The notes under the pieces: generated by a model
What the model was told of the DNA's origin: nothing
Databases searched by the model: none
The model's input: the letters and a program-made list of their open reading frames with translations, nothing else
Translations under genes and position numbers: made by a program
Assembly: GCF_003730135.1 (NCBI RefSeq)
Contig: NZ_RJVO01000004.1
Span: forward strand, 1 to 64,000
DNA length: 64,000 bases
Source of the DNA: Stagnimonas aquatica
GTDB lineage: Bacteria > Pseudomonadota > Gammaproteobacteria > Nevskiales > Nevskiaceae
Direction of reading: 5' to 3'
In this document: one piece after another, positions 1 to 64,000 of the stretch
Layout of the letters: each line of letters begins with the position of its first letter
Numbering within the stretch: position 1 is the first letter of the stretch

Positions 1-127
1 CGCCACGCCGCAGCATCGCCACCTTGCGCTCGTCCACGTCCACGCACAGCACGTCGTTGCCAACCTCGGCAAAACAGACCGCCGTGACCAAGCCTACGTA
101 GCCAGAGCCGAATATGGTGATGTTCAT
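1..127 (-). CDS. ugd: UDP-glucose 6-dehydrogenase, N-terminal part (cut by window edge)
   Basis: Only the first 42 codons lie in the window, starting at the ATG at 127 and running off the left edge. The translation opens with [20 protein letters not shown], the Rossmann NAD-binding start (GxGYVG) typical of the UDP-glucose/GDP-mannose dehydrogenase family, followed by a second strand ending in VDVDE. The enzyme oxidises UDP-glucose to UDP-glucuronate in the cytoplasm for surface polysaccharide synthesis. GalU, which makes its substrate, lies near 29.1 kb in this window. The gene diverges from the patatin gene. A GDP-mannose dehydrogenase cannot be fully excluded from this fragment. Confidence 0.85.
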
Positions 128-246
128 GCGGTGTCTCAGGTGATTTTTGGAAATCCGGTAATTATTACTCAAGAACTGCACCGAAGTTGCTGTGATCTGG
201 GGTCTACATCACCATACCGTTCGATTTTCGATGAGGAGCAGTGCCT

Positions 247-1746
247 GTGGACAGAGTCGAGCGCGAATGCCTGATGGCCATGCAGCGGGCCAGCGATTAC
301 GCCGGCTGGCGCGAGGCGGCATTGGAGCTGGACCGTCATCAGGGCGCCGACGCCTGGAAGCTGGAGGACGCCTGCGACGACTACGACTGGCGACTGATCC
401 GCTCCCGCCTGAGGCAGATCCGTCAGTACCGCGCCGAGCAGCAGCACCGCAAGCTGATCCATCACCTGCGCCAGGGCCTGCACTGGAACCTCGGCAATCT
501 CGGCAACACCCAGCTCTACACCTACACCCGGGTTGGCACCAAGAAGCTGGTCACCGACTACCTGCGCGAAGTCTGCGAGGCCCTGGAGTTCATCCGCGAC
601 CTGCCGGACAGCGAGTTCGCCTATCCGGAAAAGCTCAACTTCTTCCAGAGCGTCGCGCTGTCCTACGGCCGTTCGGCGCTGATGCTCTCCGGCGGTGCCA
701 CACTCGGGCTGTTCCATGTCGGCGTGGTCAAGGCCCTGTTCCGCGAAAATCTGCTGCCGACCGTGCTCTCCGGCTCCTCGGCCGGCTCGGTGGTGGCCGC
801 GACCGTGGGCACCCGTGCACCGCATGAGGCCGAAGAGCTGCTGGACCCGGAAAAGGCCTACTACCACTTCTGGAAAGTGCTGCCGCCGAAGATGATGCTG
901 CTGCGTCGCGCGGTGATGGACCAGAATCAGCTCAAGCGCGCCATCGCCACCAATATCCGTGACCTCACCTTCGAGGAGGCGCACAAGCTCTCGGGCCGCA
1001 TCGTCAACATCACGGTGTCGCCGGCCGGCTTCAATCAGGCGCCGAAGCTGCTCAACCACCTGACTTTCCCCTACCTCTACGTGCGCGAGGCGGTACTCGC
1101 TTCCTGCGCGGTGCCGGTGTTGTTTCCGCCGGTGATGCTGATGACCAAGAGCGAGGAGGGCGAGCGCACGCCGTACATGCCGCTGCTGCGCTGGAACGAT
1201 GGCTCGCTGAAGTCGGATCTGCCGATGCTGCGCCTGCGCCGCCTGCACAACGTCAATCACTTCATCGTCAGCCAGACCAATCCGCACGTGCTGCCCTTCG
1301 TCAGCCGCCGCGACAACGACGGCCGTGGACTGGTCAACGCCAGCCGGCAGGCGGCGTATTCCACCGGCCGAGGCCTCGCCAGCGGTGTGCTCAACTTCGC
1401 CCGCGCCAACATGCCGTTCGCCGGCTTGCGCCAGGGCCTGGACACCGCCGCCGGCCTGCTCGACCAGGACTATCGCGGCAACATCAATATCGTTCCGGAA
1501 GTGAGTCTTTGGCGCTACGCCAACGTCACCCGCAATCCCAGCCAGGAGTCGGTGGTGCGCTTCATGCTCGAAGGCGAGCGCGCCACCTGGTCGCGGATGG
1601 AGATGATCCGCAACCAGACGGTCATCAGTCAGACGCTGGAAAACTGCCTGATCGAGCTGGAAAGCCGGCCCAACCGGCGCGAAGGCGAAGCCGCCGAGAC
1701 GCCGGCCAAGAAGGCCAAGCTGCGGGTGGTCAGCCGCCGTGACTAA
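247..1746 (+). CDS. Patatin-like phospholipase with DUF3336-type N-terminus
   Basis: This is a predicted cytoplasmic or membrane-associated serine lipase of about 499 residues. Numbering from the upstream GTG at 241, an N-terminal region of about 140 residues resembles the DUF3336 segment that precedes patatin domains in triacylglycerol-lipase-like proteins. The patatin core follows, with a glycine-rich oxyanion segment (LSGGATLG), the nucleophile elbow GSSAG at 178-182 (Ser180) and the catalytic Asp in the NDGS motif at 320, so the Ser-Asp dyad is intact. I prefer the GTG at 247 because AGGAG at 234-238 sits 8 bases before it but only 2 bases before the GTG at 241. The C-terminus is basic and low in complexity. 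The substrate is not evident from sequence. Confidence 0.85.
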   Translation: MDRVERECLMAMQRASDYAGWREAALELDRHQGADAWKLEDACDDYDWRLIRSRLRQIRQYRAEQQHRKLIHHLRQGLHWNLGNLGNTQLYTYTRVGTKKLVTDYLREVCEALEFIRDLPDSEFAYPEKLNFFQSVALSYGRSALMLSGGATLGLFHVGVVKALFRENLLPTVLSGSSAGSVVAATVGTRAPHEAEELLDPEKAYYHFWKVLPPKMMLLRRAVMDQNQLKRAIATNIRDLTFEEAHKLSGRIVNITVSPAGFNQAPKLLNHLTFPYLYVREAVLASCAVPVLFPPVMLMTKSEEGERTPYMPLLRWNDGSLKSDLPMLRLRRLHNVNHFIVSQTNPHVLPFVSRRDNDGRGLVNASRQAAYSTGRGLASGVLNFARANMPFAGLRQGLDTAAGLLDQDYRGNINIVPEVSLWRYANVTRNPSQESVVRFMLEGERATWSRMEMIRNQTVISQTLENCLIELESRPNRREGEAAETPAKKAKLRVVSRRD

Positions 1747-1761
1747 CGCGGGGCTGCGGGG

Positions 1762-2172
1762 CTAGCTTCGGCGGCGGTACTCACCGTCCAGGGTCACCGG
1801 CCGCTTGAGGTCGGGGCGTGCCTGCGCCATCTGGCCGGAGAGCTTCTCGCCGAGCCGCTTGCGTATGCGCCCGCCGCCCAGCAAGAGGCTGATGGCGATG
1901 GCATCGGTGACGAAGCCGGGCAAGATCAGCAGCAAGCCGGCAAAGGCAGTGACCAGGCCACTGAACAGCTCCGCCGCCGGTAGCTCGCCACGCGCCACCG
2001 CCAGCTGGATGCGACGCAGCGCGGTAATGCCGCCGTGGGCGATCACATAGCTGCCAGCGGCCATCGCGCCCAGTAGCCAGAGCAGCGTGTACCAGCCGCC
2101 GATCAGCTTGATCGCCTGCAGGATGCCGTAGGTTTCCACCCCGACCAGAATCGCCAGCAGCAGGAAGGGCAT
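1762..2172 (-). CDS. fxsA: FxsA-family membrane protein
   Basis: This 136-residue protein has hydrophobic segments at roughly 1-20, 25-50 and 75-100. It shows the FxsA-type pattern of a short loop after the first helix with ETYGI, a GGWYTLLWLLGAMAAG segment and the LLLILPGFVTD motif typical of the family. FxsA is an inner-membrane protein whose overproduction relieves F exclusion of phage T7 in E. coli; its normal role is not known. The start codon overlaps the valS stop (TGATG), so the two are probably translated in a coupled way from one minus-strand transcript. The tail is basic and probably cytoplasmic. Confidence 0.85.
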   Translation of the reverse strand: MPFLLLAILVGVETYGILQAIKLIGGWYTLLWLLGAMAAGSYVIAHGGITALRRIQLAVARGELPAAELFSGLVTAFAGLLLILPGFVTDAIAISLLLGGGRIRKRLGEKLSGQMAQARPDLKRPVTLDGEYRRRS

Positions 2173-5100
2173 CAGAGCGCCTCGATGCGCGCCGACTGCG
2201 CCTTCAGGGCAGCGAGGTCGCGTTCCTGCTGGGCGATCAGATCACGGGTCTTCTGCTGCACCGCTTCCGGCGCCTTGCCGAAGTTGGGGTTGGCGATGCG
2301 GCCGTTGGTGAGCACCAGATCGGCCTCCAGCTTGGCGATCTGCTTGGCCAGGCGCGCCAGTTCGGCGCCCTTGTCGATCAGCCCGGCCATCGGCACCAGC
2401 AGCTTGGCCTCGCCGAGCAGCGCCGTGGAGGACTCTGGCGCGGTCTCGTCAGCCGCCAGCAGCTTCGGCGCTTCGACGCGGGCCAGGAACACCACGCTGT
2501 CGCTCAGGCGCGTCAGGCGCTCGCGGTCGGAGGCGCTGGCATTCTGGACCAGCAGCGGCAGCACCTTGCCGGGCGAGATGTCCATCTGCGCGCGGATCTG
2601 GCGCACGCCGAGGATCAAGGCCTTGAGCCATTCGATGTCGGCTTCCGCCGCTGGGTCGATCTTCTCCGGCTGCGACACCGGATAGGGTTGAACCATGATC
2701 GACCCTCCGGCCTTGCCCGCGAGCGGCGCCACCTTTTGCCAGATTTCCTCGGTGAGGAAAGGCATCAGCGGATGCAGCAGGCGCAGCCAGGCCTCCAGAA
2801 CCCGCACCAGGGTGCGGCGGGTGCCGCGCTTCTGTTCGTCGTTGCCGTTGAGCAGAGCCGGCTTGGACAGCTCCAGATACCAGTCGCAGTACTCGTTCCA
2901 GATGAACTGGTAGAGCGTCTGCGCCAGCAGGTCGAAGCGGTAGTCGGCGTAGTGCTGCGCCGCCTCGGCCTCGACGCGTTGCAGGGTGGAGATGATCCAG
3001 CGGTCGGCGGTGCTGAGCGTCGCTTCGCCGTCCAGCGAGGGGGCGTCGAGCGCGGCACCGGTCTCGGCGTCGATGGCGCCGAGATTCATCAGCACGAAGC
3101 GCGAGGCGTTCCAAATCTTGTTGCAGAAGTTGCGGTAGCCCTCGGCGCGGCCGGCGTCGAAGCGCACGTCGCGGCCATTGGTGGCGAGCGCGGCGAAGGT
3201 GAAGCGCAGCGCATCCACGCCCACCGGAGCGATGCCCTTGGGATAGTCCTTGCGGGTCTTGGCCTCGATCTTCGGCGCCGTCTCCGGCTTCATCAGGCCG
3301 GTGGTGCGCTTCTTCACCAGCGTGTCGAGGTCGATGCCATCGACCACGTCCAGCGGGTCCAGCACATTGCCCTTGGACTTCGACATCTTGTTGCCTTCGG
3401 GGTCACGCACCAGGCCGGTGATGAACACGTCCTTGAACGGCACTTCGCCGTCGTTGAAGTAACAGCCCATCATCACCATGCGGGCCACCCAGAAGAAGAT
3501 GATGTCGAAGCCGGTAACCAGCACCGCGCCCGGGTAGTACTTCCGCAGTTCCGGCGTCTGCTGCGGCCAGCCCAGGGTCGCGAACGGCCAGATGTCGGAG
3601 CTAAACCAGGTGTCGAAGACGTCGTTGTCCTGAATTAAGCCAAAGTCCCGCATTTGCTCAATTTCGCGGCGCAGCCATTCAACCGCTCCTTTCTTTTCTG
3701 GCTGAGTTAGCTCCGCGAGTTTTTTCCGGCGCCCTTCTTGAAGGGCGCCGTTCTCGTCGAAGAAGTACTGTTCTGGCAGAGCTTCGTACTGGTGATGCTT
3801 TGCGATGAACGTTTCAATAATTCCGATGCCTGAATTGTCACCGTGAATGTATTGAGTGAGTGCCTTTTCGACAGCTTGCATCTCGGCCTCGAAGGCAGCC
3901 ACTGCCGAGCGCTCGTTCCGAGAAACGTACGTGCAGTTTGTAGTGGAGTACCAAGCGGGGATGCGGTGGCCCCACCAGAGCTGGCGCGAGATGCACCAGT
4001 CCTGGATGTTGTTGAGCCAGTGGAAGTAGGTGGTCTTCCAGTTGTCCGGCACGAAGCGGATGCGGCCGGACTCGACGGCGTCGATGGCCGGCTTGGTGAT
4101 GCGTGTGTAGCCACCCGGACGACCATCGGCCAGTTGCTGGCGTGTGAGGTCCACGAACCACTGATCGGTGAGATAGGGCTCCAGCACCGCGCCGCTGCGG
4201 TCGCCGCGCGGCACCTTCAGCTTGTGGTCCTCGATCTTCTCGACCAGGCCGCGTGGGTAGAGCGGCTTGCCGTCCTCGTTCTGCGTCGCGGGCGCACAGG
4301 CGAGGCCGGTCGCGGCTTCGAGGTCGGCGACCATCTGCTTGCGGGCCGCGTAGCGGTCAAGGCCGGCGTAGGGGAAGCCTTCGGCGATCTTGGCGTCCTT
4401 GGTCAAGACATTGATCTGCGCCAATTTGTGCCGCTGACCCACCTGATAGTCGTTGAAATCATGCGCCGGCGTGATCTTCACCACCCCGGTGCCAAACTCA
4501 CGATCCACGAAGTCGTCGGCAATGATCGGAATCTCGCGGTTGGCGAGCGGCAGCAGCACGGTCTTGCCGATCAGGTGCTGATAGCGCTCGTCTTCCGGAT
4601 GCACCGCCACGGCGGTATCGCCCAGCAGCGTCTCCGGGCGGGTGGTGGCGACGATCAGGTACTGGCCGCTGCCGTCGGCGAGCGGATAGCGCAGGTGCCA
4701 GAGCTTGCCGTTTTCGTCTTCGCTGACCACTTCCAGATCGGAGATCGCGGTCTGCAACACCGGGTCCCAGTTCACCAGGCGCTTGCCGCGATAGATCAGA
4801 CCGTCTTCGTGGAGCTTCACGAAGTGCTCGATCACCGCCTCGTTGTAGGCCGGGTCCATGGTGAAGGCTTCGCGGCTCCAGTCCACCGAGGAGCCCATGC
4901 GGCGGATCTGCTGGCCGATGGTGCCGGCCGAGTACTTCTTCCACTCCCAGACCTTCTCCAGAAACTTGTCGCGGCCCAGTTCGGCGCGGCTGGGCTCGCC
5001 GGCGAGCTTGAGATTGCGCTCCACCACCATCTGGGTGGCGATGCCGGCGTGGTCGGTGCCCATCTGCCAGAGCGTGTCCTTGCCGGACATGCGGGCGTGA

Positions 5101-5306
5101 CGGATCAGCGCGTCCTGGATGGTGTGCTGGAAGGCGTGGCCCATGTGCAGGGTGCCGGTGACGTTCGGCGGCGGAATCATCACCGCATAGCCCTCGCCAT
5201 CGCCCGGCGTGTGCTGGCCGGCGGCGAACCAGCCGCCCTGTTCCCAGGCCGCGCGCCAGCGTGCCTCGATGGCGCCGGGCTCGTAGGTTTTTTCCATTTC
5301 GCTCAT
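2172..5306 (-). CDS. valS: Valyl-tRNA synthetase with an unusual catalytic-domain insertion
   Basis: This class I aminoacyl-tRNA synthetase charges tRNA-Val in the cytoplasm. Counting from the ATG at 5306, the HIGH motif is HMGH at 54-57 after PPPNVTGTL, the editing (CP1) domain spans roughly 200-400 with TTRPET and the [12 protein letters not shown] signature, and KMSKS is at 640-644. The anticodon-binding domain and a C-terminal coiled-coil arm ([19 protein letters not shown]) follow. At about 1044 residues it is some 90 longer than E. coli ValRS (951). Much of the excess lies between WGHRIPAWY and DVFDTWFSS (about 454-560), where the DNA falls to about 52% GC. The ATG at 5306 has GAGAGAC upstream; an upstream in-frame start at 5342 has no family support. 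Confidence 0.95.
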
Positions 5307-5382
5307 GTCGTACGTCTCTCGGCGCCCGGGTGGCGGGCGCATCGTCTGCTGTCGGGGAGTTTCGGCGCCGGGGTCAGGCGCG

Positions 5383-6237
5383 CTAGGCGCCGCGCAGTTC
5401 GGCGGCGGTCAGGGTGTTCTGCATCAGCATGGCGACCGTCATCGGCCCGACGCCGCCTGGCACCGGGGTGATGAAGGCGGCGCGCTGGCGGGCGGACTCG
5501 AAATCGCAGTCGCCGACCAGCTTGCCGTTGTCGAGGCGGTTGATGCCGATGTCGATGACGGTGGCGCCCGGCTTGATCCACTCGCCCTTCACCAGCCCGG
5601 GCTTGCCGACCGCGACCACCAGGATGTCGGCGCGGCCGACTTCGGCGGCGACATCGGCGGTGAAGCGGTGGCAGCAGGTGGCGGTGGCGCCGGCCAGCAT
5701 CAGCTCCAGCATCATCGGCCGGCCGACGTGATTGCTAGCGCCCACCACCACCGCAGTGCGGCGCTTGAAGGGCTCGCCGATGCTCTTCAGCAGCTCCATC
5801 ACGCCATAGGGCGTGCAGGGCCGCAGGCGCGGCGCGCGGCAGGCGAGGCGGCCGATGTTGCTGGGGTGGAAACCGTCCACGTCCTTGTCCGGGTGGATGC
5901 GCTCGACCACCTTTTCCGGGTCGATCTGGGCGGGCAGGGGCATCTGCACCAGGATGCCGTCCACGTTGGGGTCGGCGTTCAGGCGGTCGATCTCTGCCAG
6001 CAGCGCGGCTTCGCCGAGTTCCGGGCCGAATTCCAGCGGAATGGAGCGGATGCCAGTCTTCTCGCAAGCCAGGCGCTTGTTGCGCACGTAGACCTGGGAG
6101 GCCGGATCGGCGCCGACCAGGATGGTGGCCAGCGAGGGCGCGCGCTTGCCGGCGGCGAGTCGGGCAGCGACCGCCGTGGCGACGCGGGCCTGGACACTGG
6201 CGGCGACGGCTTTGCCGTCTATCAATTGTGCGGTCAT
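5383..6237 (-). CDS. folD: Bifunctional methylenetetrahydrofolate dehydrogenase/cyclohydrolase
   Basis: FolD interconverts 5,10-methylene- and 10-formyl-tetrahydrofolate using NADP in the cytoplasm. The 284-residue protein has the catalytic motif YVRNKxxxxxxxGI (Tyr50, Lys54), the QMPLPAQID loop, the [11 protein letters not shown] segment and the C-terminal [15 protein letters not shown] signature, all typical of the family and at full length. The reading frame stays open far upstream, but the family start MTAQLIDGK corresponds to the ATG at 6237. It is followed after 76 bases by valS on the same strand. It diverges from the ccm operon, with only 88 bases between start codons. Confidence 0.95.
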
Positions 6238-6325
6238 GCGGTCTGTAGCCGGGCGGGGCGGGGCGCGCCCCGCGAAGGCCGCGCATTTTACGGGCTCGCC
6301 GGCCGCCACCCATAATCCGCGCCCC

Positions 6326-6916
6326 ATGAACGCCGCTCCGCTCGTCCTCGACTCCCTGACCGTCGCCCGCGGCGATCGCGTCCTGTTCGAGCGCCTGGAC
6401 CTGCGCATCGCGCCCGGCGAGGTGCTGCACCTGCAAGGCCGCAACGGCGCCGGCAAGACCTCGCTGCTGGAAGTGCTGGCCGGCCTGCGCACCCCCGAGG
6501 CCGGGCGCTTCAGCGGCCCCGAGCCCGAGCAACTGCACTGGATCGGCCACAAGAACGCCCTGCATCCGGCCCTCTCGGCGGTGGAAAACCTCGCAGCCTG
6601 GTGCGGCCTGCACGGCGCCGACACGGCCGGCATCCCCGCCGCGCTGGACCGCTTGCAACTCAAGGCCGCCCGCCAGCGACCGGTGAGGACCCTCTCCACC
6701 GGCCAGAAGCGGCGCAGCGCCCTGGCGCGGCTGCTGTTGCAGCGCCGGCCCTGGTGGCTGCTGGACGAGCCCCTGGCCGGTCTCGACGTCGAAGGCGCGG
6801 CCCTGCTCGCCGGCCTTCTCGCCGAGCACTGCGCGGCCGGCGGCGGCGCGGTGGTCACTTCCCACCAGGCCTTGCCGGAAGAGCATCTGCCGGTGCGGCA
6901 CTGGAGTCTGCGATGA
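6326..6916 (+). CDS. ccmA: Cytochrome c biogenesis ABC transporter ATPase CcmA
   Basis: CcmA is the ATPase of the CcmABCD complex that releases holo-CcmE carrying haem. The 196-residue protein has the Walker [12 protein letters not shown], a shortened ABC signature LSTGQKRR typical of CcmA, Walker [13 protein letters not shown] and a switch His in VVTSHQ. It is the first gene of the maturation operon and diverges from folD. Its last bases overlap the ccmB start (ATGA), which supports a 1:1 translationally coupled unit. No other ABC family has this combination of short length and neighbours, so the call is secure. Confidence 0.95.
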
Positions 6917-7590
6917 GCCTGCCGCGCGCCCTGGGTGCCGTCGTCGGCCGCGAGCTGCGGCTGGCCGCACGCGCGCCGGCCGAGGCGGCGCAACCGCTGC
7001 TGTTCTACGCGCTGGTGGTGGCGCTGTTCCCGCTCGGAGTCGCGCCCAACGAGCCCAGCCTGCCGGTCTATGCCCCGGCCCTGGTCTGGATCGCCGCCCT
7101 GCTCGCCAGCCTGATGACCCTGGAGCGGGTGTTCCGCAACGACTACGAGGACGGCAGCCTGGAGCAACTGGCCCTGGCGCCGCTGCCGCTGCCGCTGTCG
7201 GTGCTGGCCAAGCTGGCCGCGCACTGGCTGCTGGGCGGCCTGCCGCTGGTGCTGGCGGCGCCGCTGCTGGCCGCCGGTCTGGGCCTGGACGCCGCCGCCG
7301 GCCGCGCCCTGACCCTGGCCCTGCTGCTGGGCACGCCGACCCTGGTGCTGCTCGGCGGCTTCGCGGCGGCGCTCACCGTTGGCCTGCCGCGCGCCGGCGT
7401 GCTGCTGCCGATCCTGGTGCTGCCCATGCTCAGCCCGGTGCTGATCTTCGGCGCCGGCGCCGCCCGCGCCGCTGCACAGGGGCTGGACCCGACCGCGCCG
7501 CTATACTTCCTCGCCGCGTTACTGGCCTTGAGCCTGACGCTGGTGCCCTTCGCCGCCGCTGCCGCCCTGCGCAACGCCCTGGAAGGCTGA
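6913..7590 (+). CDS. ccmB: Haem exporter permease CcmB
   Basis: CcmB is the inner-membrane permease partner of CcmA. The 225-residue protein has about six hydrophobic segments and the family motif [16 protein letters not shown] near residue 60, followed by [17 protein letters not shown] in the later membrane part. It overlaps ccmA by four bases. In an intact operon ccmC should follow directly, but here ccmC lies 5.9 kb away. The last 100 bases of ccmB are partly repeated, in decayed form, just before ccmC (13418-13510). The full-length copy here looks functional. Confidence 0.95.
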
Positions 7591-8007
7591 GCCGATTCGC
7601 TGAATCTGGTCCTTCGTCGCTTCTGCCTGTTCCGAACTCCCCTCCGTCGCCGCTGAGCTGCTGCCTACTGCGCAGTGGGGATCGAGCTGCTGTCTGTTGG
7701 TTGGCCTGGGTTGATATGCCTGTCTCTGTCCAAGACTGCTGGACGCCCGGCGAGGCAACGCTCTGCTGAGCACCTGAGCATGGCAGCCGGACACTGCTTG
7801 GTGCCGCTACCGCTAGATGCGGGCCGCCTGACGTGGGCGGACACGGATTGCCGACTGGCCCCAATTGATGGAGAGCCTGACCCCAAGTGATGTGGCGGGT
7901 CTGGCTGCAATCCGTGACGATCTAGTCACTTTTCGTGCTGCGCTGCAACAGACGAAAACCCCTAAATCCCCCTTCATTAAATCGTCTGCGCATTTGGAGC
8001 ATTTTCG
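7591..8007 (+). other. Non-coding left border of the cytochrome island, with a decayed ccmC start
   Basis: I see no convincing gene in these 417 bases. The first 24 bases after the ccmB stop (7591-7614) line up with the bases 13511-13534 that contain the real ccmC start, with the ATG changed to ATT. The similarity to the ccmB/ccmC junction therefore runs past the stop codon on this side of the island too. The remainder is mixed sequence of lower GC, ending in a leader with GGAG about 10 bases before the next gene. An inverted repeat (7949-7955 with 7982-7988) is listed separately. Confidence 0.5.
7949..7988 (+). promoter_or_regulatory. Inverted repeat upstream of the first di-heme gene
   Basis: CAGACGA at 7949-7955 is matched by its exact reverse complement TCGTCTG at 7982-7988, with 26 bases between, ending 19 bases before the start codon. 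It could be an operator, for instance for the AraC-type regulator encoded in the same island, or a leader hairpin. The role is inferred only from position and a seven-base arm can arise by chance. Confidence 0.25.
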
Positions 8008-9912
8008 ATGAGAACCCGATTGCTGCTGTCCGCTTTGGTACTGGTGCCTGTGCTTAGTTCCTGTGGCAATTCCGCCGTATCGACAGCGGAGTTGGCGCAA
8101 CCGGAGGCGGTCCCGGTTGTAAAGGTCGATTTGGATCAGGCCTGGACACCTGAGCAGATCACTCAGTGGTACGAAATCGACCAAGGCGCGCGCGTGCTGC
8201 CACTGTCGTGGTTCCTCGCGCTCGAGCAGCCGGGCTCGACGCTCGCTTTCCTTGACGATGACGTCATGGAAACCAAGTACCGCATGCCCATGTACGACTC
8301 GCAAAGCGCGGCTGTACGCCTGCCGCGCGGCTGGGCTATCAACAGCATGGACGACAGCAGTTTCACCCAAACCAAATTGCGCTGGAAGAGCGGGCAGGGC
8401 ACCACCGAGAAGTGGACGGGTTTCACCTGCGCCGCTTGCCACACTTCGCAAATCTCCTATCAGGGTACGAGCTTCGCCGTGCCGGGTGGGCAGGCGATGA
8501 TCGAGACCCAGGTTTTTCTCGACGATCTGAACAAGGCGCTTGCCGAAACCCTGAAGGACAATGCCAAGTTCGAGCGATTCGCCAAGAAGGTGCTCGGTTC
8601 GGACGACACCGCCGCAAGCCGCACCTTGCTGCGCGCGGCTGTGACCAAGCTGCGCTATGACTCGCGCAACCACCTGTATTCCGAGCAGAGTGGGACTGAC
8701 GGTATTGCCTACGGACCGGGTCGCCTCGATGCCGTCGGTCATATCTATGATCGCGTCTCGCGTGTCGTCGAAGCTGGTGACACGCACCGAAAAATTGTTT
8801 CCGATGCGCCAGTGAACTATCCGTTCATGTGGAACGTGCCGCAGCTCGATCGAGTGCAGTGGACGGCCTTCGCACCGAAGATTCAGGTTGGTGGGTATGA
8901 CTTTGGTGCGCTGGTGCGCAACATCGGCGAAGTGTCCGGCGTGTTCGCCGACATGGAGATTCAGCCGCTCGGTCTGGGCTACGTCACCAGCGCCAACGTG
9001 CCGAATCTGCTGACGATTGAACGCAACCTCGGAGGGCTGCGCCCCCCACGGTGGCCGACCGAATTGTTCGGTGCGCTGGATGCTGCGCTGGTCGCGGAAG
9101 GCGAGACGCTGTTCGCCGGTAGCTGCGCTGCTTGCCATCAGGTGCTCGACCGCACCGATCTGGTCACGCCGATCTTGACCGACCGTACGCGTCTCAATCC
9201 GTCCGCGAGCAACAACCTGCTCACTGCGGCGCTCGAACCGCTGGTCACCGATCCAGTCGCGGCTTGCAACGGCTATCAGTCCTACACCGGTTCCGGCGAG
9301 ATGATGGGTATGCCGACGCTGCCGTCGCTCACGGTTCAGGGTACGGGCCTTATGGGGCAGGAGGCTTACATGCTCGACATGACCGCTTGGCTCCAGGTCG
9401 CGCTGATTCTCGGTAGTTCCGACGAGAACCTCGCTGGTGCGGCCAAAGAGTTCCTCGAAAGCACGTTGGCCGATGCGCTCGATCTGCCGATTGGTCTCAC
9501 GCTCGAAATACTGCTGAAGGCGTTGCAGGTCAATCCGGTTATCACCCATCCGTCGGAAGACAAGGCGGCCCGCATGGCTGAGTGCCTGGCGATCGACAAC
9601 TCGCTGATCGCATACAAGGGTCGTTCACTGAACGGCGTTTGGGCGACTGCGCCTTACCTGCACAACGGTTCCGTGGCTTCGCTGTACGACATCGTGTTGC
9701 CGCCGGAACAGCGCGCCAAGACCTTCTTTGCAGGCACGCTGGAATACGATCCGGTCAACGCCGGCTACCGCACCGACGCAGCGGCGCCGAACAACACTTT
9801 TTTGTTCGACACCAGCATCCTCGGCAACCTAAACGGGGGGCACGTCTACGGCGTGGACACGATGACGGAGCGGCAGCGCCGCGCGCTCGTCGAATACATG
9901 AAGTCCCTTTGA
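8008..9912 (+). CDS. RoxA-like di-heme cytochrome c lipoprotein
   Basis: This 634-residue exported protein opens with a lipoprotein signal ending in LSSC (Cys19). It carries two c-type haem sites, CAACH at 141-145 and CAACH at 373-377. The region near the C-terminus (LNGVWATAPYLHNGSV) is characteristic of the di-haem cytochrome c peroxidase superfamily, and specifically of the RoxA/RoxB rubber-oxygenase-like branch, which cleaves poly-isoprene or related lipids with O2. Length fits RoxA (about 670) rather than the shorter classical peroxidases (about 320-350). A paralogue follows after 25 bases, so the two are probably co-transcribed. It lies inside the operon that would attach its haems. Oxygenase versus peroxidase activity cannot be told from sequence. 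Confidence 0.75.
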   Translation: MRTRLLLSALVLVPVLSSCGNSAVSTAELAQPEAVPVVKVDLDQAWTPEQITQWYEIDQGARVLPLSWFLALEQPGSTLAFLDDDVMETKYRMPMYDSQSAAVRLPRGWAINSMDDSSFTQTKLRWKSGQGTTEKWTGFTCAACHTSQISYQGTSFAVPGGQAMIETQVFLDDLNKALAETLKDNAKFERFAKKVLGSDDTAASRTLLRAAVTKLRYDSRNHLYSEQSGTDGIAYGPGRLDAVGHIYDRVSRVVEAGDTHRKIVSDAPVNYPFMWNVPQLDRVQWTAFAPKIQVGGYDFGALVRNIGEVSGVFADMEIQPLGLGYVTSANVPNLLTIERNLGGLRPPRWPTELFGALDAALVAEGETLFAGSCAACHQVLDRTDLVTPILTDRTRLNPSASNNLLTAALEPLVTDPVAACNGYQSYTGSGEMMGMPTLPSLTVQGTGLMGQEAYMLDMTAWLQVALILGSSDENLAGAAKEFLESTLADALDLPIGLTLEILLKALQVNPVITHPSEDKAARMAECLAIDNSLIAYKGRSLNGVWATAPYLHNGSVASLYDIVLPPEQRAKTFFAGTLEYDPVNAGYRTDAAAPNNTFLFDTSILGNLNGGHVYGVDTMTERQRRALVEYMKSL

Positions 9913-9937
9913 TCCCGGATCGACGGGGAGAACTTCG

Positions 9938-11863
9938 ATGAAAATGCGCAATCTGTCGCTGGGTGCTGCGACGGCTGTGTTCCCTTTGCTGTTTGCCTGC
10001 GGCGCCTCGACGGACGGGGCGCCGCTCGGAAGCAGCGTTACGCCGTCGGCGGCGGAACAGCCGGCGCTGAGCGTGCCGGTCATTCTCGATCAGGGATGGA
10101 CAGCCGAAGAACTGGCGACATGGATGAACACCTCCACCGGCTCGCGTCTGCTGCCGTGGACTTGGGCTCAGGCCTTAGAGCAGCCCAAAGGCACGGGGAT
10201 GTTCATGAATCCCGATTATCTGTATGACGTGTACAAGATGCCCTTGCGCACCTTGCCGGATGGCATGGTGCTCCCGCGTGGCTTCGCGCTCAATGCGACC
10301 GATGACACGGATTACGGCATTACCAAGCTGCGCTGGAAGGCGGGCCAGTCCACCACCGAACCTTGGCTCGGGGTGAACTGCTCGGGCTGTCACTCGGCCG
10401 ATATCCGATACAACGGCAAGGCGGTAACGGTGAACGGTGGCGCGACGCTGGCGGATACCTTCCTGTTCTTCAAGACAATGACCGAAGCACTGGAAGCCAC
10501 TCGCGATGATGCGGCTAGGTTCGAGCGCTTTGCCAAGCGAGTTCTCGGGGCTTCGGACAGCGACAGCAACCGCAGAATGCTGCGCGCATCGATGGAGGTC
10601 ATCATCGAGGAGCGCATGAACGCGTTGTTCGCGCTGGCCAAGAACGACGTTGCCGGTGGGCCGGGTCGCATCGACGCAACAGGCCTGGTGCTGAATGCGT
10701 GGCAGAACGTACTGCACTCGAAAGAGCCAACTTACAACCCGAACGACGCTCCGACCAGCTTCCCGGCACTATGGAACGTTCCGCAGATGGATCATCTTCA
10801 GTCCAGCGGCTTCGCGCCTTCACTGAACCTGCTCGACTCCAACGGCTATCGGTTCAACCCGCTGTTTTTCGCGGGCGACATCGGGGTGGTCATGGGCGAC
10901 TTCGGTGATGTCGTTTCGACGCCGTTCCCGGCCAATTTGAAGGGCTTCAAGTCCAGCATCGACTTCAAGACGCTGCTGACCTTCGGCGATCTGCTCAATC
11001 GACTGAAGTCTCCTGCGTGGCCGAGCGATGTATTCGGCGCACCGGATGCTGCCCTGGTCGCACAGGGAGAGGCTTTGTTCGATAGCAAGGGCTGTTCCGG
11101 CTGCCACATGGAACTCAGTCGCGACGATCTTGAAACGCCTGTGTTGACGACGCTCGTGCCGCTCAAGGGTGAGAACGCGATCGGCACCGATAAGTGGATG
11201 GCCTGCAACACTTACCAGTTCACGATGCAGTCCGGCGACTTGGAGGGCATGCCGATTCTGCCGGATGGCACGCCGAGTGGTGGCGGCATCATCGGTAACC
11301 GCAACAAGGTGGGTGACGTTCAGGCGACCGCAGTGCTGCTTATCATCCTCGGTCAGATCGACAAGTTCGTCAGCGGAACCTTAAACAGTTACGTCGGCGG
11401 ATTGCGGCAGACCGGCTTCCTGCCTTTGCCGGGTGAATCCTCCCTGCAATTGCTGAACCGTATAACGACGTCCGGGTTCACGATGCAGGACGAGCCTCTC
11501 CCTCCTGCGGACAAAAAAGCGCGCGGGGAAGCATGTCTGGCGAGTGATCACCGATGGTTGGCCTATCGTGCCCGTCCGCTCAACGGTGTCTGGTCTACGG
11601 CACCCTACCTGCACAGCGGTTCCGTACCGACTCTTTACGATCTGCTTTCGCCCGAGTCAGAGCGCCCCAAGATGTTCTGGACAGGCACCGAGCAGTTTGA
11701 TCCTGTCAAGGTCGGCTATCTCACGGACAAGAGTGTTCCTGGCAACTCATTCCTCATGGATACGGGCATTCAGGGCAACCTCAACACTGGTCACAACTTT
11801 CCCAAGCAAGGTCTGACCGATGTCGAGCGCAAGGCCTTGGTGGAATACCTCAAGACTCTTTAA
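9938..11863 (+). CDS. Second RoxA-like di-heme cytochrome c lipoprotein
   Basis: This 641-residue paralogue of the preceding gene shares its layout. It has a lipobox ending at Cys21 (LLFAC), haem motifs CSGCH at 148-152 and 386-390, and the same C-terminal block LNGVWSTAPYLHSGSVPTLYDLL. The opening segments also match (DQGWTAEELATW here, DQAWTPEQITQW upstream). A GGGGAG ribosome site lies 8 bases before the ATG. Sequence divergence over much of the length suggests an old duplication with specialisation rather than a recent copy. Its stop codon overlaps that of the convergent AraC gene by two to three bases. Location is predicted as periplasmic, lipid-anchored. Confidence 0.75.
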   Translation: MKMRNLSLGAATAVFPLLFACGASTDGAPLGSSVTPSAAEQPALSVPVILDQGWTAEELATWMNTSTGSRLLPWTWAQALEQPKGTGMFMNPDYLYDVYKMPLRTLPDGMVLPRGFALNATDDTDYGITKLRWKAGQSTTEPWLGVNCSGCHSADIRYNGKAVTVNGGATLADTFLFFKTMTEALEATRDDAARFERFAKRVLGASDSDSNRRMLRASMEVIIEERMNALFALAKNDVAGGPGRIDATGLVLNAWQNVLHSKEPTYNPNDAPTSFPALWNVPQMDHLQSSGFAPSLNLLDSNGYRFNPLFFAGDIGVVMGDFGDVVSTPFPANLKGFKSSIDFKTLLTFGDLLNRLKSPAWPSDVFGAPDAALVAQGEALFDSKGCSGCHMELSRDDLETPVLTTLVPLKGENAIGTDKWMACNTYQFTMQSGDLEGMPILPDGTPSGGGIIGNRNKVGDVQATAVLLIILGQIDKFVSGTLNSYVGGLRQTGFLPLPGESSLQLLNRITTSGFTMQDEPLPPADKKARGEACLASDHRWLAYRARPLNGVWSTAPYLHSGSVPTLYDLLSPESERPKMFWTGTEQFDPVKVGYLTDKSVPGNSFLMDTGIQGNLNTGHNFPKQGLTDVERKALVEYLKTL

Positions 11864-12972
11864 CGGGGCTGGGGAGGCCTCTGGTCTGCGGCCTCCCCCA
11901 GTTGCCTCTTGCGGTAGGTGCTGGGGGAGGTTCCGGTCCAGCCACGGAAGGCGCGGTTGAAGTTGTTCTGCGACGAGTAACCCAGCTGGTGTCCGATTAC
12001 TTCGATCGAGAGGCGGGGGTTGCTGAGCAGCTTGTAGCAATCGGCCTGGCGCTGCTGGTTCAGGAGCTTCTCGTAGCTGGTGCCGTGTTCCTGCAGGCGG
12101 CGTTTCAGGGTGCGGGGTGAGGTATGCAGTCGCTCGGCGATCATTTCCAGTCGCGGATGGGGTTCGTATCCAGCGCTGATGATCGCCGAAAGCACTTTGT
12201 CGATCAGGCTGCTTTCCATGTTCAGGGAGCGCAATTGGCTCTGGCACTGTGCCTCAGCCAGCCTGGCTGCGATGGGATCGACCAGATTGATGGGCCGGTC
12301 CAGAACCGCCAGGGGAAACTCGATGGCTAATCTTTCGCTATTGAATTTGATCGGTGGTAATTGGGAGACATATAGGCCTATATGCTCGGGCTCCGGAAAA
12401 TTGAAATGCAGGAGCACCGGATGGTCCACGAATAATCCAGCCCTGTTCAGGACGGACCACCAGCCAATGGTGAACATCTCTGCAATGCAGCGACGGATGA
12501 ATCCGGTGGGGATTTTTTCGCAGAAAGGGAAAATCGATTCGTGTGGATATTGTTCGGCAAAGTTAATGTAGGCGCTATTGTTTGATTCAATAAGTCTGGT
12601 TCCGATTCCAACCGTTATCAGGCTGGAATAACGAATGGCGAAATCCAGGGCGGCCCTGACGGTCGGTAAGCTCAGCAGGCCATGACCAACCGAACCGTGA
12701 ATGAGCGGACTGTTCAGCAGGCCGAACTCGATGCCGAATTCCGCGCGCTGGGTAAGCCTGAGGGCGCGGGAAACCAAGCGCAGCCACTGTATGTGGGAGA
12801 GTTTTTCGTTGGGGTCGCTCAGAATGGCGGGTTTCTGGATGATTCCCTCGGTCATTTGTTTCTGATTTATGCCGTGATTTGCCGCAATCTCGATGATCAG
12901 CAAGCCATAGGCCACGGGAAGCATGGGCTTCAGGAATTCATCGGGAACCACCATGTCAATTTTTTTGATCAT
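11860..12972 (-). CDS. AraC-family transcriptional regulator (OruR/ArgR-like N-terminus)
   Basis: The protein has an N-terminal ligand domain of the Arabinose_bd type (roughly the first 190 residues, with GSVGHGLLSLPTVRAALDFAIRYSSL). A C-terminal double helix-turn-helix follows, with RTLKRRLQEHGTSYEKLL and IGHQLGYSSQNNFNRAFRGWTGTSPSTYR. This architecture is found in regulators of catabolic and lipid-related genes. I place the start at the ATG at 12972 (MIKKIDMVVPDEF); an upstream GTG at 13056 would add 28 residues and cannot be excluded. It converges on the two di-heme genes and is the likely regulator of the island, which is inference from position. GC is lower than in neighbouring operons, a sign of acquisition. 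Confidence 0.85.
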   Translation of the reverse strand: MIKKIDMVVPDEFLKPMLPVAYGLLIIEIAANHGINQKQMTEGIIQKPAILSDPNEKLSHIQWLRLVSRALRLTQRAEFGIEFGLLNSPLIHGSVGHGLLSLPTVRAALDFAIRYSSLITVGIGTRLIESNNSAYINFAEQYPHESIFPFCEKIPTGFIRRCIAEMFTIGWWSVLNRAGLFVDHPVLLHFNFPEPEHIGLYVSQLPPIKFNSERLAIEFPLAVLDRPINLVDPIAARLAEAQCQSQLRSLNMESSLIDKVLSAIISAGYEPHPRLEMIAERLHTSPRTLKRRLQEHGTSYEKLLNQQRQADCYKLLSNPRLSIEVIGHQLGYSSQNNFNRAFRGWTGTSPSTYRKRQLGEAADQRPPQPR

Positions 12973-13417
12973 TGGTTGTTTGTCTTTCTGCGCTTGGGGG
13001 ATCAATCCTGAGGTCCGAGGTGGGCAGTTAATCGGTCGATATGAATTTTTTTGCACGTATCATGCCAGCATCTGGCAATGCAATTGTATTTTATGCTGAA
13101 ATGATCAAGAAAATGAGGCTGGTGCTGAATGAATGTAGTTTTTAGGAATTTATAAATAATTATTGTTTAAATGCGGATACACTCTGCTTTTAAGGTGGCT
13201 GAAAGTGAAATATGGAGTCTGGATCCAGGGATTATTTCAACGGTGGTCAAAATTTTGCCTCGGAGGCTTGCCTCCGACTGCCGTCCTGGGGGCGCTGGAT
13301 CTGCCTTGCTCATCTGTGCGCCCTTCGGCCTGGCGGTTATGGCGCCGGCAGCATTTCCCCTGGGGTTTCGATGCAGAGCCGTTTTTTGCTGCCCGCATCG
13401 AAATGTACGAGCCGTCG
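12973..13417. other. AT-rich intergenic region upstream of the AraC gene
   Basis: Bases from about 13061 to 13200 are strikingly AT-rich for this genome (for example TTTATAAATAATTATT near 13150) and probably hold the promoter of the minus-strand regulator gene. From about 13250 the composition returns to GC-rich. The sequence up to 13417 may be a further, heavily decayed part of the duplicated ccmB segment that is clear from 13418 onward. I see no convincing gene here. Confidence 0.5.
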
Positions 13418-13510
13418 CCGACCGCGCCGCTATACTTCCCCGATGCGTCGCTGGCCTTGAACCTGACGCAGGTCCCTTTCGCCGTCTTGCGTAATGCCCT
13501 GGAAAGCTGA
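13418..13510 (+). pseudogene. Duplicated, decayed 3' end of ccmB
   Basis: This stretch repeats the end of ccmB (7489-7590). The first 22 bases are identical, and the rest is similar with scattered substitutions and one 9-base in-frame deletion, ending in the same ...AACGCCCTGGAA-type codons and TGA. Translated, it gives PTAPLYF...LAL.LT.VPFA...LRNALE, matching the CcmB C-terminus. It has no transmembrane body and cannot function. It sits four bases before ccmC, where the real ccmB end would be in an uninterrupted operon. It therefore marks the right border of the inserted cytochrome island. Confidence 0.85.
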
Positions 13511-13514
13511 ACCG

Positions 13515-14267
13515 ATGAACTGGACCTGGTTCCACCGCCTGGGCTCGCCACCGAGCTTCTTCCGCTTCGCCGAGCGCCTTGCGCCCTGGCTGGCCGGCCT
13601 GTCGCTGTTGCTGATCGCTGCCGCCTGCTACGCCGGTCTCTATCTGGCGCCGCCCGACTATCAGCAGGGCGATGCCTTCCGCATCATCTACGTGCATGTG
13701 CCTACGGCGGCGATCTCGCTGTCGATCTACGCGCTGATGGCGGTGGCCGGCGCCATCGCGCTGATCTGGCGCATGAAGCTGGCCGAGGTGGCGGTGGTGG
13801 CCGCCGCGCCCATCGGCGCCAGCTTCACGCTGGTGGCCCTGGTCACCGGCATGCTCTGGGGCAAGCCGATGTGGGGCGCCTACTGGGTCTGGGACGCGCG
13901 GCTCACCTCGGAACTGGTGCTGCTGTTCCTCTACATCGGCGTGATCGCGCTCAACGGCGCCTTCAACGACCCGCGCGCCGCCGCCCGCGCCTGCGCCTGG
14001 CTGGCCCTGGTCGGCGTGGTCAACGTGCCCATCGTCAAGTTCTCGGTGGACTGGTGGAACTCCTTGCACCAGGGCTCCACCCTGCTGTCGGTGGATGGCA
14101 TCAAGAACCCCAAGATGTCGACGCCCATGCTCTGGCCGCTGCTCGCCAGTCTGGCCGGCTTTTACCTGCTGTTCGCCGCCGCCCTGCTGCGGCGCATGCA
14201 GAACATCCTGCTGGAGCGCGAACGCCGCGCCGGCTGGGTGCGCGAGCTGATGGAGGCCTCACGCTGA
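13515..14267 (+). CDS. ccmC: Haem transporter/chaperone CcmC
   Basis: CcmC presents haem to CcmE at the periplasmic face of the inner membrane. The 250-residue protein has six hydrophobic segments and the tryptophan-rich haem-handling motif WGAYWVWDARLTSEL near residue 120, plus the periplasmic His in YVHVPTAA and in WWNSLHQGST that are conserved in CcmC. The ATG at 13515 matches the family start; an in-frame ATG at 13494 belongs to the decayed ccmB copy. Its stop overlaps ccmD (TGATG). Transcription may now come partly from within the inserted island. Confidence 0.95.
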   Translation: MNWTWFHRLGSPPSFFRFAERLAPWLAGLSLLLIAAACYAGLYLAPPDYQQGDAFRIIYVHVPTAAISLSIYALMAVAGAIALIWRMKLAEVAVVAAAPIGASFTLVALVTGMLWGKPMWGAYWVWDARLTSELVLLFLYIGVIALNGAFNDPRAAARACAWLALVGVVNVPIVKFSVDWWNSLHQGSTLLSVDGIKNPKMSTPMLWPLLASLAGFYLLFAAALLRRMQNILLERERRAGWVRELMEASR

Positions 14268-14425
14268 TGGACCCCCGCTATGCCTTGTTCATCTGGGCCA
14301 GCTACGGCCTGAGCGCCCTGGTCGTGGTCTGGAACCTGTGGTCGCCCCGGCGTGTGCGCAACGAATTGCGGCAACGCCTGTCTGAGCGGGCGGAAGACGA
14401 ATCCGAGCGGAGCGGCGAAGCATGA
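14267..14425 (+). CDS. ccmD: Haem exporter protein CcmD
   Basis: This 52-residue protein has a single membrane helix (YALFIWASYGLSALVVVWNLW) followed by a charged cytoplasmic tail, which is the whole of the CcmD family pattern (F.W.SYG). CcmD bridges CcmABC and CcmE and is needed to release holo-CcmE. It begins at the ATG overlapping the ccmC stop and its last four bases overlap ccmE. Confidence 0.9.
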   Translation: MDPRYALFIWASYGLSALVVVWNLWSPRRVRNELRQRLSERAEDESERSGEA

Positions 14426-14916
14426 CCAAGCGGCAGAAGCGGATGGCGGCGGTGAGTGCGCTCGTGCTGGGCGTCGGCCTGGCGGCGGTGCTGGGCTTCA
14501 CCGCCTTTCGCAAGAACATGATGTATTTCCAGACGCCTTCGGACCTGGTCGCCGGCAAGTCGCCGGTGGGCGCCAAGGTGCGTCTGGGCGGCCTGGTCGA
14601 GAAGGGTAGCGTGCAGCGCGGCCAGGGCCTGTTGGTGGAATTCCGCCTCGCCGACTGCGCCAAGGTGATCGGCGTGCGCTACGAGGGCATCCTGCCGGAT
14701 CTGTTCCGCGAGGGGCAGGGCATCGTCGCCACCGGCGCCATGGCGGCCGACGGCCAGTTCGTCGCCGACGAGGTGCTGGCCAAGCACGACGAGAACTACA
14801 TCTCGCCCGATCTCGCCGCCTCGCTGAAGGAGCAGGGCGGCAAGCATTCCTGCGGCGAGTTCAAGTCTCAGGTGACAATGGGCGCTGAAACTGCGGCGCA
14901 AGGAGTGCAGCCATGA
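14422..14916 (+). CDS. ccmE: Haem chaperone CcmE
   Basis: CcmE carries haem covalently bound to a histidine before passing it to the CcmF/H ligase. The 164-residue protein has an N-terminal signal anchor (about 8-28), the OB-fold core with VGAKVRLGGLVEKGSV, and the haem-binding motif LAKHDENY with His122 and Tyr126, equivalent to His130 and Tyr134 in E. coli. The C-terminal tail is flexible. It overlaps the ccmD stop and is followed by a small antitoxin gene rather than directly by ccmF. Confidence 0.95.
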   Translation: MTKRQKRMAAVSALVLGVGLAAVLGFTAFRKNMMYFQTPSDLVAGKSPVGAKVRLGGLVEKGSVQRGQGLLVEFRLADCAKVIGVRYEGILPDLFREGQGIVATGAMAADGQFVADEVLAKHDENYISPDLAASLKEQGGKHSCGEFKSQVTMGAETAAQGVQP

Positions 14917-15125
14917 AGCAGAACTACACCGCCGTCATCAAGCAGCAGGGCGACTGGTGGATCGGCTGGGTGGAAGAAGTTCCCGGCGTGAATTGCCAGG
15001 AGGCCAGCCGCGAAGAATTGCTGAAGTCCCTGCGGCTAACGCTGGAGGAGGCGCTGGAAATGAACCGCGCCGAAGCTCGTCTAGCCGCCGGCCCGGGATT
15101 TGAAGAGTTGCTGATTGCTGCATGA
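14913..15125 (+). CDS. hicB: HicB-family antitoxin (short form)
   Basis: This 70-residue protein starts MKQNYTAVIKQQGDWWIGWVEEVPGVN, the degraded-RNase-H-like HicB fold that binds and neutralises HicA. The motif 'W.EE.PGVN.Q..S.EE...SL...L.EAL' is characteristic. It overlaps the ccmE stop by four bases and the hicA remnant by four bases, so it is probably transcribed with the ccm genes. There is no added DNA-binding domain, so any autoregulation would be weak. As its toxin is frameshifted, it is now an orphan antitoxin, unless the frameshift is a sequencing error. Confidence 0.8.
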   Translation: MKQNYTAVIKQQGDWWIGWVEEVPGVNCQEASREELLKSLRLTLEEALEMNRAEARLAAGPGFEELLIAA

Positions 15126-15312
15126 AACGGCGCGACCTGCTGCGCTACTTGAGCGCGCAAGGTTGTGAATTGCTGCGTGAAGGGGGCGACATTCCTGGTG
15201 GCATCACCCAGTCAACAACAAACGCAGCGCTGTACCTAGGCACAACGAGATCAACGATCATCTAGCGCGCAAAATCTGCGCCGACCTCGGCCTCGCGCCG
15301 CCACTGAAGTAA
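15122..15312 (+). pseudogene. hicA: HicA mRNA-interferase toxin, frameshifted
   Basis: The first 22 codons read MKRRDLLRYLSAQGCELLREGG, the HicA double-stranded-RNA-binding start. The frame then shifts after the G-run at about 15180-15185. In the shifted frame the rest reads HSWWHHPVNNKRSAVPRHN and then EINDHLARKIC with a normal HicA end and a TAA at 15310-15312. The His in HSWWHHP is the catalytic residue, so it is lost from the main frame. The element is 191 bases; one extra base would give an intact 63-codon gene. A homopolymer sequencing error is the alternative. Confidence 0.8.
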
Positions 15313-15324
15313 ACCGCTGCCTCA

Positions 15325-17343
15325 ATGACCCCTGAACTCGGCCACTTCGCCCTCATCCTCGCCCTCATCGCGGCGCTGGCCCAGACCCTGGTCCCCGCCT
15401 GGGGACTGTGGAAGGGCAACGCCCGGGCACAGGCGGTTGCCAGCTCGGCGGCGCAGGTGCAGTTCCTGCTGATCGCGGTGTCGTTCGCGGCGCTCACCTG
15501 GGCCTTCATCCAGAAGGATTTCTCGGTCGCCTACGTTGCCGACAACAGCCACTCCAAGCTGCCCCTGGTCTACCGCATCTCGGCGGTCTGGGGCGCGCAC
15601 GAGGGCTCGCTGCTGCTCTGGGGGCTGATGCTTTCGGGCTGGACGCTGGCAGTGTCGCTGTTCAACCGCCGCCTGCCGGCGGAACTGTCGGCCACCGCCA
15701 TCGCCGTGCTCGGCGCGGTCTCGACCGGTTTCCTGCTGTTCATGCTGATCACTTCCAACCCCTTCGAGCGCATCTACCCGGTGCCGCTGGAAGGCCGCGA
15801 CCTCAACCCCTTGCTGCAAGACCCTGGCCTGATCATCCACCCGCCGATGCTCTACATGGGCTATGTCGGCTTCAGCGTCGCCTTCGCCTACGCCATCGCT
15901 GCGCTGATCACCGGCAAGCTCGACGCCGCCTGGGTGCGCTGGACGCGGCCCTGGACCACCGCCGCCTGGGCCTTTCTGACCATGGGCATCACCCTCGGAA
16001 GCTGGTGGGCCTACAACGAGCTGGGCTGGGGCGGCTGGTGGTTCTGGGACCCGGTCGAGAACGCCAGCTTCATGCCCTGGCTGGCCGGCACCGCGCTGAT
16101 CCATTCGCTGGCGGTCACCGAGAAACGCGGCCTGCTGAAGAGCTGGACGGTGCTGCTCGCCATCCTCGCCTTCGCGCTGTCGCTGCTCGGCACCTTCCTG
16201 GTCCGCTCCGGCGTGCTGGTGTCGGTGCACGCCTTCGCCAGCGACCCGGCGCGCGGCGTGTTCATCCTCGGCTTTCTGGCGGTAGTGATCGGCTCGGCGC
16301 TGAGCCTCTACGCCTGGCGGGCACCGAAGCTGGCGACCGACGGCGAGCTGCGCCTGTATTCGCGCGAAGGCCTGCTGCTGCTCAACAATGTGTTCCTGGT
16401 CACCGCCTGCTTCGGCGTGCTGCTCGGCACTCTCTATCCACTGGTGGTGGATGCCCTGGCGCTGGGCAAGATCTCGGTGGGCCCGCCCTATTTCAACGCC
16501 ATCTTCTTCCCGCTGATCGCGCCGCTGTTCGTGCTGGTCGCGGTCGGCGCGGTGACGCCCTGGAAGAAGGGCGAGTGGCGCAGCGCCTTGCGTCGCCTGC
16601 GCGGTCCGGCGCTGCTGGCGCTGGCTGTCGCCCTGGTGCTGCCCGGCCTGGCGCTGTGGCTGGCGCCGGTCAGCGCCAGCTTCGGCAGCAAGCTGACGGT
16701 GACGGTCGCCACCTGGCTGGCGCTGTTCACGCTCGGCTCGGCGGGTCTGGAGGTCTGGCAGCGCCTGCGCGCCAAGCGCCAGCACGGCGTCGGCACCGCT
16801 GTCGCTCTCGCCAGCGTCCCGGCCGGCGCCTGGGGCATGACGCTCTCGCACCTGGGCCTGGGTCTGTGGATGCTGGGTGTTGCCTATGTCACCGGCTATG
16901 GCGTCGAACGCGACGTGCGGCTGTCGCCGGGCGCCAGTGCCGAGCTGGCCGGCTACGAATTCGCCTTCGAGGGCGTGCGCGAGTCGCAAGGCCCCAATTT
17001 CACCGCCGATGCCGCCCATGTCACGGTGACCCGCGCTGGCCGGCCGGTGGCCGATCTGGCGCCGGAAAAGCGCTTCTACCCCTCGCAGCGCAGCGTCATG
17101 ACCGAGTCCGGCGTCGATGCCCGCCTGCACCGCGATCTCTACGTAGCGCTGGGTGAGCCGCTCGACCCGCAGAATCCGAACGGCGACTGGAGCCTGCGTC
17201 TGTACTACAAGCCGGCGATCCGCTTGGTTTGGTTGGGCGGGGTGCTGATGTTCTTCGGCGGCCTGATCGCGCTCAGCGACCGCCGCTACCGGCTGGGCGC
17301 GCGCGCTGCCGCGCCGCTGCCAGCCGCGAGCCTCGTCGCCTGA
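15325..17343 (+). CDS. ccmF: Cytochrome c haem lyase subunit CcmF
   Basis: CcmF is the large membrane subunit of the CcmFH ligase that joins haem to CxxCH apocytochromes. The 672-residue protein has about 14 hydrophobic segments, the WGAHEGSLLLW motif near residue 89 and the tryptophan-rich WWD motif WGGWWFWDPVENASFMPWL near residue 235. It also has conserved His residues in IIHPPMLYMGY and ALIHSLAVTEKRG. Length matches the family. It follows the hicA remnant by 12 bases and precedes ccmG by 10. Confidence 0.95.
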   Translation: MTPELGHFALILALIAALAQTLVPAWGLWKGNARAQAVASSAAQVQFLLIAVSFAALTWAFIQKDFSVAYVADNSHSKLPLVYRISAVWGAHEGSLLLWGLMLSGWTLAVSLFNRRLPAELSATAIAVLGAVSTGFLLFMLITSNPFERIYPVPLEGRDLNPLLQDPGLIIHPPMLYMGYVGFSVAFAYAIAALITGKLDAAWVRWTRPWTTAAWAFLTMGITLGSWWAYNELGWGGWWFWDPVENASFMPWLAGTALIHSLAVTEKRGLLKSWTVLLAILAFALSLLGTFLVRSGVLVSVHAFASDPARGVFILGFLAVVIGSALSLYAWRAPKLATDGELRLYSREGLLLLNNVFLVTACFGVLLGTLYPLVVDALALGKISVGPPYFNAIFFPLIAPLFVLVAVGAVTPWKKGEWRSALRRLRGPALLALAVALVLPGLALWLAPVSASFGSKLTVTVATWLALFTLGSAGLEVWQRLRAKRQHGVGTAVALASVPAGAWGMTLSHLGLGLWMLGVAYVTGYGVERDVRLSPGASAELAGYEFAFEGVRESQGPNFTADAAHVTVTRAGRPVADLAPEKRFYPSQRSVMTESGVDARLHRDLYVALGEPLDPQNPNGDWSLRLYYKPAIRLVWLGGVLMFFGGLIALSDRRYRLGARAAAPLPAASLVA

Positions 17344-17353
17344 TGCCGACGCG

Positions 17354-17878
17354 ATGAAATACCTCGTCCCCATTGTCGTGCTGCTGGGCCTGATCGCGTT
17401 GTTCGCGGTCGGCCTCACCCGCGACCCGCGCGAAGTGCCCAGCCCCCTGGTCGGCAAGCCGGCGCCGGCCTTCGCGCTGCCCGGCCTGGGCGGCACGCCG
17501 GCGCAGCTCACACCCGCCGACTGGCGCGGCCGCACCGTGCTGGTCAACTACTTCGCGAGCTGGTGCGCCGGTTGCCGCGTCGAGCACCCGCTGCTGATGC
17601 AGCTGGCGCGCGAGCAGGGCGTCGAGATCGTCGGACTCGCCTACAAGGACACCGACGCCGACACCCAAGCCTGGCTGGACCGCCACGGCAATCCCTACCG
17701 CAGTGTCATTGCTGACACGGCCGGCAGCGCCGGGCTGGACTGGGGCGTGTACGGCGTGCCGGAAACCTTCGTGGTCGGTCCGGACGGCACCATCCTCTAC
17801 AAGCAGATCGGGCCGATGACGCCGGAAGCCTGGGAAACCAAGATCCGGCCGCTGCTGGCCGGTACCGGAAAATCCTGA
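17354..17878 (+). CDS. ccmG: Periplasmic thiol:disulfide interchange protein CcmG/DsbE
   Basis: This membrane-anchored thioredoxin-like protein reduces apocytochrome cysteines before haem attachment. The 174 residues comprise an N-terminal anchor (about 3-21), a thioredoxin fold with redox motif WCAGC near residue 74, the GVYGVPETFVVGPDG segment holding the cis-Pro, and no further domain. WCAGC differs from the more usual WCPTC/WCVPC of the family but keeps both cysteines. Its stop overlaps the ccmH start (TGATG). Confidence 0.95.
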   Translation: MKYLVPIVVLLGLIALFAVGLTRDPREVPSPLVGKPAPAFALPGLGGTPAQLTPADWRGRTVLVNYFASWCAGCRVEHPLLMQLAREQGVEIVGLAYKDTDADTQAWLDRHGNPYRSVIADTAGSAGLDWGVYGVPETFVVGPDGTILYKQIGPMTPEAWETKIRPLLAGTGKS

Positions 17879-18381
17879 TGCGCCTTGTCCTCTCCCGTCT
17901 GTTTGCCGGCCTGGCGCTGGCGCTCGCCGCTGCGCTGGCCCACGCCGATGTCGAAGGCCTCAACCCCGCGCAGGAAGTCCGCTACCAGGCGCTGATTGCC
18001 GAGCTGCGCTGTCTGGTCTGCCAGAACCAGACCATCGCCGAGTCCAGTGCGCCGCTGGCGGTGGATCTGCGCAATCAGGTCAAGACCCAGATCGTCGCCG
18101 GCCGCAGCCAGGCCGAGATCATCGACTACCTCACCCAGCGCTACGGCGACTTCGTGCTGTACCGGCCGCCGTTCAAGGCCAGCACCGCGCTGCTCTGGCT
18201 CGGGCCGTTCCTGCTGCTCTTGGGCGGGCTGGTGTGGGCGCTGCGCTATGTGCGCGGCACCCGGCAGCCGGCGGCGACGACCGAAAAGCCCGTGGACCCC
18301 GAGGCCGTGCAGCGCCTGCTGGCCGAGACCCAGGCCGCCCTGGCCGCGCAGGACGCCCCCGCGCGAAACCCGAAGGAATGA
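17878..18381 (+). CDS. ccmH: Cytochrome c maturation protein CcmH (thioredoxin-like reductant)
   Basis: CcmH (CcmL/NrfF family) has a signal peptide (to about residue 23), the redox motif RCLVCQNQ near residue 44, a three-helix domain containing YLTQRYGDFVLYRPPF, and one membrane helix near 102-123. It passes reducing power to apocytochrome and recruits it to CcmF. At 167 residues it is the single-domain form; the TPR part is a separate gene (ccmI) directly downstream. Confidence 0.93.
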   Translation: MRLVLSRLFAGLALALAAALAHADVEGLNPAQEVRYQALIAELRCLVCQNQTIAESSAPLAVDLRNQVKTQIVAGRSQAEIIDYLTQRYGDFVLYRPPFKASTALLWLGPFLLLLGGLVWALRYVRGTRQPAATTEKPVDPEAVQRLLAETQAALAAQDAPARNPKE

Positions 18382-18383
18382 GC

Positions 18384-19634
18384 ATGTCCGTTTTGCCGAT
18401 GGCGATCCTCGCCCTGATCGCCGCCTTCTGGCTGACCCGGCCGTTCTGGCAGGCGCAGCTGCCCGCTGCGCAGCGTCGCCGCGCCGCCAACATCGCCGCC
18501 TATCGCACGCGGCTGACCGAGCTGGAGACCGAGCAGGCCGCCGGCCTGCTCAGCGCCGAAGAGGCTGGCCAGCTCAAGCGCGAGCTGGACCAGCGCCTGC
18601 TGGGCGAGGCCGATGCGCGGGAGGCCGGCAGCGCCGAGAGCCCGGGCAAGCTGGCGCCGGCGCTGTTGCTGGCGGTGCTGTTCGTGGTCGGTGGCGCGGT
18701 CTGGTACGTGCAGGCCGGCAGCTGGCGCACCGCCGAGCAGATCGCCCAGGGCCCGGTCGCGACCGACAGCGGCCAGCCGCCGGACATCACCGCCATGGTC
18801 GCCAAGCTGGAAGCGCGTCTGCAGGCCGAGCCTGACAGTCTCGAAGGCTGGACCATGCTCGGCCGTTCCTACTTCGTGATGGAGCGCTACGCCGAGGCGG
18901 CCAGCGCCTACGCCAAGGCCAACGAGCTGTCGGGCAATAACAACCCGGCGCTCCTGACCGGCGAGGGCGAGGCCCTGGCCATGGCCCGTGATCGCGACCT
19001 GCTGGGCCGGCCGCAGCAGCTGTTCGAGGCCGCGCTCAAGCTGGCGCCGGACGACGGCAAGACGCTCTGGTACGCCGGCCTCGCCAACGCCCAGGCCAAG
19101 GACTATGCGCAGGCGCAGGCGCGGTTCGGGCAACTGCTCCAGCAGGAGCTGCCGGAAGACATCCGCGCCGCCGTCGTGCAGCGCCTGGACGAGCTGCGGC
19201 AGTTGCAGGGTGGGGCGCCGATGACGGCCGCCGCGACGCCGGCTGCGGCGCAGGCCGCCGGCAACCAGAGCGCCGTCGCGACGGGCCTGAGCCTGAGCAT
19301 CACCGTGGAACTGGACCCGGCTCTGACCGCGCAGCTGCCGCCGGGCGCGGTGCTGTTCGTGTTCGCCAAGGCTGCCTCCGGCCCGCCGATGCCGCTGGCC
19401 GTGCAGCGCCTGCCCGGCGCGCGCCTGCCGCTGACGGTGAAGCTGGATGACAGCATGGCCATGACCCCGGCGATGAAGCTCTCGCAGTTCGACCGCTGGA
19501 CCATCACCGCCCGGCTCTCGCAGTCCGGTGGCGCCCAGGCCCAGCCCGGCGATCTGCAGGGCAGCCTGCAACTCGGCCGCGAAGCGGCCGGCCAGCCGCA
19601 GACCCTGGTGATCCGCGAGCGGGTCGGCGGCTGA
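18384..19634 (+). CDS. ccmI: Apocytochrome c chaperone CcmI (TPR protein)
   Basis: CcmI binds the C-terminal helix of apocytochromes and delivers them to CcmFH. The roughly 416-residue protein has two N-terminal membrane helices flanking a charged coiled region (YRTRLTELETEQAAGLLSAEE), then TPR repeats (SLEGWTMLGRSYFVMERYAEA and the next units). A C-terminal periplasmic domain contains LSITVELDPALTAQLPPGAVLFVFAKA. I favour the ATG at 18384 because AAGGA at 18373-18377 is six bases before it; the ATG at 18378 overlapping ccmH is too close to that site. It ends the ccm operon. Confidence 0.9.
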   Translation: MSVLPMAILALIAAFWLTRPFWQAQLPAAQRRRAANIAAYRTRLTELETEQAAGLLSAEEAGQLKRELDQRLLGEADAREAGSAESPGKLAPALLLAVLFVVGGAVWYVQAGSWRTAEQIAQGPVATDSGQPPDITAMVAKLEARLQAEPDSLEGWTMLGRSYFVMERYAEAASAYAKANELSGNNNPALLTGEGEALAMARDRDLLGRPQQLFEAALKLAPDDGKTLWYAGLANAQAKDYAQAQARFGQLLQQELPEDIRAAVVQRLDELRQLQGGAPMTAAATPAAAQAAGNQSAVATGLSLSITVELDPALTAQLPPGAVLFVFAKAASGPPMPLAVQRLPGARLPLTVKLDDSMAMTPAMKLSQFDRWTITARLSQSGGAQAQPGDLQGSLQLGREAAGQPQTLVIRERVGG

Positions 19635-19929
19635 GATCAGGCCAGTTTTTCCGCGTGCCCTGGATGGCGGCGCGCGTTCCGGTGGCCCCGCAGCTTTCAG
19701 TCCTTTAGCGGCGCACTCCGCAGCGGCGCTGCCCTGGCTTGGCCTTGCTGTTTTGGTGCTTGCCGTGTCGGCGTCCTGCGCGCTCGAGCGTTATTGACAG
19801 GGTCCACGCACCGCCCCGCGCGCGCACTCGCTTAGAGCTTGTCAGCCGCGCCCGGCCCGTGTCGTGACCCGCCCGCCGCGCCTCGCGATGGCCCCGGCGG
19901 CCGTCCCTTCCGAATACCGCTGAGTTCCC
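19635..19929. other. Intergenic region after the ccm operon
   Basis: These 295 bases are GC-rich and I see no supported gene, clear terminator or promoter. Long antisense frames through here have no family features. Confidence 0.5.
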
Positions 19930-20574
19930 ATGCCCTACCCACGTCTTCTTCCCCGCACCGGCCCCGTTCTGGGATTGACTCTGCTGCTCACCGCCTGCGC
20001 GCCGCCGCAGGCCCTGCGTGGCGACTTCCCCAAGCTGACTCCGACCGAGGTCAGCGCGCTGAAGGCGCCGCCGGAAGGACAGAAAATCCGCTGGGGCGGG
20101 GTGGTGCTGTCGATGGACAACAAGGCCGAGCAGAGCTGCTTCGAGATCCTCGCCCGGCCGCTGGATTCCAGCTCGCGTCCGAAGCAGAGCGACCGCAACG
20201 ACGGCCGCTTCCTGGCCTGCATCCCCGGCTTCCGTGACCCCAAGGCCTACGAAGGTGGCCGCGAAGTGACCGTGGTCGGCACGCTCAACGGCAGCGAGTC
20301 GCGCCAGATCGGCGAGTTCCCCTACCAGTACCCCAAGGTCGCGGCGACCGAGGTCTACCTCTGGCCCAAGCCCTCTCCGGAGCAGACCGTGGTGGGGGCG
20401 GACTTCTTGATCGGCTATCCGTACTACTACGCCTACCCGGTGTACTACGTGCGGCGTGAACCCGCCGCCCCGACCGGCGCGCTGTCCAGCCCCGCACCGG
20501 CCGCGCCGCGCCGGGAGGTGCCGATGTCGGCGCCGCCGATCAGTCTGCCGAGTCCGGGCCGACTGCGCTTCTAG
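19930..20574 (+). CDS. Slp-family outer-membrane lipoprotein
   Basis: This 214-residue protein has a lipoprotein signal ending LLLTAC (about Cys23). A compact domain follows with the Slp-type pattern GQKIRWGGVVLSMDNKAEQSCFEILARPLD and GRFLACIPGFRDPKAYEGGREVTVVGTLNG. Slp and YeaY proteins are starvation- or stationary-phase-inducible outer-membrane lipoproteins of unclear role. The tail is Tyr/Pro-rich (GYPYYYAYPVYYV) and probably extended. Neither neighbour points to a pathway, and the gene appears to be transcribed alone. Confidence 0.8.
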   Translation: MPYPRLLPRTGPVLGLTLLLTACAPPQALRGDFPKLTPTEVSALKAPPEGQKIRWGGVVLSMDNKAEQSCFEILARPLDSSSRPKQSDRNDGRFLACIPGFRDPKAYEGGREVTVVGTLNGSESRQIGEFPYQYPKVAATEVYLWPKPSPEQTVVGADFLIGYPYYYAYPVYYVRREPAAPTGALSSPAPAAPRREVPMSAPPISLPSPGRLRF

Positions 20575-20800
20575 GCGTCTTCGTCGCCGGCCGCGAGGCG
20601 CGCCGGCGAAAGGCGTGAGTCCAGGGGCGACCGTTCCTTCCCTGAGGGCGGGGGGCTGCGTTCGTAGCGGCTGACAGGCCCTATCTTCGTCATCCGCGCC
20701 GAGCGGCTGCTCCGCGCAGAACTGCATTTACTAGTTGGAGCCAATCCGCCTGCTACCGATACTCCCCGGCGACCGACACGCGAACTGGGGAGTGGCGCCG

Positions 20801-21187
20801 ATGCAGGCCTGGTTGATGGCAAGGCAGTGGGAGACGGTATTCGCCGCCGCGCAGTTCTCGGTTCTGCCGGCCGCCCTCGGCGTGGCGCTGGGCGCGCTGC
20901 TGGCCCTGCTCTGGTTGGGCGCTGGCGCCCAGCCGCGCAGCCGCAAAGGCCGCGTCGGCAAGCGCGCCGCGCTGCTGCTCGCCTGGCTGCTGAGCCTGCT
21001 GCTCGCGGCGCTGATCCTGCTCGGCTACCGCGCCGCGCCGTACACCGCCGATGCCGTCCTGACCGCAGGCCTGCGCAGTGCTCTGCTCGCCTTGCTGAGC
21101 CAGTTGGGCGCCGGCCTGCTGCTGGTGGCCGGGCCACTGCTGGTCTGGGCGATCTGGCGTCGCTCGGCCACGGGAGCGCGCGCATGA
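20801..21187 (+). CDS. Small inner-membrane protein of unknown function
   Basis: I do not recognise this 128-residue protein. It has three hydrophobic segments (about 13-38, 52-76 and 95-121 from the chosen start) separated by short basic loops, and no soluble domain. The ATG at 20801 has GGGGAG 8 bases upstream; an earlier in-frame ATG at 20735 lacks such a site. It overlaps the next gene by four bases (ATGA), so it probably works with the Tat-exported PLP enzyme, perhaps as a membrane partner. GC and codon use are like the host core genes. Confidence 0.65.
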   Translation: MQAWLMARQWETVFAAAQFSVLPAALGVALGALLALLWLGAGAQPRSRKGRVGKRAALLLAWLLSLLLAALILLGYRAAPYTADAVLTAGLRSALLALLSQLGAGLLLVAGPLLVWAIWRRSATGARA

Positions 21188-22521
21188 TCAGCCGGCGCCG
21201 TCTGCTCGCCCTCGGTGGCGCCGGCCTCGCCGCCGCCAGCGGTGGCCGCTTGCTACAAGCCGGCCTCGTCTCTGAAAGCGCCAGCGCCGCCACGCCGCTG
21301 CCCACGCCCGGCGACTGGCCGGCGGTGCGCCGCGAATTCGCCTTCGCCGAGGCTGCGGCACCGAAGATTCCGCTCAACGCCGCCAACCTCACGCCCCCCC
21401 TGCGGCGCGTGCAGCAGGCCTATGCCGAGGCCAGCTCGCGGCTGGCGGCGGATGTCTCCTTCCATCACCGCGCCCTGTTCCTGCAAACCGAGCTGGCCCG
21501 CCTGCGCGGCCTGCTGGCGCAGCACCTGGGCCTGGCCGATGGCCGCGATGTTGCCCTGGTGCGCAACACCAGCGAGGCCAATGCCACCGTCGTCAATGGT
21601 TTTGACTTCGCCCCCGACGACGAGGTGGTGCTCTGGGACCACAACCACCACACCAACAACCGCAGTTGGGGCTATCGGCGTGCCCGCCGGCCCTTCGTCT
21701 GCAAGGTGGTGCAACTGCCCGAGCAGCCACGCAGCGAGCAGGCGCTGATCGAACCCTTCCTCGCCGCGCTGACGCCGCGCACGCGGGTGGTGAGCTTCAG
21801 CGAGTTGTCCAACATTAGCGGCCTGCGCCTGCCGGCGGCGGCGCTGTGCAAGGCCATCCACGCCGCGCGGCCGGAGGTGTTCGTGCACGTCGATGGCGCC
21901 CAGACCTGGGGCGCCATCGCGCTCGACCTGCGGGCGATGGACTGCGACAGCTATTCCAGCAGCGCCCACAAGTGGCTGATGGGTCCGCGCGAGCTGGGCA
22001 TCCTCTACCTGCGCCCGGAGCGCGCCGAACAGTTGCAGCCGCACACGGTGGGCTACGACTACGAGTTCAACTACCCGGAAGCCGGCCTGCCCAAGGGGGC
22101 AGCCCGCTTCGAGTGCCTGGGTCAGCGCAACGACGCGCTGTTCCCAGCCCTGAGCGCCGCCCTGGAATTCCACCTGGCGCTAGGCCCGGCCGCCATCGAG
22201 GCACGCATACACGCGCTGGGCAAAAGCCTGCGCCAGCAACTGCGCGCCGCCGGCTTCGAGCTGCGCACGCCTGAGGACGAGCGCTACGCGCTGGGCATCA
22301 GCGTGGTGAAAATGCCCGAGCCCGCGAAGGCGGTCGCCGCCTTCCGCAATCTGTACGAACAGCACGGCCTGTACGCGGCCTATGTGCATGACAACCAGGT
22401 GCTCTGCGACGTGCCGGTGCCCACCGAAGGCGAGCCGCCGTTGGCGATCCGGCTGTGCAGCCATGTCTACAACAGCGAGGCGGATCTGGTCGCCGCCGCC
22501 GAGGCCTTGCGGAGCAGTTAG
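21184..22521 (+). CDS. Tat-exported class V PLP aminotransferase-like protein
   Basis: This 445-residue protein has the fold-type I class V pattern seen in isopenicillin N epimerase and cysteine desulfurase relatives. It shows NTSEANATVVNGFDF (cofactor phosphate site), FVHVDGAQTWG with Asp237 to the pyridine nitrogen, and the PLP-binding Lys263 in SSSAHKWLMGPRELG. Before it is a twin-arginine signal (ISRRRLLALGGAGLAAASGG), so it should be exported folded with its cofactor to the periplasm, which is uncommon for PLP enzymes. Substrate is unknown. It starts inside the stop of the small membrane protein. Confidence 0.8.
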   Translation: MISRRRLLALGGAGLAAASGGRLLQAGLVSESASAATPLPTPGDWPAVRREFAFAEAAAPKIPLNAANLTPPLRRVQQAYAEASSRLAADVSFHHRALFLQTELARLRGLLAQHLGLADGRDVALVRNTSEANATVVNGFDFAPDDEVVLWDHNHHTNNRSWGYRRARRPFVCKVVQLPEQPRSEQALIEPFLAALTPRTRVVSFSELSNISGLRLPAAALCKAIHAARPEVFVHVDGAQTWGAIALDLRAMDCDSYSSSAHKWLMGPRELGILYLRPERAEQLQPHTVGYDYEFNYPEAGLPKGAARFECLGQRNDALFPALSAALEFHLALGPAAIEARIHALGKSLRQQLRAAGFELRTPEDERYALGISVVKMPEPAKAVAAFRNLYEQHGLYAAYVHDNQVLCDVPVPTEGEPPLAIRLCSHVYNSEADLVAAAEALRSS

Positions 22522-22586
22522 CGCCAAAGCTCGGCGGGGTTGGGGGAAAGCCCTCGTCCTCGCCGTTTGAGGTGAGCACCCGATTG

Positions 22587-22608
22587 GTAGCCCGGATGCA
22601 ATCCGGGG
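22587..22608. repeat. REP palindrome, left of RAYT gene
   Basis: The sequence GTAGCCCGGATGCAATCCGG(GG) contains the perfect arms CCCGGAT and ATCCGGG around GCA. The same unit occurs twice beyond the other end of the transposase gene. This is the classic REP unit mobilised by RAYT proteins. Confidence 0.85.
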
Positions 22609-22665
22609 TTGGTTCACGCCGGAACCCAATCCCAGGCACAGCCCGATACCAACTCACTGCGGAGT

Positions 22666-23199
22666 TCAAGGCTCCCCGCACCCACCTTCCGGCGCTGTCC
22701 CAGCCTCGCCACCCCAATCGGCATTCAGCAAGCCCCGCTGGACGAAGCGATGAAACGAAGAATGTGGCCAGTCCCTCACCGCAGCCACCAGGCCGTGCTT
22801 GACGGGGTTGTAGTGGATGTAGTCCACATGCCGCCGCAGATCTTCATCGTCGCGGATCGTGTGCTCCCAGAAACGCCGCTGCCAAAGCCGGTATTCACCA
22901 CGTGCATCCCGTCGCAGGGGTAGCCCTGCCGCCAGCAAACGCACCGTGAATCCCCGCTTGATGAGGCGCACGCGATTCGAGAAATCAGCGTCGTTTTCCG
23001 GCAAGGCGCAGAGCCAGTGAAGGTGCTCTGGCAATACCACTACCGCGAGGGTCTCGAACGGCTGTCGTTGCCGGGCGTCGCGGAACGCCTCGCGCAGCAA
23101 GGCGATGTGATCCACCAACAGCGACGAACGCCGATCCCGCAAGGTCATCGTCAGGAAGTACGGCGCATTGGCAATCCGGCTGCGGCGGTATAAAACCAT
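22666..23199 (-). mobile_element. REP-associated tyrosine transposase (RAYT, Y1/HUH family)
   Basis: The 177-residue product from the ATG at 23199 has the single-strand HUH nuclease layout. It has an N-terminal YFLTMTLRDRR, the metal-binding HxH in PEHLHWLCALPEND (His59, His61) and the catalytic Tyr block VDYIHYNPVKHGLV near residue 127. RAYT proteins nick and move REP hairpins. The gene is flanked by REP units on both sides and looks intact. The frame is open further upstream, but that part covers the REP pair and is not part of the family. Confidence 0.9.
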
Positions 23200-23212
23200 T
23201 GCCAAACGGTAT

Positions 23213-23276
23213 CCCGGATGCAATCCGGGGCGGGTACGCAGATGCAGATGGTGGCCCCGGATTGCATCCGGGCTAC
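23213..23276. repeat. Inverted pair of REP units (BIME-like) upstream of RAYT gene
   Basis: CCCGGATGCAATCCGGGG at 23213-23230 is followed by its inverted copy CCCCGGATTGCATCCGGG(CTAC) at 23255-23276. Together with the unit at 22587 this makes a RAYT gene bracketed by its own REPs. The pair can form a large cruciform or an RNA hairpin. Confidence 0.85.
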
Positions 23277-23434
23277 GCTGGCTGATGCAATTTGGACGCA
23301 TCAGGCTGCGCCTGTTTACCACATGCCAATGACCCGGCGTTTTAACTCTAGTATTGGACGGCAAAACGCGACTTATCCCGTCGGGTACACTCCGAACTCA
23401 TTCTTAATTCTCGACATCTCAAGGAAGCCGTGAA

Positions 23435-23953
23435 ATGAGCGTTGCCTGGGTCGAACTACTAACGGCATTTTGCCTGGCGGCAGGTGAACAGGGAGCTGCC
23501 TGGAAGGCGCGACCGCCACAGTGGAACGAACCGGCAACGGAAGAGCAGATACATGCCTTAGAGAAGACAATTGGAGTCGAATTGCCTGGTGACTACAAAG
23601 ACTTCCTGCGAACGTCTAATGGCATCCGAAACTATGTGCCAGGAGCCGACTTGCCGGGGACGGAGGATCTCAAGGAATTTGTTATTTCTCGGTCCCATAA
23701 ATATGGAACTTATGCAAAGGCTATTCGAGATGCCTTTCTTTACGACGATGAGATCGGCTTCGGCATTCAAGACGATGAAGTGCTGATGATCTACAGCGCA
23801 GGCGGTAGCTCAGGGGCGATTTTTTTGGTGGTTTCTCCTAAGTCGCGAGCTCATGGAAACGTGGTGGTTTACCTACCTGGAGAGCCGGCCATCTATCCGT
23901 CTTGGCTGAGTTATATGGGGAGTCTCACCGAGCAGATGCGGAAGTCGCGGTAG
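23435..23953 (+). CDS. SMI1/KNR4 (SUKH) family protein, possible orphan immunity protein
   Basis: The 172-residue protein has the SUKH core motif EEQIHALEKTIGVELPGDYKDFLRTSNG near residue 35, then an acidic middle part and a final strand region (GNVVVYLPGEPAIYPSWLSYMGS). SUKH proteins often protect against toxins of contact-dependent or polymorphic systems. No toxin gene lies next to it, so the role is open. GC is lower than that of the neighbouring host genes and it sits between REP/RAYT and transposase remnants, both signs of horizontal gain. AAGGA about 9 bases upstream supports the ATG at 23435. Confidence 0.8.
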   Translation: MSVAWVELLTAFCLAAGEQGAAWKARPPQWNEPATEEQIHALEKTIGVELPGDYKDFLRTSNGIRNYVPGADLPGTEDLKEFVISRSHKYGTYAKAIRDAFLYDDEIGFGIQDDEVLMIYSAGGSSGAIFLVVSPKSRAHGNVVVYLPGEPAIYPSWLSYMGSLTEQMRKSR

Positions 23954-24275
23954 GGGAATCAAGAATCAAAGCGAGCGTAGCCCGGTTGGAATTACGGTTG
24001 GAATTACGGTGACAGCTTACCCATTCACCGAATTTCTCATTGCACGCTGTCCCGTCCGCCTGTCCGCCGCCTCATTTCGTTGCCGATTCGTGCCGGTTTT
24101 GATGGCCAAATCGCAGATTACGCCGCCATCGCGGCGAGCGGGACCAGACTCAGGCGGCTCCGTTTGCGCTCGTAACCGTTTCTATGTCGCTAAATCTCGA
24201 CTAGGTCCCTCGCGACCCGCCGATTCCCCGGACAGGACTGCCCATGTTGTTGACACCACTCGCCACCACCCACTT
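23954..24275. other. Mobile-element debris without an intact gene
   Basis: This 322-base gap starts with a truncated REP (GTAGCCCGG near 23978) and a 12-base tandem repeat, continues with an ATTACGGTGACAG stretch that looks like a mobile-element edge, and runs into the 3' flank of the integrase remnant. I see no supported gene. Confidence 0.5.
23983..24010. repeat. 12-base tandem repeat (2.3 copies) joined to a truncated REP
   Basis: The unit CGGTTGGAATTA occurs at 23983-23994 and 23995-24006, followed by a partial CGGT. It directly follows the half REP GTAGCCCGG, as if a REP was broken by the event that made the duplication. Confidence 0.7.
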
Positions 24276-24899
24276 CTAAGCCGGGTGGTAATAGCCCGCC
24301 AGTAAGCCGTCCCAAGCCTCGAACCATTGTTCGTGCCCCCGCCCTTTGCCGGGCCGGCTCCAGACTTCGGCCGGGGTGGCACCGTCCAGGTGCCGGTGCG
24401 GGCGGACATGGTTGTACCAAAACCGGAACAGTCGGAGGCTGGTGTCGAGTTGCGCAGCGTCCTTGACGATCCATCGGTCGAGTTTGCTCTTCAGCGTGCC
24501 GAAGAAGCGCTTGATCCGTCCGTTCTGCCAAGGGCAAGCAACTTGGGTTCGCTGGTGGCGAATGCCCATCAGTGCCAGACCCGCGCGGAAGGTCCTGGAG
24601 GTGAAGACGGCCTCGTTGTCGGTGCGGATCAGCTTGGGGCATCCGTACCGGTGGACGGTGGTCGCGATCTTGAGTAGCAGGCCGAGCGAAGAACGATCCC
24701 TGATGCGTTCCAGCAGCAGGCAGGCGCGCGAGCCATGATCAACGATGCCCAGCAGAGCATGCTGTGCCCCCTGCGCGTCGCCTTTACCGGTTAGGTCGAT
24801 GGCCCAGATGCGGTTGACCGGCATCGGTCGCGGCCGGCGGTGTTTGAGGTGTAGGCGCAGGCGTTGAATCGAATTCAGATTCTGGCGAATCGCCCGGGT
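24276..24899 (-). pseudogene. Integrase-core (DDE) transposase remnant
   Basis: The product reads as an rve-type integrase core of IS481/IS3-like elements, with RIWAIDLTG (first Asp), LIRTDNEAVF (second Asp), CPWQNGRI and the tail WYNHVRPHRHLDGATPAEVW. Counting from the internal ATG at 24824, the residues are Asp10, Asp69 and Lys105; the last should be the catalytic Glu (normally NGRIER), so the triad is broken by a GAG-to-AAG change. Upstream the same frame continues only to a TGA at 24902-24900, and the N-terminal helix-turn-helix half is absent. It is therefore a 5'-truncated, catalytically dead copy abutting the next gene. Confidence 0.85.
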
Positions 24900-24928
24900 T
24901 CAGGCCTCAATCCCGGCAAGCCCTTGCC

Positions 24929-25636
24929 CTAGGCCCTTGCCGCCAAAGCCTGCGCAATCAGCCGCAGCGTCTGCGGATGAAACGGCAGGCCGAAGTGGCT
25001 GGCGGCCGTCTCGCGGTGCTCGACCGCGTGGTTGGGGTCTATGCAACTGCCCCAGGCGACGATGCCGTCGCGGCGGGTGTAGATGGCGGTGACCGGGCAG
25101 GGGAGCGGGCGGCTGGCTTCGCGGGCGTCGGCCTTGCTGGCGAGTTGCTCCACGTCCATGCCCTGCTTGCGATAGCCCTTGGCGAACACGGTGTACTTGG
25201 GGCCGCCGACGATGGGTGAGCCCAGGGTGACCACCTGTGCCACCGCTTCCGGTGCCTCGCGGGCGACGTCGCGGGCGAGCACGCCGCCCAGGCTCCAGCC
25301 GACCAGCTTCACTGGCAGCGCATGCCGGGCCGCGAGTTCGCGCACGCGCTGCACCAGGGGCGGCAGCAGCTTGCCGGTCTTGCCGTGGTTGCGGCCCTGG
25401 CCCCAGCCGTAGACGGTGTAGCCGAGCGCGGAGAGCTTGTGGCGCAGCAGCGCGGTTTCTCGGTCGCTGGCCTGAAAGCCGGGCACCACCAGCACCGGTC
25501 CCTGGCCGCGCGGCAGGCCGCGGGTGGAGCCGATCAGGCCGCGTACGAATTCCAGCCCGACGGTGGCCTCGGCCAGCAGCAGCCAGGGCGAGGGCGGGGC
25601 GAGCGGGCTCGGGACGCTGGGCTTGGGGAAGCTCAT
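24929..25636 (-). CDS. Alpha/beta hydrolase
   Basis: The 235-residue protein has an alpha/beta-hydrolase fold: GPVLVVPGFQASD for the oxyanion strand-loop, the nucleophile elbow GWSLGG (catalytic Ser) near residue 117, an acid candidate in YTRRDGIVAW, and a late His in HRETAASHFGLPF. No secretion signal is clear, though the N-terminus is hydrophobic. It resembles triacylglycerol lipase/esterase-like proteins; the substrate is unknown. Its start overlaps the WD40 gene stop by four bases, making it the last gene of a coupled three-gene unit. Confidence 0.8.
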   Translation of the reverse strand: MSFPKPSVPSPLAPPSPWLLLAEATVGLEFVRGLIGSTRGLPRGQGPVLVVPGFQASDRETALLRHKLSALGYTVYGWGQGRNHGKTGKLLPPLVQRVRELAARHALPVKLVGWSLGGVLARDVAREAPEAVAQVVTLGSPIVGGPKYTVFAKGYRKQGMDVEQLASKADAREASRPLPCPVTAIYTRRDGIVAWGSCIDPNHAVEHRETAASHFGLPFHPQTLRLIAQALAARA

Positions 25637-26636
25637 GGCAGGTCGATCCAATAGGCGCGCAACTGACCGTCGGCACCGGCGGCATAGGCGAGCTTGGCGA
25701 CCGGGTTGAAGGCGAGGCTGGCGACGCTGTCTTCCAGCCGGTCCAGGCCCAGCGGCCGCTCCTCGCTCTTCAGGCTCCACAGCAGCACGGCGCGGTCGGG
25801 CCCGCCGGAGAGCAGCAGGGGCTGCTTGGCATGGGCGGCCAGCACTTCCGGCGGCCGCAGGTGGTGCAGCAGTTGCAGCGGGCGGCTGCCTTCCGGCCCC
25901 TTGCCGGTGAAGCTCCAGACGATGATCGCGTCCTCGCCGGTGGTGGCGAGCAGCTTGCCGTCGCCGCTCCAGGCCAGGGCCTGGGGCTTGCGGGCGTAGC
26001 CGCCCATGCGCGAGTCGACCCAGGGGCCGGCGCGCCAGAAGTGCACGGACTTGTCCAGGCAGCCGCAGGCGATGACCTTGCCGTCCGGGCTCCAGCTGAG
26101 GTTGAGCAGGGTGCTGGCCCATTTCAGCGTGCGGTCCAGGCCGCCATCGACGGCGCGCCAGACCAGCACCTCGCTGCCGGCAGCGGCGGCGAGCAGGCCG
26201 CCGACGCCGTTCCAGCCCAGGCCGTTGATGCCGGCGGGCGCGGTGAACTCCTGTAGCTGGGTGCCGCTCTCGTCCCAGAGCCGGGCGGTCTTGCCGCCGG
26301 CGCTGGCGAGGCGCTTGCCGTCCGGCGTCCAGGCCAGGTGCTGCACCCAGGCGGACTTGCCGGGCAGCGCGGCCAGGGCCTGGCCCTGGCGCGCATCCCA
26401 GAGCCTGGCGTGGCCATCCTGGCCGGCGCTGGCCAGCCATTTGCGGCCCCAGGCCAGGCCCAGCACACCGTTGGCGTGGGCGTCGAGTGTGTGCAGCCGA
26501 TCGCCGGCGCTGGCGTCGAAGACGAAGACCTGGCCGCTGGCGGTGCCGGCGGCGATCAGGCTGCCGTCGCGGGAGGCGGCAAGGGCGGTGGGGTAGTCGT
26601 CGAGCGTCGCCTGCCAGGCGGGGGTGAGGGCGCTGC

Positions 26637-26640
<4 letters not shown>
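25633..26640 (-). CDS. WD40-repeat protein
   Basis: The 335-residue protein consists of about seven beta-propeller blades. Examples are LGLAWGRKWLASAGQDGHARLWDARQG, WTPDGKRLASAGGKTARLWDESG and LSWSPDGKVIACGCLDKSVHFW, each with the usual SxDGxxLASxxxDxxxxLWD spacing. It has no signal peptide and should be a cytoplasmic scaffold. It overlaps both neighbours by ATGA-type junctions. A link with the COG0523 GTPase upstream, for example in metalloprotein assembly, is inferred only from that coupling. Confidence 0.85.
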
Positions 26641-28076
<1,436 letters not shown>

Positions 28077-28175
28077 GTGCTTGGCCTGCGGGTAGCCCGA
28101 AAAGGGGGCGTAGTTTAAGGGGCGCTAAGGGTTATCATCGCGCCCCCGGCCACCAACAGACCCCGTCCGCGCCCG

Positions 28176-29051
28176 ATGACCGCTGCCCTCGTCCTGCCCG
28201 ACCTGACCGCCCTGCCCAAGACCGGCCCGCTGTTCGGCCGCGCCGCCCTGACCGCCCGCCGCAAGGGCAAGGCCAGTTCCAGCATCCCGGCCAATGCCGT
28301 GACCCTGCGTGGCCTGCGCTTCGATGCGGCGCACATCGCCGCCTACAACGCCGTCTGCGGCCTGCCGGAGGGCACGTTCGCGCTCACCTACCCGCAGGTG
28401 CTGGCCGCACCGCTGCACATGCATGTGCTGCTCCAGTCCAATTACCCCTTCCCGCTGCTGGGCATGGTGCATATCGCCAATGTCATCGAGCAGAAGGCCG
28501 TGCTCGACCTCGACGCCAGCTACGACCTGCGCGTGCAGGTCGGTGACAGCCGTCGGGTGCCGCAGGGCCTCGAAGTGGACCTGCGTACCGAGCTGCTGGC
28601 CGGCACCGAGCCGGTGTGGAGCGCGGTGACCACCGTCCTGCACCGCCTGCCGGGCAAGCCGGGCGCGCGCAAGGCGCCGCCCCCGCCGCCGCCGGCCGCC
28701 GCCGCGCAGTACCGGCCGTTCAGCGTGCCGGAGGACATCGGCCGCCGCTACGCACCGGTTTCCAAGGACTACAACCCCATCCATCTCTACGCGCTCACCG
28801 CCAAGGCCTTCGGCTTCCCCCGCGCCATCGCCCACGGCATGTGGAGCGTCGCCCGCTGCCTGGGCGAGCTGCTGCCGCAACTGGATCAGGCGCCTGCGCG
28901 GCTGGAAGTGCGCTTCAAGCAGCCGCTGCTGCTGCCCAGCCGGGTCACCCTCAAGTTTCAGGCTCGCAACCAGGGATTCGACTTTGATCTACTGGCCCGC
29001 GAGGGTGGAAAGCTGCATTTGAGTGGCCGCCTGGACGGCAGCCTGAAGTAA
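28176..29051 (+). CDS. MaoC-like dehydratase (double hot-dog)
   Basis: The 291-residue protein looks like a tandem hot-dog hydratase. The C-terminal half holds the MaoC hydratase-2 motif YAPVSKDYNPIHLYALTAKAFGFPRAIAHGMW, with the catalytic Asp and His. The N-terminal half (around LTYPQVLAAPLHMHVLLQSNYPFPLLGMVHI) is a decayed hot-dog unit. A Pro-rich linker (APPPPPPAAAA) separates them. It would hydrate an enoyl-CoA or enoyl-ACP in lipid metabolism; the exact substrate is open. No ribosome site is obvious before the ATG at 28176. Confidence 0.8.
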   Translation: MTAALVLPDLTALPKTGPLFGRAALTARRKGKASSSIPANAVTLRGLRFDAAHIAAYNAVCGLPEGTFALTYPQVLAAPLHMHVLLQSNYPFPLLGMVHIANVIEQKAVLDLDASYDLRVQVGDSRRVPQGLEVDLRTELLAGTEPVWSAVTTVLHRLPGKPGARKAPPPPPPAAAAQYRPFSVPEDIGRRYAPVSKDYNPIHLYALTAKAFGFPRAIAHGMWSVARCLGELLPQLDQAPARLEVRFKQPLLLPSRVTLKFQARNQGFDFDLLAREGGKLHLSGRLDGSLK

Positions 29052-29121
29052 AGTACGCGCCGCGAACATTTGGGAGGCCGGGCGGCCCGGCCAAAACTCA
29101 CGACAACTTACGGAGCTTTAC

Positions 29122-30030
29122 ATGCGGATTCGCAAAGCGGTGTTCCCGGTCGCCGGTCTCGGCACCCGTTTCCTCCCGGCCACCAAGGCCTCGGCCAAGG
29201 AAATGCTGCCGGTGGTGGACAAGCCGCTGATCCAGTACGCCGTGCAGGAGGCGATCTCCGCCGGCGCCGAAGAGCTGATCTTCGTCACCGGCCGTTCGAA
29301 GAATTCGATCATGGATCACTTCGACAAGGCCTACGAGCTGGAGGCCGAGCTGGCCGCCCGCAACAAGACCAAGCTCCTGGAGACGGTGCAGGAAATCCTG
29401 CCGCCCGGCATCACCTGCATCTTCATCCGCCAGGCCGAAGCCCTGGGCCTGGGCCACGCCGTGCTCTGCGCCTGGCCGGCGGTGGGTGACGAGGACTTCT
29501 CGGTGATCCTCGCGGACGACCTGATCGACGGCAAGCTGCGTCCCTGCCTGGCGCAGATGCAGCGCGTCTACCAGGAATACGGCACTAGCGTCATCGCCAC
29601 CCAGCGGGTGCCGATGGACGAGGTCAGCAGCTACGGCGTGGTCGAGACCCAGCCGGTGGCCCCGGGCCTGGGTGAGATCCGCCGCATCGTCGAAAAGCCG
29701 AAGAAGGAAGACGCGCCGAGCAACCTCGCCGTCGTCGGCCGCTACATCCTGACGCCGCGCATCTTCAAGCTGCTGGAGCGCACCCAGCGCGGTGCCGGCG
29801 GCGAAATCCAGCTCACCGACGCGATCAGCCAGATGATCCAGGAGCAGACGGTGCTGGCCTATGAATTCGAGGGCACCCGCTACGACTGCGGCAGCAAGCT
29901 CGGCTACCTGAAGGCGAACGTCGAGTTCGGCCTCAAGCATCCGGAGCTGGCTGGCGACTTCCGCGAGTACCTCGGTGAGCTGACCGGCGACTGGAAAAAG
30001 CCCGAGAAGGCCGAAAAGGCCAAGAAATAA
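29122..30030 (+). CDS. galU: UTP-glucose-1-phosphate uridylyltransferase
   Basis: GalU makes UDP-glucose from UTP and glucose-1-phosphate in the cytoplasm, feeding Ugd (start of window) and glycan synthesis. The 302-residue protein has the nucleotidyltransferase start AVFPVAGLGTRFLPATKASAKEMLPVVDKPLIQYAVQEA, the metal-binding Asp in VILADDLID, the sugar-binding VEKP and the ending with EFEGTRYDCGSKLGYL. The C-terminus adds a Lys-rich tail. CGGAG lies about 8 bases upstream of the ATG. Confidence 0.95.
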   Translation: MRIRKAVFPVAGLGTRFLPATKASAKEMLPVVDKPLIQYAVQEAISAGAEELIFVTGRSKNSIMDHFDKAYELEAELAARNKTKLLETVQEILPPGITCIFIRQAEALGLGHAVLCAWPAVGDEDFSVILADDLIDGKLRPCLAQMQRVYQEYGTSVIATQRVPMDEVSSYGVVETQPVAPGLGEIRRIVEKPKKEDAPSNLAVVGRYILTPRIFKLLERTQRGAGGEIQLTDAISQMIQEQTVLAYEFEGTRYDCGSKLGYLKANVEFGLKHPELAGDFREYLGELTGDWKKPEKAEKAKK

Positions 30031-30043
30031 GCAAACCCCAACA

Positions 30044-30063
30044 GCGCCGCCGCCGGGCGGCGC
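30044..30063 (+). terminator. Strong hairpin after galU (possible terminator)
   Basis: GCGCCGCC (30044-30051) pairs perfectly with GGCGGCGC (30056-30063) over a GCCG loop, 13 bases after the galU stop. The following bases (AAATCGTTT) lack a proper T-run, so intrinsic termination is uncertain and it may act as an RNA-stability hairpin. Confidence 0.45.
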
Positions 30064-30130
30064 AAATCGTTTCGAGGCCAGCTTTCAGCGGCTTAAAGCC
30101 CCGACCGATCCCTACCCGGCGGGAGAATGC

Positions 30131-32971
30131 ATGAGCGGTAGCAAGTACAACACCCTGGTCGCCACCTCTTCGATCTCCGGCGGTAACGCCGTGTACGTGG
30201 AAGAGGCTTATGAGCGCTTTCTCGAAGACCCGAACTCGGTCGACGAGACCTGGCGCAACTACTTCCGCAGCCTGAACGGCGCGGGGGATGTTCCGCATGG
30301 CCCGGTCCGGGCGCGGTTCGAGGCCTTGGCGCAGCAGCCGAAGACGGTGGTCGCCCCGGCGACCTCGATGGACGCGGTGGCGGCCGAAAAGCAGGCCGGC
30401 GTGCTGCGGCTGATCAACTACTACCGCGTGCGCGGTCACCAGGCGGCCAAGCTGGACCCGCTGGGTCTGGCGCCGACCCCGGCGCTGCAGGATCTCGACC
30501 CGACCTTCCACGGCCTGTCGCCGCAGGACATGGACACGGTGTTCAACACCGGCAGCCTCGCCTACGCCGACCGCCTGCCGCTGCGCGAGATCATCAAGCT
30601 GATGAAGGCGGTGTACACCGACACCATCGGCGCCGAGTACATGTACATCACCGAGACGGCGCAGAAGCGCTGGATCCAGAAGCGTCTCGAAGCCCAGGTC
30701 TACCAGCCCAAGCTGCCGCCGGAGCGCCGCAAGGAAGTGCTGCTGCAGATGACCGCCGCTGAAGGTCTGGAGCGCTATCTGCACAACAAGTACGTCGGCC
30801 AGAAGCGCTTCTCGCTGGAAGGTGGCGAGGCGATGATCCCGGCGCTCGACGAAGCCATGCGCGCCAGCGCCGAGGCCGGCGCCGAGGAGATGGTGATCGG
30901 CATGGCCCACCGTGGCCGTCTCAATGTGCTGATCAACATCCTCGGCAAGTCGCCCAAGGATCTGTTCGCCGAGTTCGAGGGCAAGTACTCGGCCGAGAGC
31001 CTGACCCGCGCCGGCGACGTGAAGTACCACCAGGGCTTCTCCACCGACGTGGAAGTGGCCGGCAAGCGCCTGCACCTGGTGCTGGCCTTCAATCCCTCGC
31101 ATCTGGAGATCGTCAATCCGGTGGTGGAAGGCAGCGTCAAGGCGCGCCAGACCCGCCGCCACGACGACATCGGCCAGAAGGTGGTGCCGGTGCTGATCCA
31201 CGGCGACGCCGCCTTCGCCGGCCAGGGCGTGGTGATGGAAACCCTCCAGCTCAGCCACAGCAAGGGCTACAGCACCGGCGGCACCCTGCATGTGATCGTC
31301 AACAACCAGATCGGCTTCACCACCCCGAACCCGATCGAAGCCAACCCCGGCCACGAGGCGCGCACCAGCCGCTACTGCACCGACCTCGCGAAGATGCTGG
31401 AAGCGCCGGTGTTCCACGTGAACGGCGACGACCCGGACGCGGTGGTGTTCGTCACCCGCCTGGCGATGGACTTCCGCAACGCCTTCCACAAGGACGTGAT
31501 CGTCGACATCTGCTGCTACCGCCGTCTCGGCCACAACGAGGCCGACGAGCCCAGCGTCACCAGCCCGGTGATGTACGAGACCATCAAGAAGCTGCCGACC
31601 ACCCTGACGCTCTACGGCCAGAAGCTGGTGGGCGAGAAGGTGGTGGCTAGCGACGAGCCGGAAAAGCTGATCCGCGCCTACCGCGACGGCCTCGACAAGG
31701 GCGAGAACATCGCCCGTGCCACGCTCGGTTTCGTCGGCAACCAGTACACCGTCAACTGGTCGCTGTACGGCAAGGGCGAGTGGAGCGATCCGGTCGATAC
31801 CTCGGTGTCGCAGGACAGCATCCGCGTGCTCGCCGGCAAGCTGCTGGCGCTGCCGGAAGGCTTCACCCTGCATCCTCGCGTCGCCAAGATCATGGACGAC
31901 CGCGCCAAGATGGCGGCCGGCGAGCTGGCGATGGACTGGGGCTTTGCCGAGACCATGGCCTACGCCACGCTGGTGAACGAGGGCTTCGCGGTGCGCATCT
32001 GCGGCCAGGACGTGCGCCGTGGCACCTTCTTCCACCGCCACGCCACCATCCACGACGCCAAGACCGGCGAGCGGGTCACGCCGCTGCGCCATCTGCACAG
32101 CGACAAGAACAAATTCATCATCAACGACACCCTGCTGTCGGAAGAGGGCGTGCTCGGTTTCGAGTACGGCTACTCGACCACCGACCCGGACTCGCTGGTG
32201 ATCTGGGAAGCGCAGTTCGGCGACTTCGCCAACGGCGCCCAGGTGGTGGTGGACCAGTTCATTGCCGCCGGCTACGCCAAGTGGGCGCGGCTCTGCGGCC
32301 TGGTGATGTTCCTGCCGCACGGCTATGAAGGGCAGGGGCCGGAGCACTCCTCGGGCCGCCTGGAGCGCTATCTGCAGCTCTGCGCCGGCAACAACATGCA
32401 GGTCTGCGTGCCCTCGACCCCGGCGCAGATGTTCCACATGCTGCGCCGGCAGATGAAGCGCAGCCTGCGCCTGCCGCTGATCGTGATGACCCCGAAGTCG
32501 CTGCTACGTCATCCGCAGTCGGTTTCGACCCTGGACGACCTCACCAAGGGCCGCTTCCAGCCGATCATCCCGGAGACCGAAGCGCTCGACGCCAAGAAGG
32601 TCAAGCGCATCGTGTTCTGCTCCGGCAAGCTCTACTTCGAGCTGGTCACCGCCCGCGAGAAGGAAGGCTTGAAGGACGTCGCCATCGTCCGCATCGAGCA
32701 GCTCTATCCCTTCCCGCGCGCCGAGTACGAGGCCGCGCTTGCCGCCTATCCCAAGGCCAAGCAGGTGGTCTGGGCGCAGGAAGAGCCGGAGAACCAGGGC
32801 GCCTGGTATCAGATCAAGCATCGCCTGGCCGCCTACCTGGGCGATCAGCACGAGCTGCTCTACGCCACCCGCGCCGGCACTTCGACCACGGCGGTCGGCT
32901 ACCTGAAGGTGCACAACAAGGAACAGGCGGAAGTCGTTGCCGCCGCACTGACCGGCGGCCAGCCGGTCTGA
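30131..32971 (+). CDS. sucA: 2-oxoglutarate dehydrogenase E1 component
   Basis: SucA is the thiamine-diphosphate E1 subunit of the oxoglutarate dehydrogenase complex of the TCA cycle. The 946-residue protein has the typical N-terminal segment ([27 protein letters not shown]), the [13 protein letters not shown] active-site block, the ThDP/Mg site [15 protein letters not shown] and NNQIGFTT, and the C-terminal pyrimidine-binding part ([20 protein letters not shown]). Full family length. GGGAG lies before the ATG. sucB follows after 49 bases; sdh genes, which often precede it, are not here. Confidence 0.97.
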
Positions 32972-33020
32972 ACCGCATTCGCATAACCCGCAAAACAAAC
33001 ACGTCGGAGAACAGCGCCAC

Positions 33021-34256
33021 ATGGCCATCGAAATCAAAGTCCCCAACCTGCCGGAGTCGGTGTCCTCGGCGACGGTTGCCACCTGGCACGTCAAGGCCGG
33101 CGACACGGTCAAGCGCGAGCAGAACCTGGTGGATCTGGAAACCGACAAGGTGATGCTGGAAGTGCCGGCCACCGCCGACGGCGTGCTCACCGAGATTCGC
33201 ATCCAGCCCGGCGCGACGGTGCAGGCCGGCGACGTGATCGGCATCCTCACCGAGGGCGCGGCGGCGGCCGCGCCGGCGGCACCCGCAGCCGCTGCTGCTG
33301 CGCCGGTCAAGGCCGAGGCGGCGACCAGCGCCGCCAGCGCCGAGGACGTGCAGGGGCCGGCAGTGCGCAAGCTGCTGGCCGAACTGGGCCTGTCGGCCGA
33401 AGGCATTCCCGCCAGCGGCCGGGGTGGTCGCCTGACCGTCGAGGACGTCAAGGCCTATGCCGCCAGCAAGCCGGCGGCGGCGCCCAAGGCCGCAGCGCCC
33501 GCTCCGGCTCCGGTGGCCGCGGCACCGGCCGCGCCGCGCAGCGAGGAGCGGGTGCCGATGACCCGCATCCGCGCGCGCATCGCCGAGCGGCTGAAGGAAG
33601 CGCAGAACACCGCCGCCATGCTCACCACCTTCAACGAGGTGGACCTGTCGGCGGTCGATGCCATCCGTGGCAAGTACAAGGACCAGTTCGAGAAGACCCA
33701 CGGCGTCAAGCTCGGCTACATGAGCTTCTTCGTGCGCGCGGCGGTCGAGGCGCTGAAGAAGTTCCCGGCGGTCAATGCCTCCATCGACGGCGGCGACATC
33801 GTCTATCACAACTACTACGACATCGGCATCGCGGTCAGCTCGCCGCGCGGTCTGGTGGTGCCGATCCTCAAGGATGCCGACCTGCTCGGGCTCGCCGGCG
33901 TCGAGAAGGCCATTGGCGTCTTCGGCACCAAGGCCAAGGACAACAAGCTGTCGCTGGAAGATCTCACCGGAGGTACCTTCTCGATCACCAACGGCGGTGT
34001 ATTCGGCTCGCTGATCTCCACGCCCATCCTCAACCCCCCCCAGAGCGCCATCCTGGGCATGCACGGCATCAACGAGCGCCTGCTCGATGTCGAGCTGAAC
34101 GCCGACGGCACCGTCAAGCGGCTGAAGAAGGGCAAGATGATGTATCTCGCGCTCTCCTACGATCACCGCATCATCGACGGCCGCGAGGCGGTGCTGTTCC
34201 TGCGCACCATCAAGGAGTGCCTGGAAGATCCTGCGCGCCTGCTGCTCAATCTGTAA
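33021..34256 (+). CDS. sucB: 2-oxoglutarate dehydrogenase E2 (dihydrolipoyl succinyltransferase)
   Basis: SucB carries succinyl groups on lipoate and transfers them to CoA. The 411-residue protein has one lipoyl domain (Lys43 in [10 protein letters not shown]), an Ala/Pro-rich linker, an E3-binding domain (about 108-145, [23 protein letters not shown]-like), a second linker and the catalytic domain with [12 protein letters not shown] (His382, Asp386). It pairs with SucA upstream and Lpd downstream. A strong intrinsic terminator follows 23 bases after the stop, separating it from the porin and lpdA. Confidence 0.97.
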
Positions 34257-34279
34257 GCCGAGTCGCCGCGCAAGCCCTG

Positions 34280-34307
34280 GCGCGCCCCCGGAGGGGCGCG
34301 CTTTTTT
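34280..34307 (+). terminator. Intrinsic terminator of sucAB
   Basis: GCGCGCCCC (34280-34288) pairs with GGGGCGCGC (34293-34301) over a CGGA loop, followed by six T (34302-34307). A nine-base GC stem with a T-run is a textbook rho-independent terminator. Confidence 0.93.
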
Positions 34308-34352
34308 GTTTCGCGCCGGTCACAATCAGCCATCGTTCAAAGGAGAGGAAGA

Positions 34353-35456
34353 ATGCGCCGTCTAGCCCCCGCCGCCCTGATGCTGTCTGCGGTCGCCGTG
34401 CCCGCCCAGGCCCTGGAAACCGAACTGAACCTCAACACCTACCTGGCCGGCTCCCTGCGCTATCTGGAGTCCGACTTCGAGACCGGCGAAGACCAGTTCG
34501 AGGGCACCAACAACGCCTCGCGGCTGAGCCTCAAGGGCAGCGTCAAGAACGACTATGCGCGGCTGTTCGGCGTCTATGATCGGGGCCTGCGCAACGACAA
34601 GGCCGGCATCGAGCCTGAGCGGCAGATCTATCTGGGCGTGGATACCGCCTACGGCCAGTTGCTGGCCGGCAAGAAGGCCAGTGAGTACCGCCTGAGTGGC
34701 GAGCGCCTCGATCCCTTCTACGACACCAGCGTCGCCGGCTTCAACGGCCGCGCCCAGAGCGAGGGCGCCAGCTATGGTTTGTCCAATCTCAGCAATGGCT
34801 ATTCCCGCAACATGATCGGCTATAGCACGCCGAACCTGTATGACCAGTTGCGGCTCAATGCGGCGGTGTTCCTGAACGACAAGGACGCCCCCAACGACGA
34901 GATGGACTACAGCGCTGGCGGCTCGCTCACCGTGCCCGGTCTGGTCGAGGGCACCCAGGCCACCGTCGGCGCGCAGTATCTGAAGATCGAGAACGTCGCC
35001 GCCTTCGCGGCCGGTGACGCTGGCCGCAACGAGTTGCTGGCGGTCGCTGGTTCGCCGGGTGTGTCCACCAGCTACCGGGCCTACGCGGCCTACACGGCGC
35101 CGCGATACAGCCTTGGTGTTTCCTTCGAGAACGTCGATGTCGCCTCCGAGCCGGATGCGCGTCGCTACTACTACCTGGCCGGCACCTATGCCCTGAGCGA
35201 GACCCTGCGTCTGGCCGGCAGCTTCGGCTACCTGGACTTCAAGCCCGGCAGCCCGGAGTTGTCCGGTCAGGGTTACAGCCTGGGCCTGTTCCGCAAGCTG
35301 AACGCGAACACCAATGCCTACCTGGCCGCCCGGCAGGTGTCGCTGGATACCGGCGGCGACAGCAGCTCCATCGCGGTCGGCGTGAGCATCAACTTCGACG
35401 TCAAGCTCTATCCCTTCTCCTTTGGTGGCGGCGACGACGAGACGGCTGCGGAATAG
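34353..35456 (+). CDS. Gram-negative general porin-like outer-membrane protein
   Basis: The 367-residue protein has a signal peptide cleaved near AQA-LE (about residue 20). Alternating amphipathic beta strands follow throughout, with porin-type features such as RLSLKGSVKNDYARLFGVYD, GYSRNMIGYSTPNL and a C-terminal strand ending in an acidic extension (SFGGGDDETAAE). Porins usually end in Phe, so this tail is unusual. It would form a diffusion channel; specificity is not evident. AAGGAGAGGA before the ATG is a very strong ribosome site, suiting an abundant protein. It lies between the sucB terminator and lpdA. Confidence 0.8.
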   Translation: MRRLAPAALMLSAVAVPAQALETELNLNTYLAGSLRYLESDFETGEDQFEGTNNASRLSLKGSVKNDYARLFGVYDRGLRNDKAGIEPERQIYLGVDTAYGQLLAGKKASEYRLSGERLDPFYDTSVAGFNGRAQSEGASYGLSNLSNGYSRNMIGYSTPNLYDQLRLNAAVFLNDKDAPNDEMDYSAGGSLTVPGLVEGTQATVGAQYLKIENVAAFAAGDAGRNELLAVAGSPGVSTSYRAYAAYTAPRYSLGVSFENVDVASEPDARRYYYLAGTYALSETLRLAGSFGYLDFKPGSPELSGQGYSLGLFRKLNANTNAYLAARQVSLDTGGDSSSIAVGVSINFDVKLYPFSFGGGDDETAAE

Positions 35457-35506
35457 CCCTTGGCCGCCGTTACAATGCGCGGCATCGAAGCGAGGAGTGA
35501 AACAAC

Positions 35507-36955
35507 GTGAGCGCGACTGACAGCAGTGGTGACTGGGATGTAGTGGTGATCGGCGGCGGCACTGGCGGCTATCCGGCGGCGATCCGCGCCGGCCAGCTGG
35601 GCATGAAGGTGGCCTGCATCAACGCCTGGCTCAACCGTGACGGCAAGCCGGCCTACGGTGGCACCTGCCTCAACGCCGGCTGCATTCCCAGCAAGGCCCT
35701 GCTGGAAAGCTCGGAGATGTTCCACAAGGCCAATCACGAGCTGGCGCTGCACGGCGTGAAGGTCTCCGGCGTGGCGATGGACATCGCCACCATGCAGGCG
35801 CGCAAGACCAAGATCTGCTCCAGCCTCACCGGCGGCATCGCCGGCCTGTTCAAGGCCAACGGCGTGGTGGGCATGGAGGGCACCGCCAAGCTGCTCGGCA
35901 ACGGCCAAGTGGAATACACCCCGCATGCCGGCGACAAGCAGGTGCTCAAGGCCAAGCACATCATCGTCGCCACCGGCTCCGAGCCGGTGGAACTGAAGAT
36001 CGCGCCCTTCGATCACCAGTACATCTGTGACAGCTGGGATGCCCTGGACTTCACCGAGCCGCCGGCCCGCCTGGGCATCATCGGCGCCGGTGTGATCGGC
36101 GTCGAGCTGGGCAGCGTCTGGGCGCGCCTGGGCAGCAAGGTCACCATCCTCGAAGCGCTGCCGACCTTCCTGCCGATGGTCGATGCCACCATCGCCAAGG
36201 ACGCGCAGCGGCAGTTCGCCAAGCAGGGCCTGGACATCCGTCTCGGCGCCAAGGTGCAGAGCGCCAAGCTGGTCGGCAAGGAAGTGGTGGTGGAGTTCGA
36301 GTCGGAAGGCGCGATCAAGACCGAGACCTTCGACAAGCTGATCGTCGCCGTCGGTCGCCGGCCCTACACCAAGGGCCTGAACGCCGAAGGCATCGGTCTG
36401 GAACTCGACGCGCGCGGCTTCCTCAAGATCGATAAGCACTACCGCACCAACATCCCGGGCATCTACGGCAGCGGCGACGTGGTCGGCGGCGCGATGCTGG
36501 CGCACAAGGCCATCGAGGAGGGCATCGCCCTGGTCGAGCAGCTGCACGGCGAGAAGACCGAGGTCAATTACGACGCCATCCCCAGCGTGATCTACACCAC
36601 GCCGGAAGTCGCCTGGGCGGGCCTCTCGGAAGAGCAGGCCAAGGCCAAGGGCCACGAGGTGAAGACCGGCACCAGCCCCTTCGCCGCCAACGGCCGCGCC
36701 AAGGCGCTGGAAGCGGCGGTGGGCACGGTCAAGGTCATCAGCGACGCCAAGACCGACCGCATCCTCGGGGTGCACATGGTCGGCCCCTACGTCTCGGAAA
36801 TTCTGCAGTCGGTGATCGTCGCGCTGGAATTCGGTGCCACCACCGCCGATCTGCAACTGACCATGCACGGCCATCCGACCCTGGCCGAGGCCCTGCACGA
36901 GGCCTATCTGGCGGTCGATGGGCGCGCGATCCACGCCCTCAACAAGAAGAAGTAG
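35507..36955 (+). CDS. lpdA: Dihydrolipoyl dehydrogenase (E3)
   Basis: Lpd reoxidises dihydrolipoamide of the oxoglutarate dehydrogenase complex with FAD and NAD. The 482-residue protein has the FAD-binding DVVVIGGGTGGYPAAIRAGQLG, the redox-active disulfide Cys54/Cys59 in GGTCLNAGCIPSKALL, the NAD Rossmann motif GIIGAGVIGVELGSVWARLG, and the catalytic His in MHGHPTLAEALHEA (around 454-456). The start is a GTG at 35507 preceded by GAGGAG. It is close to sucAB as in related bacteria but separated by a terminator and the porin. Confidence 0.97.
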   Translation: MSATDSSGDWDVVVIGGGTGGYPAAIRAGQLGMKVACINAWLNRDGKPAYGGTCLNAGCIPSKALLESSEMFHKANHELALHGVKVSGVAMDIATMQARKTKICSSLTGGIAGLFKANGVVGMEGTAKLLGNGQVEYTPHAGDKQVLKAKHIIVATGSEPVELKIAPFDHQYICDSWDALDFTEPPARLGIIGAGVIGVELGSVWARLGSKVTILEALPTFLPMVDATIAKDAQRQFAKQGLDIRLGAKVQSAKLVGKEVVVEFESEGAIKTETFDKLIVAVGRRPYTKGLNAEGIGLELDARGFLKIDKHYRTNIPGIYGSGDVVGGAMLAHKAIEEGIALVEQLHGEKTEVNYDAIPSVIYTTPEVAWAGLSEEQAKAKGHEVKTGTSPFAANGRAKALEAAVGTVKVISDAKTDRILGVHMVGPYVSEILQSVIVALEFGATTADLQLTMHGHPTLAEALHEAYLAVDGRAIHALNKKK

Positions 36956-36965
36956 GGTGGGGCGG

Positions 36966-37571
36966 ATGCGCAAACTCAGTCTCGCTCTCGGCCTGTTGGC
37001 GGCCAGCGGTCTCGCCCGGGCCGAGTCGGTGGATTTCAACCTTGGGCCCGACAGCTTCCGTGGCTTTCTGTCCGGGCCGCTGTCCCGGCTGGCCGGCAAT
37101 CTTTCCGGTCAGTACGACACCGGCTTCATCTACAAGCAGGGCGAGGACAACTCGACCGACGCCAAGGACGCCGAGCTGAAACTGGCGCACTTCGGGGTGC
37201 TGGCCACCGGCGATGTCGGTGCCCGTGGTGCCGAGGCGGCCGCCGGCCTGGGCGCGCGGCTGATCTACGCCGACCGCGAGCTGGCCGGCGACTCCGCCAG
37301 CGGCGGCGCACTGGCCTTCGGTGGCCAATTCGATGTCCGCTGGCCGGGCTACGAGCGCGTTGGTGTCACCGGCTACGGCTGGTACGCGCCGGAACTCACC
37401 AGCTTTTCCGGTCTGAAGAGCTACCACGAGGTGGCGCTGGATCTCGAATTCGAAGTGGTGCGCGCGGCGGCGGTTTACGCCGGCTATCGCCTGGTCAATC
37501 TCAAGCCCGAGGCCGGTGGTGACGGCGAGGTGGATTCCTCCGGTCACATCGGCATTCGTCTCAACTTCTAG
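36966..37571 (+). CDS. YfaZ-family outer-membrane protein
   Basis: This 201-residue protein has a signal peptide ending near ARA-ES (about residue 20) and a small beta-barrel pattern with YfaZ-like blocks ([49 protein letters not shown]) ending in GIRLNF, a typical barrel C-terminus with terminal Phe. Function in the family is unknown. The ATG at 36966 lies 10 bases after the lpdA stop, so it is likely co-transcribed with lpdA. Confidence 0.75.
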
Positions 37572-37587
37572 CTCTAGCGGAACCCCT

Positions 37588-38298
37588 ATGGGACGTGGAC
37601 CCAGTATCGCCGGCCGCAAGGCCGTGGAGGACGCCAAGCGCGGCCAGGTTTTCACCAAGCTGATCCGCGAGATCAGCATGGCGGCGCGGGCCGGCGGCAT
37701 CGACCCCGCCGGCAATCCGCGCTTGCGCATTGCCATCGACAAGGCGCTCGATGCCAACATGACCAAGGACACCGTCGAGCGGGCGCTCAAGCGCGCGGCG
37801 GGCGAGGGTGCGGATGCCACCCAGGAAATCCGCTACGAGGGTTACGGCGTTGGCGGCGTGGCGGTGATGGTGGACGCGATGACCGACAACCCGACGCGCA
37901 CCATCGCCGACGTCCGTCACGCCTTCAGCAAGTACGGCGGCAATGTCGGCACCAGCGGCTCGGTGGCCTTCCAGTTTTCCGAGGTTGGCGAGCTGATCTT
38001 CGAGTTGGATGGCGCCGCCAACGAGGAAAAGATCCTCGAAATCGCGCTGGAAGCCGGTGCCGACGACGTGGTCAGCGAAGATGGCTACTGCGATGTCATC
38101 ACCGCGCCGGCCGCGTTCGAGGCCGTCAAGAAAGCCCTGGAGGCGGCGGGACTCAAGCCCTTGCAGGCGGAAGTCACCATGCGCCCGGCCAACCGGGTGG
38201 CGGTGGCGGGCGAGGCCGCCGAGCAATTGCAGAAGATGCTCGATGCCCTGGAAGCCCTGGACGACGTGCAGGACGTCTATCACAACGCCGCGCTGTAG
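37588..38298 (+). CDS. yebC: YebC/PmpR-family DNA-binding or translation factor
   Basis: The 236-residue protein matches the YebC/TACO1 family across its length: [26 protein letters not shown] at the start, [36 protein letters not shown] and the end [20 protein letters not shown]. The usual start MAGHSKW is here MGRGPSIAG. YebC proteins have been described both as transcription regulators and as helpers of translation at difficult motifs. It stands immediately before ruvC as in many gammaproteobacteria. Confidence 0.95.
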
Positions 38299-38325
38299 CC
38301 AGCGGCGCACGGCAGGCAAGCAGAC

Positions 38326-38934
38326 ATGGCCCGCCGACTGAAATCTCTCGATGAACTGCGCCGGCTGCCGGCCGTTTCCGCCGCTCCCGCTCCCGGGGCG
38401 CGCAAGGCCGCAGTCGCGGTCGCGCCGGTGCGGGTGCTCGGCATTGATCCTGGCTCGCGCTACACCGGCTGGGGCCTGCTGGAGTGCCGGGGGCAGCGCA
38501 GCCAGTTTCTGGCCGCGGGCCGCATCGTCTCCACCCAGGGCGCGATGCCGGAGCGCCTGCTGACCGTGTTCGAGGGCCTGTGCGCGGTGATCGCCGAACA
38601 CCGCCCGGACGAGATCGCGCTGGAGGAAACCTTCGTCAACCGCAGCAATGCCCAGAGCGCGCTGGTGCTGGGGCAGGCGCGCGGCGTGGCGATGCTGGCC
38701 GCCGCCCGCACCGGCCTGCCGTTCGCGGAGTACGCCGCCGCGCAGGTGAAGCTGGCCATCGCCGGCCACGGCCGCGCCGACAAGCAGCAGATCGCGCAGA
38801 TGGTGAAGCTGCTGCTGAAGCTCCAGGCCGCGCACTCCGAGGACGCCACCGATGCGCTGGCGGTGGCGCTCTGCCATGCCCATGTTCGTGGCACCATCAG
38901 CCAAGGGCATCCGGCACTCAAGGGAAGTTGGTGA
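38326..38934 (+). CDS. ruvC: Holliday junction resolvase RuvC, with N-terminal extension
   Basis: RuvC is the endonuclease that cuts Holliday junctions moved by RuvAB. The 202-residue protein has the catalytic acids in LGIDPGSRYTGWG, LEETFVNRSN and HSEDATDALAVALCHAH. About 35 residues precede the usual start (VRVLGIDPG), rich in Ala/Pro/Arg (MARRLKSLDELRRLPAVSAA...). A GTG at codon 36 would give the usual length but has no ribosome site, so I keep the ATG at 38326. The stop overlaps ruvA (TGATG). Confidence 0.93.
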   Translation: MARRLKSLDELRRLPAVSAAPAPGARKAAVAVAPVRVLGIDPGSRYTGWGLLECRGQRSQFLAAGRIVSTQGAMPERLLTVFEGLCAVIAEHRPDEIALEETFVNRSNAQSALVLGQARGVAMLAAARTGLPFAEYAAAQVKLAIAGHGRADKQQIAQMVKLLLKLQAAHSEDATDALAVALCHAHVRGTISQGHPALKGSW

Positions 38935-39527
38935 TGATCGGTCGAATCAGCGGCAAGCTGGTGCTGAAGGCACCGCCGCAATTGCTGGTGGATGTCGGTG
39001 GCGTTGGCTACGAGCTGGAAGTGCCGATGTCCACCCTCTACAAGCTGCCGGCGCTGGGCGAGGCGGTGAGCCTGCACACCCATCTGACCGTGCGCGAGGA
39101 CGCGCACCTGCTCTACGGCTTCGCCAGCCTGGCCGAGAAGGCCCTGTTCCGCGAACTGATCAAGCTCTCCGGCGTCGGCCCGAAGCTGGCGCTGGCGGTG
39201 CTGTCCGGGGTCAGCGTCGAGGAGTTCTGGGCCCTGGTGCGCGCCGGCGATGCGGTGCGGCTGACCAAACTGCCCGGCATCGGCAAGAAGACCGCCGAGC
39301 GCATGGTGCTGGAGCTGCGCGAGAAGGCCGGCGCGGTCGATGGCCCGGCCAGTCTCGGCGGTGCCGCCACCGCGCAGCCGGCCACGCCGCTGGCGGAGGC
39401 GCGTTCGGCGCTGGAAGCGCTGGGCTACAAGACGGCGGAGGCCGACAAGCTGCTCAATGCCATCAAGGCCGAGGGCATGGGCACCGACCAGTTGATCCGC
39501 GAAGCCCTGAAGCGCGCGGTGCGATGA
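38934..39527 (+). CDS. ruvA: Holliday junction branch-migration protein RuvA
   Basis: RuvA binds four-way junctions and loads the RuvB motor. The 197-residue protein has domain I (MIGRISGKLVLKAPPQLLVDVGGVGYELEVP), two helix-hairpin-helix motifs (LIKLSGVGPKLALAVLSG and LTKLPGIGKKTAERMVLEL) and the C-terminal RuvB-binding domain III (ARSALEALGYKTAEADKLL). Its last four bases overlap mlaE rather than leading to ruvB, which lies 3.3 kb further on. Confidence 0.97.
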   Translation: MIGRISGKLVLKAPPQLLVDVGGVGYELEVPMSTLYKLPALGEAVSLHTHLTVREDAHLLYGFASLAEKALFRELIKLSGVGPKLALAVLSGVSVEEFWALVRAGDAVRLTKLPGIGKKTAERMVLELREKAGAVDGPASLGGAATAQPATPLAEARSALEALGYKTAEADKLLNAIKAEGMGTDQLIREALKRAVR

Positions 39528-40342
39528 GCCACGCACGCCGCGAGCGGATCCTGGCCCTGGCGGCGCTTGGGCGCGGCGTGCTGGCGCGGCTGGCGGTGCT
39601 GCGCGAGGTGTCCACCCTGCTGGGCGAGGTGATCCTGGCCATTGGCCGGTTGCTGCGCGGCAAGGCACGTTTCGACCGCGCCGACGCCTGGGCGGTGGTG
39701 CAGGCCAGCGGCGCCGGCGCCCTCGGGGTGGTGAGCCTGGTGAATCTGCTGGTCGGCGCCATCCTCGCCTTCGTCGGCGCGGTGCAGCTGCTGAAATTCG
39801 GCGCCGGGCAGTTCGTCGCCGATCTGGTCAGCATCGCCACCGTCCGCGAGATGGCGGCCGTCATCACCGCCGTGGTGCTGTCCGGCCGTACCGGCGCCGC
39901 CTTCGCGGCGCGCATCGCCACGATGCAGGGCAACGAGGAGGTGGACGCGCTCAAGACCCTGGGCGTCTCGCCGGTGGAATTCCTGGTGCTGCCACGGGTG
40001 CTGGCGCTGACGCTGATGACGCCGCTGCTCTACGCCTACGCTTGCGCGGTGGGGCTCTTGGGCGGCTGGGCGGTTTCCGCCGGCATGCTCGATCTCTCCT
40101 CGCATCTCTATTGGAGCCGCAGCGCCGATGCCCTGGCCGGCACCCACTTCGTGCTCGGCGCGGGCAAGAGTCTGGCGTTCGGCTTCCTGGTCGCCTTCGC
40201 CGGCTGCTTTCACGGCCTGCGCGCCGGCCGCAACGCCGCCGCCGTGGGCGAGGCCACCACCCGGGCGGTGGTCAGCGGCATCGTCGGGGTGATCGTCATC
40301 GACGCCGTGTTTGCCCTCTGCGCCTACGCGCTCGACGTATGA
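39524..40342 (+). CDS. mlaE: MlaE/LinK-type ABC transporter permease of an MCE system
   Basis: The 272-residue membrane protein has the MlaE family pattern: VVSLVNLLVGAILAFVGAVQLLKFGA, TVREMAAVITAVVLSGRTGAAFAARIATMQGNEEVDALKTLG and five to six hydrophobic segments. With the next three genes it forms an MCE-type lipid transporter between inner and outer membrane. It starts inside the ruvA stop (ATGA), so translation is coupled to ruvA. The four-gene make-up with a lipoprotein resembles the LinKLMN/PqiC-type systems more than the full Mla pathway, so the exact substrate is uncertain. Confidence 0.85.
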   Translation: MSHARRERILALAALGRGVLARLAVLREVSTLLGEVILAIGRLLRGKARFDRADAWAVVQASGAGALGVVSLVNLLVGAILAFVGAVQLLKFGAGQFVADLVSIATVREMAAVITAVVLSGRTGAAFAARIATMQGNEEVDALKTLGVSPVEFLVLPRVLALTLMTPLLYAYACAVGLLGGWAVSAGMLDLSSHLYWSRSADALAGTHFVLGAGKSLAFGFLVAFAGCFHGLRAGRNAAAVGEATTRAVVSGIVGVIVIDAVFALCAYALDV

Positions 40343-41127
40343 GTGCCAATACGCCCGCCATCGTCGTCCACGGCCTGCGCATGGCCTACGGCAGCAAGCT
40401 GATCCAGGAAGAGGTCAGCTTCGAGGTCGCCAAGGGCAGCGTGTTCATCATCATGGGCGGCTCCGGCTGCGGCAAAAGCACCCTGCTCAAGCACCTGATC
40501 GGCCTGATGCCACCGGCAGCGGGGCAGGTGCTCTACGGCGATCACGACTACTGGCTCGCCGACGAAGCGGCCCGCGACGCCATCCGCCGCCGCTTCGGCG
40601 TGCTGTTCCAGGGCGCGGCCTTGTTCTCGACCATGACCCTGGCCGAGAACGTGATGCTGCCGATGAAGCTCAACGGCGACCGCCGCCAGTCCGCCGCCGA
40701 GCAGCGCGAACGCGCCGAGACCCTGCTGGAACTGGTGGGGCTGTCGGCGGCCGCCGACCTACTGCCCAACGAGATCAGCGGCGGCATGAAGAAGCGGGCC
40801 GGCCTGGCGCGGGCGCTGGCACTGGAGCCGGAGTACCTGTTCCTCGACGAACCCTCGGCCGGCCTCGATCCGATCAGCTCGCGCAAGCTCGACGAACTGA
40901 TCCTCGACCTGCGCGAGCGCACCGGCGCGGCGGTGGTGGTGGTCACCCACGAACTGCCCAGCCTGTTCGCGATTGGCGACGACGGCATCTTCCTCGACGC
41001 GGTCAGCAAGCGGCCGATTGCCCGAGGCGCGCCGAAGCAGTTGCTGGAATCCTGCGATCATCCCTTTGTGCACGCCTTCCTGAGGCGCGAGGTTCCACCG
41101 GAGGACGTTGAAGATGGGCGTGAGTAA
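40339..41127 (+). CDS. mlaF: MlaF/LinL-type ABC transporter ATPase
   Basis: The 262-residue ATPase has Walker A GGSGCGKSTLL, the Q-loop in VLFQGAALFSTMT, signature NEISGGMKKRAGLARALAL, Walker B YLFLDEPSAGLDP and switch His in VVVVTHELPS. The GGMKKR signature is typical of MlaF-like proteins. It energises lipid movement through MlaE. It overlaps mlaE by four bases and the MCE gene by 14 bases. Confidence 0.9.
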   Translation: MSANTPAIVVHGLRMAYGSKLIQEEVSFEVAKGSVFIIMGGSGCGKSTLLKHLIGLMPPAAGQVLYGDHDYWLADEAARDAIRRRFGVLFQGAALFSTMTLAENVMLPMKLNGDRRQSAAEQRERAETLLELVGLSAAADLLPNEISGGMKKRAGLARALALEPEYLFLDEPSAGLDPISSRKLDELILDLRERTGAAVVVVTHELPSLFAIGDDGIFLDAVSKRPIARGAPKQLLESCDHPFVHAFLRREVPPEDVEDGRE

Positions 41128-42097
41128 AGCGAATCCGACTGCGATCGGCGCCTTTGTGCTGGGCGCCCTGGCCCTGGTCGCGGTGGCGATCATCACCCTC
41201 GGCGGTAGCGCCCTGTTCACCCCCAAGCAGCGGGCGGTGGTGTTCTTCGAGGGCAACGTCAACGGCCTGGTGGTCGGCGCACCGGTGAACTTCCGGGGCG
41301 TCAAGGTGGGCTCGGTGGACCGCATCGCCCTGCAGTTCGACGCCACCACCCTCAATGCCCGCATCCCGGTCTATCTCAGCGTGCTGCCCAATCAGATCCA
41401 GGTGATCGGCGGCAGCCGCGAGGATATCGATATTCCCTTCGAGGCCTTCATCCAGAAGGGCCTGCGCGCCAAGCTCAACATGGAGAGCATCGTCACCGGC
41501 CAGTTGGGCGTCGATCTGGACTTCCGCCCGAACACGCCGCTGGTGCTGGTCGGCAGCCCGAACCCCTCGATTCCGGAGATTCCGACCGTGAAGTCGGATT
41601 TCGATGTCATCAAGGACCAGCTCAGCCAGATCCCGTTCCGCCAGATCGCCGACGACGTGAAGACCCTGGTGGCCTCGATCAGCGAGCTGAGCAAGAGCGC
41701 CGGCGGTAGCCTGGGCACGCTCGACCAGGAACTGCGCAGCACCGCCACCGCCGCGCGCAAGACCCTGGACCAGGCCAGCCGCACGCTGGCGACCATGGAC
41801 GGCACCCTGGCCGCAGTGCGCGGGACTGCCGACAAGGCCAGCGCCACCCTGGACGTGGCCGGTCCGCAGCTCAACAAGACCCTGAGTTCCGCCGAGGCGG
41901 CGCTCAGCCGCGCCGAAAAGACCCTCAGCGCGGCCGAGCAGACCCTCGCCAACACCGCCGAGTTGACCGCGCCCGGCGCGCCGCTGCGGGCCGATCTGGA
42001 GCAGGCCCTGCGCGATCTCGCGGCCAGCGCCGAGTCGCTGCGCAGCTTCGCCGACACCGTCGAGCGCAACCCCAACGCCCTGGTCTTCGGCAACTAG
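41114..42097 (+). CDS. mlaD: MCE-domain substrate-binding protein (MlaD/LinM-like)
   Basis: The 327-residue protein has an N-terminal membrane anchor (about 9-32), an MCE domain (VVFFEGNVNGLVVGAPVNFRGVKVGSVDRI, about 40-145) and a long C-terminal helical/coiled-coil region (about 160-320, with ASRTLATMDGTLAAVRGTADKAS). The long coil is like the PqiB/LinM type and could form a tunnel or needle; E. coli MlaD (183 residues) lacks it. The ATG at 41114 has GGAGG nine bases upstream; the TTG at 41108 is less likely. Confidence 0.87.
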   Translation: MGVSKANPTAIGAFVLGALALVAVAIITLGGSALFTPKQRAVVFFEGNVNGLVVGAPVNFRGVKVGSVDRIALQFDATTLNARIPVYLSVLPNQIQVIGGSREDIDIPFEAFIQKGLRAKLNMESIVTGQLGVDLDFRPNTPLVLVGSPNPSIPEIPTVKSDFDVIKDQLSQIPFRQIADDVKTLVASISELSKSAGGSLGTLDQELRSTATAARKTLDQASRTLATMDGTLAAVRGTADKASATLDVAGPQLNKTLSSAEAALSRAEKTLSAAEQTLANTAELTAPGAPLRADLEQALRDLAASAESLRSFADTVERNPNALVFGN

Positions 42098-42108
42098 AGG
42101 TTCCCGCC

Positions 42109-42717
42109 ATGTCCTACTTCCGTCTGAAGCTGCTCGCCATCCTCGCCCTGAGCCTGTTCGCGAACGCCTGCGCCGGCCCGCAGCCCGCCGCGCCGCGCCG
42201 CTTGCTCTTGAGTTACGAGGGGCCGGCACCGGCGCAGAGCGAGCTGATCCGGCCGCGTCTGGTGGTTAGGGCGGTGACCGTGCCCGACTATCTGGACCGG
42301 CGCCAACTGGTCTACCGCGCCGAGGGAGCCGAGCTGCGCCAGTACGAGCAGGTGGAATGGGCGGAGCGCCCGGCGAAAGCGGTCACCCGCTGGCTTACCC
42401 AGGCGCTGGCGGCGCGCCGCGCCGACTACGCGGTGCTGGCACTGACCACGCCGGATGGCCGTGCCCCCGACGCCACCCTGTCGCTGAGCCTGGATGCCTT
42501 CGAGCCTGGGCCGGACGGCGTGCTGCACCTGCGCGGCAGCTGGGCCTATGCCCGGCACGCCGAGCCCGCCGGCCGTACCGGCCGCTTTGACGCCGACGTG
42601 CCGCTCGCCGCCGCCAGCCCGGAGGCCAGCATGGCCGCCATGCAGCAGGCACTGCAGCAGGCGCTGGAGCCGCTGGTGCAGGCGCTGCCGGCGGCGCCAG
42701 CGACCGGTCCGCACTGA
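42109..42717 (+). CDS. ABC-type transport auxiliary lipoprotein (PqiC/LinN-like)
   Basis: The 202-residue protein has a lipoprotein signal ending FANAC (Cys21) and the auxiliary-lipoprotein domain: LLLSYEGPAPA, IRPRLVVRAVTVPDYLDRRQLVYR, EWAERPAKAVTRWLTQAL. These lipoproteins sit on the outer membrane inner leaflet and receive the MCE complex. It completes the four-gene transporter and is followed by 94 bases before ruvB. Confidence 0.85.
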   Translation: MSYFRLKLLAILALSLFANACAGPQPAAPRRLLLSYEGPAPAQSELIRPRLVVRAVTVPDYLDRRQLVYRAEGAELRQYEQVEWAERPAKAVTRWLTQALAARRADYAVLALTTPDGRAPDATLSLSLDAFEPGPDGVLHLRGSWAYARHAEPAGRTGRFDADVPLAAASPEASMAAMQQALQQALEPLVQALPAAPATGPH

Positions 42718-42811
42718 TCGTAGCGACCCGGTGTGAGACACTGCGCATCCTGACCAGACGCGCCGGGCGTTCACCGCCGCCGTCGCCCTCCGATCCACTC
42801 CACTTCCACGC

Positions 42812-43837
42812 ATGAGCGACCGCCTGGTTTCCGCCACTGGCGCCACCGAAGAAGACCGCGTCGACCGCGCGATCCGGCCGCAGCGCCTGGCCGACTACGT
42901 CGGCCAGCCGGCGGTCCGCGAGCAGCTGGGCCTGGCCATCGAGGCGGCGCGGCGCCGCCAGGAAGCCCTGGACCACGTCCTGATCTTCGGCCCGCCCGGC
43001 CTGGGCAAGACCACCCTGGCGCACATCCTCGCCGCCGAGATGGGCGTCAATCTGCGGGTGACCTCCGGGCCGGTGCTGGAAAAGGCCGGCGACCTCGCCG
43101 CGCTGCTGACCAATCTGGAGCCGCGCGACCTGCTGTTCGTCGACGAGATCCACCGGCTGTCGCCGGTGGTCGAGGAAGTGCTGTACCCGGCGATGGAGGA
43201 CTATCAGCTCGACATCATGATCGGCGAGGGGCCGGCGGCGCGTTCGATCCGCCTCGACCTGCCGCCGTTCACCCTGGTTGGTGCCACCACCCGCGCCGGC
43301 GCGCTGACCAGCCCGCTGCGCGACCGCTTCGGAATCGTCCAGCGCCTGCTGTTTTACGGGGTGGACGACCTTAGCCAGATCGTCAGCCGCTCGGCCGGCA
43401 TCCTCGGCGCGCCGGTGCAGGGCGAGGGCGCCCGCGAAATCGCCCGCCGCTCGCGCGGTACCCCGCGCATCGCCAACCGCCTGCTGCGGCGGGTGCGCGA
43501 CTACGCCGAGGTGCGCGGCGAAGGGGTGATCACCGAGGCGATGGCGGCCGCCGCACTGCGGCTGCTGGATGTCGATGGCGAGGGTTTCGATCCGCTCGAC
43601 CGCCGCTTGCTGGACGTGCTCATCAACCGTTTCGACGGCGGTCCGGCCGGGGTCGAGAGCCTGGCCGCCGCCATCGGCGAAGCACGCGACACCATCGAGG
43701 ACGTGATCGAGCCCTATCTGATCCAGCAGGGCTTTCTCGAGCGCACCCCGCGCGGCCGGGTGGCCTCCGCCAAGGCCTATCGGCACCTGGGGCTGACCGC
43801 GCCCAGCACGCCGGGCCTGTTCAGCGGCGGCGCCTGA
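42812..43837 (+). CDS. ruvB: Holliday junction ATPase motor RuvB
   Basis: RuvB is the hexameric AAA+ motor of branch migration. The 341-residue protein has [11 protein letters not shown], Walker [16 protein letters not shown], Walker [13 protein letters not shown], sensor 1 [10 protein letters not shown], the arginine finger region [11 protein letters not shown] and the C-terminal winged helix ([28 protein letters not shown]). It is separated from ruvA by the MCE cassette and is followed closely by ybgC. Confidence 0.97.
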
Positions 43838-43843
43838 GCGGCC

Positions 43844-44245
43844 ATGAGCGGAATCTTTCGCTGGCCGATCCGGGTCTACTACGAAGACACCGATGCCAGC
43901 GGTGTGGCCTACCACGCCAATTACCTGCGCTGGTTCGAGCGTGCGCGCAGCGAGTGGCTACGTTCGCGCGGGCGCAGTCACACGGTGTTGGCGGAGCAGC
44001 ACGGCGCCGCGTTCACCCTGGCGCGGGTCGAGGTGGACTACCGTCGTCCGGCGCGTCTCGACGATCTGCTCGATGTCGCCGTCGAGGTGGCGGAACGCGG
44101 CCGCGCGAGCCTGATCTTCGCGCAGACCCTGCACCGCGCGGGCGAGCCCGGCGCGGTGCTGGCGACCGCCCGGGTGCGGGTGGCCTGTGTCGATATCGTC
44201 AGTTTTAAACCGCGTTCCTGGCCCACGGGCTGGCTGGATGATTAA
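43844..44245 (+). CDS. ybgC: Tol-Pal system-associated acyl-CoA thioesterase
   Basis: YbgC is a cytoplasmic hot-dog thioesterase, acting on short-chain or malonyl-type acyl-CoA, encoded before tolQ. The 133-residue protein has RVYYEDTDASGVAYHANYLRWFERARSEWLRSRG, which contains the catalytic Asp in YEDTDASG, and VDYRRPARLDD. Six bases separate it from ruvB. Confidence 0.95.
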   Translation: MSGIFRWPIRVYYEDTDASGVAYHANYLRWFERARSEWLRSRGRSHTVLAEQHGAAFTLARVEVDYRRPARLDDLLDVAVEVAERGRASLIFAQTLHRAGEPGAVLATARVRVACVDIVSFKPRSWPTGWLDD

Positions 44246-44308
44246 CAATAGGCACTTGCGGCTCCGGGCCGGATTTCAAAAACCACACAAGACCACGCGT
44301 ACAGACCC

Positions 44309-45001
44309 ATGAACGGCGGACTTTCCTTTTCCCATCTGATCCTGCAGGCGAGCTTCCTGGCGCAGGTGATCCTGGCGCTGCTGCTGCTGGCCTCGATCCT
44401 GTCCTGGGCGGTGATCCTCACCAAGCGCAGCCTGCTGGCGCGTGCCAAGCGCAACGCGGCGGACTTCGAGAGCCGCTTCTGGTCCGGCGGCACCCTCGGC
44501 GACCTCTACACCACCATGACCCGCAACCGCGAGCCGGAAGAGGGCGTCGCCGCCATCTTCAAGGCCGGCTACGAGGAATTCGCCCGTCAGCAGGGCCTGG
44601 GCGGCCGCACCGAGCCGGAAGACGCGCTCGCCGCCGTGCAGCGGCAGATGCGGGTTGCGCAGGTGCGCGAGGTCGAGCGCCTGGAGGGTGGCCTGTCGAT
44701 GCTGGCGACGGTGGCGTCCGCCAGCCCCTACGTCGGCCTGTTCGGCACCGTCTGGGGCATCATGAGCGCCTTCATCGCCATCGGTAACGTCAAGCAGGCC
44801 AGCCTGGCGATGGTCGCGCCCGGCATCGCCGAAGCGCTGATCGCCACCGCCATGGGTTTGTTCGCGGCGATCCCGGCGATGATCGCCTTCAACTTCCTCA
44901 GCCGTGCCGTGGATCAGCTGGAAACCCGCTACCACACCTTCTCGGAAGAAATGATCGGCATCGTCGACCGCGGCCTGCGCGGCCACGGCGCCAAGGCCTG
45001 A
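44309..45001 (+). CDS. tolQ: Tol-Pal proton channel subunit TolQ
   Basis: TolQ, with TolR, uses the proton gradient to energise TolA during outer-membrane invagination. The 230-residue protein has three membrane helices (about 10-32, 130-152, 165-190) and the MotA/ExbB signature LSMLATVASASPYVGLFGTVWGIMSAF plus APGIAEALIATAMGLFAAIPAMIAFNF. Length is typical. Confidence 0.97.
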   Translation: MNGGLSFSHLILQASFLAQVILALLLLASILSWAVILTKRSLLARAKRNAADFESRFWSGGTLGDLYTTMTRNREPEEGVAAIFKAGYEEFARQQGLGGRTEPEDALAAVQRQMRVAQVREVERLEGGLSMLATVASASPYVGLFGTVWGIMSAFIAIGNVKQASLAMVAPGIAEALIATAMGLFAAIPAMIAFNFLSRAVDQLETRYHTFSEEMIGIVDRGLRGHGAKA

Positions 45002-45014
45002 GGCGGAGCCGGCG

Positions 45015-45473
<459 letters not shown>

Positions 45474-45503
45474 TCGCCCGACCGGACCTCCCGAACTTCC
45501 GCC

Positions 45504-46433
45504 ATGCTTTTCAAGCCCTCGCAATTGCTGGCCGCCGTGCTGATGCACGTGCTGCTGCTGGGCCTGCTGCTGGGCGGTGTGCAGTGCACGCCCAAGCCGC
45601 CGCAGCCCGAGATCATCGAAGCGGCGCTGCTGGAGGCGCCTCGCGAGGGCAAGCCGCCCCCGCCGGCGCCCGAGCCGCCGAAGCCGGACCCGGTTCCCGA
45701 ACCGCCCAAACCCGAACCCAAGCCCGAGCCGCAGAAACCGGAGCCCAAGCCGGAACCGCCGAAGCCCGAGCCCAAGCCGGAACCGCCGAAGCCCGAGCCC
45801 AAGCCCGAGCCACCCAAGGAAGATCCCAAGAAGGCCGAGCGCCTGCGCCAGGAAGCCGAGATCGCCGAGCAGAAGCGCGAGGCGGCGGCCAAGCTCGAAG
45901 CCGAGCGCCTGCTCGCCAAGCAGGCCGAGGCGGAGGCCGCGCGGGTCAAGGCCGAGGCGGAAGCCCAGGCCAAGCGTGAAGCCGAGGAGCTGAAGAAGCG
46001 CGCCGCCGAGGAAGAGCGGCAGCGCAAGCTGGCCGAGGAAGAGCGCCTTCGCAAGGAGGCTGAGGACAAGCGGCGCGCCGAGGAAAAGGCGCGTCAGGAG
46101 GCCTTGCAGCGGCAGTTGCAGGCCGAGGAGGACGCGCGCATGGCGCAGGTGATCCGGGCCGCGCAGATCACTTGGGCACAGATGATCAACCGGGCGCTGG
46201 AGCGCGCCTGGCTGCGCCCGCCGGGCAATACCGATCAGTTCATCTGCAAGCTGAACGTGCGTCTGCTGCCCAACGGCCAGGTGGTCAGCGCCACCATCAC
46301 CAAGAGCTGCGGTTCGCCGATCCTCGACGACTCGGTGCTCAAGGCGGTGTACAAGGCTTCTCCCTTGCCCTTGCCCCCGGAGCCCTCGGCCTTCGTGCCG
46401 GAATTGAACATCTCCTTCCAGCCGCGGTTCTAA
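45504..46433 (+). CDS. tolA: Tol-Pal protein TolA
   Basis: TolA spans the periplasm from TolQR to Pal/TolB. The 309-residue protein has one N-terminal membrane helix (LLAAVLMHVLLLGLLLGG), a Pro/Lys/Glu repeat region (about 50-105, units like PKPEPKPEPP), a long Ala/Glu/Lys/Arg helical domain (about 105-215) and a C-terminal globular domain III (TWAQMINRALERAWLRPPGNT and a TonB-like end GSPILDDSVLKAVYKASPLPLP). The repeat region is normal for TolA. Confidence 0.95.
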   Translation: MLFKPSQLLAAVLMHVLLLGLLLGGVQCTPKPPQPEIIEAALLEAPREGKPPPPAPEPPKPDPVPEPPKPEPKPEPQKPEPKPEPPKPEPKPEPPKPEPKPEPPKEDPKKAERLRQEAEIAEQKREAAAKLEAERLLAKQAEAEAARVKAEAEAQAKREAEELKKRAAEEERQRKLAEEERLRKEAEDKRRAEEKARQEALQRQLQAEEDARMAQVIRAAQITWAQMINRALERAWLRPPGNTDQFICKLNVRLLPNGQVVSATITKSCGSPILDDSVLKAVYKASPLPLPPEPSAFVPELNISFQPRF

Positions 46434-46473
46434 GCTCTCAAGTTTTTCGGTGCTTCCAAGAAAGCCAATCCCC

Positions 46474-47790
46474 ATGCGCCTCTTCTACAACCTGCGTGTT
46501 TCCCTGTCCCAGTCGGTGCTGCCGGTCCTGGCGGCGCTGCTGGTCTGCTCCGGTCCGGCCCGCGCGGCGCTGGACATCTCGGTGGTCGGTGGCGATACCG
46601 GCGCCCAGCCGATCGCGGTGGCGCCGTTCGCCACGCCGCCGGACATCAACTTCGACGTGGCCGGCATCGTCGAGGCCGACCTGGTGCGCTCCGGCCTGTT
46701 CACCGCGTTGCCGCGCGCCGACATGCTGGAAACGCCCTCGGCGGTGAACCAGGTCGACTACCGCAACTGGCGGGCGGTGGGCATGGAGAACCTGGTGATC
46801 GGCTCGTTGTCGCGCAGCCCCAAGGGTGGGGTGGCGGTGCGCTTCTTCCTGCTTGATGTCTATCGCGGCCAGCAGGTGCTGGGCTTCGACATGCCGGCAG
46901 TGACGCCGGACCAGTTGCGGGTGGTGTCCCACCAGATCGCCGATCTGATCTACGAGAAGCTGACCGGCACCAAGGGCTACTTCAACACCCAGATCGCCTA
47001 CGTTACGGCCTCCGGCTACGGCCTGGCGCGGCGCTTCGAGCTGATCGTCGCCGATGCCGATGGCTACAACCCGCGCACCATCGCCGCCTCGCGCGAGACC
47101 CTGATGTCGCCGGCCTGGTCGCCGGACGGCAAGAAGCTGGCCTACGTCGGCTACGAGAAGGGCCGCTCGGCGATCTTCATCCATACCCTCGCCACCGGTG
47201 AGCTGCGCAAGCTGGTCTCCGAGCGCGGCATCAACGGCGCGCCGGTGTGGTCGCCGGACGGTAGCAAGATGATCGTGACGCTGTCGTTCGAGACCAATCC
47301 CGATCTCTACCTGATCGATATCGCCAGCGGTCAGCGCCGGCGCCTGACCGACCACTTCGCCATCGACGTCGAGGCGAACTTCTCGCCGGATGGCAACACC
47401 ATTGCCTTTACTTCCGACCGCGGCGGCTCGGCGCAGGTTTATCTGATGCCCACCGCCGGCGGCGAGCCGCGACGGCTGACTTTCCAGGGCAAGCAGAACC
47501 AGCGGCCGCGTTTCTCGCCGGATGGCAAGAGTATTGCGGTGGTGAATAACGACGGCGGGCGGTATTCTATTGCCCTTGTCGATGTCCAGACCGGAGCGAT
47601 GCGCAAGCTGAGCGACGGCCCTCTGGATGAAAGCCCCAGCTTTGCCCCCAATGGCGCGGTGATCATCTACTCCACGATAGGTCGTGGTGGTGCCGAGCTG
47701 GCGACGGTGACAGTGGATGGCAGGGTGCGTCAGCGCATGCGCCAGCCCGGCGAGGTACGCGAGCCGGCCTGGGGCCCCTACAGCCGTTAA
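46474..47790 (+). CDS. tolB: Tol-Pal periplasmic protein TolB
   Basis: TolB is the periplasmic beta-propeller that binds Pal and TolA. The 438-residue protein has a signal peptide ending near ARA-ALDISVVGG, the N-terminal domain (PIAVAPFATPP) and propeller blades with SPAWSPDGKKLAYVGYEKGRSAIF, GAPVWSPDGSKM and NFSPDGNTIAFTSDRGG. I use the ATG at 46474 (MRLFYNLRV), which gives a normal signal; a GTG at 46450 would add eight residues. Confidence 0.95.
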   Translation: MRLFYNLRVSLSQSVLPVLAALLVCSGPARAALDISVVGGDTGAQPIAVAPFATPPDINFDVAGIVEADLVRSGLFTALPRADMLETPSAVNQVDYRNWRAVGMENLVIGSLSRSPKGGVAVRFFLLDVYRGQQVLGFDMPAVTPDQLRVVSHQIADLIYEKLTGTKGYFNTQIAYVTASGYGLARRFELIVADADGYNPRTIAASRETLMSPAWSPDGKKLAYVGYEKGRSAIFIHTLATGELRKLVSERGINGAPVWSPDGSKMIVTLSFETNPDLYLIDIASGQRRRLTDHFAIDVEANFSPDGNTIAFTSDRGGSAQVYLMPTAGGEPRRLTFQGKQNQRPRFSPDGKSIAVVNNDGGRYSIALVDVQTGAMRKLSDGPLDESPSFAPNGAVIIYSTIGRGGAELATVTVDGRVRQRMRQPGEVREPAWGPYSR

Positions 47791-47825
47791 GCCTGGACTT
47801 TCAACAGCGACGTCTTTTATTTCCC

Positions 47826-47843
47826 GAACACCTCCGCGTGTTC
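47826..47843 (+). other. Hairpin between tolB and pal
   Basis: GAACAC (47826-47831) pairs with GTGTTC (47838-47843) over a CTCCGC loop, followed by CTTCAATT. It may slow transcription or protect RNA between tolB and pal, whose product is needed in greater amount. Its T-run is too poor for a full terminator. Confidence 0.4.
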
Positions 47844-47881
47844 CTTCAATTCAGCCTCACTCAATTCGCAGGAGCTACACA

Positions 47882-48406
47882 ATGAACAAGAACCTCGTCC
47901 TGATCGCCGCGCTCGCCGGTCTCACCCTCGCTGGCTGCGCCAGCAAGGGCAGCAAGGATGCCGGCCCCAACCCCGGCGCCTACGACAACGGCGGCATTTC
48001 CACCTCCGGCTCCGGCGCTGACGGCGTTGGCGCGGGCTCGGCCATCGGTTCCGGCACCGGCGCCGCTGGCGCCTACAGCCTCGACAGCAAGACCATCTAC
48101 TTCGCTTTCGACCAGACCGACATCGACAGCGCCGGCCAGACCGTGGTGGACAACTACGGCCGCTACCTGAGCTCGACCCCGGCTGCCAAGGTGCGCCTGG
48201 AAGGCCACGCTGACGAGCGCGGTTCGGCCGAGTACAACATCGCCCTGGGCGAGCGCCGCGCCATCTCCGTTGCCCGCGCCCTGAAGGCCGTCGGCGCCAC
48301 CGACGCCCAGATCTCCGTGGTCAGCTACGGCGAAGAGCGTCCGGCCGCCCCTGGTCACGACGAAGCCGCCTGGGCCAAGAACCGCCGCGTCGAAATCGCC
48401 CAGTAA
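47882..48406 (+). CDS. pal: Peptidoglycan-associated lipoprotein Pal
   Basis: Pal tethers the outer membrane to peptidoglycan. The 174-residue protein has a lipoprotein signal ending LTLAGC (Cys19), a Gly/Ser-rich linker (about 25-62) and the OmpA-like domain with TIYFAFDQTDIDS, RLEGHADERGSAEYNIALGERRA and SYGEERPAAPGHDEAAWAKNRRVEI. The linker is longer than in E. coli Pal. GGAG is present upstream of the ATG. Confidence 0.97.
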   Translation: MNKNLVLIAALAGLTLAGCASKGSKDAGPNPGAYDNGGISTSGSGADGVGAGSAIGSGTGAAGAYSLDSKTIYFAFDQTDIDSAGQTVVDNYGRYLSSTPAAKVRLEGHADERGSAEYNIALGERRAISVARALKAVGATDAQISVVSYGEERPAAPGHDEAAWAKNRRVEIAQ

Positions 48407-48421
48407 GCTCGGGCCAGACCG

Positions 48422-49273
48422 ATGTCGGTGCGCTACGCTCCGTCTGTACTCGTACTGGCCGTCGCCGTCCTGGCTTCGGCCTGCACGCCGCTGAGCCGTA
48501 CTGGCGAAGAGCCGCTGTCGCCGGAAGAGATTCGTCTGCGTGCCATCGAGGGCAAGATCGGCGATCTCTCCCGGCGCGTCAGCGGTGTCGAGAACAAGGA
48601 CGAGTCCCGCACCCAGGACGAGCTGCGCACCCTGCGTGGCGAGATTGAGCGCCTGCGCTTCGACATCGACAGCCAGGAGCGTCGCGGCAAGGATCTGTAT
48701 CTGGATCTGGATCGTCGCATCCAGAAGCTGGAAACCCTGCCGGGCAGCACGCTGCCGCCGTTTGCGCCGGCCACACCCAGCTTCGACAACGGGGTTTCGC
48801 AGCCGCCCTTGTCGGGTGCGGCGGCGGCCGGCACTGCCACCACGCCGGCTTTGGTGGTGAGTCCGCGCCTCAACAGCACCCCGACCAGTGGCGGCGGTGC
48901 GGAAGAGGAAACGGCCTATCTCAAGGCCTTTGATTTTCTGAAGGCCGGCAAGTACGACAGCGCCATCACCGGCTTCAAGGCCATGCTCGATAAGTGGCCG
49001 CAAGGCAACTTCGCCGACAACGGCTGGTACTGGATGGGCGAGTCGCTGTACATCAAGCGCCAGTACAAGCCGGCGCTGGATGCCTTCAATGCCCTGATCG
49101 AGCGTTTCCCGGCCAGCCCCAAGGTGCCGGACGCGCTGTTCAAGGGCGGGCTGACCCAGCTTGAGTTGAAGGATACCGAGGCGGCGAAAGCGGCCTGGCG
49201 TCGGGTGGTCAAGGATTACCCTGGATCCAATGCCGCCGGCCTCGCCCGGCAGCGCCTGGACCAGGCGCGGTAA
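48422..49273 (+). CDS. cpoB: Cell division coordinator CpoB (YbgF)
   Basis: CpoB couples peptidoglycan synthesis and Tol-driven outer-membrane constriction. The 283-residue protein has an export signal, a coiled-coil trimerisation region (about 35-105, RAIEGKIGDLSRRVSGVENK...), a Pro/Ala/Ser linker and three C-terminal TPR units (LKAFDFLKAGKYDSAITGFKAML, ADNGWYWMGESLYIKRQYKPAL). The signal ends LASAC, a good lipobox, whereas E. coli CpoB is a soluble periplasmic protein; this form may be lipid-anchored. Confidence 0.93.
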   Translation: MSVRYAPSVLVLAVAVLASACTPLSRTGEEPLSPEEIRLRAIEGKIGDLSRRVSGVENKDESRTQDELRTLRGEIERLRFDIDSQERRGKDLYLDLDRRIQKLETLPGSTLPPFAPATPSFDNGVSQPPLSGAAAAGTATTPALVVSPRLNSTPTSGGGAEEETAYLKAFDFLKAGKYDSAITGFKAMLDKWPQGNFADNGWYWMGESLYIKRQYKPALDAFNALIERFPASPKVPDALFKGGLTQLELKDTEAAKAAWRRVVKDYPGSNAAGLARQRLDQAR

Positions 49274-49286
49274 GCGGTAGTCACAG

Positions 49287-49982
49287 GTGGCGGCCGACGA
49301 TATCCCGCTCGCGCCGCCCTCTGAGGCGGCGGGTCAGCTCGTGCCACGCCTGAAAATCACCGAAGTCTTTCTTTCCTTGCAGGGAGAGTCCTCCCTGGTC
49401 GGTTGGCCGACCGTGTTCGTGCGGCTCACCGGTTGCCCTTTGCGCTGCAGCTTCTGCGACACCGCCTATGCCTTCCATGGCGGACAGTGGCGCGATATCC
49501 CCGATCTGCTGGCCGAGGTGCAGGCGCTCGGCGTTCGCCACGTCTGCGTCACCGGCGGCGAGCCCCTGGCGCAGAAGAACTGCCTGCCCCTGCTGAGCGC
49601 GCTCTGCGACGCTGGCTACGCGGTATCGCTGGAAACCAGCGGCGCGCTGGACATTGCCGGCGTGGATCCGCGTGTGGCGCGGATCGTCGATATCAAGACG
49701 CCGGGCTCCGCCGAGGTGGCCCGCAATCGCTGGGAGAACCTGCCGCTGCTGACGGCACGCGATGAGCTGAAATTCGTGCTCTGCTCGCGCGCTGATTACG
49801 ACTGGGCGGTGGAGCGGCTGCGGGAACATCGTCTGCACGAGCGCTGCGCGGTGCTGTTCTCGCCCAGCCACAAGCAGGTCAGCCCGCGTGAACTGGCGGA
49901 CTGGATCGTGGCCGACCGCCTGCCCGTGCGCTTCCAGACCCAGTTGCACAAGCAGCTCTGGGGCGAGGAGCCAGGTCGATGA
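49287..49982 (+). CDS. queE: 7-carboxy-7-deazaguanine synthase
   Basis: QueE is a radical SAM enzyme that makes the 7-deazaguanine core of queuosine. The 231-residue protein has [27 protein letters not shown], the CX3CX2C cluster motif in [18 protein letters not shown] and [12 protein letters not shown]. The start is a GTG at 49287. It overlaps queC by four bases and extends the Tol cluster, as in many proteobacteria. Confidence 0.95.
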
Positions 49983-50656
49983 GCGCAGCGCCCAAGGCGG
50001 TGGTGCTGCTCTCCGGTGGGCTCGATTCGGCCACCGTGCTGGCGATTGCCCGTGATGCCGGCTACCAGTGCCACGCGCTGTCGGTCGCGTATGGTCAGCG
50101 GCACATCGCCGAACTGAAGGCCGCCGAGCGGGTGGCAGCGCGCCTGGGCGCGGTGGGGCACACCCATATCGAGGTCAATCTCGACGCCATTGGCGGCTCG
50201 GCGCTCACCGACCGCCGCATTGCCGTGCCCGAGGCGCCCAGCAGTGGCATCCCGGTCACCTATGTGCCGGCGCGCAACACCCTGTTTCTGTCACTGGCCC
50301 TGGGCCAGGCCGAGGTGGTCGGCGCGCGCGATCTGTTCATCGGTGTCAATGCCGTGGACTACTCCGGCTACCCGGATTGTCGGCCGGAATTCATCGCCGC
50401 CTTCGAGACGCTGGCGAATGTCGCTACCAAGGCTGGCGTCGAGGGCGCGCGCTTTCGCATCCACACCCCGCTGATCGCCTGGCACAAGGCCGAGATCATC
50501 CGCCGCGGTGCGGCGCTAGGCGTGGACTTTGCCGAGACGGTGTCCTGCTACCAGGCCGACCAGGACGGGCGCGCCTGTGGCAAGTGCGATTCCTGCCGGA
50601 TTCGTGCCGATGGGTTTTCTGCAGCCGGCTTGGCCGATCCGACGCGCTATCGCTAG
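49979..50656 (+). CDS. queC: 7-cyano-7-deazaguanine synthase
   Basis: QueC converts the QueE product to preQ0 with ATP and ammonia. The 225-residue protein has the PP-loop [53 protein letters not shown] and the zinc cysteines in [21 protein letters not shown]. It starts inside the queE stop. Its stop is only six bases from the 3' end of the convergent tRNA-Pro gene. Confidence 0.97.
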
Positions 50657-50662
50657 AGGAAG

Positions 50663-50739
50663 TGGTCGGGGCGGAGGGATTCGAACCCCCGACCTCCTGT
50701 ACCCAAAACAGGCGCGCTACCAAACTGCGCTACGCCCCG
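50663..50739 (-). tRNA. tRNA-Pro (anticodon TGG)
   Basis: The reverse complement folds as a 77-base cloverleaf with acceptor CGGGGCG/CGCCCCG, D-loop GCGCAGTTTGGTAGCGC, anticodon loop TTTGGGT (TGG), T-arm GGGGGTTCGAATCCC and an encoded CCA. It is the downstream partner of tRNA-Lys. Confidence 0.97.
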
Positions 50740-50768
50740 ACTGGCGTGGATGCTTGACGATACCGAAA

Positions 50769-50844
50769 TGGTGGGTCGTGATGGATTCGAACCATCGACC
50801 AATTGGTTAAAAGCCAACTGCTCTACCGGCTGAGCTAACGACCC
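50769..50844 (-). tRNA. tRNA-Lys (anticodon TTT)
   Basis: The 76-base reverse complement begins GGGTCGTTAGCTCAGCCGG, has the anticodon loop CTTTTAA (TTT) on a GTTGG/CCAAT-type stem, the T-arm with GGTTCGAATCC and an encoded CCA end. It lies 29 bases before tRNA-Pro in the same transcript. Confidence 0.97.
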
Positions 50845-50894
50845 CCGGTTCCGCACGCTGAGAGGAGCGTACCGCCGCCCATGCGAGGGCGCGA

Positions 50895-50923
50895 AGGATA
50901 GGGGAGAAGCCTCCCGCGCGCAA
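50895..50923 (-). promoter_or_regulatory. Promoter of the tRNA-Lys/tRNA-Pro transcript
   Basis: On the minus strand TTGCGC (50923-50918) and TATCCT (50900-50895) are spaced by 17 bases. The sequence after the -10 box is TCGCGCCC, a GC-rich discriminator typical of stringently controlled stable-RNA promoters. It lies about 50 bases before tRNA-Lys. Confidence 0.65.
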
Positions 50924-50928
50924 TCCGG

Positions 50929-50971
50929 CACATGGCGTATTTCCTGAGGCCAGTGCCTGTGCGACCATGTG
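50929..50971. promoter_or_regulatory. Inverted repeat upstream of prpB
   Basis: CACATGG (50929-50935) and its exact complement CCATGTG (50965-50971) lie 30 to 72 bases before the prpB start. It could be an operator for a propionate regulator not encoded in this window; the role is inferred from position only. Confidence 0.3.
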
Positions 50972-51000
50972 TGGCTATCACTCCCAAACACGGTAATGCC

Positions 51001-51891
51001 ATGTCCGCCACTCGCTCTCCTGGTCAGGCTTTTCGCGCTGCGGTGGCTTCCGAAAAGCCATTGCAGGTTCCGGGGGCGATCAATGCGAACCACGCCCTGT
51101 TGGCGAAGCGGGCAGGCTTCAAGGCCATCTACCTCTCCGGTGGCGGTGTCGCCGCCGGCTCCCTGGGCTTGCCGGATCTCGGCATCAGCGGCCTGGAAGA
51201 CGTGCTGATCGACGTCCGCCGCATCACCGATGTCTGCGATCTGCCGCTGCTGGTCGATGTCGATACCGGCTTCGGTTCCAGCGCGTTCAATGTCGCGCGC
51301 ACGGTCAAGAGCCTCATCAAGGCGGGCGGTGCGGCCATGCACATCGAGGATCAGGTCGGTGCCAAGCGTTGCGGCCACCGCCCGGGCAAGGAGATTGTCA
51401 GTCAGGGCGAAATGGTGGATCGCGTCAAGGCGGCGGTCGATGCCCGCACCGACGAGCAGTTCGTGATCATGGCGCGCACCGACGCGCTGGCGGTGGAGGG
51501 GCTGGATAAGGCCATCGAACGTGCCGTGGCCTGCGTCGAGGCTGGCGCCGACATGATCTTCCCCGAGGCGATGACCAGCCTGGAGATGTACCGCCAGTTC
51601 GCCGATGCGGTGAAGGTGCCGGTGCTCGCCAACATCACCGAGTTTGGTTCGACGCCGCTGTTCACCACCGAGGAACTGGGCGCCGCCGGCGCCAGCTTGG
51701 TGCTCTACCCACTGTCGGCCTTCCGCGCCATGAACAAGGCGGCAGAGAACGTCTACAAGGCTTTGCGCCGCGATGGCACCCAGAAGAACGTCGTCGACAC
51801 CATGCAGACCCGCATGGAGCTCTACGAAGCCATCAACTACTTCGACTACGAGAAGAAGCTCGACGCACTCTTCGCCGCCAAGAAGGGCTGA
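51001..51891 (+). CDS. prpB: 2-methylisocitrate lyase
   Basis: PrpB splits 2-methylisocitrate into pyruvate and succinate, the last step of the methylcitrate cycle for propionyl-CoA. The 296-residue protein has [43 protein letters not shown] (metal site), and the catalytic Cys loop [10 protein letters not shown], with the PrpB-type ending. The ATG at 51001 matches the family start (MSATRSPGQ). An upstream in-frame ATG at 50932 falls in the inverted repeat region and is unlikely. Confidence 0.97.
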
Positions 51892-51933
51892 TCGCCCGGC
51901 CACCGCGTCATCCGCCCACATTCAGGAGAACCC

Positions 51934-53094
51934 ATGAGCGAAGCTGCTGCCCCCGCCACCGGCCCCAAGCCCAAGAAGAGCGTTGCGCTTTCCGGCGTCA
52001 CCGCCGGCAACACCGCGCTGTGCACCGTCGGCCGTACCGGCAATGATCTGCACTACCGTGGCTACGACATTCTCGATGTCGCTGATGCCTGCGAGTTCGA
52101 GGAGATCGCGCATCTGCTGGTGCACAGCAAGCTGCCGACCAAGGCCGAGCTGGCTGGCTACAAGACCAAGCTCAAGTCCCTGCGCGGCCTGCCGGCGGCG
52201 GTGAAAGTGGCGCTGGAACAACTGCCTCCGTCCTCGCACCCGATGGACGTGATGCGCACCGGCGTCTCGGTGCTCGGCTGTGTCAAGCCGGAGAAGGACG
52301 ACCACAACCATCCAGGCGCGCGTGACATCGCCGACAAGCTGATGGCCTCGCTGGGCTCGATGCTGCTGTACTGGTATCACTTTGCCTACAACGGCAAGCG
52401 GATCGAGGTGGAAACCGACGACGACTCCATCGGCGGCCATTTCCTGCACCTCTTGCACGGCACCAAGCCACCGGAGCTGTGGGTGAAGGCCATGCACACC
52501 AGCCTGATCCTCTACGCCGAGCACGAGTTCAACGCCTCGACCTTCACCAGTCGCGTCGTCGCCGGCACCGGCTCTGACATCTACAGCGCCATCTGCGGCG
52601 GCATCGGTGCCCTGCGTGGGCCTAAGCACGGCGGCGCCAACGAAGTCGCCTTCGAGATCCAGAAGCGCTACGACAACCCGGACGAGGCCGAGGCCGACAT
52701 CCGCGCCCGCGTCGAGAAGAAGGAAGTGGTGATCGGTTTCGGTCACCCGGTCTACACCGTCAGCGATCCGCGCAACAAGGTCATCAAGGAAGTCGCGCGC
52801 ACCCTGTCGAAGGACCAGAGCAACCTGAAGATGTTCGACATCGCCGAGCGGCTGGAAACGGTGATGTGGGAGATCAAGAAGATGTTCCCCAACCTCGACT
52901 GGTTCAGCGCGGTGAGCTACCACATGATGGGCGTGCCCACCGACATGTTCACGCCGCTGTTCGTGATCGCCCGTACCTCCGGCTGGAGCGCGCACATCAT
53001 CGAGCAGCGCATCGACGGCAAGATCATCCGTCCGTCCGCCAACTACACCGGCCCCGAGGACCTCAAGTTCGTGGCCATCAAGGACCGCAAGTAA
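51934..53094 (+). CDS. prpC: 2-methylcitrate synthase
   Basis: PrpC condenses propionyl-CoA with oxaloacetate. The 386-residue protein has the citrate-synthase core: [71 protein letters not shown] (catalytic His) and [16 protein letters not shown] (second His). The RGYDI and short length favour 2-methylcitrate synthase over ordinary citrate synthase, as does the operon. GGAG precedes the ATG. Confidence 0.96.
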
Positions 53095-53127
53095 GCGATC
53101 GCCAGCCCTCTAGCCAGCAGAGTCTCG

Positions 53128-55743
53128 ATGAACACCGCCTTCCGCAAACCACTCCCTGGCACCCGGCTCGATTACTTCGACGCGCGCGCTGCCGTTGACG
53201 CGATCAAGCCCGGAGCCTGGGCCAAGTTGCCGTACACCGCGCGCGTGCATGCCGAGAACCTGGTGCGCAAGGGCGAGCCAGAGAAGGTCAATGCCTATCT
53301 GGGGCAGTTGATCGAGCGCAAGCGCGATCTCGATTTCCCCTGGTTCCCGGTCCGTGTCGTCTGTCACGACATCCTCGGTCAGACCGCGCTGGTGGATCTC
53401 GCGGGCCTGCGCGATGCCATCGCCGACATGGGCGGTGATCCGGCCAAGGTGAATCCGGTGGTGCCGGTGCAGTTGATCGTCGATCACTCGCTGGCGGTGG
53501 AAGCGCCGGGCTTCGACAAGGACGCCTTCGCCAAGAACCGCGCCATCGAGGACCGTCGCAACGAGGACCGCTTCCACTTCATCAACTGGACCAAGCTCGC
53601 GTTCAAGAACGTCGATGTGATCCCGGCCGGCAACGGCATCATGCACCAGATCAATCTGGAGCGGATGTCGCCGGTGATCTACACGCAGGATGGCGTCGCG
53701 TTTCCGGATACCTGCGTCGGCACCGACTCGCACACGCCGCACGTCGATGCGCTCGGCGTGATCGCCATCGGTGTCGGCGGCCTGGAAGCCGAGAACGTGA
53801 TGCTCGGCCGCGCCTCCTGGATGCGTCTGCCGGACATCGTCGGCGTCGAGCTGACCGGCAAGCCGCAGCCCAATATCACCGCGACCGACGTGGTGCTGGC
53901 GCTGACCGAGTTTCTGCGAAAGGAGAAGGTGGTCGGCGCCTATCTCGAATTCTTCGGCGAGGGCGCCTCGGCGCTCACCATCGGCGACCGCGCGACGATC
54001 TCCAACATGTGCCCGGAGTACGGCGCCACGGCGGCGCTGTTCTACATCGACCAGCAGACGCTCGACTACCTGACGCTGACCGGCCGCGAGTCGGCCCAGG
54101 TCCAGTTGGTCGAGACCTACGCCAAGGCGACCGGCCTGTGGGCGGACGCGCTGAAGACCGCCGAGTACGAGCGCGTGCTGAAGTTCGATCTGAGCACCGT
54201 GGTGCGCAATCTCGCCGGCCCCTCCAACCCGCACAAGCGTCTGCCGGTGAGCGCCTTGGAAGAGCGTGGCATCGCCAGCGCCGACAAGCTCGAAGCCGCG
54301 CGCGCCGAAGAAGCGCAGGGTCTGATTCCGGATGGTGGCGTCATCATCGCCGCGATCACCAGTTGCACCAACACCTCGAACCCCCGCAACGTCATCGCCG
54401 CCGGCCTTCTGGCGCGCAATGCGGTGCGCAAGGGCCTGGCGCGCAAGCCCTGGGTGAAGACCTCGCTGGCGCCCGGCTCAAAGGCCGTCGAGCTGTACCT
54501 CAAGGAAGCCGGCCTGCTCGCGGACCTGGAGCAACTCGGCTTCGGCATCGTCGCCTTCGCCTGCACCACCTGCAATGGCATGTCCGGCGCGCTTGATCCG
54601 AAGATCCAGCAGGAGATCATCGACCGCGACCTGTACGCCACCGCCGTGCTCTCCGGCAACCGCAACTTCGATGGCCGCATCCACCCCTACGCCAAGCAGG
54701 CCTTCCTGGCCAGCCCGCCGCTGGTGGTGGCCTACGCCATCGCCGGCACGGTGCGCTTCGACATCGAGAAGGACGTGCTGGGCACCGATCAGGACGGCAA
54801 GGAAGTCCGCCTGAAGGATCTCTGGCCGAGCGACGCCGAGATCGACGCGATGATCGCCAAAAGCGTCAAGCCGGAGCAGTTCCGCGCCGTCTACGAGCCG
54901 ATGTTCAATTTCAAGATCGTCGAGGACAACAAGACCAAGCCGCTGTACGACTGGCGCCCGATGTCCACCTACATCCGCCGCCCGCCGTACTGGGAAGGCG
55001 CGCTGGCCGGTGAGCGCACGCTCAAGAATCTGCGGCCGCTGGCCGTGCTGCCGGACAACATCACCACCGACCACCTCTCGCCCTCCAACGCGATCCTGAT
55101 GGACAGCGCCGCCGGCGAGTACCTGCACAAGATGGGCCTGCCGGAGGAGGACTTCAATTCCTACGCCACCCACCGTGGTGACCACCTCACTGCGCAGCGC
55201 GCCACCTTCGCCAATCCGCAGTTGGTCAACGAGATGGTGGTGGTGGACGGCAAGGTGAAGAAGGGCTCGCTGGCGCGCGTGGAGCCGGACGGCAAGGTCA
55301 TGCGCATGTGGGAGGCCATCGAGACCTACATGGAGCGCAAGCAGCCGCTGATCATCGTCGCCGGCGCGGACTACGGTCAGGGCAGCTCGCGTGACTGGGC
55401 GGCGAAGGGCGTGCGCCTTGCCGGTGTCGAGGTGATCGCCGCCGAAGGCTTCGAGCGCATCCACCGTACCAATCTCATCGGCATGGGCGTGCTGCCGCTG
55501 GAGTTCAAGCCGGGGACCACCCGCCTGACCCTGGGGATCGACGGCACCGAGACCTACGAGGTGGCCGGCAAGCTGGCGCCGCGCGCGACGCTGACGCTGG
55601 TCGTGCACCGCAGGAACGGCGAGAAGCTCGAAGTGCCGATGACCTGCCGTCTGGATTCCGACGAGGAAGTCTCCATCTACCAGGCTGGTGGCGTGTTGCA
55701 GCGGTTTGCGCAGGACTTCCTGGCGTCGAACAAGGCGGCCTGA
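53128..55743 (+). CDS. acnD: Fe/S-dependent 2-methylisocitrate dehydratase AcnD
   Basis: AcnD, with PrpF, dehydrates 2-methylcitrate in bacteria lacking PrpD. The 871-residue aconitase-family protein has the [4Fe-4S] cysteines in AAITSCTNTSNPRNV and FACTTCNGMSGALDP, substrate residues in FPDTCVGTDSHTPHVDALGVIAIGVGG and the C-terminal swivel domain with IVAGADYGQGSSRDWAAKG. Position in the prpBC-acnD-prpF set separates it from AcnA. It follows prpC by 33 bases. Confidence 0.95.
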   Translation: MNTAFRKPLPGTRLDYFDARAAVDAIKPGAWAKLPYTARVHAENLVRKGEPEKVNAYLGQLIERKRDLDFPWFPVRVVCHDILGQTALVDLAGLRDAIADMGGDPAKVNPVVPVQLIVDHSLAVEAPGFDKDAFAKNRAIEDRRNEDRFHFINWTKLAFKNVDVIPAGNGIMHQINLERMSPVIYTQDGVAFPDTCVGTDSHTPHVDALGVIAIGVGGLEAENVMLGRASWMRLPDIVGVELTGKPQPNITATDVVLALTEFLRKEKVVGAYLEFFGEGASALTIGDRATISNMCPEYGATAALFYIDQQTLDYLTLTGRESAQVQLVETYAKATGLWADALKTAEYERVLKFDLSTVVRNLAGPSNPHKRLPVSALEERGIASADKLEAARAEEAQGLIPDGGVIIAAITSCTNTSNPRNVIAAGLLARNAVRKGLARKPWVKTSLAPGSKAVELYLKEAGLLADLEQLGFGIVAFACTTCNGMSGALDPKIQQEIIDRDLYATAVLSGNRNFDGRIHPYAKQAFLASPPLVVAYAIAGTVRFDIEKDVLGTDQDGKEVRLKDLWPSDAEIDAMIAKSVKPEQFRAVYEPMFNFKIVEDNKTKPLYDWRPMSTYIRRPPYWEGALAGERTLKNLRPLAVLPDNITTDHLSPSNAILMDSAAGEYLHKMGLPEEDFNSYATHRGDHLTAQRATFANPQLVNEMVVVDGKVKKGSLARVEPDGKVMRMWEAIETYMERKQPLIIVAGADYGQGSSRDWAAKGVRLAGVEVIAAEGFERIHRTNLIGMGVLPLEFKPGTTRLTLGIDGTETYEVAGKLAPRATLTLVVHRRNGEKLEVPMTCRLDSDEEVSIYQAGGVLQRFAQDFLASNKAA

Positions 55744-55850
55744 ACGGATTCGGGCCGGGGATGTCGATTCCAGGCCTGCTCGTTCGACGGCTAGGTGGGA
55801 GGGCGGGTTTCGCGCTCTCCGACCATCCGTCACTTCCGGAGTATTGAGCC

Positions 55851-56300
55851 ATGCCAGGAACCGTCCAGTTGCACCGTGTCTTGAAGGCCCCGCCGGCGCG
55901 GATTTATCGCGCCTTTGTCGAACCGGCCGCGCTCTGCAAATGGTTGCCGCCGCACGGCTTCGTCGGCCGCATCGAGGACATGGATGCGAGGGTGGGGGGC
56001 GGCTATCGCATGTCGTTCACCAATCTGGGCACCGGCTCCAGCCATGCGTTCAGCGTTCGCTACACCGAGCTCAAGCCCGGTGAATTGATCCGCCACACGG
56101 ATCGCTTCGATGACCCCAATCTGCCGGGCGAGATGCTGGTGACGGTGCGTCTGCGCGCCGTGGCCTGCGGCACCGAGCTGAGCATCACGCAGGAAGGCAT
56201 TCCCGACGCGATCCCCACCGAGTTCTGTTACCTGGGCTGGCAGGAATCCCTGCAACTGCTGACCCAACTCGTCGAGCCGGAGATTCCGGACGGCGCATAA
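55851..56300 (+). CDS. SRPBCC/AHSA1-family protein
   Basis: The 149-residue protein has the START-like AHSA1 fold: LHRVLKAPPARIYRAFVEPAALCKWLPPHGFVGRIEDMDARVGGGYRMSFTN at the start and TELSITQEGIPDAIP...YLGWQESLQLLTQLVEPEIP at the end. Such proteins bind hydrophobic ligands. It lies between acnD and prpF with 17 bases to prpF, so it is probably co-expressed with propionate catabolism; the ligand is unknown. Confidence 0.88.
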   Translation: MPGTVQLHRVLKAPPARIYRAFVEPAALCKWLPPHGFVGRIEDMDARVGGGYRMSFTNLGTGSSHAFSVRYTELKPGELIRHTDRFDDPNLPGEMLVTVRLRAVACGTELSITQEGIPDAIPTEFCYLGWQESLQLLTQLVEPEIPDGA

Positions 56301-56317
56301 CCCACGTCGAGGCCCCG

Positions 56318-57511
56318 ATGTCGCACCTCCCCCAGATCAAGGTTCCCGCCACCTACATGCGCGGCGGCACGTCGAAAGGCGTGTTCTTCAAGCTCACCGA
56401 CCTGCCCGAGCGCTGCCAGACGCCGGGCGAGGCGCGCGACCGGTTCCTGCTACGGGTGATCGGTTCGCCCGACCCCTACGGCGCGCAGATCGACGGCATG
56501 GGGGGCGCGACCTCTTCGACCTCGAAGACCGTGATCCTGTCCAAGAGCAGCAAGCCGGACCACGACGTCGACTATCGCTTCGGTCAGGTGTCCATCGACA
56601 AGGCCTTCGTGGACTGGTCCGGCAACTGCGGCAATCTCACCGCCGCCGTCGGCTCCTTCGCGATCAGCAACGGGCTGGTCGATGCCGCGCGCATCCCGCG
56701 AAACGGGGTCTGCGTCGTGCGCATCTGGCAGACCCAGATCAGCAAGACCATCATCGCCCATGTGCCGATCCGCGATGGCGCCGTGCAGGAAACCGGTGAC
56801 TTCGAACTGGACGGCGTGACCTTCCCGGCCGCCGAGGTACAGATCGAGTTCCTCGACCCCGCCGATGAGGGCGATGGCGACGGCGGCGGTTCGATGTTCC
56901 CCACCGGCAATCTGGTCGATGACCTCGAAGTGCCAGGCATCGGTACGCTCAAGGCGACGATGATCAACGCCGGCATCCCCACCGTGTTCATCAACGCTGT
57001 CGAGATCGGCTACAGCGGCACCGAGCTGCGTGAGGCGATCAACACCGATCCGGAGGCGCTCAGGAAGTTCGAGACCATTCGCGCCCACGGAGCGCTGCGC
57101 ATGGGTTTGATCAAGGACCTCAGCGAAGCCGCCAAGCGCCAGCACACGCCGAAAGTGGCCTTCGTGGCGCCGCCGGCCGACTACCTCTCGTCCAGTGGCA
57201 AGCCGGTCAAGGCCGGCGATATCGACCTCAACGTGCGGGCGCTGTCGATGGGCAAGCTGCACCACGCGATGATGGGCACCGCCGCCGTCGCCATCGGCAC
57301 TGCGGCGGCGATCCCCGGCACCCTGGTCAATCTGGCTGCCGGCGGTGGCGCCCGCGAGGCGGTGCGCTTCGGGCATCCTTCCGGCACCTTGCGCGTGGGC
57401 GCGGCAGCCGAGCAGGTCAATGGCGAGTGGAAAGTGAAGAAGGCGATCATGTCGCGTTCGGCGAGAGTGTTGATGGAAGGCTGGGTGCGGGTGCCCGGCG
57501 ACGCCTTCTGA
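56318..57511 (+). CDS. prpF: 2-methylaconitate cis-trans isomerase PrpF
   Basis: PrpF isomerises the 2-methylaconitate made by AcnD, completing the AcnD-PrpF route. The 397-residue protein has VPATYMRGGTSKGVFFKLTDLP, GSPDPYGAQIDGMGGATSSTSKTVI and CGNLTAAVGSFAISNG (the Cys and neighbours of the diaminopimelate-epimerase-like fold), and the end GHPSGTLRVGA. It is the last gene of the operon and is followed by a strong terminator. Confidence 0.96.
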   Translation: MSHLPQIKVPATYMRGGTSKGVFFKLTDLPERCQTPGEARDRFLLRVIGSPDPYGAQIDGMGGATSSTSKTVILSKSSKPDHDVDYRFGQVSIDKAFVDWSGNCGNLTAAVGSFAISNGLVDAARIPRNGVCVVRIWQTQISKTIIAHVPIRDGAVQETGDFELDGVTFPAAEVQIEFLDPADEGDGDGGGSMFPTGNLVDDLEVPGIGTLKATMINAGIPTVFINAVEIGYSGTELREAINTDPEALRKFETIRAHGALRMGLIKDLSEAAKRQHTPKVAFVAPPADYLSSSGKPVKAGDIDLNVRALSMGKLHHAMMGTAAVAIGTAAAIPGTLVNLAAGGGAREAVRFGHPSGTLRVGAAAEQVNGEWKVKKAIMSRSARVLMEGWVRVPGDAF

Positions 57512-57530
57512 ACGCTGCTTGGTGGCGAAC

Positions 57531-57556
57531 AGCCCGGCCCTCGCGCCGGGCTTTTT
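57531..57556 (+). terminator. Intrinsic terminator of the prp operon
   Basis: AGCCCGGC (57531-57538) pairs with GCCGGGCT (57545-57552) over a CCTCGC loop and runs into TTTTT. It lies 20 bases after the prpF stop and insulates the feo operon. Confidence 0.92.
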
Positions 57557-57573
57557 CTTGCCGCGCCGGCGAG

Positions 57574-57620
57574 GTGACAGGGCGGGGCGGGAAGTCCGAT
57601 AATGAGAATGAATGACAATT
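57574..57620 (+). promoter_or_regulatory. feo promoter with overlapping Fur box
   Basis: GTGACA (57574-57579) and GATAAT (57598-57603) form a -35/-10 pair with an 18-base spacer. GATAATGAGAATGAATGAC (57598-57616) matches the 19-base Fur consensus at 14 positions and covers both the -10 box and the feoA start codon. Fe-loaded Fur would block polymerase directly. Confidence 0.8.
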
Positions 57621-57890
57621 GCAAAAGACAGCTCTGCTTTCGCCAATGGCCGTAGCCTGCTGACGCTGCCGCGCCAGCAGGAAGCGCGGGTGCTATCGGT
57701 CGCCGACCACCGCCCGGGCGATGTGATCGCCCGTCGACTGCGCGAACTGGGCTTCGTGCCCGGCGAACTGGTGCGGGTCGTGGCGCAAGGGCCGCTGGGT
57801 GGTGATCCGCTGCTGGTGCAGGTTGGATTCACCCGCTTCGCGCTGCGCCGTGCCGAGGCCGAGCGGGTGCAGGTGGAGACCTTGCCATGA
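57612..57890 (+). CDS. feoA: Ferrous iron transport protein FeoA
   Basis: FeoA is a small SH3-like cytoplasmic protein that supports FeoB. The 92-residue protein has the domain VADHRPGDVIARRLRELGFVPGELVRVVAQGPLGGDPLLVQVGFTRFALRRAEAERV. The ATG at 57612 lies in the Fur box, at about the expected transcription start, so the mRNA may be nearly leaderless. No alternative start codon lies before the domain. It overlaps feoB by four bases. Confidence 0.9.
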   Translation: MTIAKDSSAFANGRSLLTLPRQQEARVLSVADHRPGDVIARRLRELGFVPGELVRVVAQGPLGGDPLLVQVGFTRFALRRAEAERVQVETLP

Positions 57891-59722
57891 GCGCCGCCAC
57901 GCTGCGTATCGCCCTGGTCGGCAATCCCAACTGCGGCAAGACAGCCCTGTTCAACCGCCTGACCGGCAGCCGCCAGAAGGTCGCCAATTACGCCGGCGTC
58001 ACCGTCGAGCGCAAGGAAGGCCGCTTCGCCGACGGCAATGGCCGGGTGGTGCAGGTCCTCGACCTGCCCGGCACCTACAGCCTGGCCGCGACCAGCCCGG
58101 ACGAGGCGATCACCCGCGATGTCTGCCTCGGCCGCATGGCCGGCGAGCCCAGGCCGGACCTGCTGGTCTGCGTGGTGGATGCCACCAATCTGCGCCTGCA
58201 CCTGCGTTTCGTGCTGGAGGTGCAGCGGCTCGGCCTGCCGATGCTGCTGGCGCTCAATTGCACCGACCTCGCCGAGAAGCGTGGCATCCGCATCGACCGC
58301 GACCGTTTGCAGGCCGGCCTCGGGATTCCGGTGGTCGAGACCGTCGCCGTGCGCAGTGGTGGGACCCAAGCCCTGGTACAGCGTCTGGGTCAGGCGCTGC
58401 CGCCACCGCCGAAGCCGCTGCCCGAGGGCACCGACCTGCACGCCGCAGTCAATCACCTGCTCGCCGACGCGGTGCGGATGCCGCGTCGCACCGCCGAGAT
58501 CGACGACCGCATTGATCGCGTGCTGCTGCACCCGGTCTGGGGCCTGGCGATCCTCGCGGCGGTGATGTTCCTGATGTTCCAGGCGGTGTTCAGTTGGGCC
58601 GAGCCGCTGATGGGGGGCATCGAGGCCCTGGTCGGCTGGGCCGGGCAGGGGGTCAGTGCGCTGCTGCCGGAGGGCGTGCTGAAGAGCCTGCTGGTGGACG
58701 GCATCCTCGCCGGCATCGGCGGCGTGGTGGTGTTCCTGCCGCAGATCCTGATCCTGTTCCTGTTCATCCTGGCGCTGGAAGAGAGCGGCTACCTGCCGCG
58801 TGCCGCCTTCCTGCTGGACCGCTTCATGGTCGGCGCCGGCCTCACCGGCCGCTCCTTCATTCCGCTGCTGTCCAGCTTTGCCTGCGCGGTGCCAGGCATC
58901 ATGGCTACCCGCAGCATCCAGGACCCCCGCGAGCGACTGGCGACCATCCTGGTGGCGCCGCTGATGACTTGCTCGGCGCGGCTGCCGATCTATGCCTTGC
59001 TGATCGCGGCGTTCATTCCCGCGCAGACGGTCTGGGGGGTGTTCAATCTTCAGGGGCTGGTGCTATTCGCGCTCTATGCCGCCGGTATCGCCTCGGCGCT
59101 GGCGGTGGCCACGGTGATGAAGTGGTGGCGGCGCAGCAAGCTGGAGCATTCGCTACTGCTGGAGCTGCCCTCGTACCGGCTGCCCAATGCTCGCGACCTC
59201 GCGCTTGGCCTCTGGGAGCGGGCGGTGATCTTCCTGAAGCGTGTCGGCGGCATCATCCTGGCCCTGACCGTCATCCTCTGGGCGCTGTCGAGCTTCCCGG
59301 CGCCGCCGGAAGGCGCCACCGCTCCCGCGATCGACTACAGCTTCGCCGGCCAGCTGGGCCACGCCCTGCAATGGTTGTTCGCGCCGATTGGCTTCAACTG
59401 GCAGATCTGCATCGCCCTCATTCCCGGTCTGGCTGCCCGCGAAGTCGCGGTCAGTGCGCTAGCGACGGTCTACGCGCTGTCCGCCACCGACGATGCCGCT
59501 GCCGAGCTGCTCACCCCGATCCTGTCCGCGCAATGGAGCCTGCCGACCGCCTTGTCGCTGCTGGCCTGGTATGTGTTCGCGCCGCAGTGCATTTCGACGC
59601 TGGCGGCCATCCGTCGGGAAACCCTGTCCTGGCGCACCGTTGCGATTGCCGCCGGTTATCTGTTCGCGCTGGCCTACCTGGCGTCCTTCCTGACCTATCG
59701 GCTGGCTCTGGCCTTCGCATGA
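57887..59722 (+). CDS. feoB: Ferrous iron transporter FeoB
   Basis: FeoB is the inner-membrane ferrous iron transporter with a G-protein domain. The 611-residue protein has G1 GNPNCGKTALFN, switch VANYAGVTVERKEG, G3 DLPGTYSL, G4 NCTD and then about ten membrane helices with the Gate motifs RSFIPLLSSFACAVPGIMATRS and LMTCSARLPIYALLI. It ends soon after the last helix and so is shorter than E. coli FeoB (773). Confidence 0.96.
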   Translation: MSAATLRIALVGNPNCGKTALFNRLTGSRQKVANYAGVTVERKEGRFADGNGRVVQVLDLPGTYSLAATSPDEAITRDVCLGRMAGEPRPDLLVCVVDATNLRLHLRFVLEVQRLGLPMLLALNCTDLAEKRGIRIDRDRLQAGLGIPVVETVAVRSGGTQALVQRLGQALPPPPKPLPEGTDLHAAVNHLLADAVRMPRRTAEIDDRIDRVLLHPVWGLAILAAVMFLMFQAVFSWAEPLMGGIEALVGWAGQGVSALLPEGVLKSLLVDGILAGIGGVVVFLPQILILFLFILALEESGYLPRAAFLLDRFMVGAGLTGRSFIPLLSSFACAVPGIMATRSIQDPRERLATILVAPLMTCSARLPIYALLIAAFIPAQTVWGVFNLQGLVLFALYAAGIASALAVATVMKWWRRSKLEHSLLLELPSYRLPNARDLALGLWERAVIFLKRVGGIILALTVILWALSSFPAPPEGATAPAIDYSFAGQLGHALQWLFAPIGFNWQICIALIPGLAAREVAVSALATVYALSATDDAAAELLTPILSAQWSLPTALSLLAWYVFAPQCISTLAAIRRETLSWRTVAIAAGYLFALAYLASFLTYRLALAFA

Positions 59723-59901
59723 ACGCCTATCACGTGCTGGAAGTGCTGATCGTGCTGGCAATCCTGGCCTGGAGCGGACGGGTGGTCTGGCGCAAGCTTG
59801 GTCCGCAACTGCGCACCGCCCTGCGCGGCCGAGGCACCGACAAGGCCGGCTGCGAGGGCTGCAACAACTGCGCGCCAGACCCGGAGAAGAAGGGTCGCTG
59901 A
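59719..59901 (+). CDS. FeoB-associated Cys-rich membrane protein
   Basis: The 60-residue protein has one membrane helix (about 6-25), a short basic stretch and a Cys cluster CEGCNNC at 45-51. This is the pattern of small FeoB-associated Cys-rich proteins that replace FeoC in many bacteria. It starts within the feoB stop. A role in Fe or redox sensing is likely but not shown. Confidence 0.8.
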   Translation: MNAYHVLEVLIVLAILAWSGRVVWRKLGPQLRTALRGRGTDKAGCEGCNNCAPDPEKKGR

Positions 59902-59952
59902 GGCGCGGTGCCGCGCGGCCAGACCGCCCGGTGCTTGTGCGATGATCGGGTC

Positions 59953-61962
59953 ATGAAGCGGTTTTCCGCCGTCGTGCTGGCCCTCAGTCTGCTGCTCTGC
60001 CCCAGCGTACAGGGCTCCGACCTGGCGCTGGGGATCGCGGCGGTGGAGAGTCCCGCCTGGCGGGCCACCGGCCTGCGGCTGGTGGTGCAGCCGGGCTCGC
60101 AGCTGCGGCTGGACATCGACCGCATCGCCATCGCCGGTCGTCCCGCCATACGCAATCTGCGTCTGCATTGCCCAGCCCTGGTTGCCGGACCGACGACACG
60201 TTGCGACAAGGCCAGTTTCGCGGTCTGGGTGCCGGGCTGGGGATCTCTCCAGGGCCAGCTCAGCGCCCGCTACCAGAGCGCAGAGCACTGGCAGGCGGAG
60301 CTGCGCGTGCCTCATCGCGGCCTGCATCTGCAGCTCAGTCAGTCGGGATCCGCACTGCGGGCGTGGCTGGATTTGCCAGGGCAGTCGGCGGCCGAGTTGC
60401 AGAAGCTGGCTGCAGCCTTCCAGCTGGTGATTCCCGGCGAGCTGTCGGGCAAGGTCGATCTGCATCTGGATGCCGAGCTGGCGGAGCCGCTACGGATTGC
60501 GACCACCCTAGTCGTTCACGAACTCAACTATGAGGAACCCAGCGGGCGCTATGCCAGCGAAAAGCTATCTGCCGAAGCGCAGCTGCGCTTCGACGCTGGT
60601 GACCGCCGCTGGCAGCTGGCCTTGCAGACGCGCGGTGGGCAGGCCTATCTGGAGCCGCTGTTCTTCGACTTTTCCGCGCTGCCGCTGCAAGCCGATGCGC
60701 GTCTGCGCCAGCGCGATCAGGCCTGGCTTGTCGAACAGTTGCGGCTGGTTCCGGGCAGCGCCGGCAGCATCGAGCTGAGCGGCAGCCTCGGCCCGGATTT
60801 CAAGCCGCTGCAACTGGAGGCGCGCCTGCACGCGCAGGATCTGGTACCGCTGGTGGCCACCTATCTGCAGCCCCTGCTGATCGGCACTATCGGCGACGGC
60901 CTGACCGCCAGCGGTCGCGGCGACGCCAGCCTCTCGATACGCGACGGTGCTCCGGCCGAGCTGCGGGCGCAGCTTGAGGGAGTGAGCTTCACGGCGGAAA
61001 AGCTCGGGCTTGCGCTGGAGCAGATCTCGGGCGACCTCGCCTGGTCGGCCACCGAGGCGGTGGCCTCCACGCTGCACTGGGCGGGAGGGGCGGTGCAAAA
61101 ACTGCCGCTGGCGGCTTCGGTGATCCGCTTCCGCGCCCAGGGCAAGAGCTTTGAACTGCTGGCGCCCTGGCGGCAGCCCTTGCTCGAAGGGGCGCTGCGG
61201 GTCGAGACCCTGGCGCTGCGTGAGCTGGGCAGCGCCCGCTTCGGCGCCGACTTCAAGGCCGCTATCGAGCCGATCAATCTGGCCGCCTTGTGCAAGGCGC
61301 TGGGTTGGCCGGAGTTTGGCGGCAGGCTGGGCGGTCAGTTGCCCGGTCTGTCGGTGCGTGACGAGGTCTGGACCGTCGACGGCGCACTGGAAGCGCAGGC
61401 GTTCGATGGCCGGCTGCGCCTCGACAATCTGCGCGCCATCCAGCCGTTCGGCGTGCTGCCGCGAGTGACGGCCGATGTGGAGCTGCGCGACATTGATCTC
61501 GAGCGGCTCACCGGCGCGTTCTCCTTCGGCCGCATCACCGGGCGCCTGGACGGCGAGGTCAAGGGGCTGCGCCTGCTGAACTGGAGCCCGGTGGCCTTCG
61601 ACGCACGGCTGTACTCCACGCCCGGAGACCGGTCCCGGCGCCGCATCTCGCAGCGCGCCATCGACAATATCTCTTCCATCGGCGGCGGCCCAACCGGCCT
61701 GCTCTCGCGCGGTGCGCTCAGCCTGTTCGAGGACTTTGCCTACGCCCAGCTCGGAATCAGTTGCGTGCTGCGCGACGGTGTCTGCCAGATGGATGGCATC
61801 GCCCCGGCGAAATCGAAAGACGGTCAGCAGGCCTACTATCTGGTCCAGGGCCGCTGGCTGCCGAGGATCGACGTGGTGGGCTACTCGCAGCGGGTGTCCT
61901 GGAACCAGGTCATCGAGCAGCTCAAGGCGCTGCAGGCTTCCAGCGGGCCGCAGCTGAAGTGA
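59953..61962 (+). CDS. YdbH-like intermembrane lipid-transport protein (AsmA-like superfamily)
   Basis: The 669-residue protein has an N-terminal signal/anchor (about 2-20) and then repeated short beta-strand units such as PLQADARLRQRDQAW and GSAGSIELSGSLGPDFKPLQLEARLHAQ. These are typical of the bridge-like AsmA/TAM/YdbH proteins. The C-terminal block (GLRLLNWSPVAFDARLYSTPG, ISQRAIDNISSIGGG, LFEDFAYAQLGISCVLRDGVCQMDGI) resembles the dicarboxylate/YdbH C-terminal domain. The next gene is a YdbL-type protein, as in the E. coli ydbH-ynbE-ydbL operon, which supports the call. It would span the periplasm and move phospholipids to the outer membrane. Confidence 0.7.
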   Translation: MKRFSAVVLALSLLLCPSVQGSDLALGIAAVESPAWRATGLRLVVQPGSQLRLDIDRIAIAGRPAIRNLRLHCPALVAGPTTRCDKASFAVWVPGWGSLQGQLSARYQSAEHWQAELRVPHRGLHLQLSQSGSALRAWLDLPGQSAAELQKLAAAFQLVIPGELSGKVDLHLDAELAEPLRIATTLVVHELNYEEPSGRYASEKLSAEAQLRFDAGDRRWQLALQTRGGQAYLEPLFFDFSALPLQADARLRQRDQAWLVEQLRLVPGSAGSIELSGSLGPDFKPLQLEARLHAQDLVPLVATYLQPLLIGTIGDGLTASGRGDASLSIRDGAPAELRAQLEGVSFTAEKLGLALEQISGDLAWSATEAVASTLHWAGGAVQKLPLAASVIRFRAQGKSFELLAPWRQPLLEGALRVETLALRELGSARFGADFKAAIEPINLAALCKALGWPEFGGRLGGQLPGLSVRDEVWTVDGALEAQAFDGRLRLDNLRAIQPFGVLPRVTADVELRDIDLERLTGAFSFGRITGRLDGEVKGLRLLNWSPVAFDARLYSTPGDRSRRRISQRAIDNISSIGGGPTGLLSRGALSLFEDFAYAQLGISCVLRDGVCQMDGIAPAKSKDGQQAYYLVQGRWLPRIDVVGYSQRVSWNQVIEQLKALQASSGPQLK

Positions 61963-62023
61963 GGTTCAGTCTGGGTATCGCCACCAGACCTATACTGCGG
62001 CGGTGATTCCTCGGAGAGCTGCC

Positions 62024-62617
62024 ATGTCCCGCACTGCGCCCGTCTCATTCCTCAGCCTTGCGTTCCTGCTGAGCGCCTGCGTCACCATCAACGTCTACTT
62101 TCCCGCTGCCGCTGCCGAGAAAGCGGCTGATCGCATCATCGAGGACGTCTGGAAGCAGCCCGGCGCCAAGCCGGCCGGGGCGGCAACGCCGATGCCGCAG
62201 TCCAGTCTGGGCGCCCGTGCCGCGCTGGCCCTGCTCGATTTCCTGGTGCCGCCGGCGCAGGCGCAGCAGCCCAACATCGAGATCAGCTCGCCCGAGGTGC
62301 AGCGGGTGAAGGCGGCACTGGAAGCGCGCTATGCCAGCCTGAAGTCGCATCTGGATTCCGGCGCAGTGGGCCTCACCGGTGACGGATATGTCGCCCTGCG
62401 TGATCCCAGCGCGGTACCTCTGGCGCAACGCAATGTCGTGAAGGCGCTGCTCGCCGACGAAAACAGCGACCGCAAGGCGCTCTACCACGAGATCGCTGTC
62501 GCCAACGGCCAGCCGCAGTGGGAGGGGCAGATTCAGAGCGTGTTCGCCCAGCGCTGGGTCGCCAAGGCCGCCACGGGCTGGTGGTATCAGGACGCTGGCG
62601 GCTGGAAGCAGAAGTAG
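62024..62617 (+). CDS. YdbL-like DUF1318 lipoprotein (possible YnbE-YdbL combination)
   Basis: The 197-residue protein has a lipoprotein signal ending LLSAC (about Cys19), then VTINVYFPAAAAEKAADRIIEDVW, a linker, and the DUF1318 domain (about 95-197: RVKAALEARYASLKSHLDSGAVGLTGDGYVALRD, NVVKALLADENSDRKALYHEIAVANG, ending GWWYQDAGGWKQK). E. coli YdbL is a soluble periplasmic protein and the lipoprotein YnbE is a separate gene; here one protein seems to have both an outer-membrane anchor and a YdbL domain. GGAG lies eight bases before the ATG at 62024. Confidence 0.78.
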   Translation: MSRTAPVSFLSLAFLLSACVTINVYFPAAAAEKAADRIIEDVWKQPGAKPAGAATPMPQSSLGARAALALLDFLVPPAQAQQPNIEISSPEVQRVKAALEARYASLKSHLDSGAVGLTGDGYVALRDPSAVPLAQRNVVKALLADENSDRKALYHEIAVANGQPQWEGQIQSVFAQRWVAKAATGWWYQDAGGWKQK

Positions 62618-62759
62618 CGTCGCGACCAGGCATTGGCGCTGGCACCCGGCCGGCGCCAGCCGTGCTGGTGCCGCGACCGCCTAGTGGGGACCGCGTTGCA
62701 CGAGCGAAGCCTCGCCGGAACTAACGACGTCGGATTCTGTTCGGATTAGCGGGAAAAAT

Positions 62760-62836
62760 TGGTCGGGGCGACAGGATTCGAACCTGCGACCTCTTGCTCC
62801 CGAAGCAAGCGCTCTACCAAGCTGAGCTACGCCCCG
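62760..62836 (-). tRNA. tRNA-Pro (anticodon CGG)
   Basis: The 77-base reverse complement has acceptor CGGGGCG/CGCCCCG, D-arm GCTCAGCTTGGTAGAGC, anticodon loop TTCGGGA (CGG), T-arm GCAGGTTCGAATCCTG and an encoded CCA. It starts four bases after the ispB stop on the same strand and its 3' end runs into five T, so it is probably processed from an ispB read-through transcript. Confidence 0.97.
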
Positions 62837-62840
62837 TGCC

Positions 62841-63821
62841 TCAATGTTTGCGGCCGACGGCGAAATCCGCCAGCTGCAACAGCGCTGTTTTGTAGGGGGA
62901 CTCGGGAAGACCGCCGACAGACGCTTTGGCTGAAGCGGCATGCCGTTCAGCGAGGGCGCGAGTGTACGGGATCGCCCCTGTCGATTCAATGGCTTTGCGC
63001 ACCTCGGCGAGGGTGGCGTCGAGGTCGGCGATCTCGCCGCTGCGCAGCACCTGCCGCAGACGGGAGACGGTCTCGGCATCGCCGTGCTTCAGTACCTGGA
63101 TCAGCGGCAGCGTCGGTTTGCCTTCGATCAGGTCGTTACCCACCGCCTTGCCGCTTTCCTTCGGATCGCCCTCGAAATCGAGCACGTCGTCGGCCAGTTG
63201 GTAGGCGATACCCAGTTGCAAGCCGTATTCGGCCAGCGCGGACTGTGTTGCCGTATCGGCCCCGGCTGCGATGGCGCCGAGTTGGCAGGTGGCGCGGAAC
63301 AGGACTGCGGTCTTCAGTTCGATGACCCGGAAGTAGCGCGCCTCGTCGACATCGGGGTCGCGGGCATTCAGCAATTGCAACACCTCGCCTTCGGCGATGG
63401 CGTTGGTGGTGTCGGCCATCACGCGCATCACTGCCAGTTCGCCGACGTCGACCATCATCTGAAAGGCGCGCGAGTACAGGAAGTCGCCGGACAGGACCGC
63501 CGCCGAGTTGCTCCATTGGGCGTTGGCGGTGACCCGGCCGCGGCGCAGGTCGGTGTGATCGACCACGTCGTCGTGCAGCAGGGTGGCGGTGTGGATGAAC
63601 TCGATCACCGCTGCCAGGGTGCGTGCCCGGTCGTTAACACCGCCGGCTGCTCCGGCGGCCAGCAGGGTGGTGGTGGGCCGCAGCCGTTTGCCCCCCGCCT
63701 GGATAATGTGACCGCCGATGTCGTTGATCAAGGCGACTTGCGAGGCGAGCTTTTGGCGGATGACCTCATTGACGCGTAGCAGGTCGTCCGAGACCGGGTG
63801 CAGCAGGGTTTTCAGGTCCAT
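62841..63821 (-). CDS. ispB: Octaprenyl diphosphate synthase
   Basis: IspB makes the isoprenoid tail of ubiquinone from farnesyl diphosphate. The 326-residue protein has GGKRLRPTTTLLAAGA, the first Asp-rich motif LLHDDVVD and the second LADDVLDFEGD, with KPTLPLIQVLKHG near the C-terminus, at normal family length. It is divergent from rplU, the usual gammaproteobacterial arrangement. The tRNA-Pro follows directly. Confidence 0.95.
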   Translation of the reverse strand: MDLKTLLHPVSDDLLRVNEVIRQKLASQVALINDIGGHIIQAGGKRLRPTTTLLAAGAAGGVNDRARTLAAVIEFIHTATLLHDDVVDHTDLRRGRVTANAQWSNSAAVLSGDFLYSRAFQMMVDVGELAVMRVMADTTNAIAEGEVLQLLNARDPDVDEARYFRVIELKTAVLFRATCQLGAIAAGADTATQSALAEYGLQLGIAYQLADDVLDFEGDPKESGKAVGNDLIEGKPTLPLIQVLKHGDAETVSRLRQVLRSGEIADLDATLAEVRKAIESTGAIPYTRALAERHAASAKASVGGLPESPYKTALLQLADFAVGRKH

Positions 63822-63898
63822 TCTGGGCAGGCTCAGCGGTCTGGCAAACGGCGCGGATGCTAGGTGGGCGGAACGAGGTGCGTCAATCTGAAAATTGC

Positions 63899-63927
63899 TT
63901 GACCGGGCGGGGACTTGTCACTAGAAT
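63899..63927 (+). promoter_or_regulatory. rplU promoter
   Basis: TTGACC (63899-63904) and TAGAAT (63922-63927) have the ideal 17-base spacing, 59 bases before the rplU start codon. The match to sigma-70 consensus is good (5 of 6 in each box). Confidence 0.85.
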
Positions 63928-63985
63928 CCGCCCTCTTTCAAAACGGCCGTCCCTGCGGGGCTGGCCAGTGCTCGGAGTATCCACG

Positions 63986-64000
63986 ATGTATGCCGTGATC
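63986..64000 (+). CDS. rplU: Ribosomal protein bL21, first codons (cut by window edge)
   Basis: Only five codons are present, reading MYAVI, which is the conserved start of bL21. Its position divergent from ispB, the strong promoter 59 bases upstream and the GGAG site support the call. Confidence 0.85.

Follow-up and report, generated by a model that had tools for sequence, protein, structure and literature searches.

A foreign-looking cassette of predicted di-heme fatty-acid oxygenases between ccmB and ccmC of Stagnimonas aquatica, bordered by partial copies of the junction

In Stagnimonas aquatica, a foreign-looking block of genes for heme proteins lies inside the ccm operon, which serves to build such proteins, and the question is how it came to be there. 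The parts of the block are of known kinds, and its mode of entry is suggested by what flanks it, a second, decayed copy of the ccmB/ccmC junction to either side. Among the best matches listed in literature searches (Stagnimonas; ccmB/ccmC insertion or transfer; oxylipin enzymes), no title or abstract describing the locus was found. In the 64,000-nucleotide stretch of DNA analyzed here (the window), the locus is laid out as follows.

6308..6916, plus strand: ccmA, heme ABC exporter ATPase (NCBIfam TIGR01189, 195.6 bits, cutoff 131.6; start codon putative)
6913..7590, plus strand: ccmB, intact (TIGR01190, 232 bits, cutoff 156.2; protein 98% identical to that of genome G004)
7489..7610, plus strand: left junction copy, the end of intact ccmB plus a decayed ccmC start (compared with the right copy below)
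7591..7612, plus strand: decayed ccmC start, left, short (in register with 13511-13532)
7785..8007, plus strand: cyt1 upstream DNA in common with genome G002 (local alignment; approximate left limit of alignable island DNA)
8008..9912, plus strand: cyt1, di-heme protein of fatty-acid peroxidase type (NF040606; two CAACH motifs, PYLHNGSV)
9938..11863, plus strand: cyt2, cyt1 paralogue (NF040606; two CSGCH motifs, PYLHSGSV)
11860..13056, minus strand: araC-type regulator, convergent with cyt2 (PF12625 and PF12833)
13264..13417, plus strand: possible further decayed ccmB sequence, weak (colinear local alignment)
13403..13510, plus strand: 35-codon open frame, possible leader peptide by sequence reading, that closes at the former ccmB stop codon, 4 nt upstream of the ccmC ATG
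13418..13530, plus strand: right junction copy, a decayed ccmB end (13418-13510) plus the intact ccmC start (alignment to the left copy)
13515..14267, plus strand: ccmC, intact (TIGR01191, 246 bits)

The block between the junction copies thus comprises cyt1, cyt2, and araC, and the ccmC to its right is the sole ccmC match in the genome. The original prediction held that the end of ccmB occurs on both sides of the block, with a 22-base exact match and a 9-base in-frame deletion at the right border, and alignment of 7489-7610 with 13418-13530 bore this out: 93 of 122 positions are identical (E = 2e-23), the copies begin with the 22-base exact match, and the one gap is 9 nt long and in frame. In a whole-genome search with positions 6900-8000, the right copy was the second-best match (E = 1.8e-19), the next having an E value of 3.7e-6. 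Border identity no better than that of shuffled controls had been named as decisive against the prediction, which withstands that comparison at the E value of the pair. Direct repeats of the target junction flank the block on both sides, the arrangement expected of insertion-duplication. The decayed ccmC start predicted at the left border held up in part: in register, 15 of the 22 bases directly following the ccmB stop agree with the start of ccmC, a level equaled by 0.011% of 22-mers in the window, but the segment is short, and when 7591-7650 and 13508-13570 were aligned locally without a fixed register, the result was no better than for shuffled sequences (69/300 reached the score). Past about position 7612, no further ccmC similarity was found on the left (53/300 shuffles reached the score). 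An origin of the border similarity in chance or convergence could appeal to this short ccmC part, nonsignificant in free alignment; for the ccmB part it is refuted by the pairwise and genome-wide E values, and as a whole it is hardly credible. Upstream of 13418, a longer ccmB remnant is no more than suggested at the DNA level, where the score was reached by 0 of 300 mononucleotide shuffles and by 12 of 216 real GC-rich windows. At the protein level, with the last 32 residues removed, no remnant was detected there against the ccmB of S. aquatica (253/500 shuffles reached the score) or that of G002 (119/500).

The block is an insertion, because ccmB and ccmC lie 4 to 147 nt apart, with no block, in G001, G003, and G004; the split is therefore not common to all relatives, the counter-case that the prediction itself had named, and the uninterrupted ccmBC that it proposed to look for in related genomes exists. 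Relatedness was compared with uvrA, valS, folD, and the ccm genes (rpoB was incomplete or absent in three of the relatives). By DNA identity, G004 and G003 stand closest, both without the block, and G004 is closest on both flanks (ccmB 94%, ccmC 95%). More widely, 48 of 52 other genomes examined have ccmB and ccmC no more than about 205 nt apart. The slot is permissive, because two further genera of the family have ccmB/ccmC interrupted by unrelated genes; among the cases tested, junction duplication was seen in S. aquatica and G002 only, and other cargo in the slot has no clear duplicated tail (G006, z = 0.0; G014, z = 2.5, 9/300). The block is also compositionally foreign in S. aquatica, with a GC3 of 0.68 to 0.76 against 0.90 to 0.94 in folD and the ccm genes.

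A free copy of the island, which the prediction had also proposed to look for, did not turn up. At E = 1e-30 or better, cyt2 is confined to two of the 85 genomes of the order, S. aquatica and G002, in both cases within ccm; among viral contigs, a pattern-based scan turned up 7 candidates, none of them a relative; and cyt1 has matches in 61 plasmid records, the closest of which reaches 34%. A mobile element borne by an integrase or transposase was considered and set aside, as Pfam identified no recombinase gene among the three island proteins. That no donor molecule was found in the order genomes, viral contigs, and plasmid records, and no recombinase among these proteins, counts against the reading favored below.

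G002, a Stagnimonas metagenome-assembled genome, carries the block in the same slot, in the order cyt1-cyt2-araC with araC reversed, and has its own short ccmB-tail remnant (z = 5.3, 0/300). The DNA upstream of cyt1 (7785-8007) aligns locally between the two genomes with a score of 70, against 17.5 for dinucleotide shuffles (0/300 reached it), and 7591-7850 shows no significant similarity to the initial 160 bases of the spacer in G002 (80/300). Divergence at four-fold sites between the two genomes is 0.67 to 0.93 for the island genes, 0.36 to 0.58 for most core genes, and 0.82 for ccmF; G002 is not a recent donor, because the island genes exceed most core genes in this measure. This leaves three options: two separate fillings of the slot, transfer of the block, or an older block. 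One shared older insertion would be the simpler account of a same-slot block with its own remnant, which likewise weighs against the favored reading.

Two further features bear on age. A dispersed hairpin repeat occupies the same position of the ccmB/ccmC junction in G003 and G004 (89%), and the common ancestor of these genomes and S. aquatica was most simply without the block because of this shared position. The repeat is absent from both S. aquatica junction copies, and an nhmmer model built from 23 copies (of 30 loci given) finds no trace in the junction; an 11-base match at about 7664 was taken as chance because the model is negative there. A duplicated junction lacking the repeat common to G003 and G004 is a further point against the favored reading. 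The remnant on the right, which appears to group with the ccmB of S. aquatica and G004, has four sites exclusive to these two, along with one site that matches only G002 and two that match only G001. In a tree that rests on 93 bases, its placements inside the S. aquatica/G004 group were not rejected (AU P values of 0.92, 0.19, and 0.19), three of four older placements were, at the 5% level (0.049, 0.041, and 0.039), and placement with G002 was not (0.082). An old duplication could also seem recent if gene conversion had acted between its two copies.

We favor, with a probability of about 0.57, horizontal acquisition of a cassette in which two di-heme fatty-acid oxygenases resembling oleate diol synthases are accompanied by a convergently oriented AraC-type regulator. 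The cassette would have entered between ccmB and ccmC in the S. aquatica lineage after its split from G003. Entry would have been by insertion-duplication, in which DNA is added and a partial copy of the junction is left on each side: either a circle would have crossed over once within the junction, or homology would have joined one end and end joining the other. Of the junction copies, the outer ones (ccmB on the left, ccmC on the right) would have stayed functional while the inner ones decayed. The prediction had a circle with its own junction entering by a single crossover: insertion, foreign composition, and borders that both hold parts of one junction, as ends-in (single-crossover) integration would leave, support it in part. 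Neither circle nor free copy was found; a circular donor is possible, and the junction may have arrived with the island. The products would be lipoproteins that are exported, acquire heme c from the very Ccm system that their genes split, and oxygenate unsaturated fatty acids, with the AraC protein controlling the cassette.

Transformation with linear DNA from a close relative that carries the island, with two crossovers, both in ccm genes next to it, would let the duplicated junction be inherited from the donor; it would also account for the loss of the hairpin, and a donor close to both S. aquatica and G004, whose flanks are ordinary, would leave no trace. It nevertheless requires an unseen donor, merely shifts the origin of the duplication, and sits poorly with the restriction of cyt2 to two of the 85 order genomes, which leaves it a minority possibility. 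Slightly less probable still is one old insertion in the ancestor of S. aquatica, G002, G003, and G004, with loss of the block from G003 and G004 and rejuvenation of the S. aquatica remnant by conversion from intact ccmB. The common gene order, slot, cyt1 upstream DNA, and ccmB-tail remnant, the high divergence of the two blocks, and the unrejected placement of the remnant with G002 all suit it, but the hairpin in G004, the closest genome on both flanks, at the same position as in G003, the alien GC3, and the rejection of the other older placements do not. A long target-site duplication, with foreign DNA lacking homology joined at a staggered break, would explain why some 120 bp of junction resembling that of the host is found at both borders and is rather improbable, since random breakage does not predict the same cassette in the same junction of G002 and the other cargo in the slot lacks a clear duplicated tail.

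Beyond the favored insertion-duplication, we consider doubtful a combined proposal in which homing of the cassette to the ccmB/ccmC junction needs no integrase, its flanking junction copies allow exit and entry within the genus by homologous recombination, the slot was thereby filled at least twice (S. aquatica and G002), and the ccmB tail serves as a 35-codon leader (13403-13510), its stop 4 nt before ccmC, that keeps ccmC translated. RNA structure over 13340-13515 was no more stable than that of shuffles (z = -0.1). Promoter scanning gave one weak site in 13000-13600 (13036-13063; 0.4 expected) and none in 7500-8100, where two weak terminator-like sites were seen (7672-7693 and 7914-7929; 0.4 expected). 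The araC product resembles QhpR/CypR/GliR, yet scores below the cutoffs of those families, and no conservation of its upstream DNA between S. aquatica and G002 was found in either orientation.

If the favored reading is right, this is a natural, roughly datable case in which an operon entered by insertion-duplication: both scars can still be read, and a relative with an empty site is available at about 90 to 95% DNA identity. The locus also places a pair related to characterized oxylipin synthases in another genus, with a different class of regulator, inside an operon whose products such proteins need. In Campbell-type integration, the target sequence is repeated on both sides of the added DNA, and the island shares this layout; it differs as a natural case in which both inner copies have decayed. 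The same likeness and difference hold for homology-facilitated illegitimate recombination, in which, as described in PMC3240628, one end is joined by homology and the other illegitimately.

The prediction placed c-type cytochromes in the block, which is right as to the genes and can be sharpened, since both proteins pass the di-heme-cytochrome c peroxidase model NF040606 (cutoff, 150 bits) at 502 bits for cyt1 and 473 bits for cyt2, against 488 and 529 bits for the Pseudomonas aeruginosa PA7 pair. With the rubber oxygenases RoxA, RoxB, and RoxC, the island cytochromes have the RoxA-like domain PF21419 in common, and cyt1 weakly matches the 4b2n chain (E = 9.7e-7), which is RoxA according to PMC4496055; identity as rubber oxygenases was rejected, the scores falling well short of the curated NCBIfam cutoffs (38-53 bits of 1000 for RoxA, 42-67 of 900 for RoxB, and 58-67 of 900 for RoxC). 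By sequence, cyt1 and cyt2 are members of the di-heme peroxidase subfamily that includes PA2078 and PA2077, described in PMC4496055 as the P. aeruginosa oleate-diol-synthase pair that makes oxylipin signals. In the tree, cyt2 clusters with the PA2078-like PA7 protein (support 100/99), cyt1 joins that group (91/83) and not the PA2077-like protein, and all six proteins fall together (97/95). The two are thus probably oleate-diol-synthase-like oxygenases; homologues of PA2077/PA2078 in several genera are already named in the Discussion of PMC6377657.

The closest known system is the PA2078-PA2077 operon (FadCcp; oxylipin-dependent quorum sensing, ODS). Both loci encode tandem NF040606 di-heme proteins of about 620 to 640 amino acids, each with two CXXCH motifs and the signature PYLH.GSV (PYLHSGSV of cyt2 being one change from PYLHNGSV), and in both a convergent regulator gene directly follows the enzyme pair. 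That regulator is AraC-type at the island, whereas OdsR, adjacent to the pair in ODS, is LysR-type, as is the gene found there in PA7. The N termini of the island proteins, judged by eye, resemble lipoprotein signals, in contrast to the type I signals given for the P. aeruginosa enzymes in PMC4496055. The gene order is reversed as well, with cyt1 preceding the PA2078-like cyt2, and the island pair, unlike its counterpart, is placed inside a ccm operon.

The ccmB (6913-7590, + strand) and ccmC (13515-14267, + strand) genes of Stagnimonas aquatica are separated by a block of three genes, each recognized as an open reading frame (ORF) with a family search:

8008-9912, cyt1, cytochrome gene
9938-11863, cyt2, cytochrome gene
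11860-13056, opposite strand to cyt2, AraC-type gene whose 3' end overlaps that of cyt2 by four bases

The two borders of this block (7489-7610, the intact ccmB end, and 13418-13530) are identical at 93 of 122 aligned positions with a single 9-nt gap (E = 2e-23), which bears out the original prediction that the ccmB/ccmC junction is duplicated around the block. A repeat finder recovered the same border pair in two pieces with spacings of 5929 and 5920 bases, and in a search of the ccmB region against the whole genome, the right copy was the sole strong second match (E = 1.8e-19; next, 3.7e-6). The left side consists of intact ccmB and a decayed ccmC start, and the right side consists of a decayed ccmB end (the remnant, 13418-13510) and intact ccmC. 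For the left ccmC start, also part of the prediction, the evidence is mixed: the 22 bases 3' of the ccmB stop match the ccmC start at 15 of 22 positions, a level equalled by 0.011% of all 22-mers in the window, but free alignment of this short stretch was nonsignificant (69 of 300 shuffles reached its score). Based on the border alignment and this ccmC-start match, each side carries part of a single junction. A 9-base perfect inverted repeat lies immediately upstream of the remnant (13366-13403), in a region whose overall folding is no more stable than that of shuffles.

Among 61 genomes searched, ccmC was present in 54, and we examined the junction in 52 genomes besides S. aquatica, omitting G040 (fragmented ccmC) and an additional, weak match in G052. 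In 48 of these 52 (25/29 and 23/23 in two sets), ccmB and ccmC are no more than about 205 nt apart; the set of 23 also included an additional G035 ccmC, with no ccmB within 1.97 kb. The four exceptions are a Stagnimonas MAG (G002), G006, G014, and G027, the last having no ccmB in the 1.1-kb stretch that reaches the contig end. The MAG carries the same block in the same slot (cyt1, 64%; cyt2, 82%; araC, 57% and on the strand opposite to that in S. aquatica), with a ccmB-tail remnant directly before ccmC that resembles both the S. aquatica tail (z = 5.3, 0/300 dinucleotide shuffles) and its own ccmB tail (z = 3.8, 2/300). G006 and G014, from other genera of the family, hold unrelated cargo, namely, 5.0 kb with Crp/FNR-type, MFS, thioesterase, and OmpW genes (L161, 4973-10016) and 1.4 kb with an ABC1 kinase gene (L162, 8570-10019), with no clear duplicated ccmB tail beside it (plain shuffles: z = 0.0 for G006 and 2.5, 9/300, for G014; the same test gave -0.6 for G033 and 1.3 for G017). 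Therefore, the slot is permissive within the family, and the unusual part is the duplicated junction rather than slot occupancy. New points are the finding of the block in this slot in another genome and the broader use of the slot across the family.

A single crossover in the junction would leave the added DNA flanked at both ends by part of the junction, with the functional halves outermost, and the incoming DNA could have been a circle or a fragment joined via homology at one end. Insertion is well supported; the circle originally predicted alongside it is not claimed, and circular integration is one of several readings that fit. Two observations run counter to a simple story. The first is that the MAG has the block in the same slot but with a shorter remnant, so that junction homology may have guided the block into the slot twice, or one old insertion may have been homogenized later. 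The other is that the duplicated S. aquatica junction is without a hairpin repeat (about 146 nt, 89% alike) that is present in its nearest relatives:

G004 contig 24 (L116), 29313-29458, hairpin repeat in the ccmB/ccmC junction
G003 contig 74 (L117), 26913-27043, hairpin repeat in the ccmB/ccmC junction

The block is absent from both of these relatives. By DNA identity, S. aquatica is nearest to G004 (ccmC, 95%; ccmB, 94%; folD, 95%; uvrA region, 90%), followed by G003, and four-fold-site distances to G004 are 0.12 to 0.28. Distances to the MAG are 0.36 to 0.58 for core genes (ccmF, 0.82) and 0.67 to 0.93 for the block. Third-position GC in S. aquatica is 0.68 to 0.76 in the block versus 0.90 to 0.94 in its neighbors; in the MAG, the block (0.73 to 0.85) is closer to its neighbors (0.79 to 0.88). 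Over 93 sites, the remnant differs from ccmB at 14 sites in S. aquatica, 13 in G004, 23 in G003, and 22 in the MAG. Four of the remnant's sites match only S. aquatica and G004, against one matching only the MAG and two only G001; within the S. aquatica/G004 pair, one site matches S. aquatica alone and one G004 alone. In AU tests, which use these 93 bases and accompany low bootstrap supports, placement with S. aquatica was preferred (P = 0.92), two other placements inside the S. aquatica/G004 group were kept (0.19), three of four older placements were rejected (0.049, 0.041, and 0.039), and placement with the MAG was not rejected (0.082).

The hairpin repeat, with 16-base arms, is dispersed in the genus (48 matches in its 5 genomes). 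Arm bases differ among 23 aligned copies, but 15 of the 16 arm positions form Watson-Crick pairs in 19 or more of them; the G004 copy folds more stably than shuffles (z = -2.1). Elsewhere in the window, inside valS (3648-3851, minus strand), tblastn matches of the valine-tRNA ligase skip its residues 498 to 565 against G004 and 478 to 568 against G003; the S. aquatica lineage may have gained about 68 residues here by in-frame insertion.

The single-copy ccmC now lies behind an opposite-strand gene and is therefore probably dependent on a promoter located in about 13057-13514; a promoter scan gave only one weak candidate nearby (13036-13063). The kept ccmB tail is a 35-codon frame ending 4 nt before ccmC, an arrangement that may keep ccmC translation coupled.

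Both cytochromes match the di-heme-cytochrome c peroxidase model NF040606 (cyt1, 502 bits; cyt2, 473 bits; cutoff, 150), and RoxA, RoxB, and RoxC identities were rejected, with scores far under those models. A pattern-based scan of GTDB contigs returned 19 loci, among which, besides Stagnimonas record L087 (taken as the MAG), the best was Pseudomonas aeruginosa PA7 (43%), also the only other one with a tandem pair. PMC4496055 describes PA2078-PA2077 of P. aeruginosa as 7,10-diol synthase and oleate 10S-dioxygenase, transcribed in that order, with two CXXCH motifs each, the signature PYLHNGSV, and cytochrome-like domains at 349-370 and 368-386. The PA7 domains lie at 349-370 and 367-387; heme histidines 130 and 365 of the first PA7 protein are those of PA2078, and 138 and 383 of the second each lie 8 positions beyond the published 130 and 375 (PMC4496055). 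These agreements in domain and histidine positions fit the PA7 genes to PA2078-PA2077. In a tree of 22 proteins (two from PA7, four from S. aquatica and the MAG, and 16 from other loci, with partial L105 omitted), the first six form one clade (97/95), in which cyt2 and the PA2078-like protein cluster together (100/99) and cyt1 has no clear tie to the PA2077-like protein. The likely identity of the cargo, an oxylipin-type pair accompanied by a regulator of the AraC type, is a further new point.

GliR, an activator of glycerolipid genes according to PMC8151288, is among the nearest named AraC models, and the window protein scores far under its cutoff. At the cyt2-ccmC site, araC orientation is opposite in two species (L033, 6752-7825, versus 11860-13056 in the window). 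In five genomes (S. aquatica contig 3, G003, G005, G030, and G037), weak cyt1 matches (E = 1.1e-8 to 1.4e-7) have more distant AraC relatives (32 to 37% identity) no farther than 3.5 kb away. A role of the AraC protein as regulator of the cytochrome pair would fit this gene neighborhood, in genomes where AraC genes are numerous. According to PMC6377657, the PA2078/PA2077 pair of P. aeruginosa PAO1 makes autoinducers, and their sensor is the LysR-type OdsR, encoded alongside; in PA7, a LysR-type gene is convergent with the pair. Compared with this system, in which a LysR-type gene lies beside the pair, the window carries an AraC-type gene.
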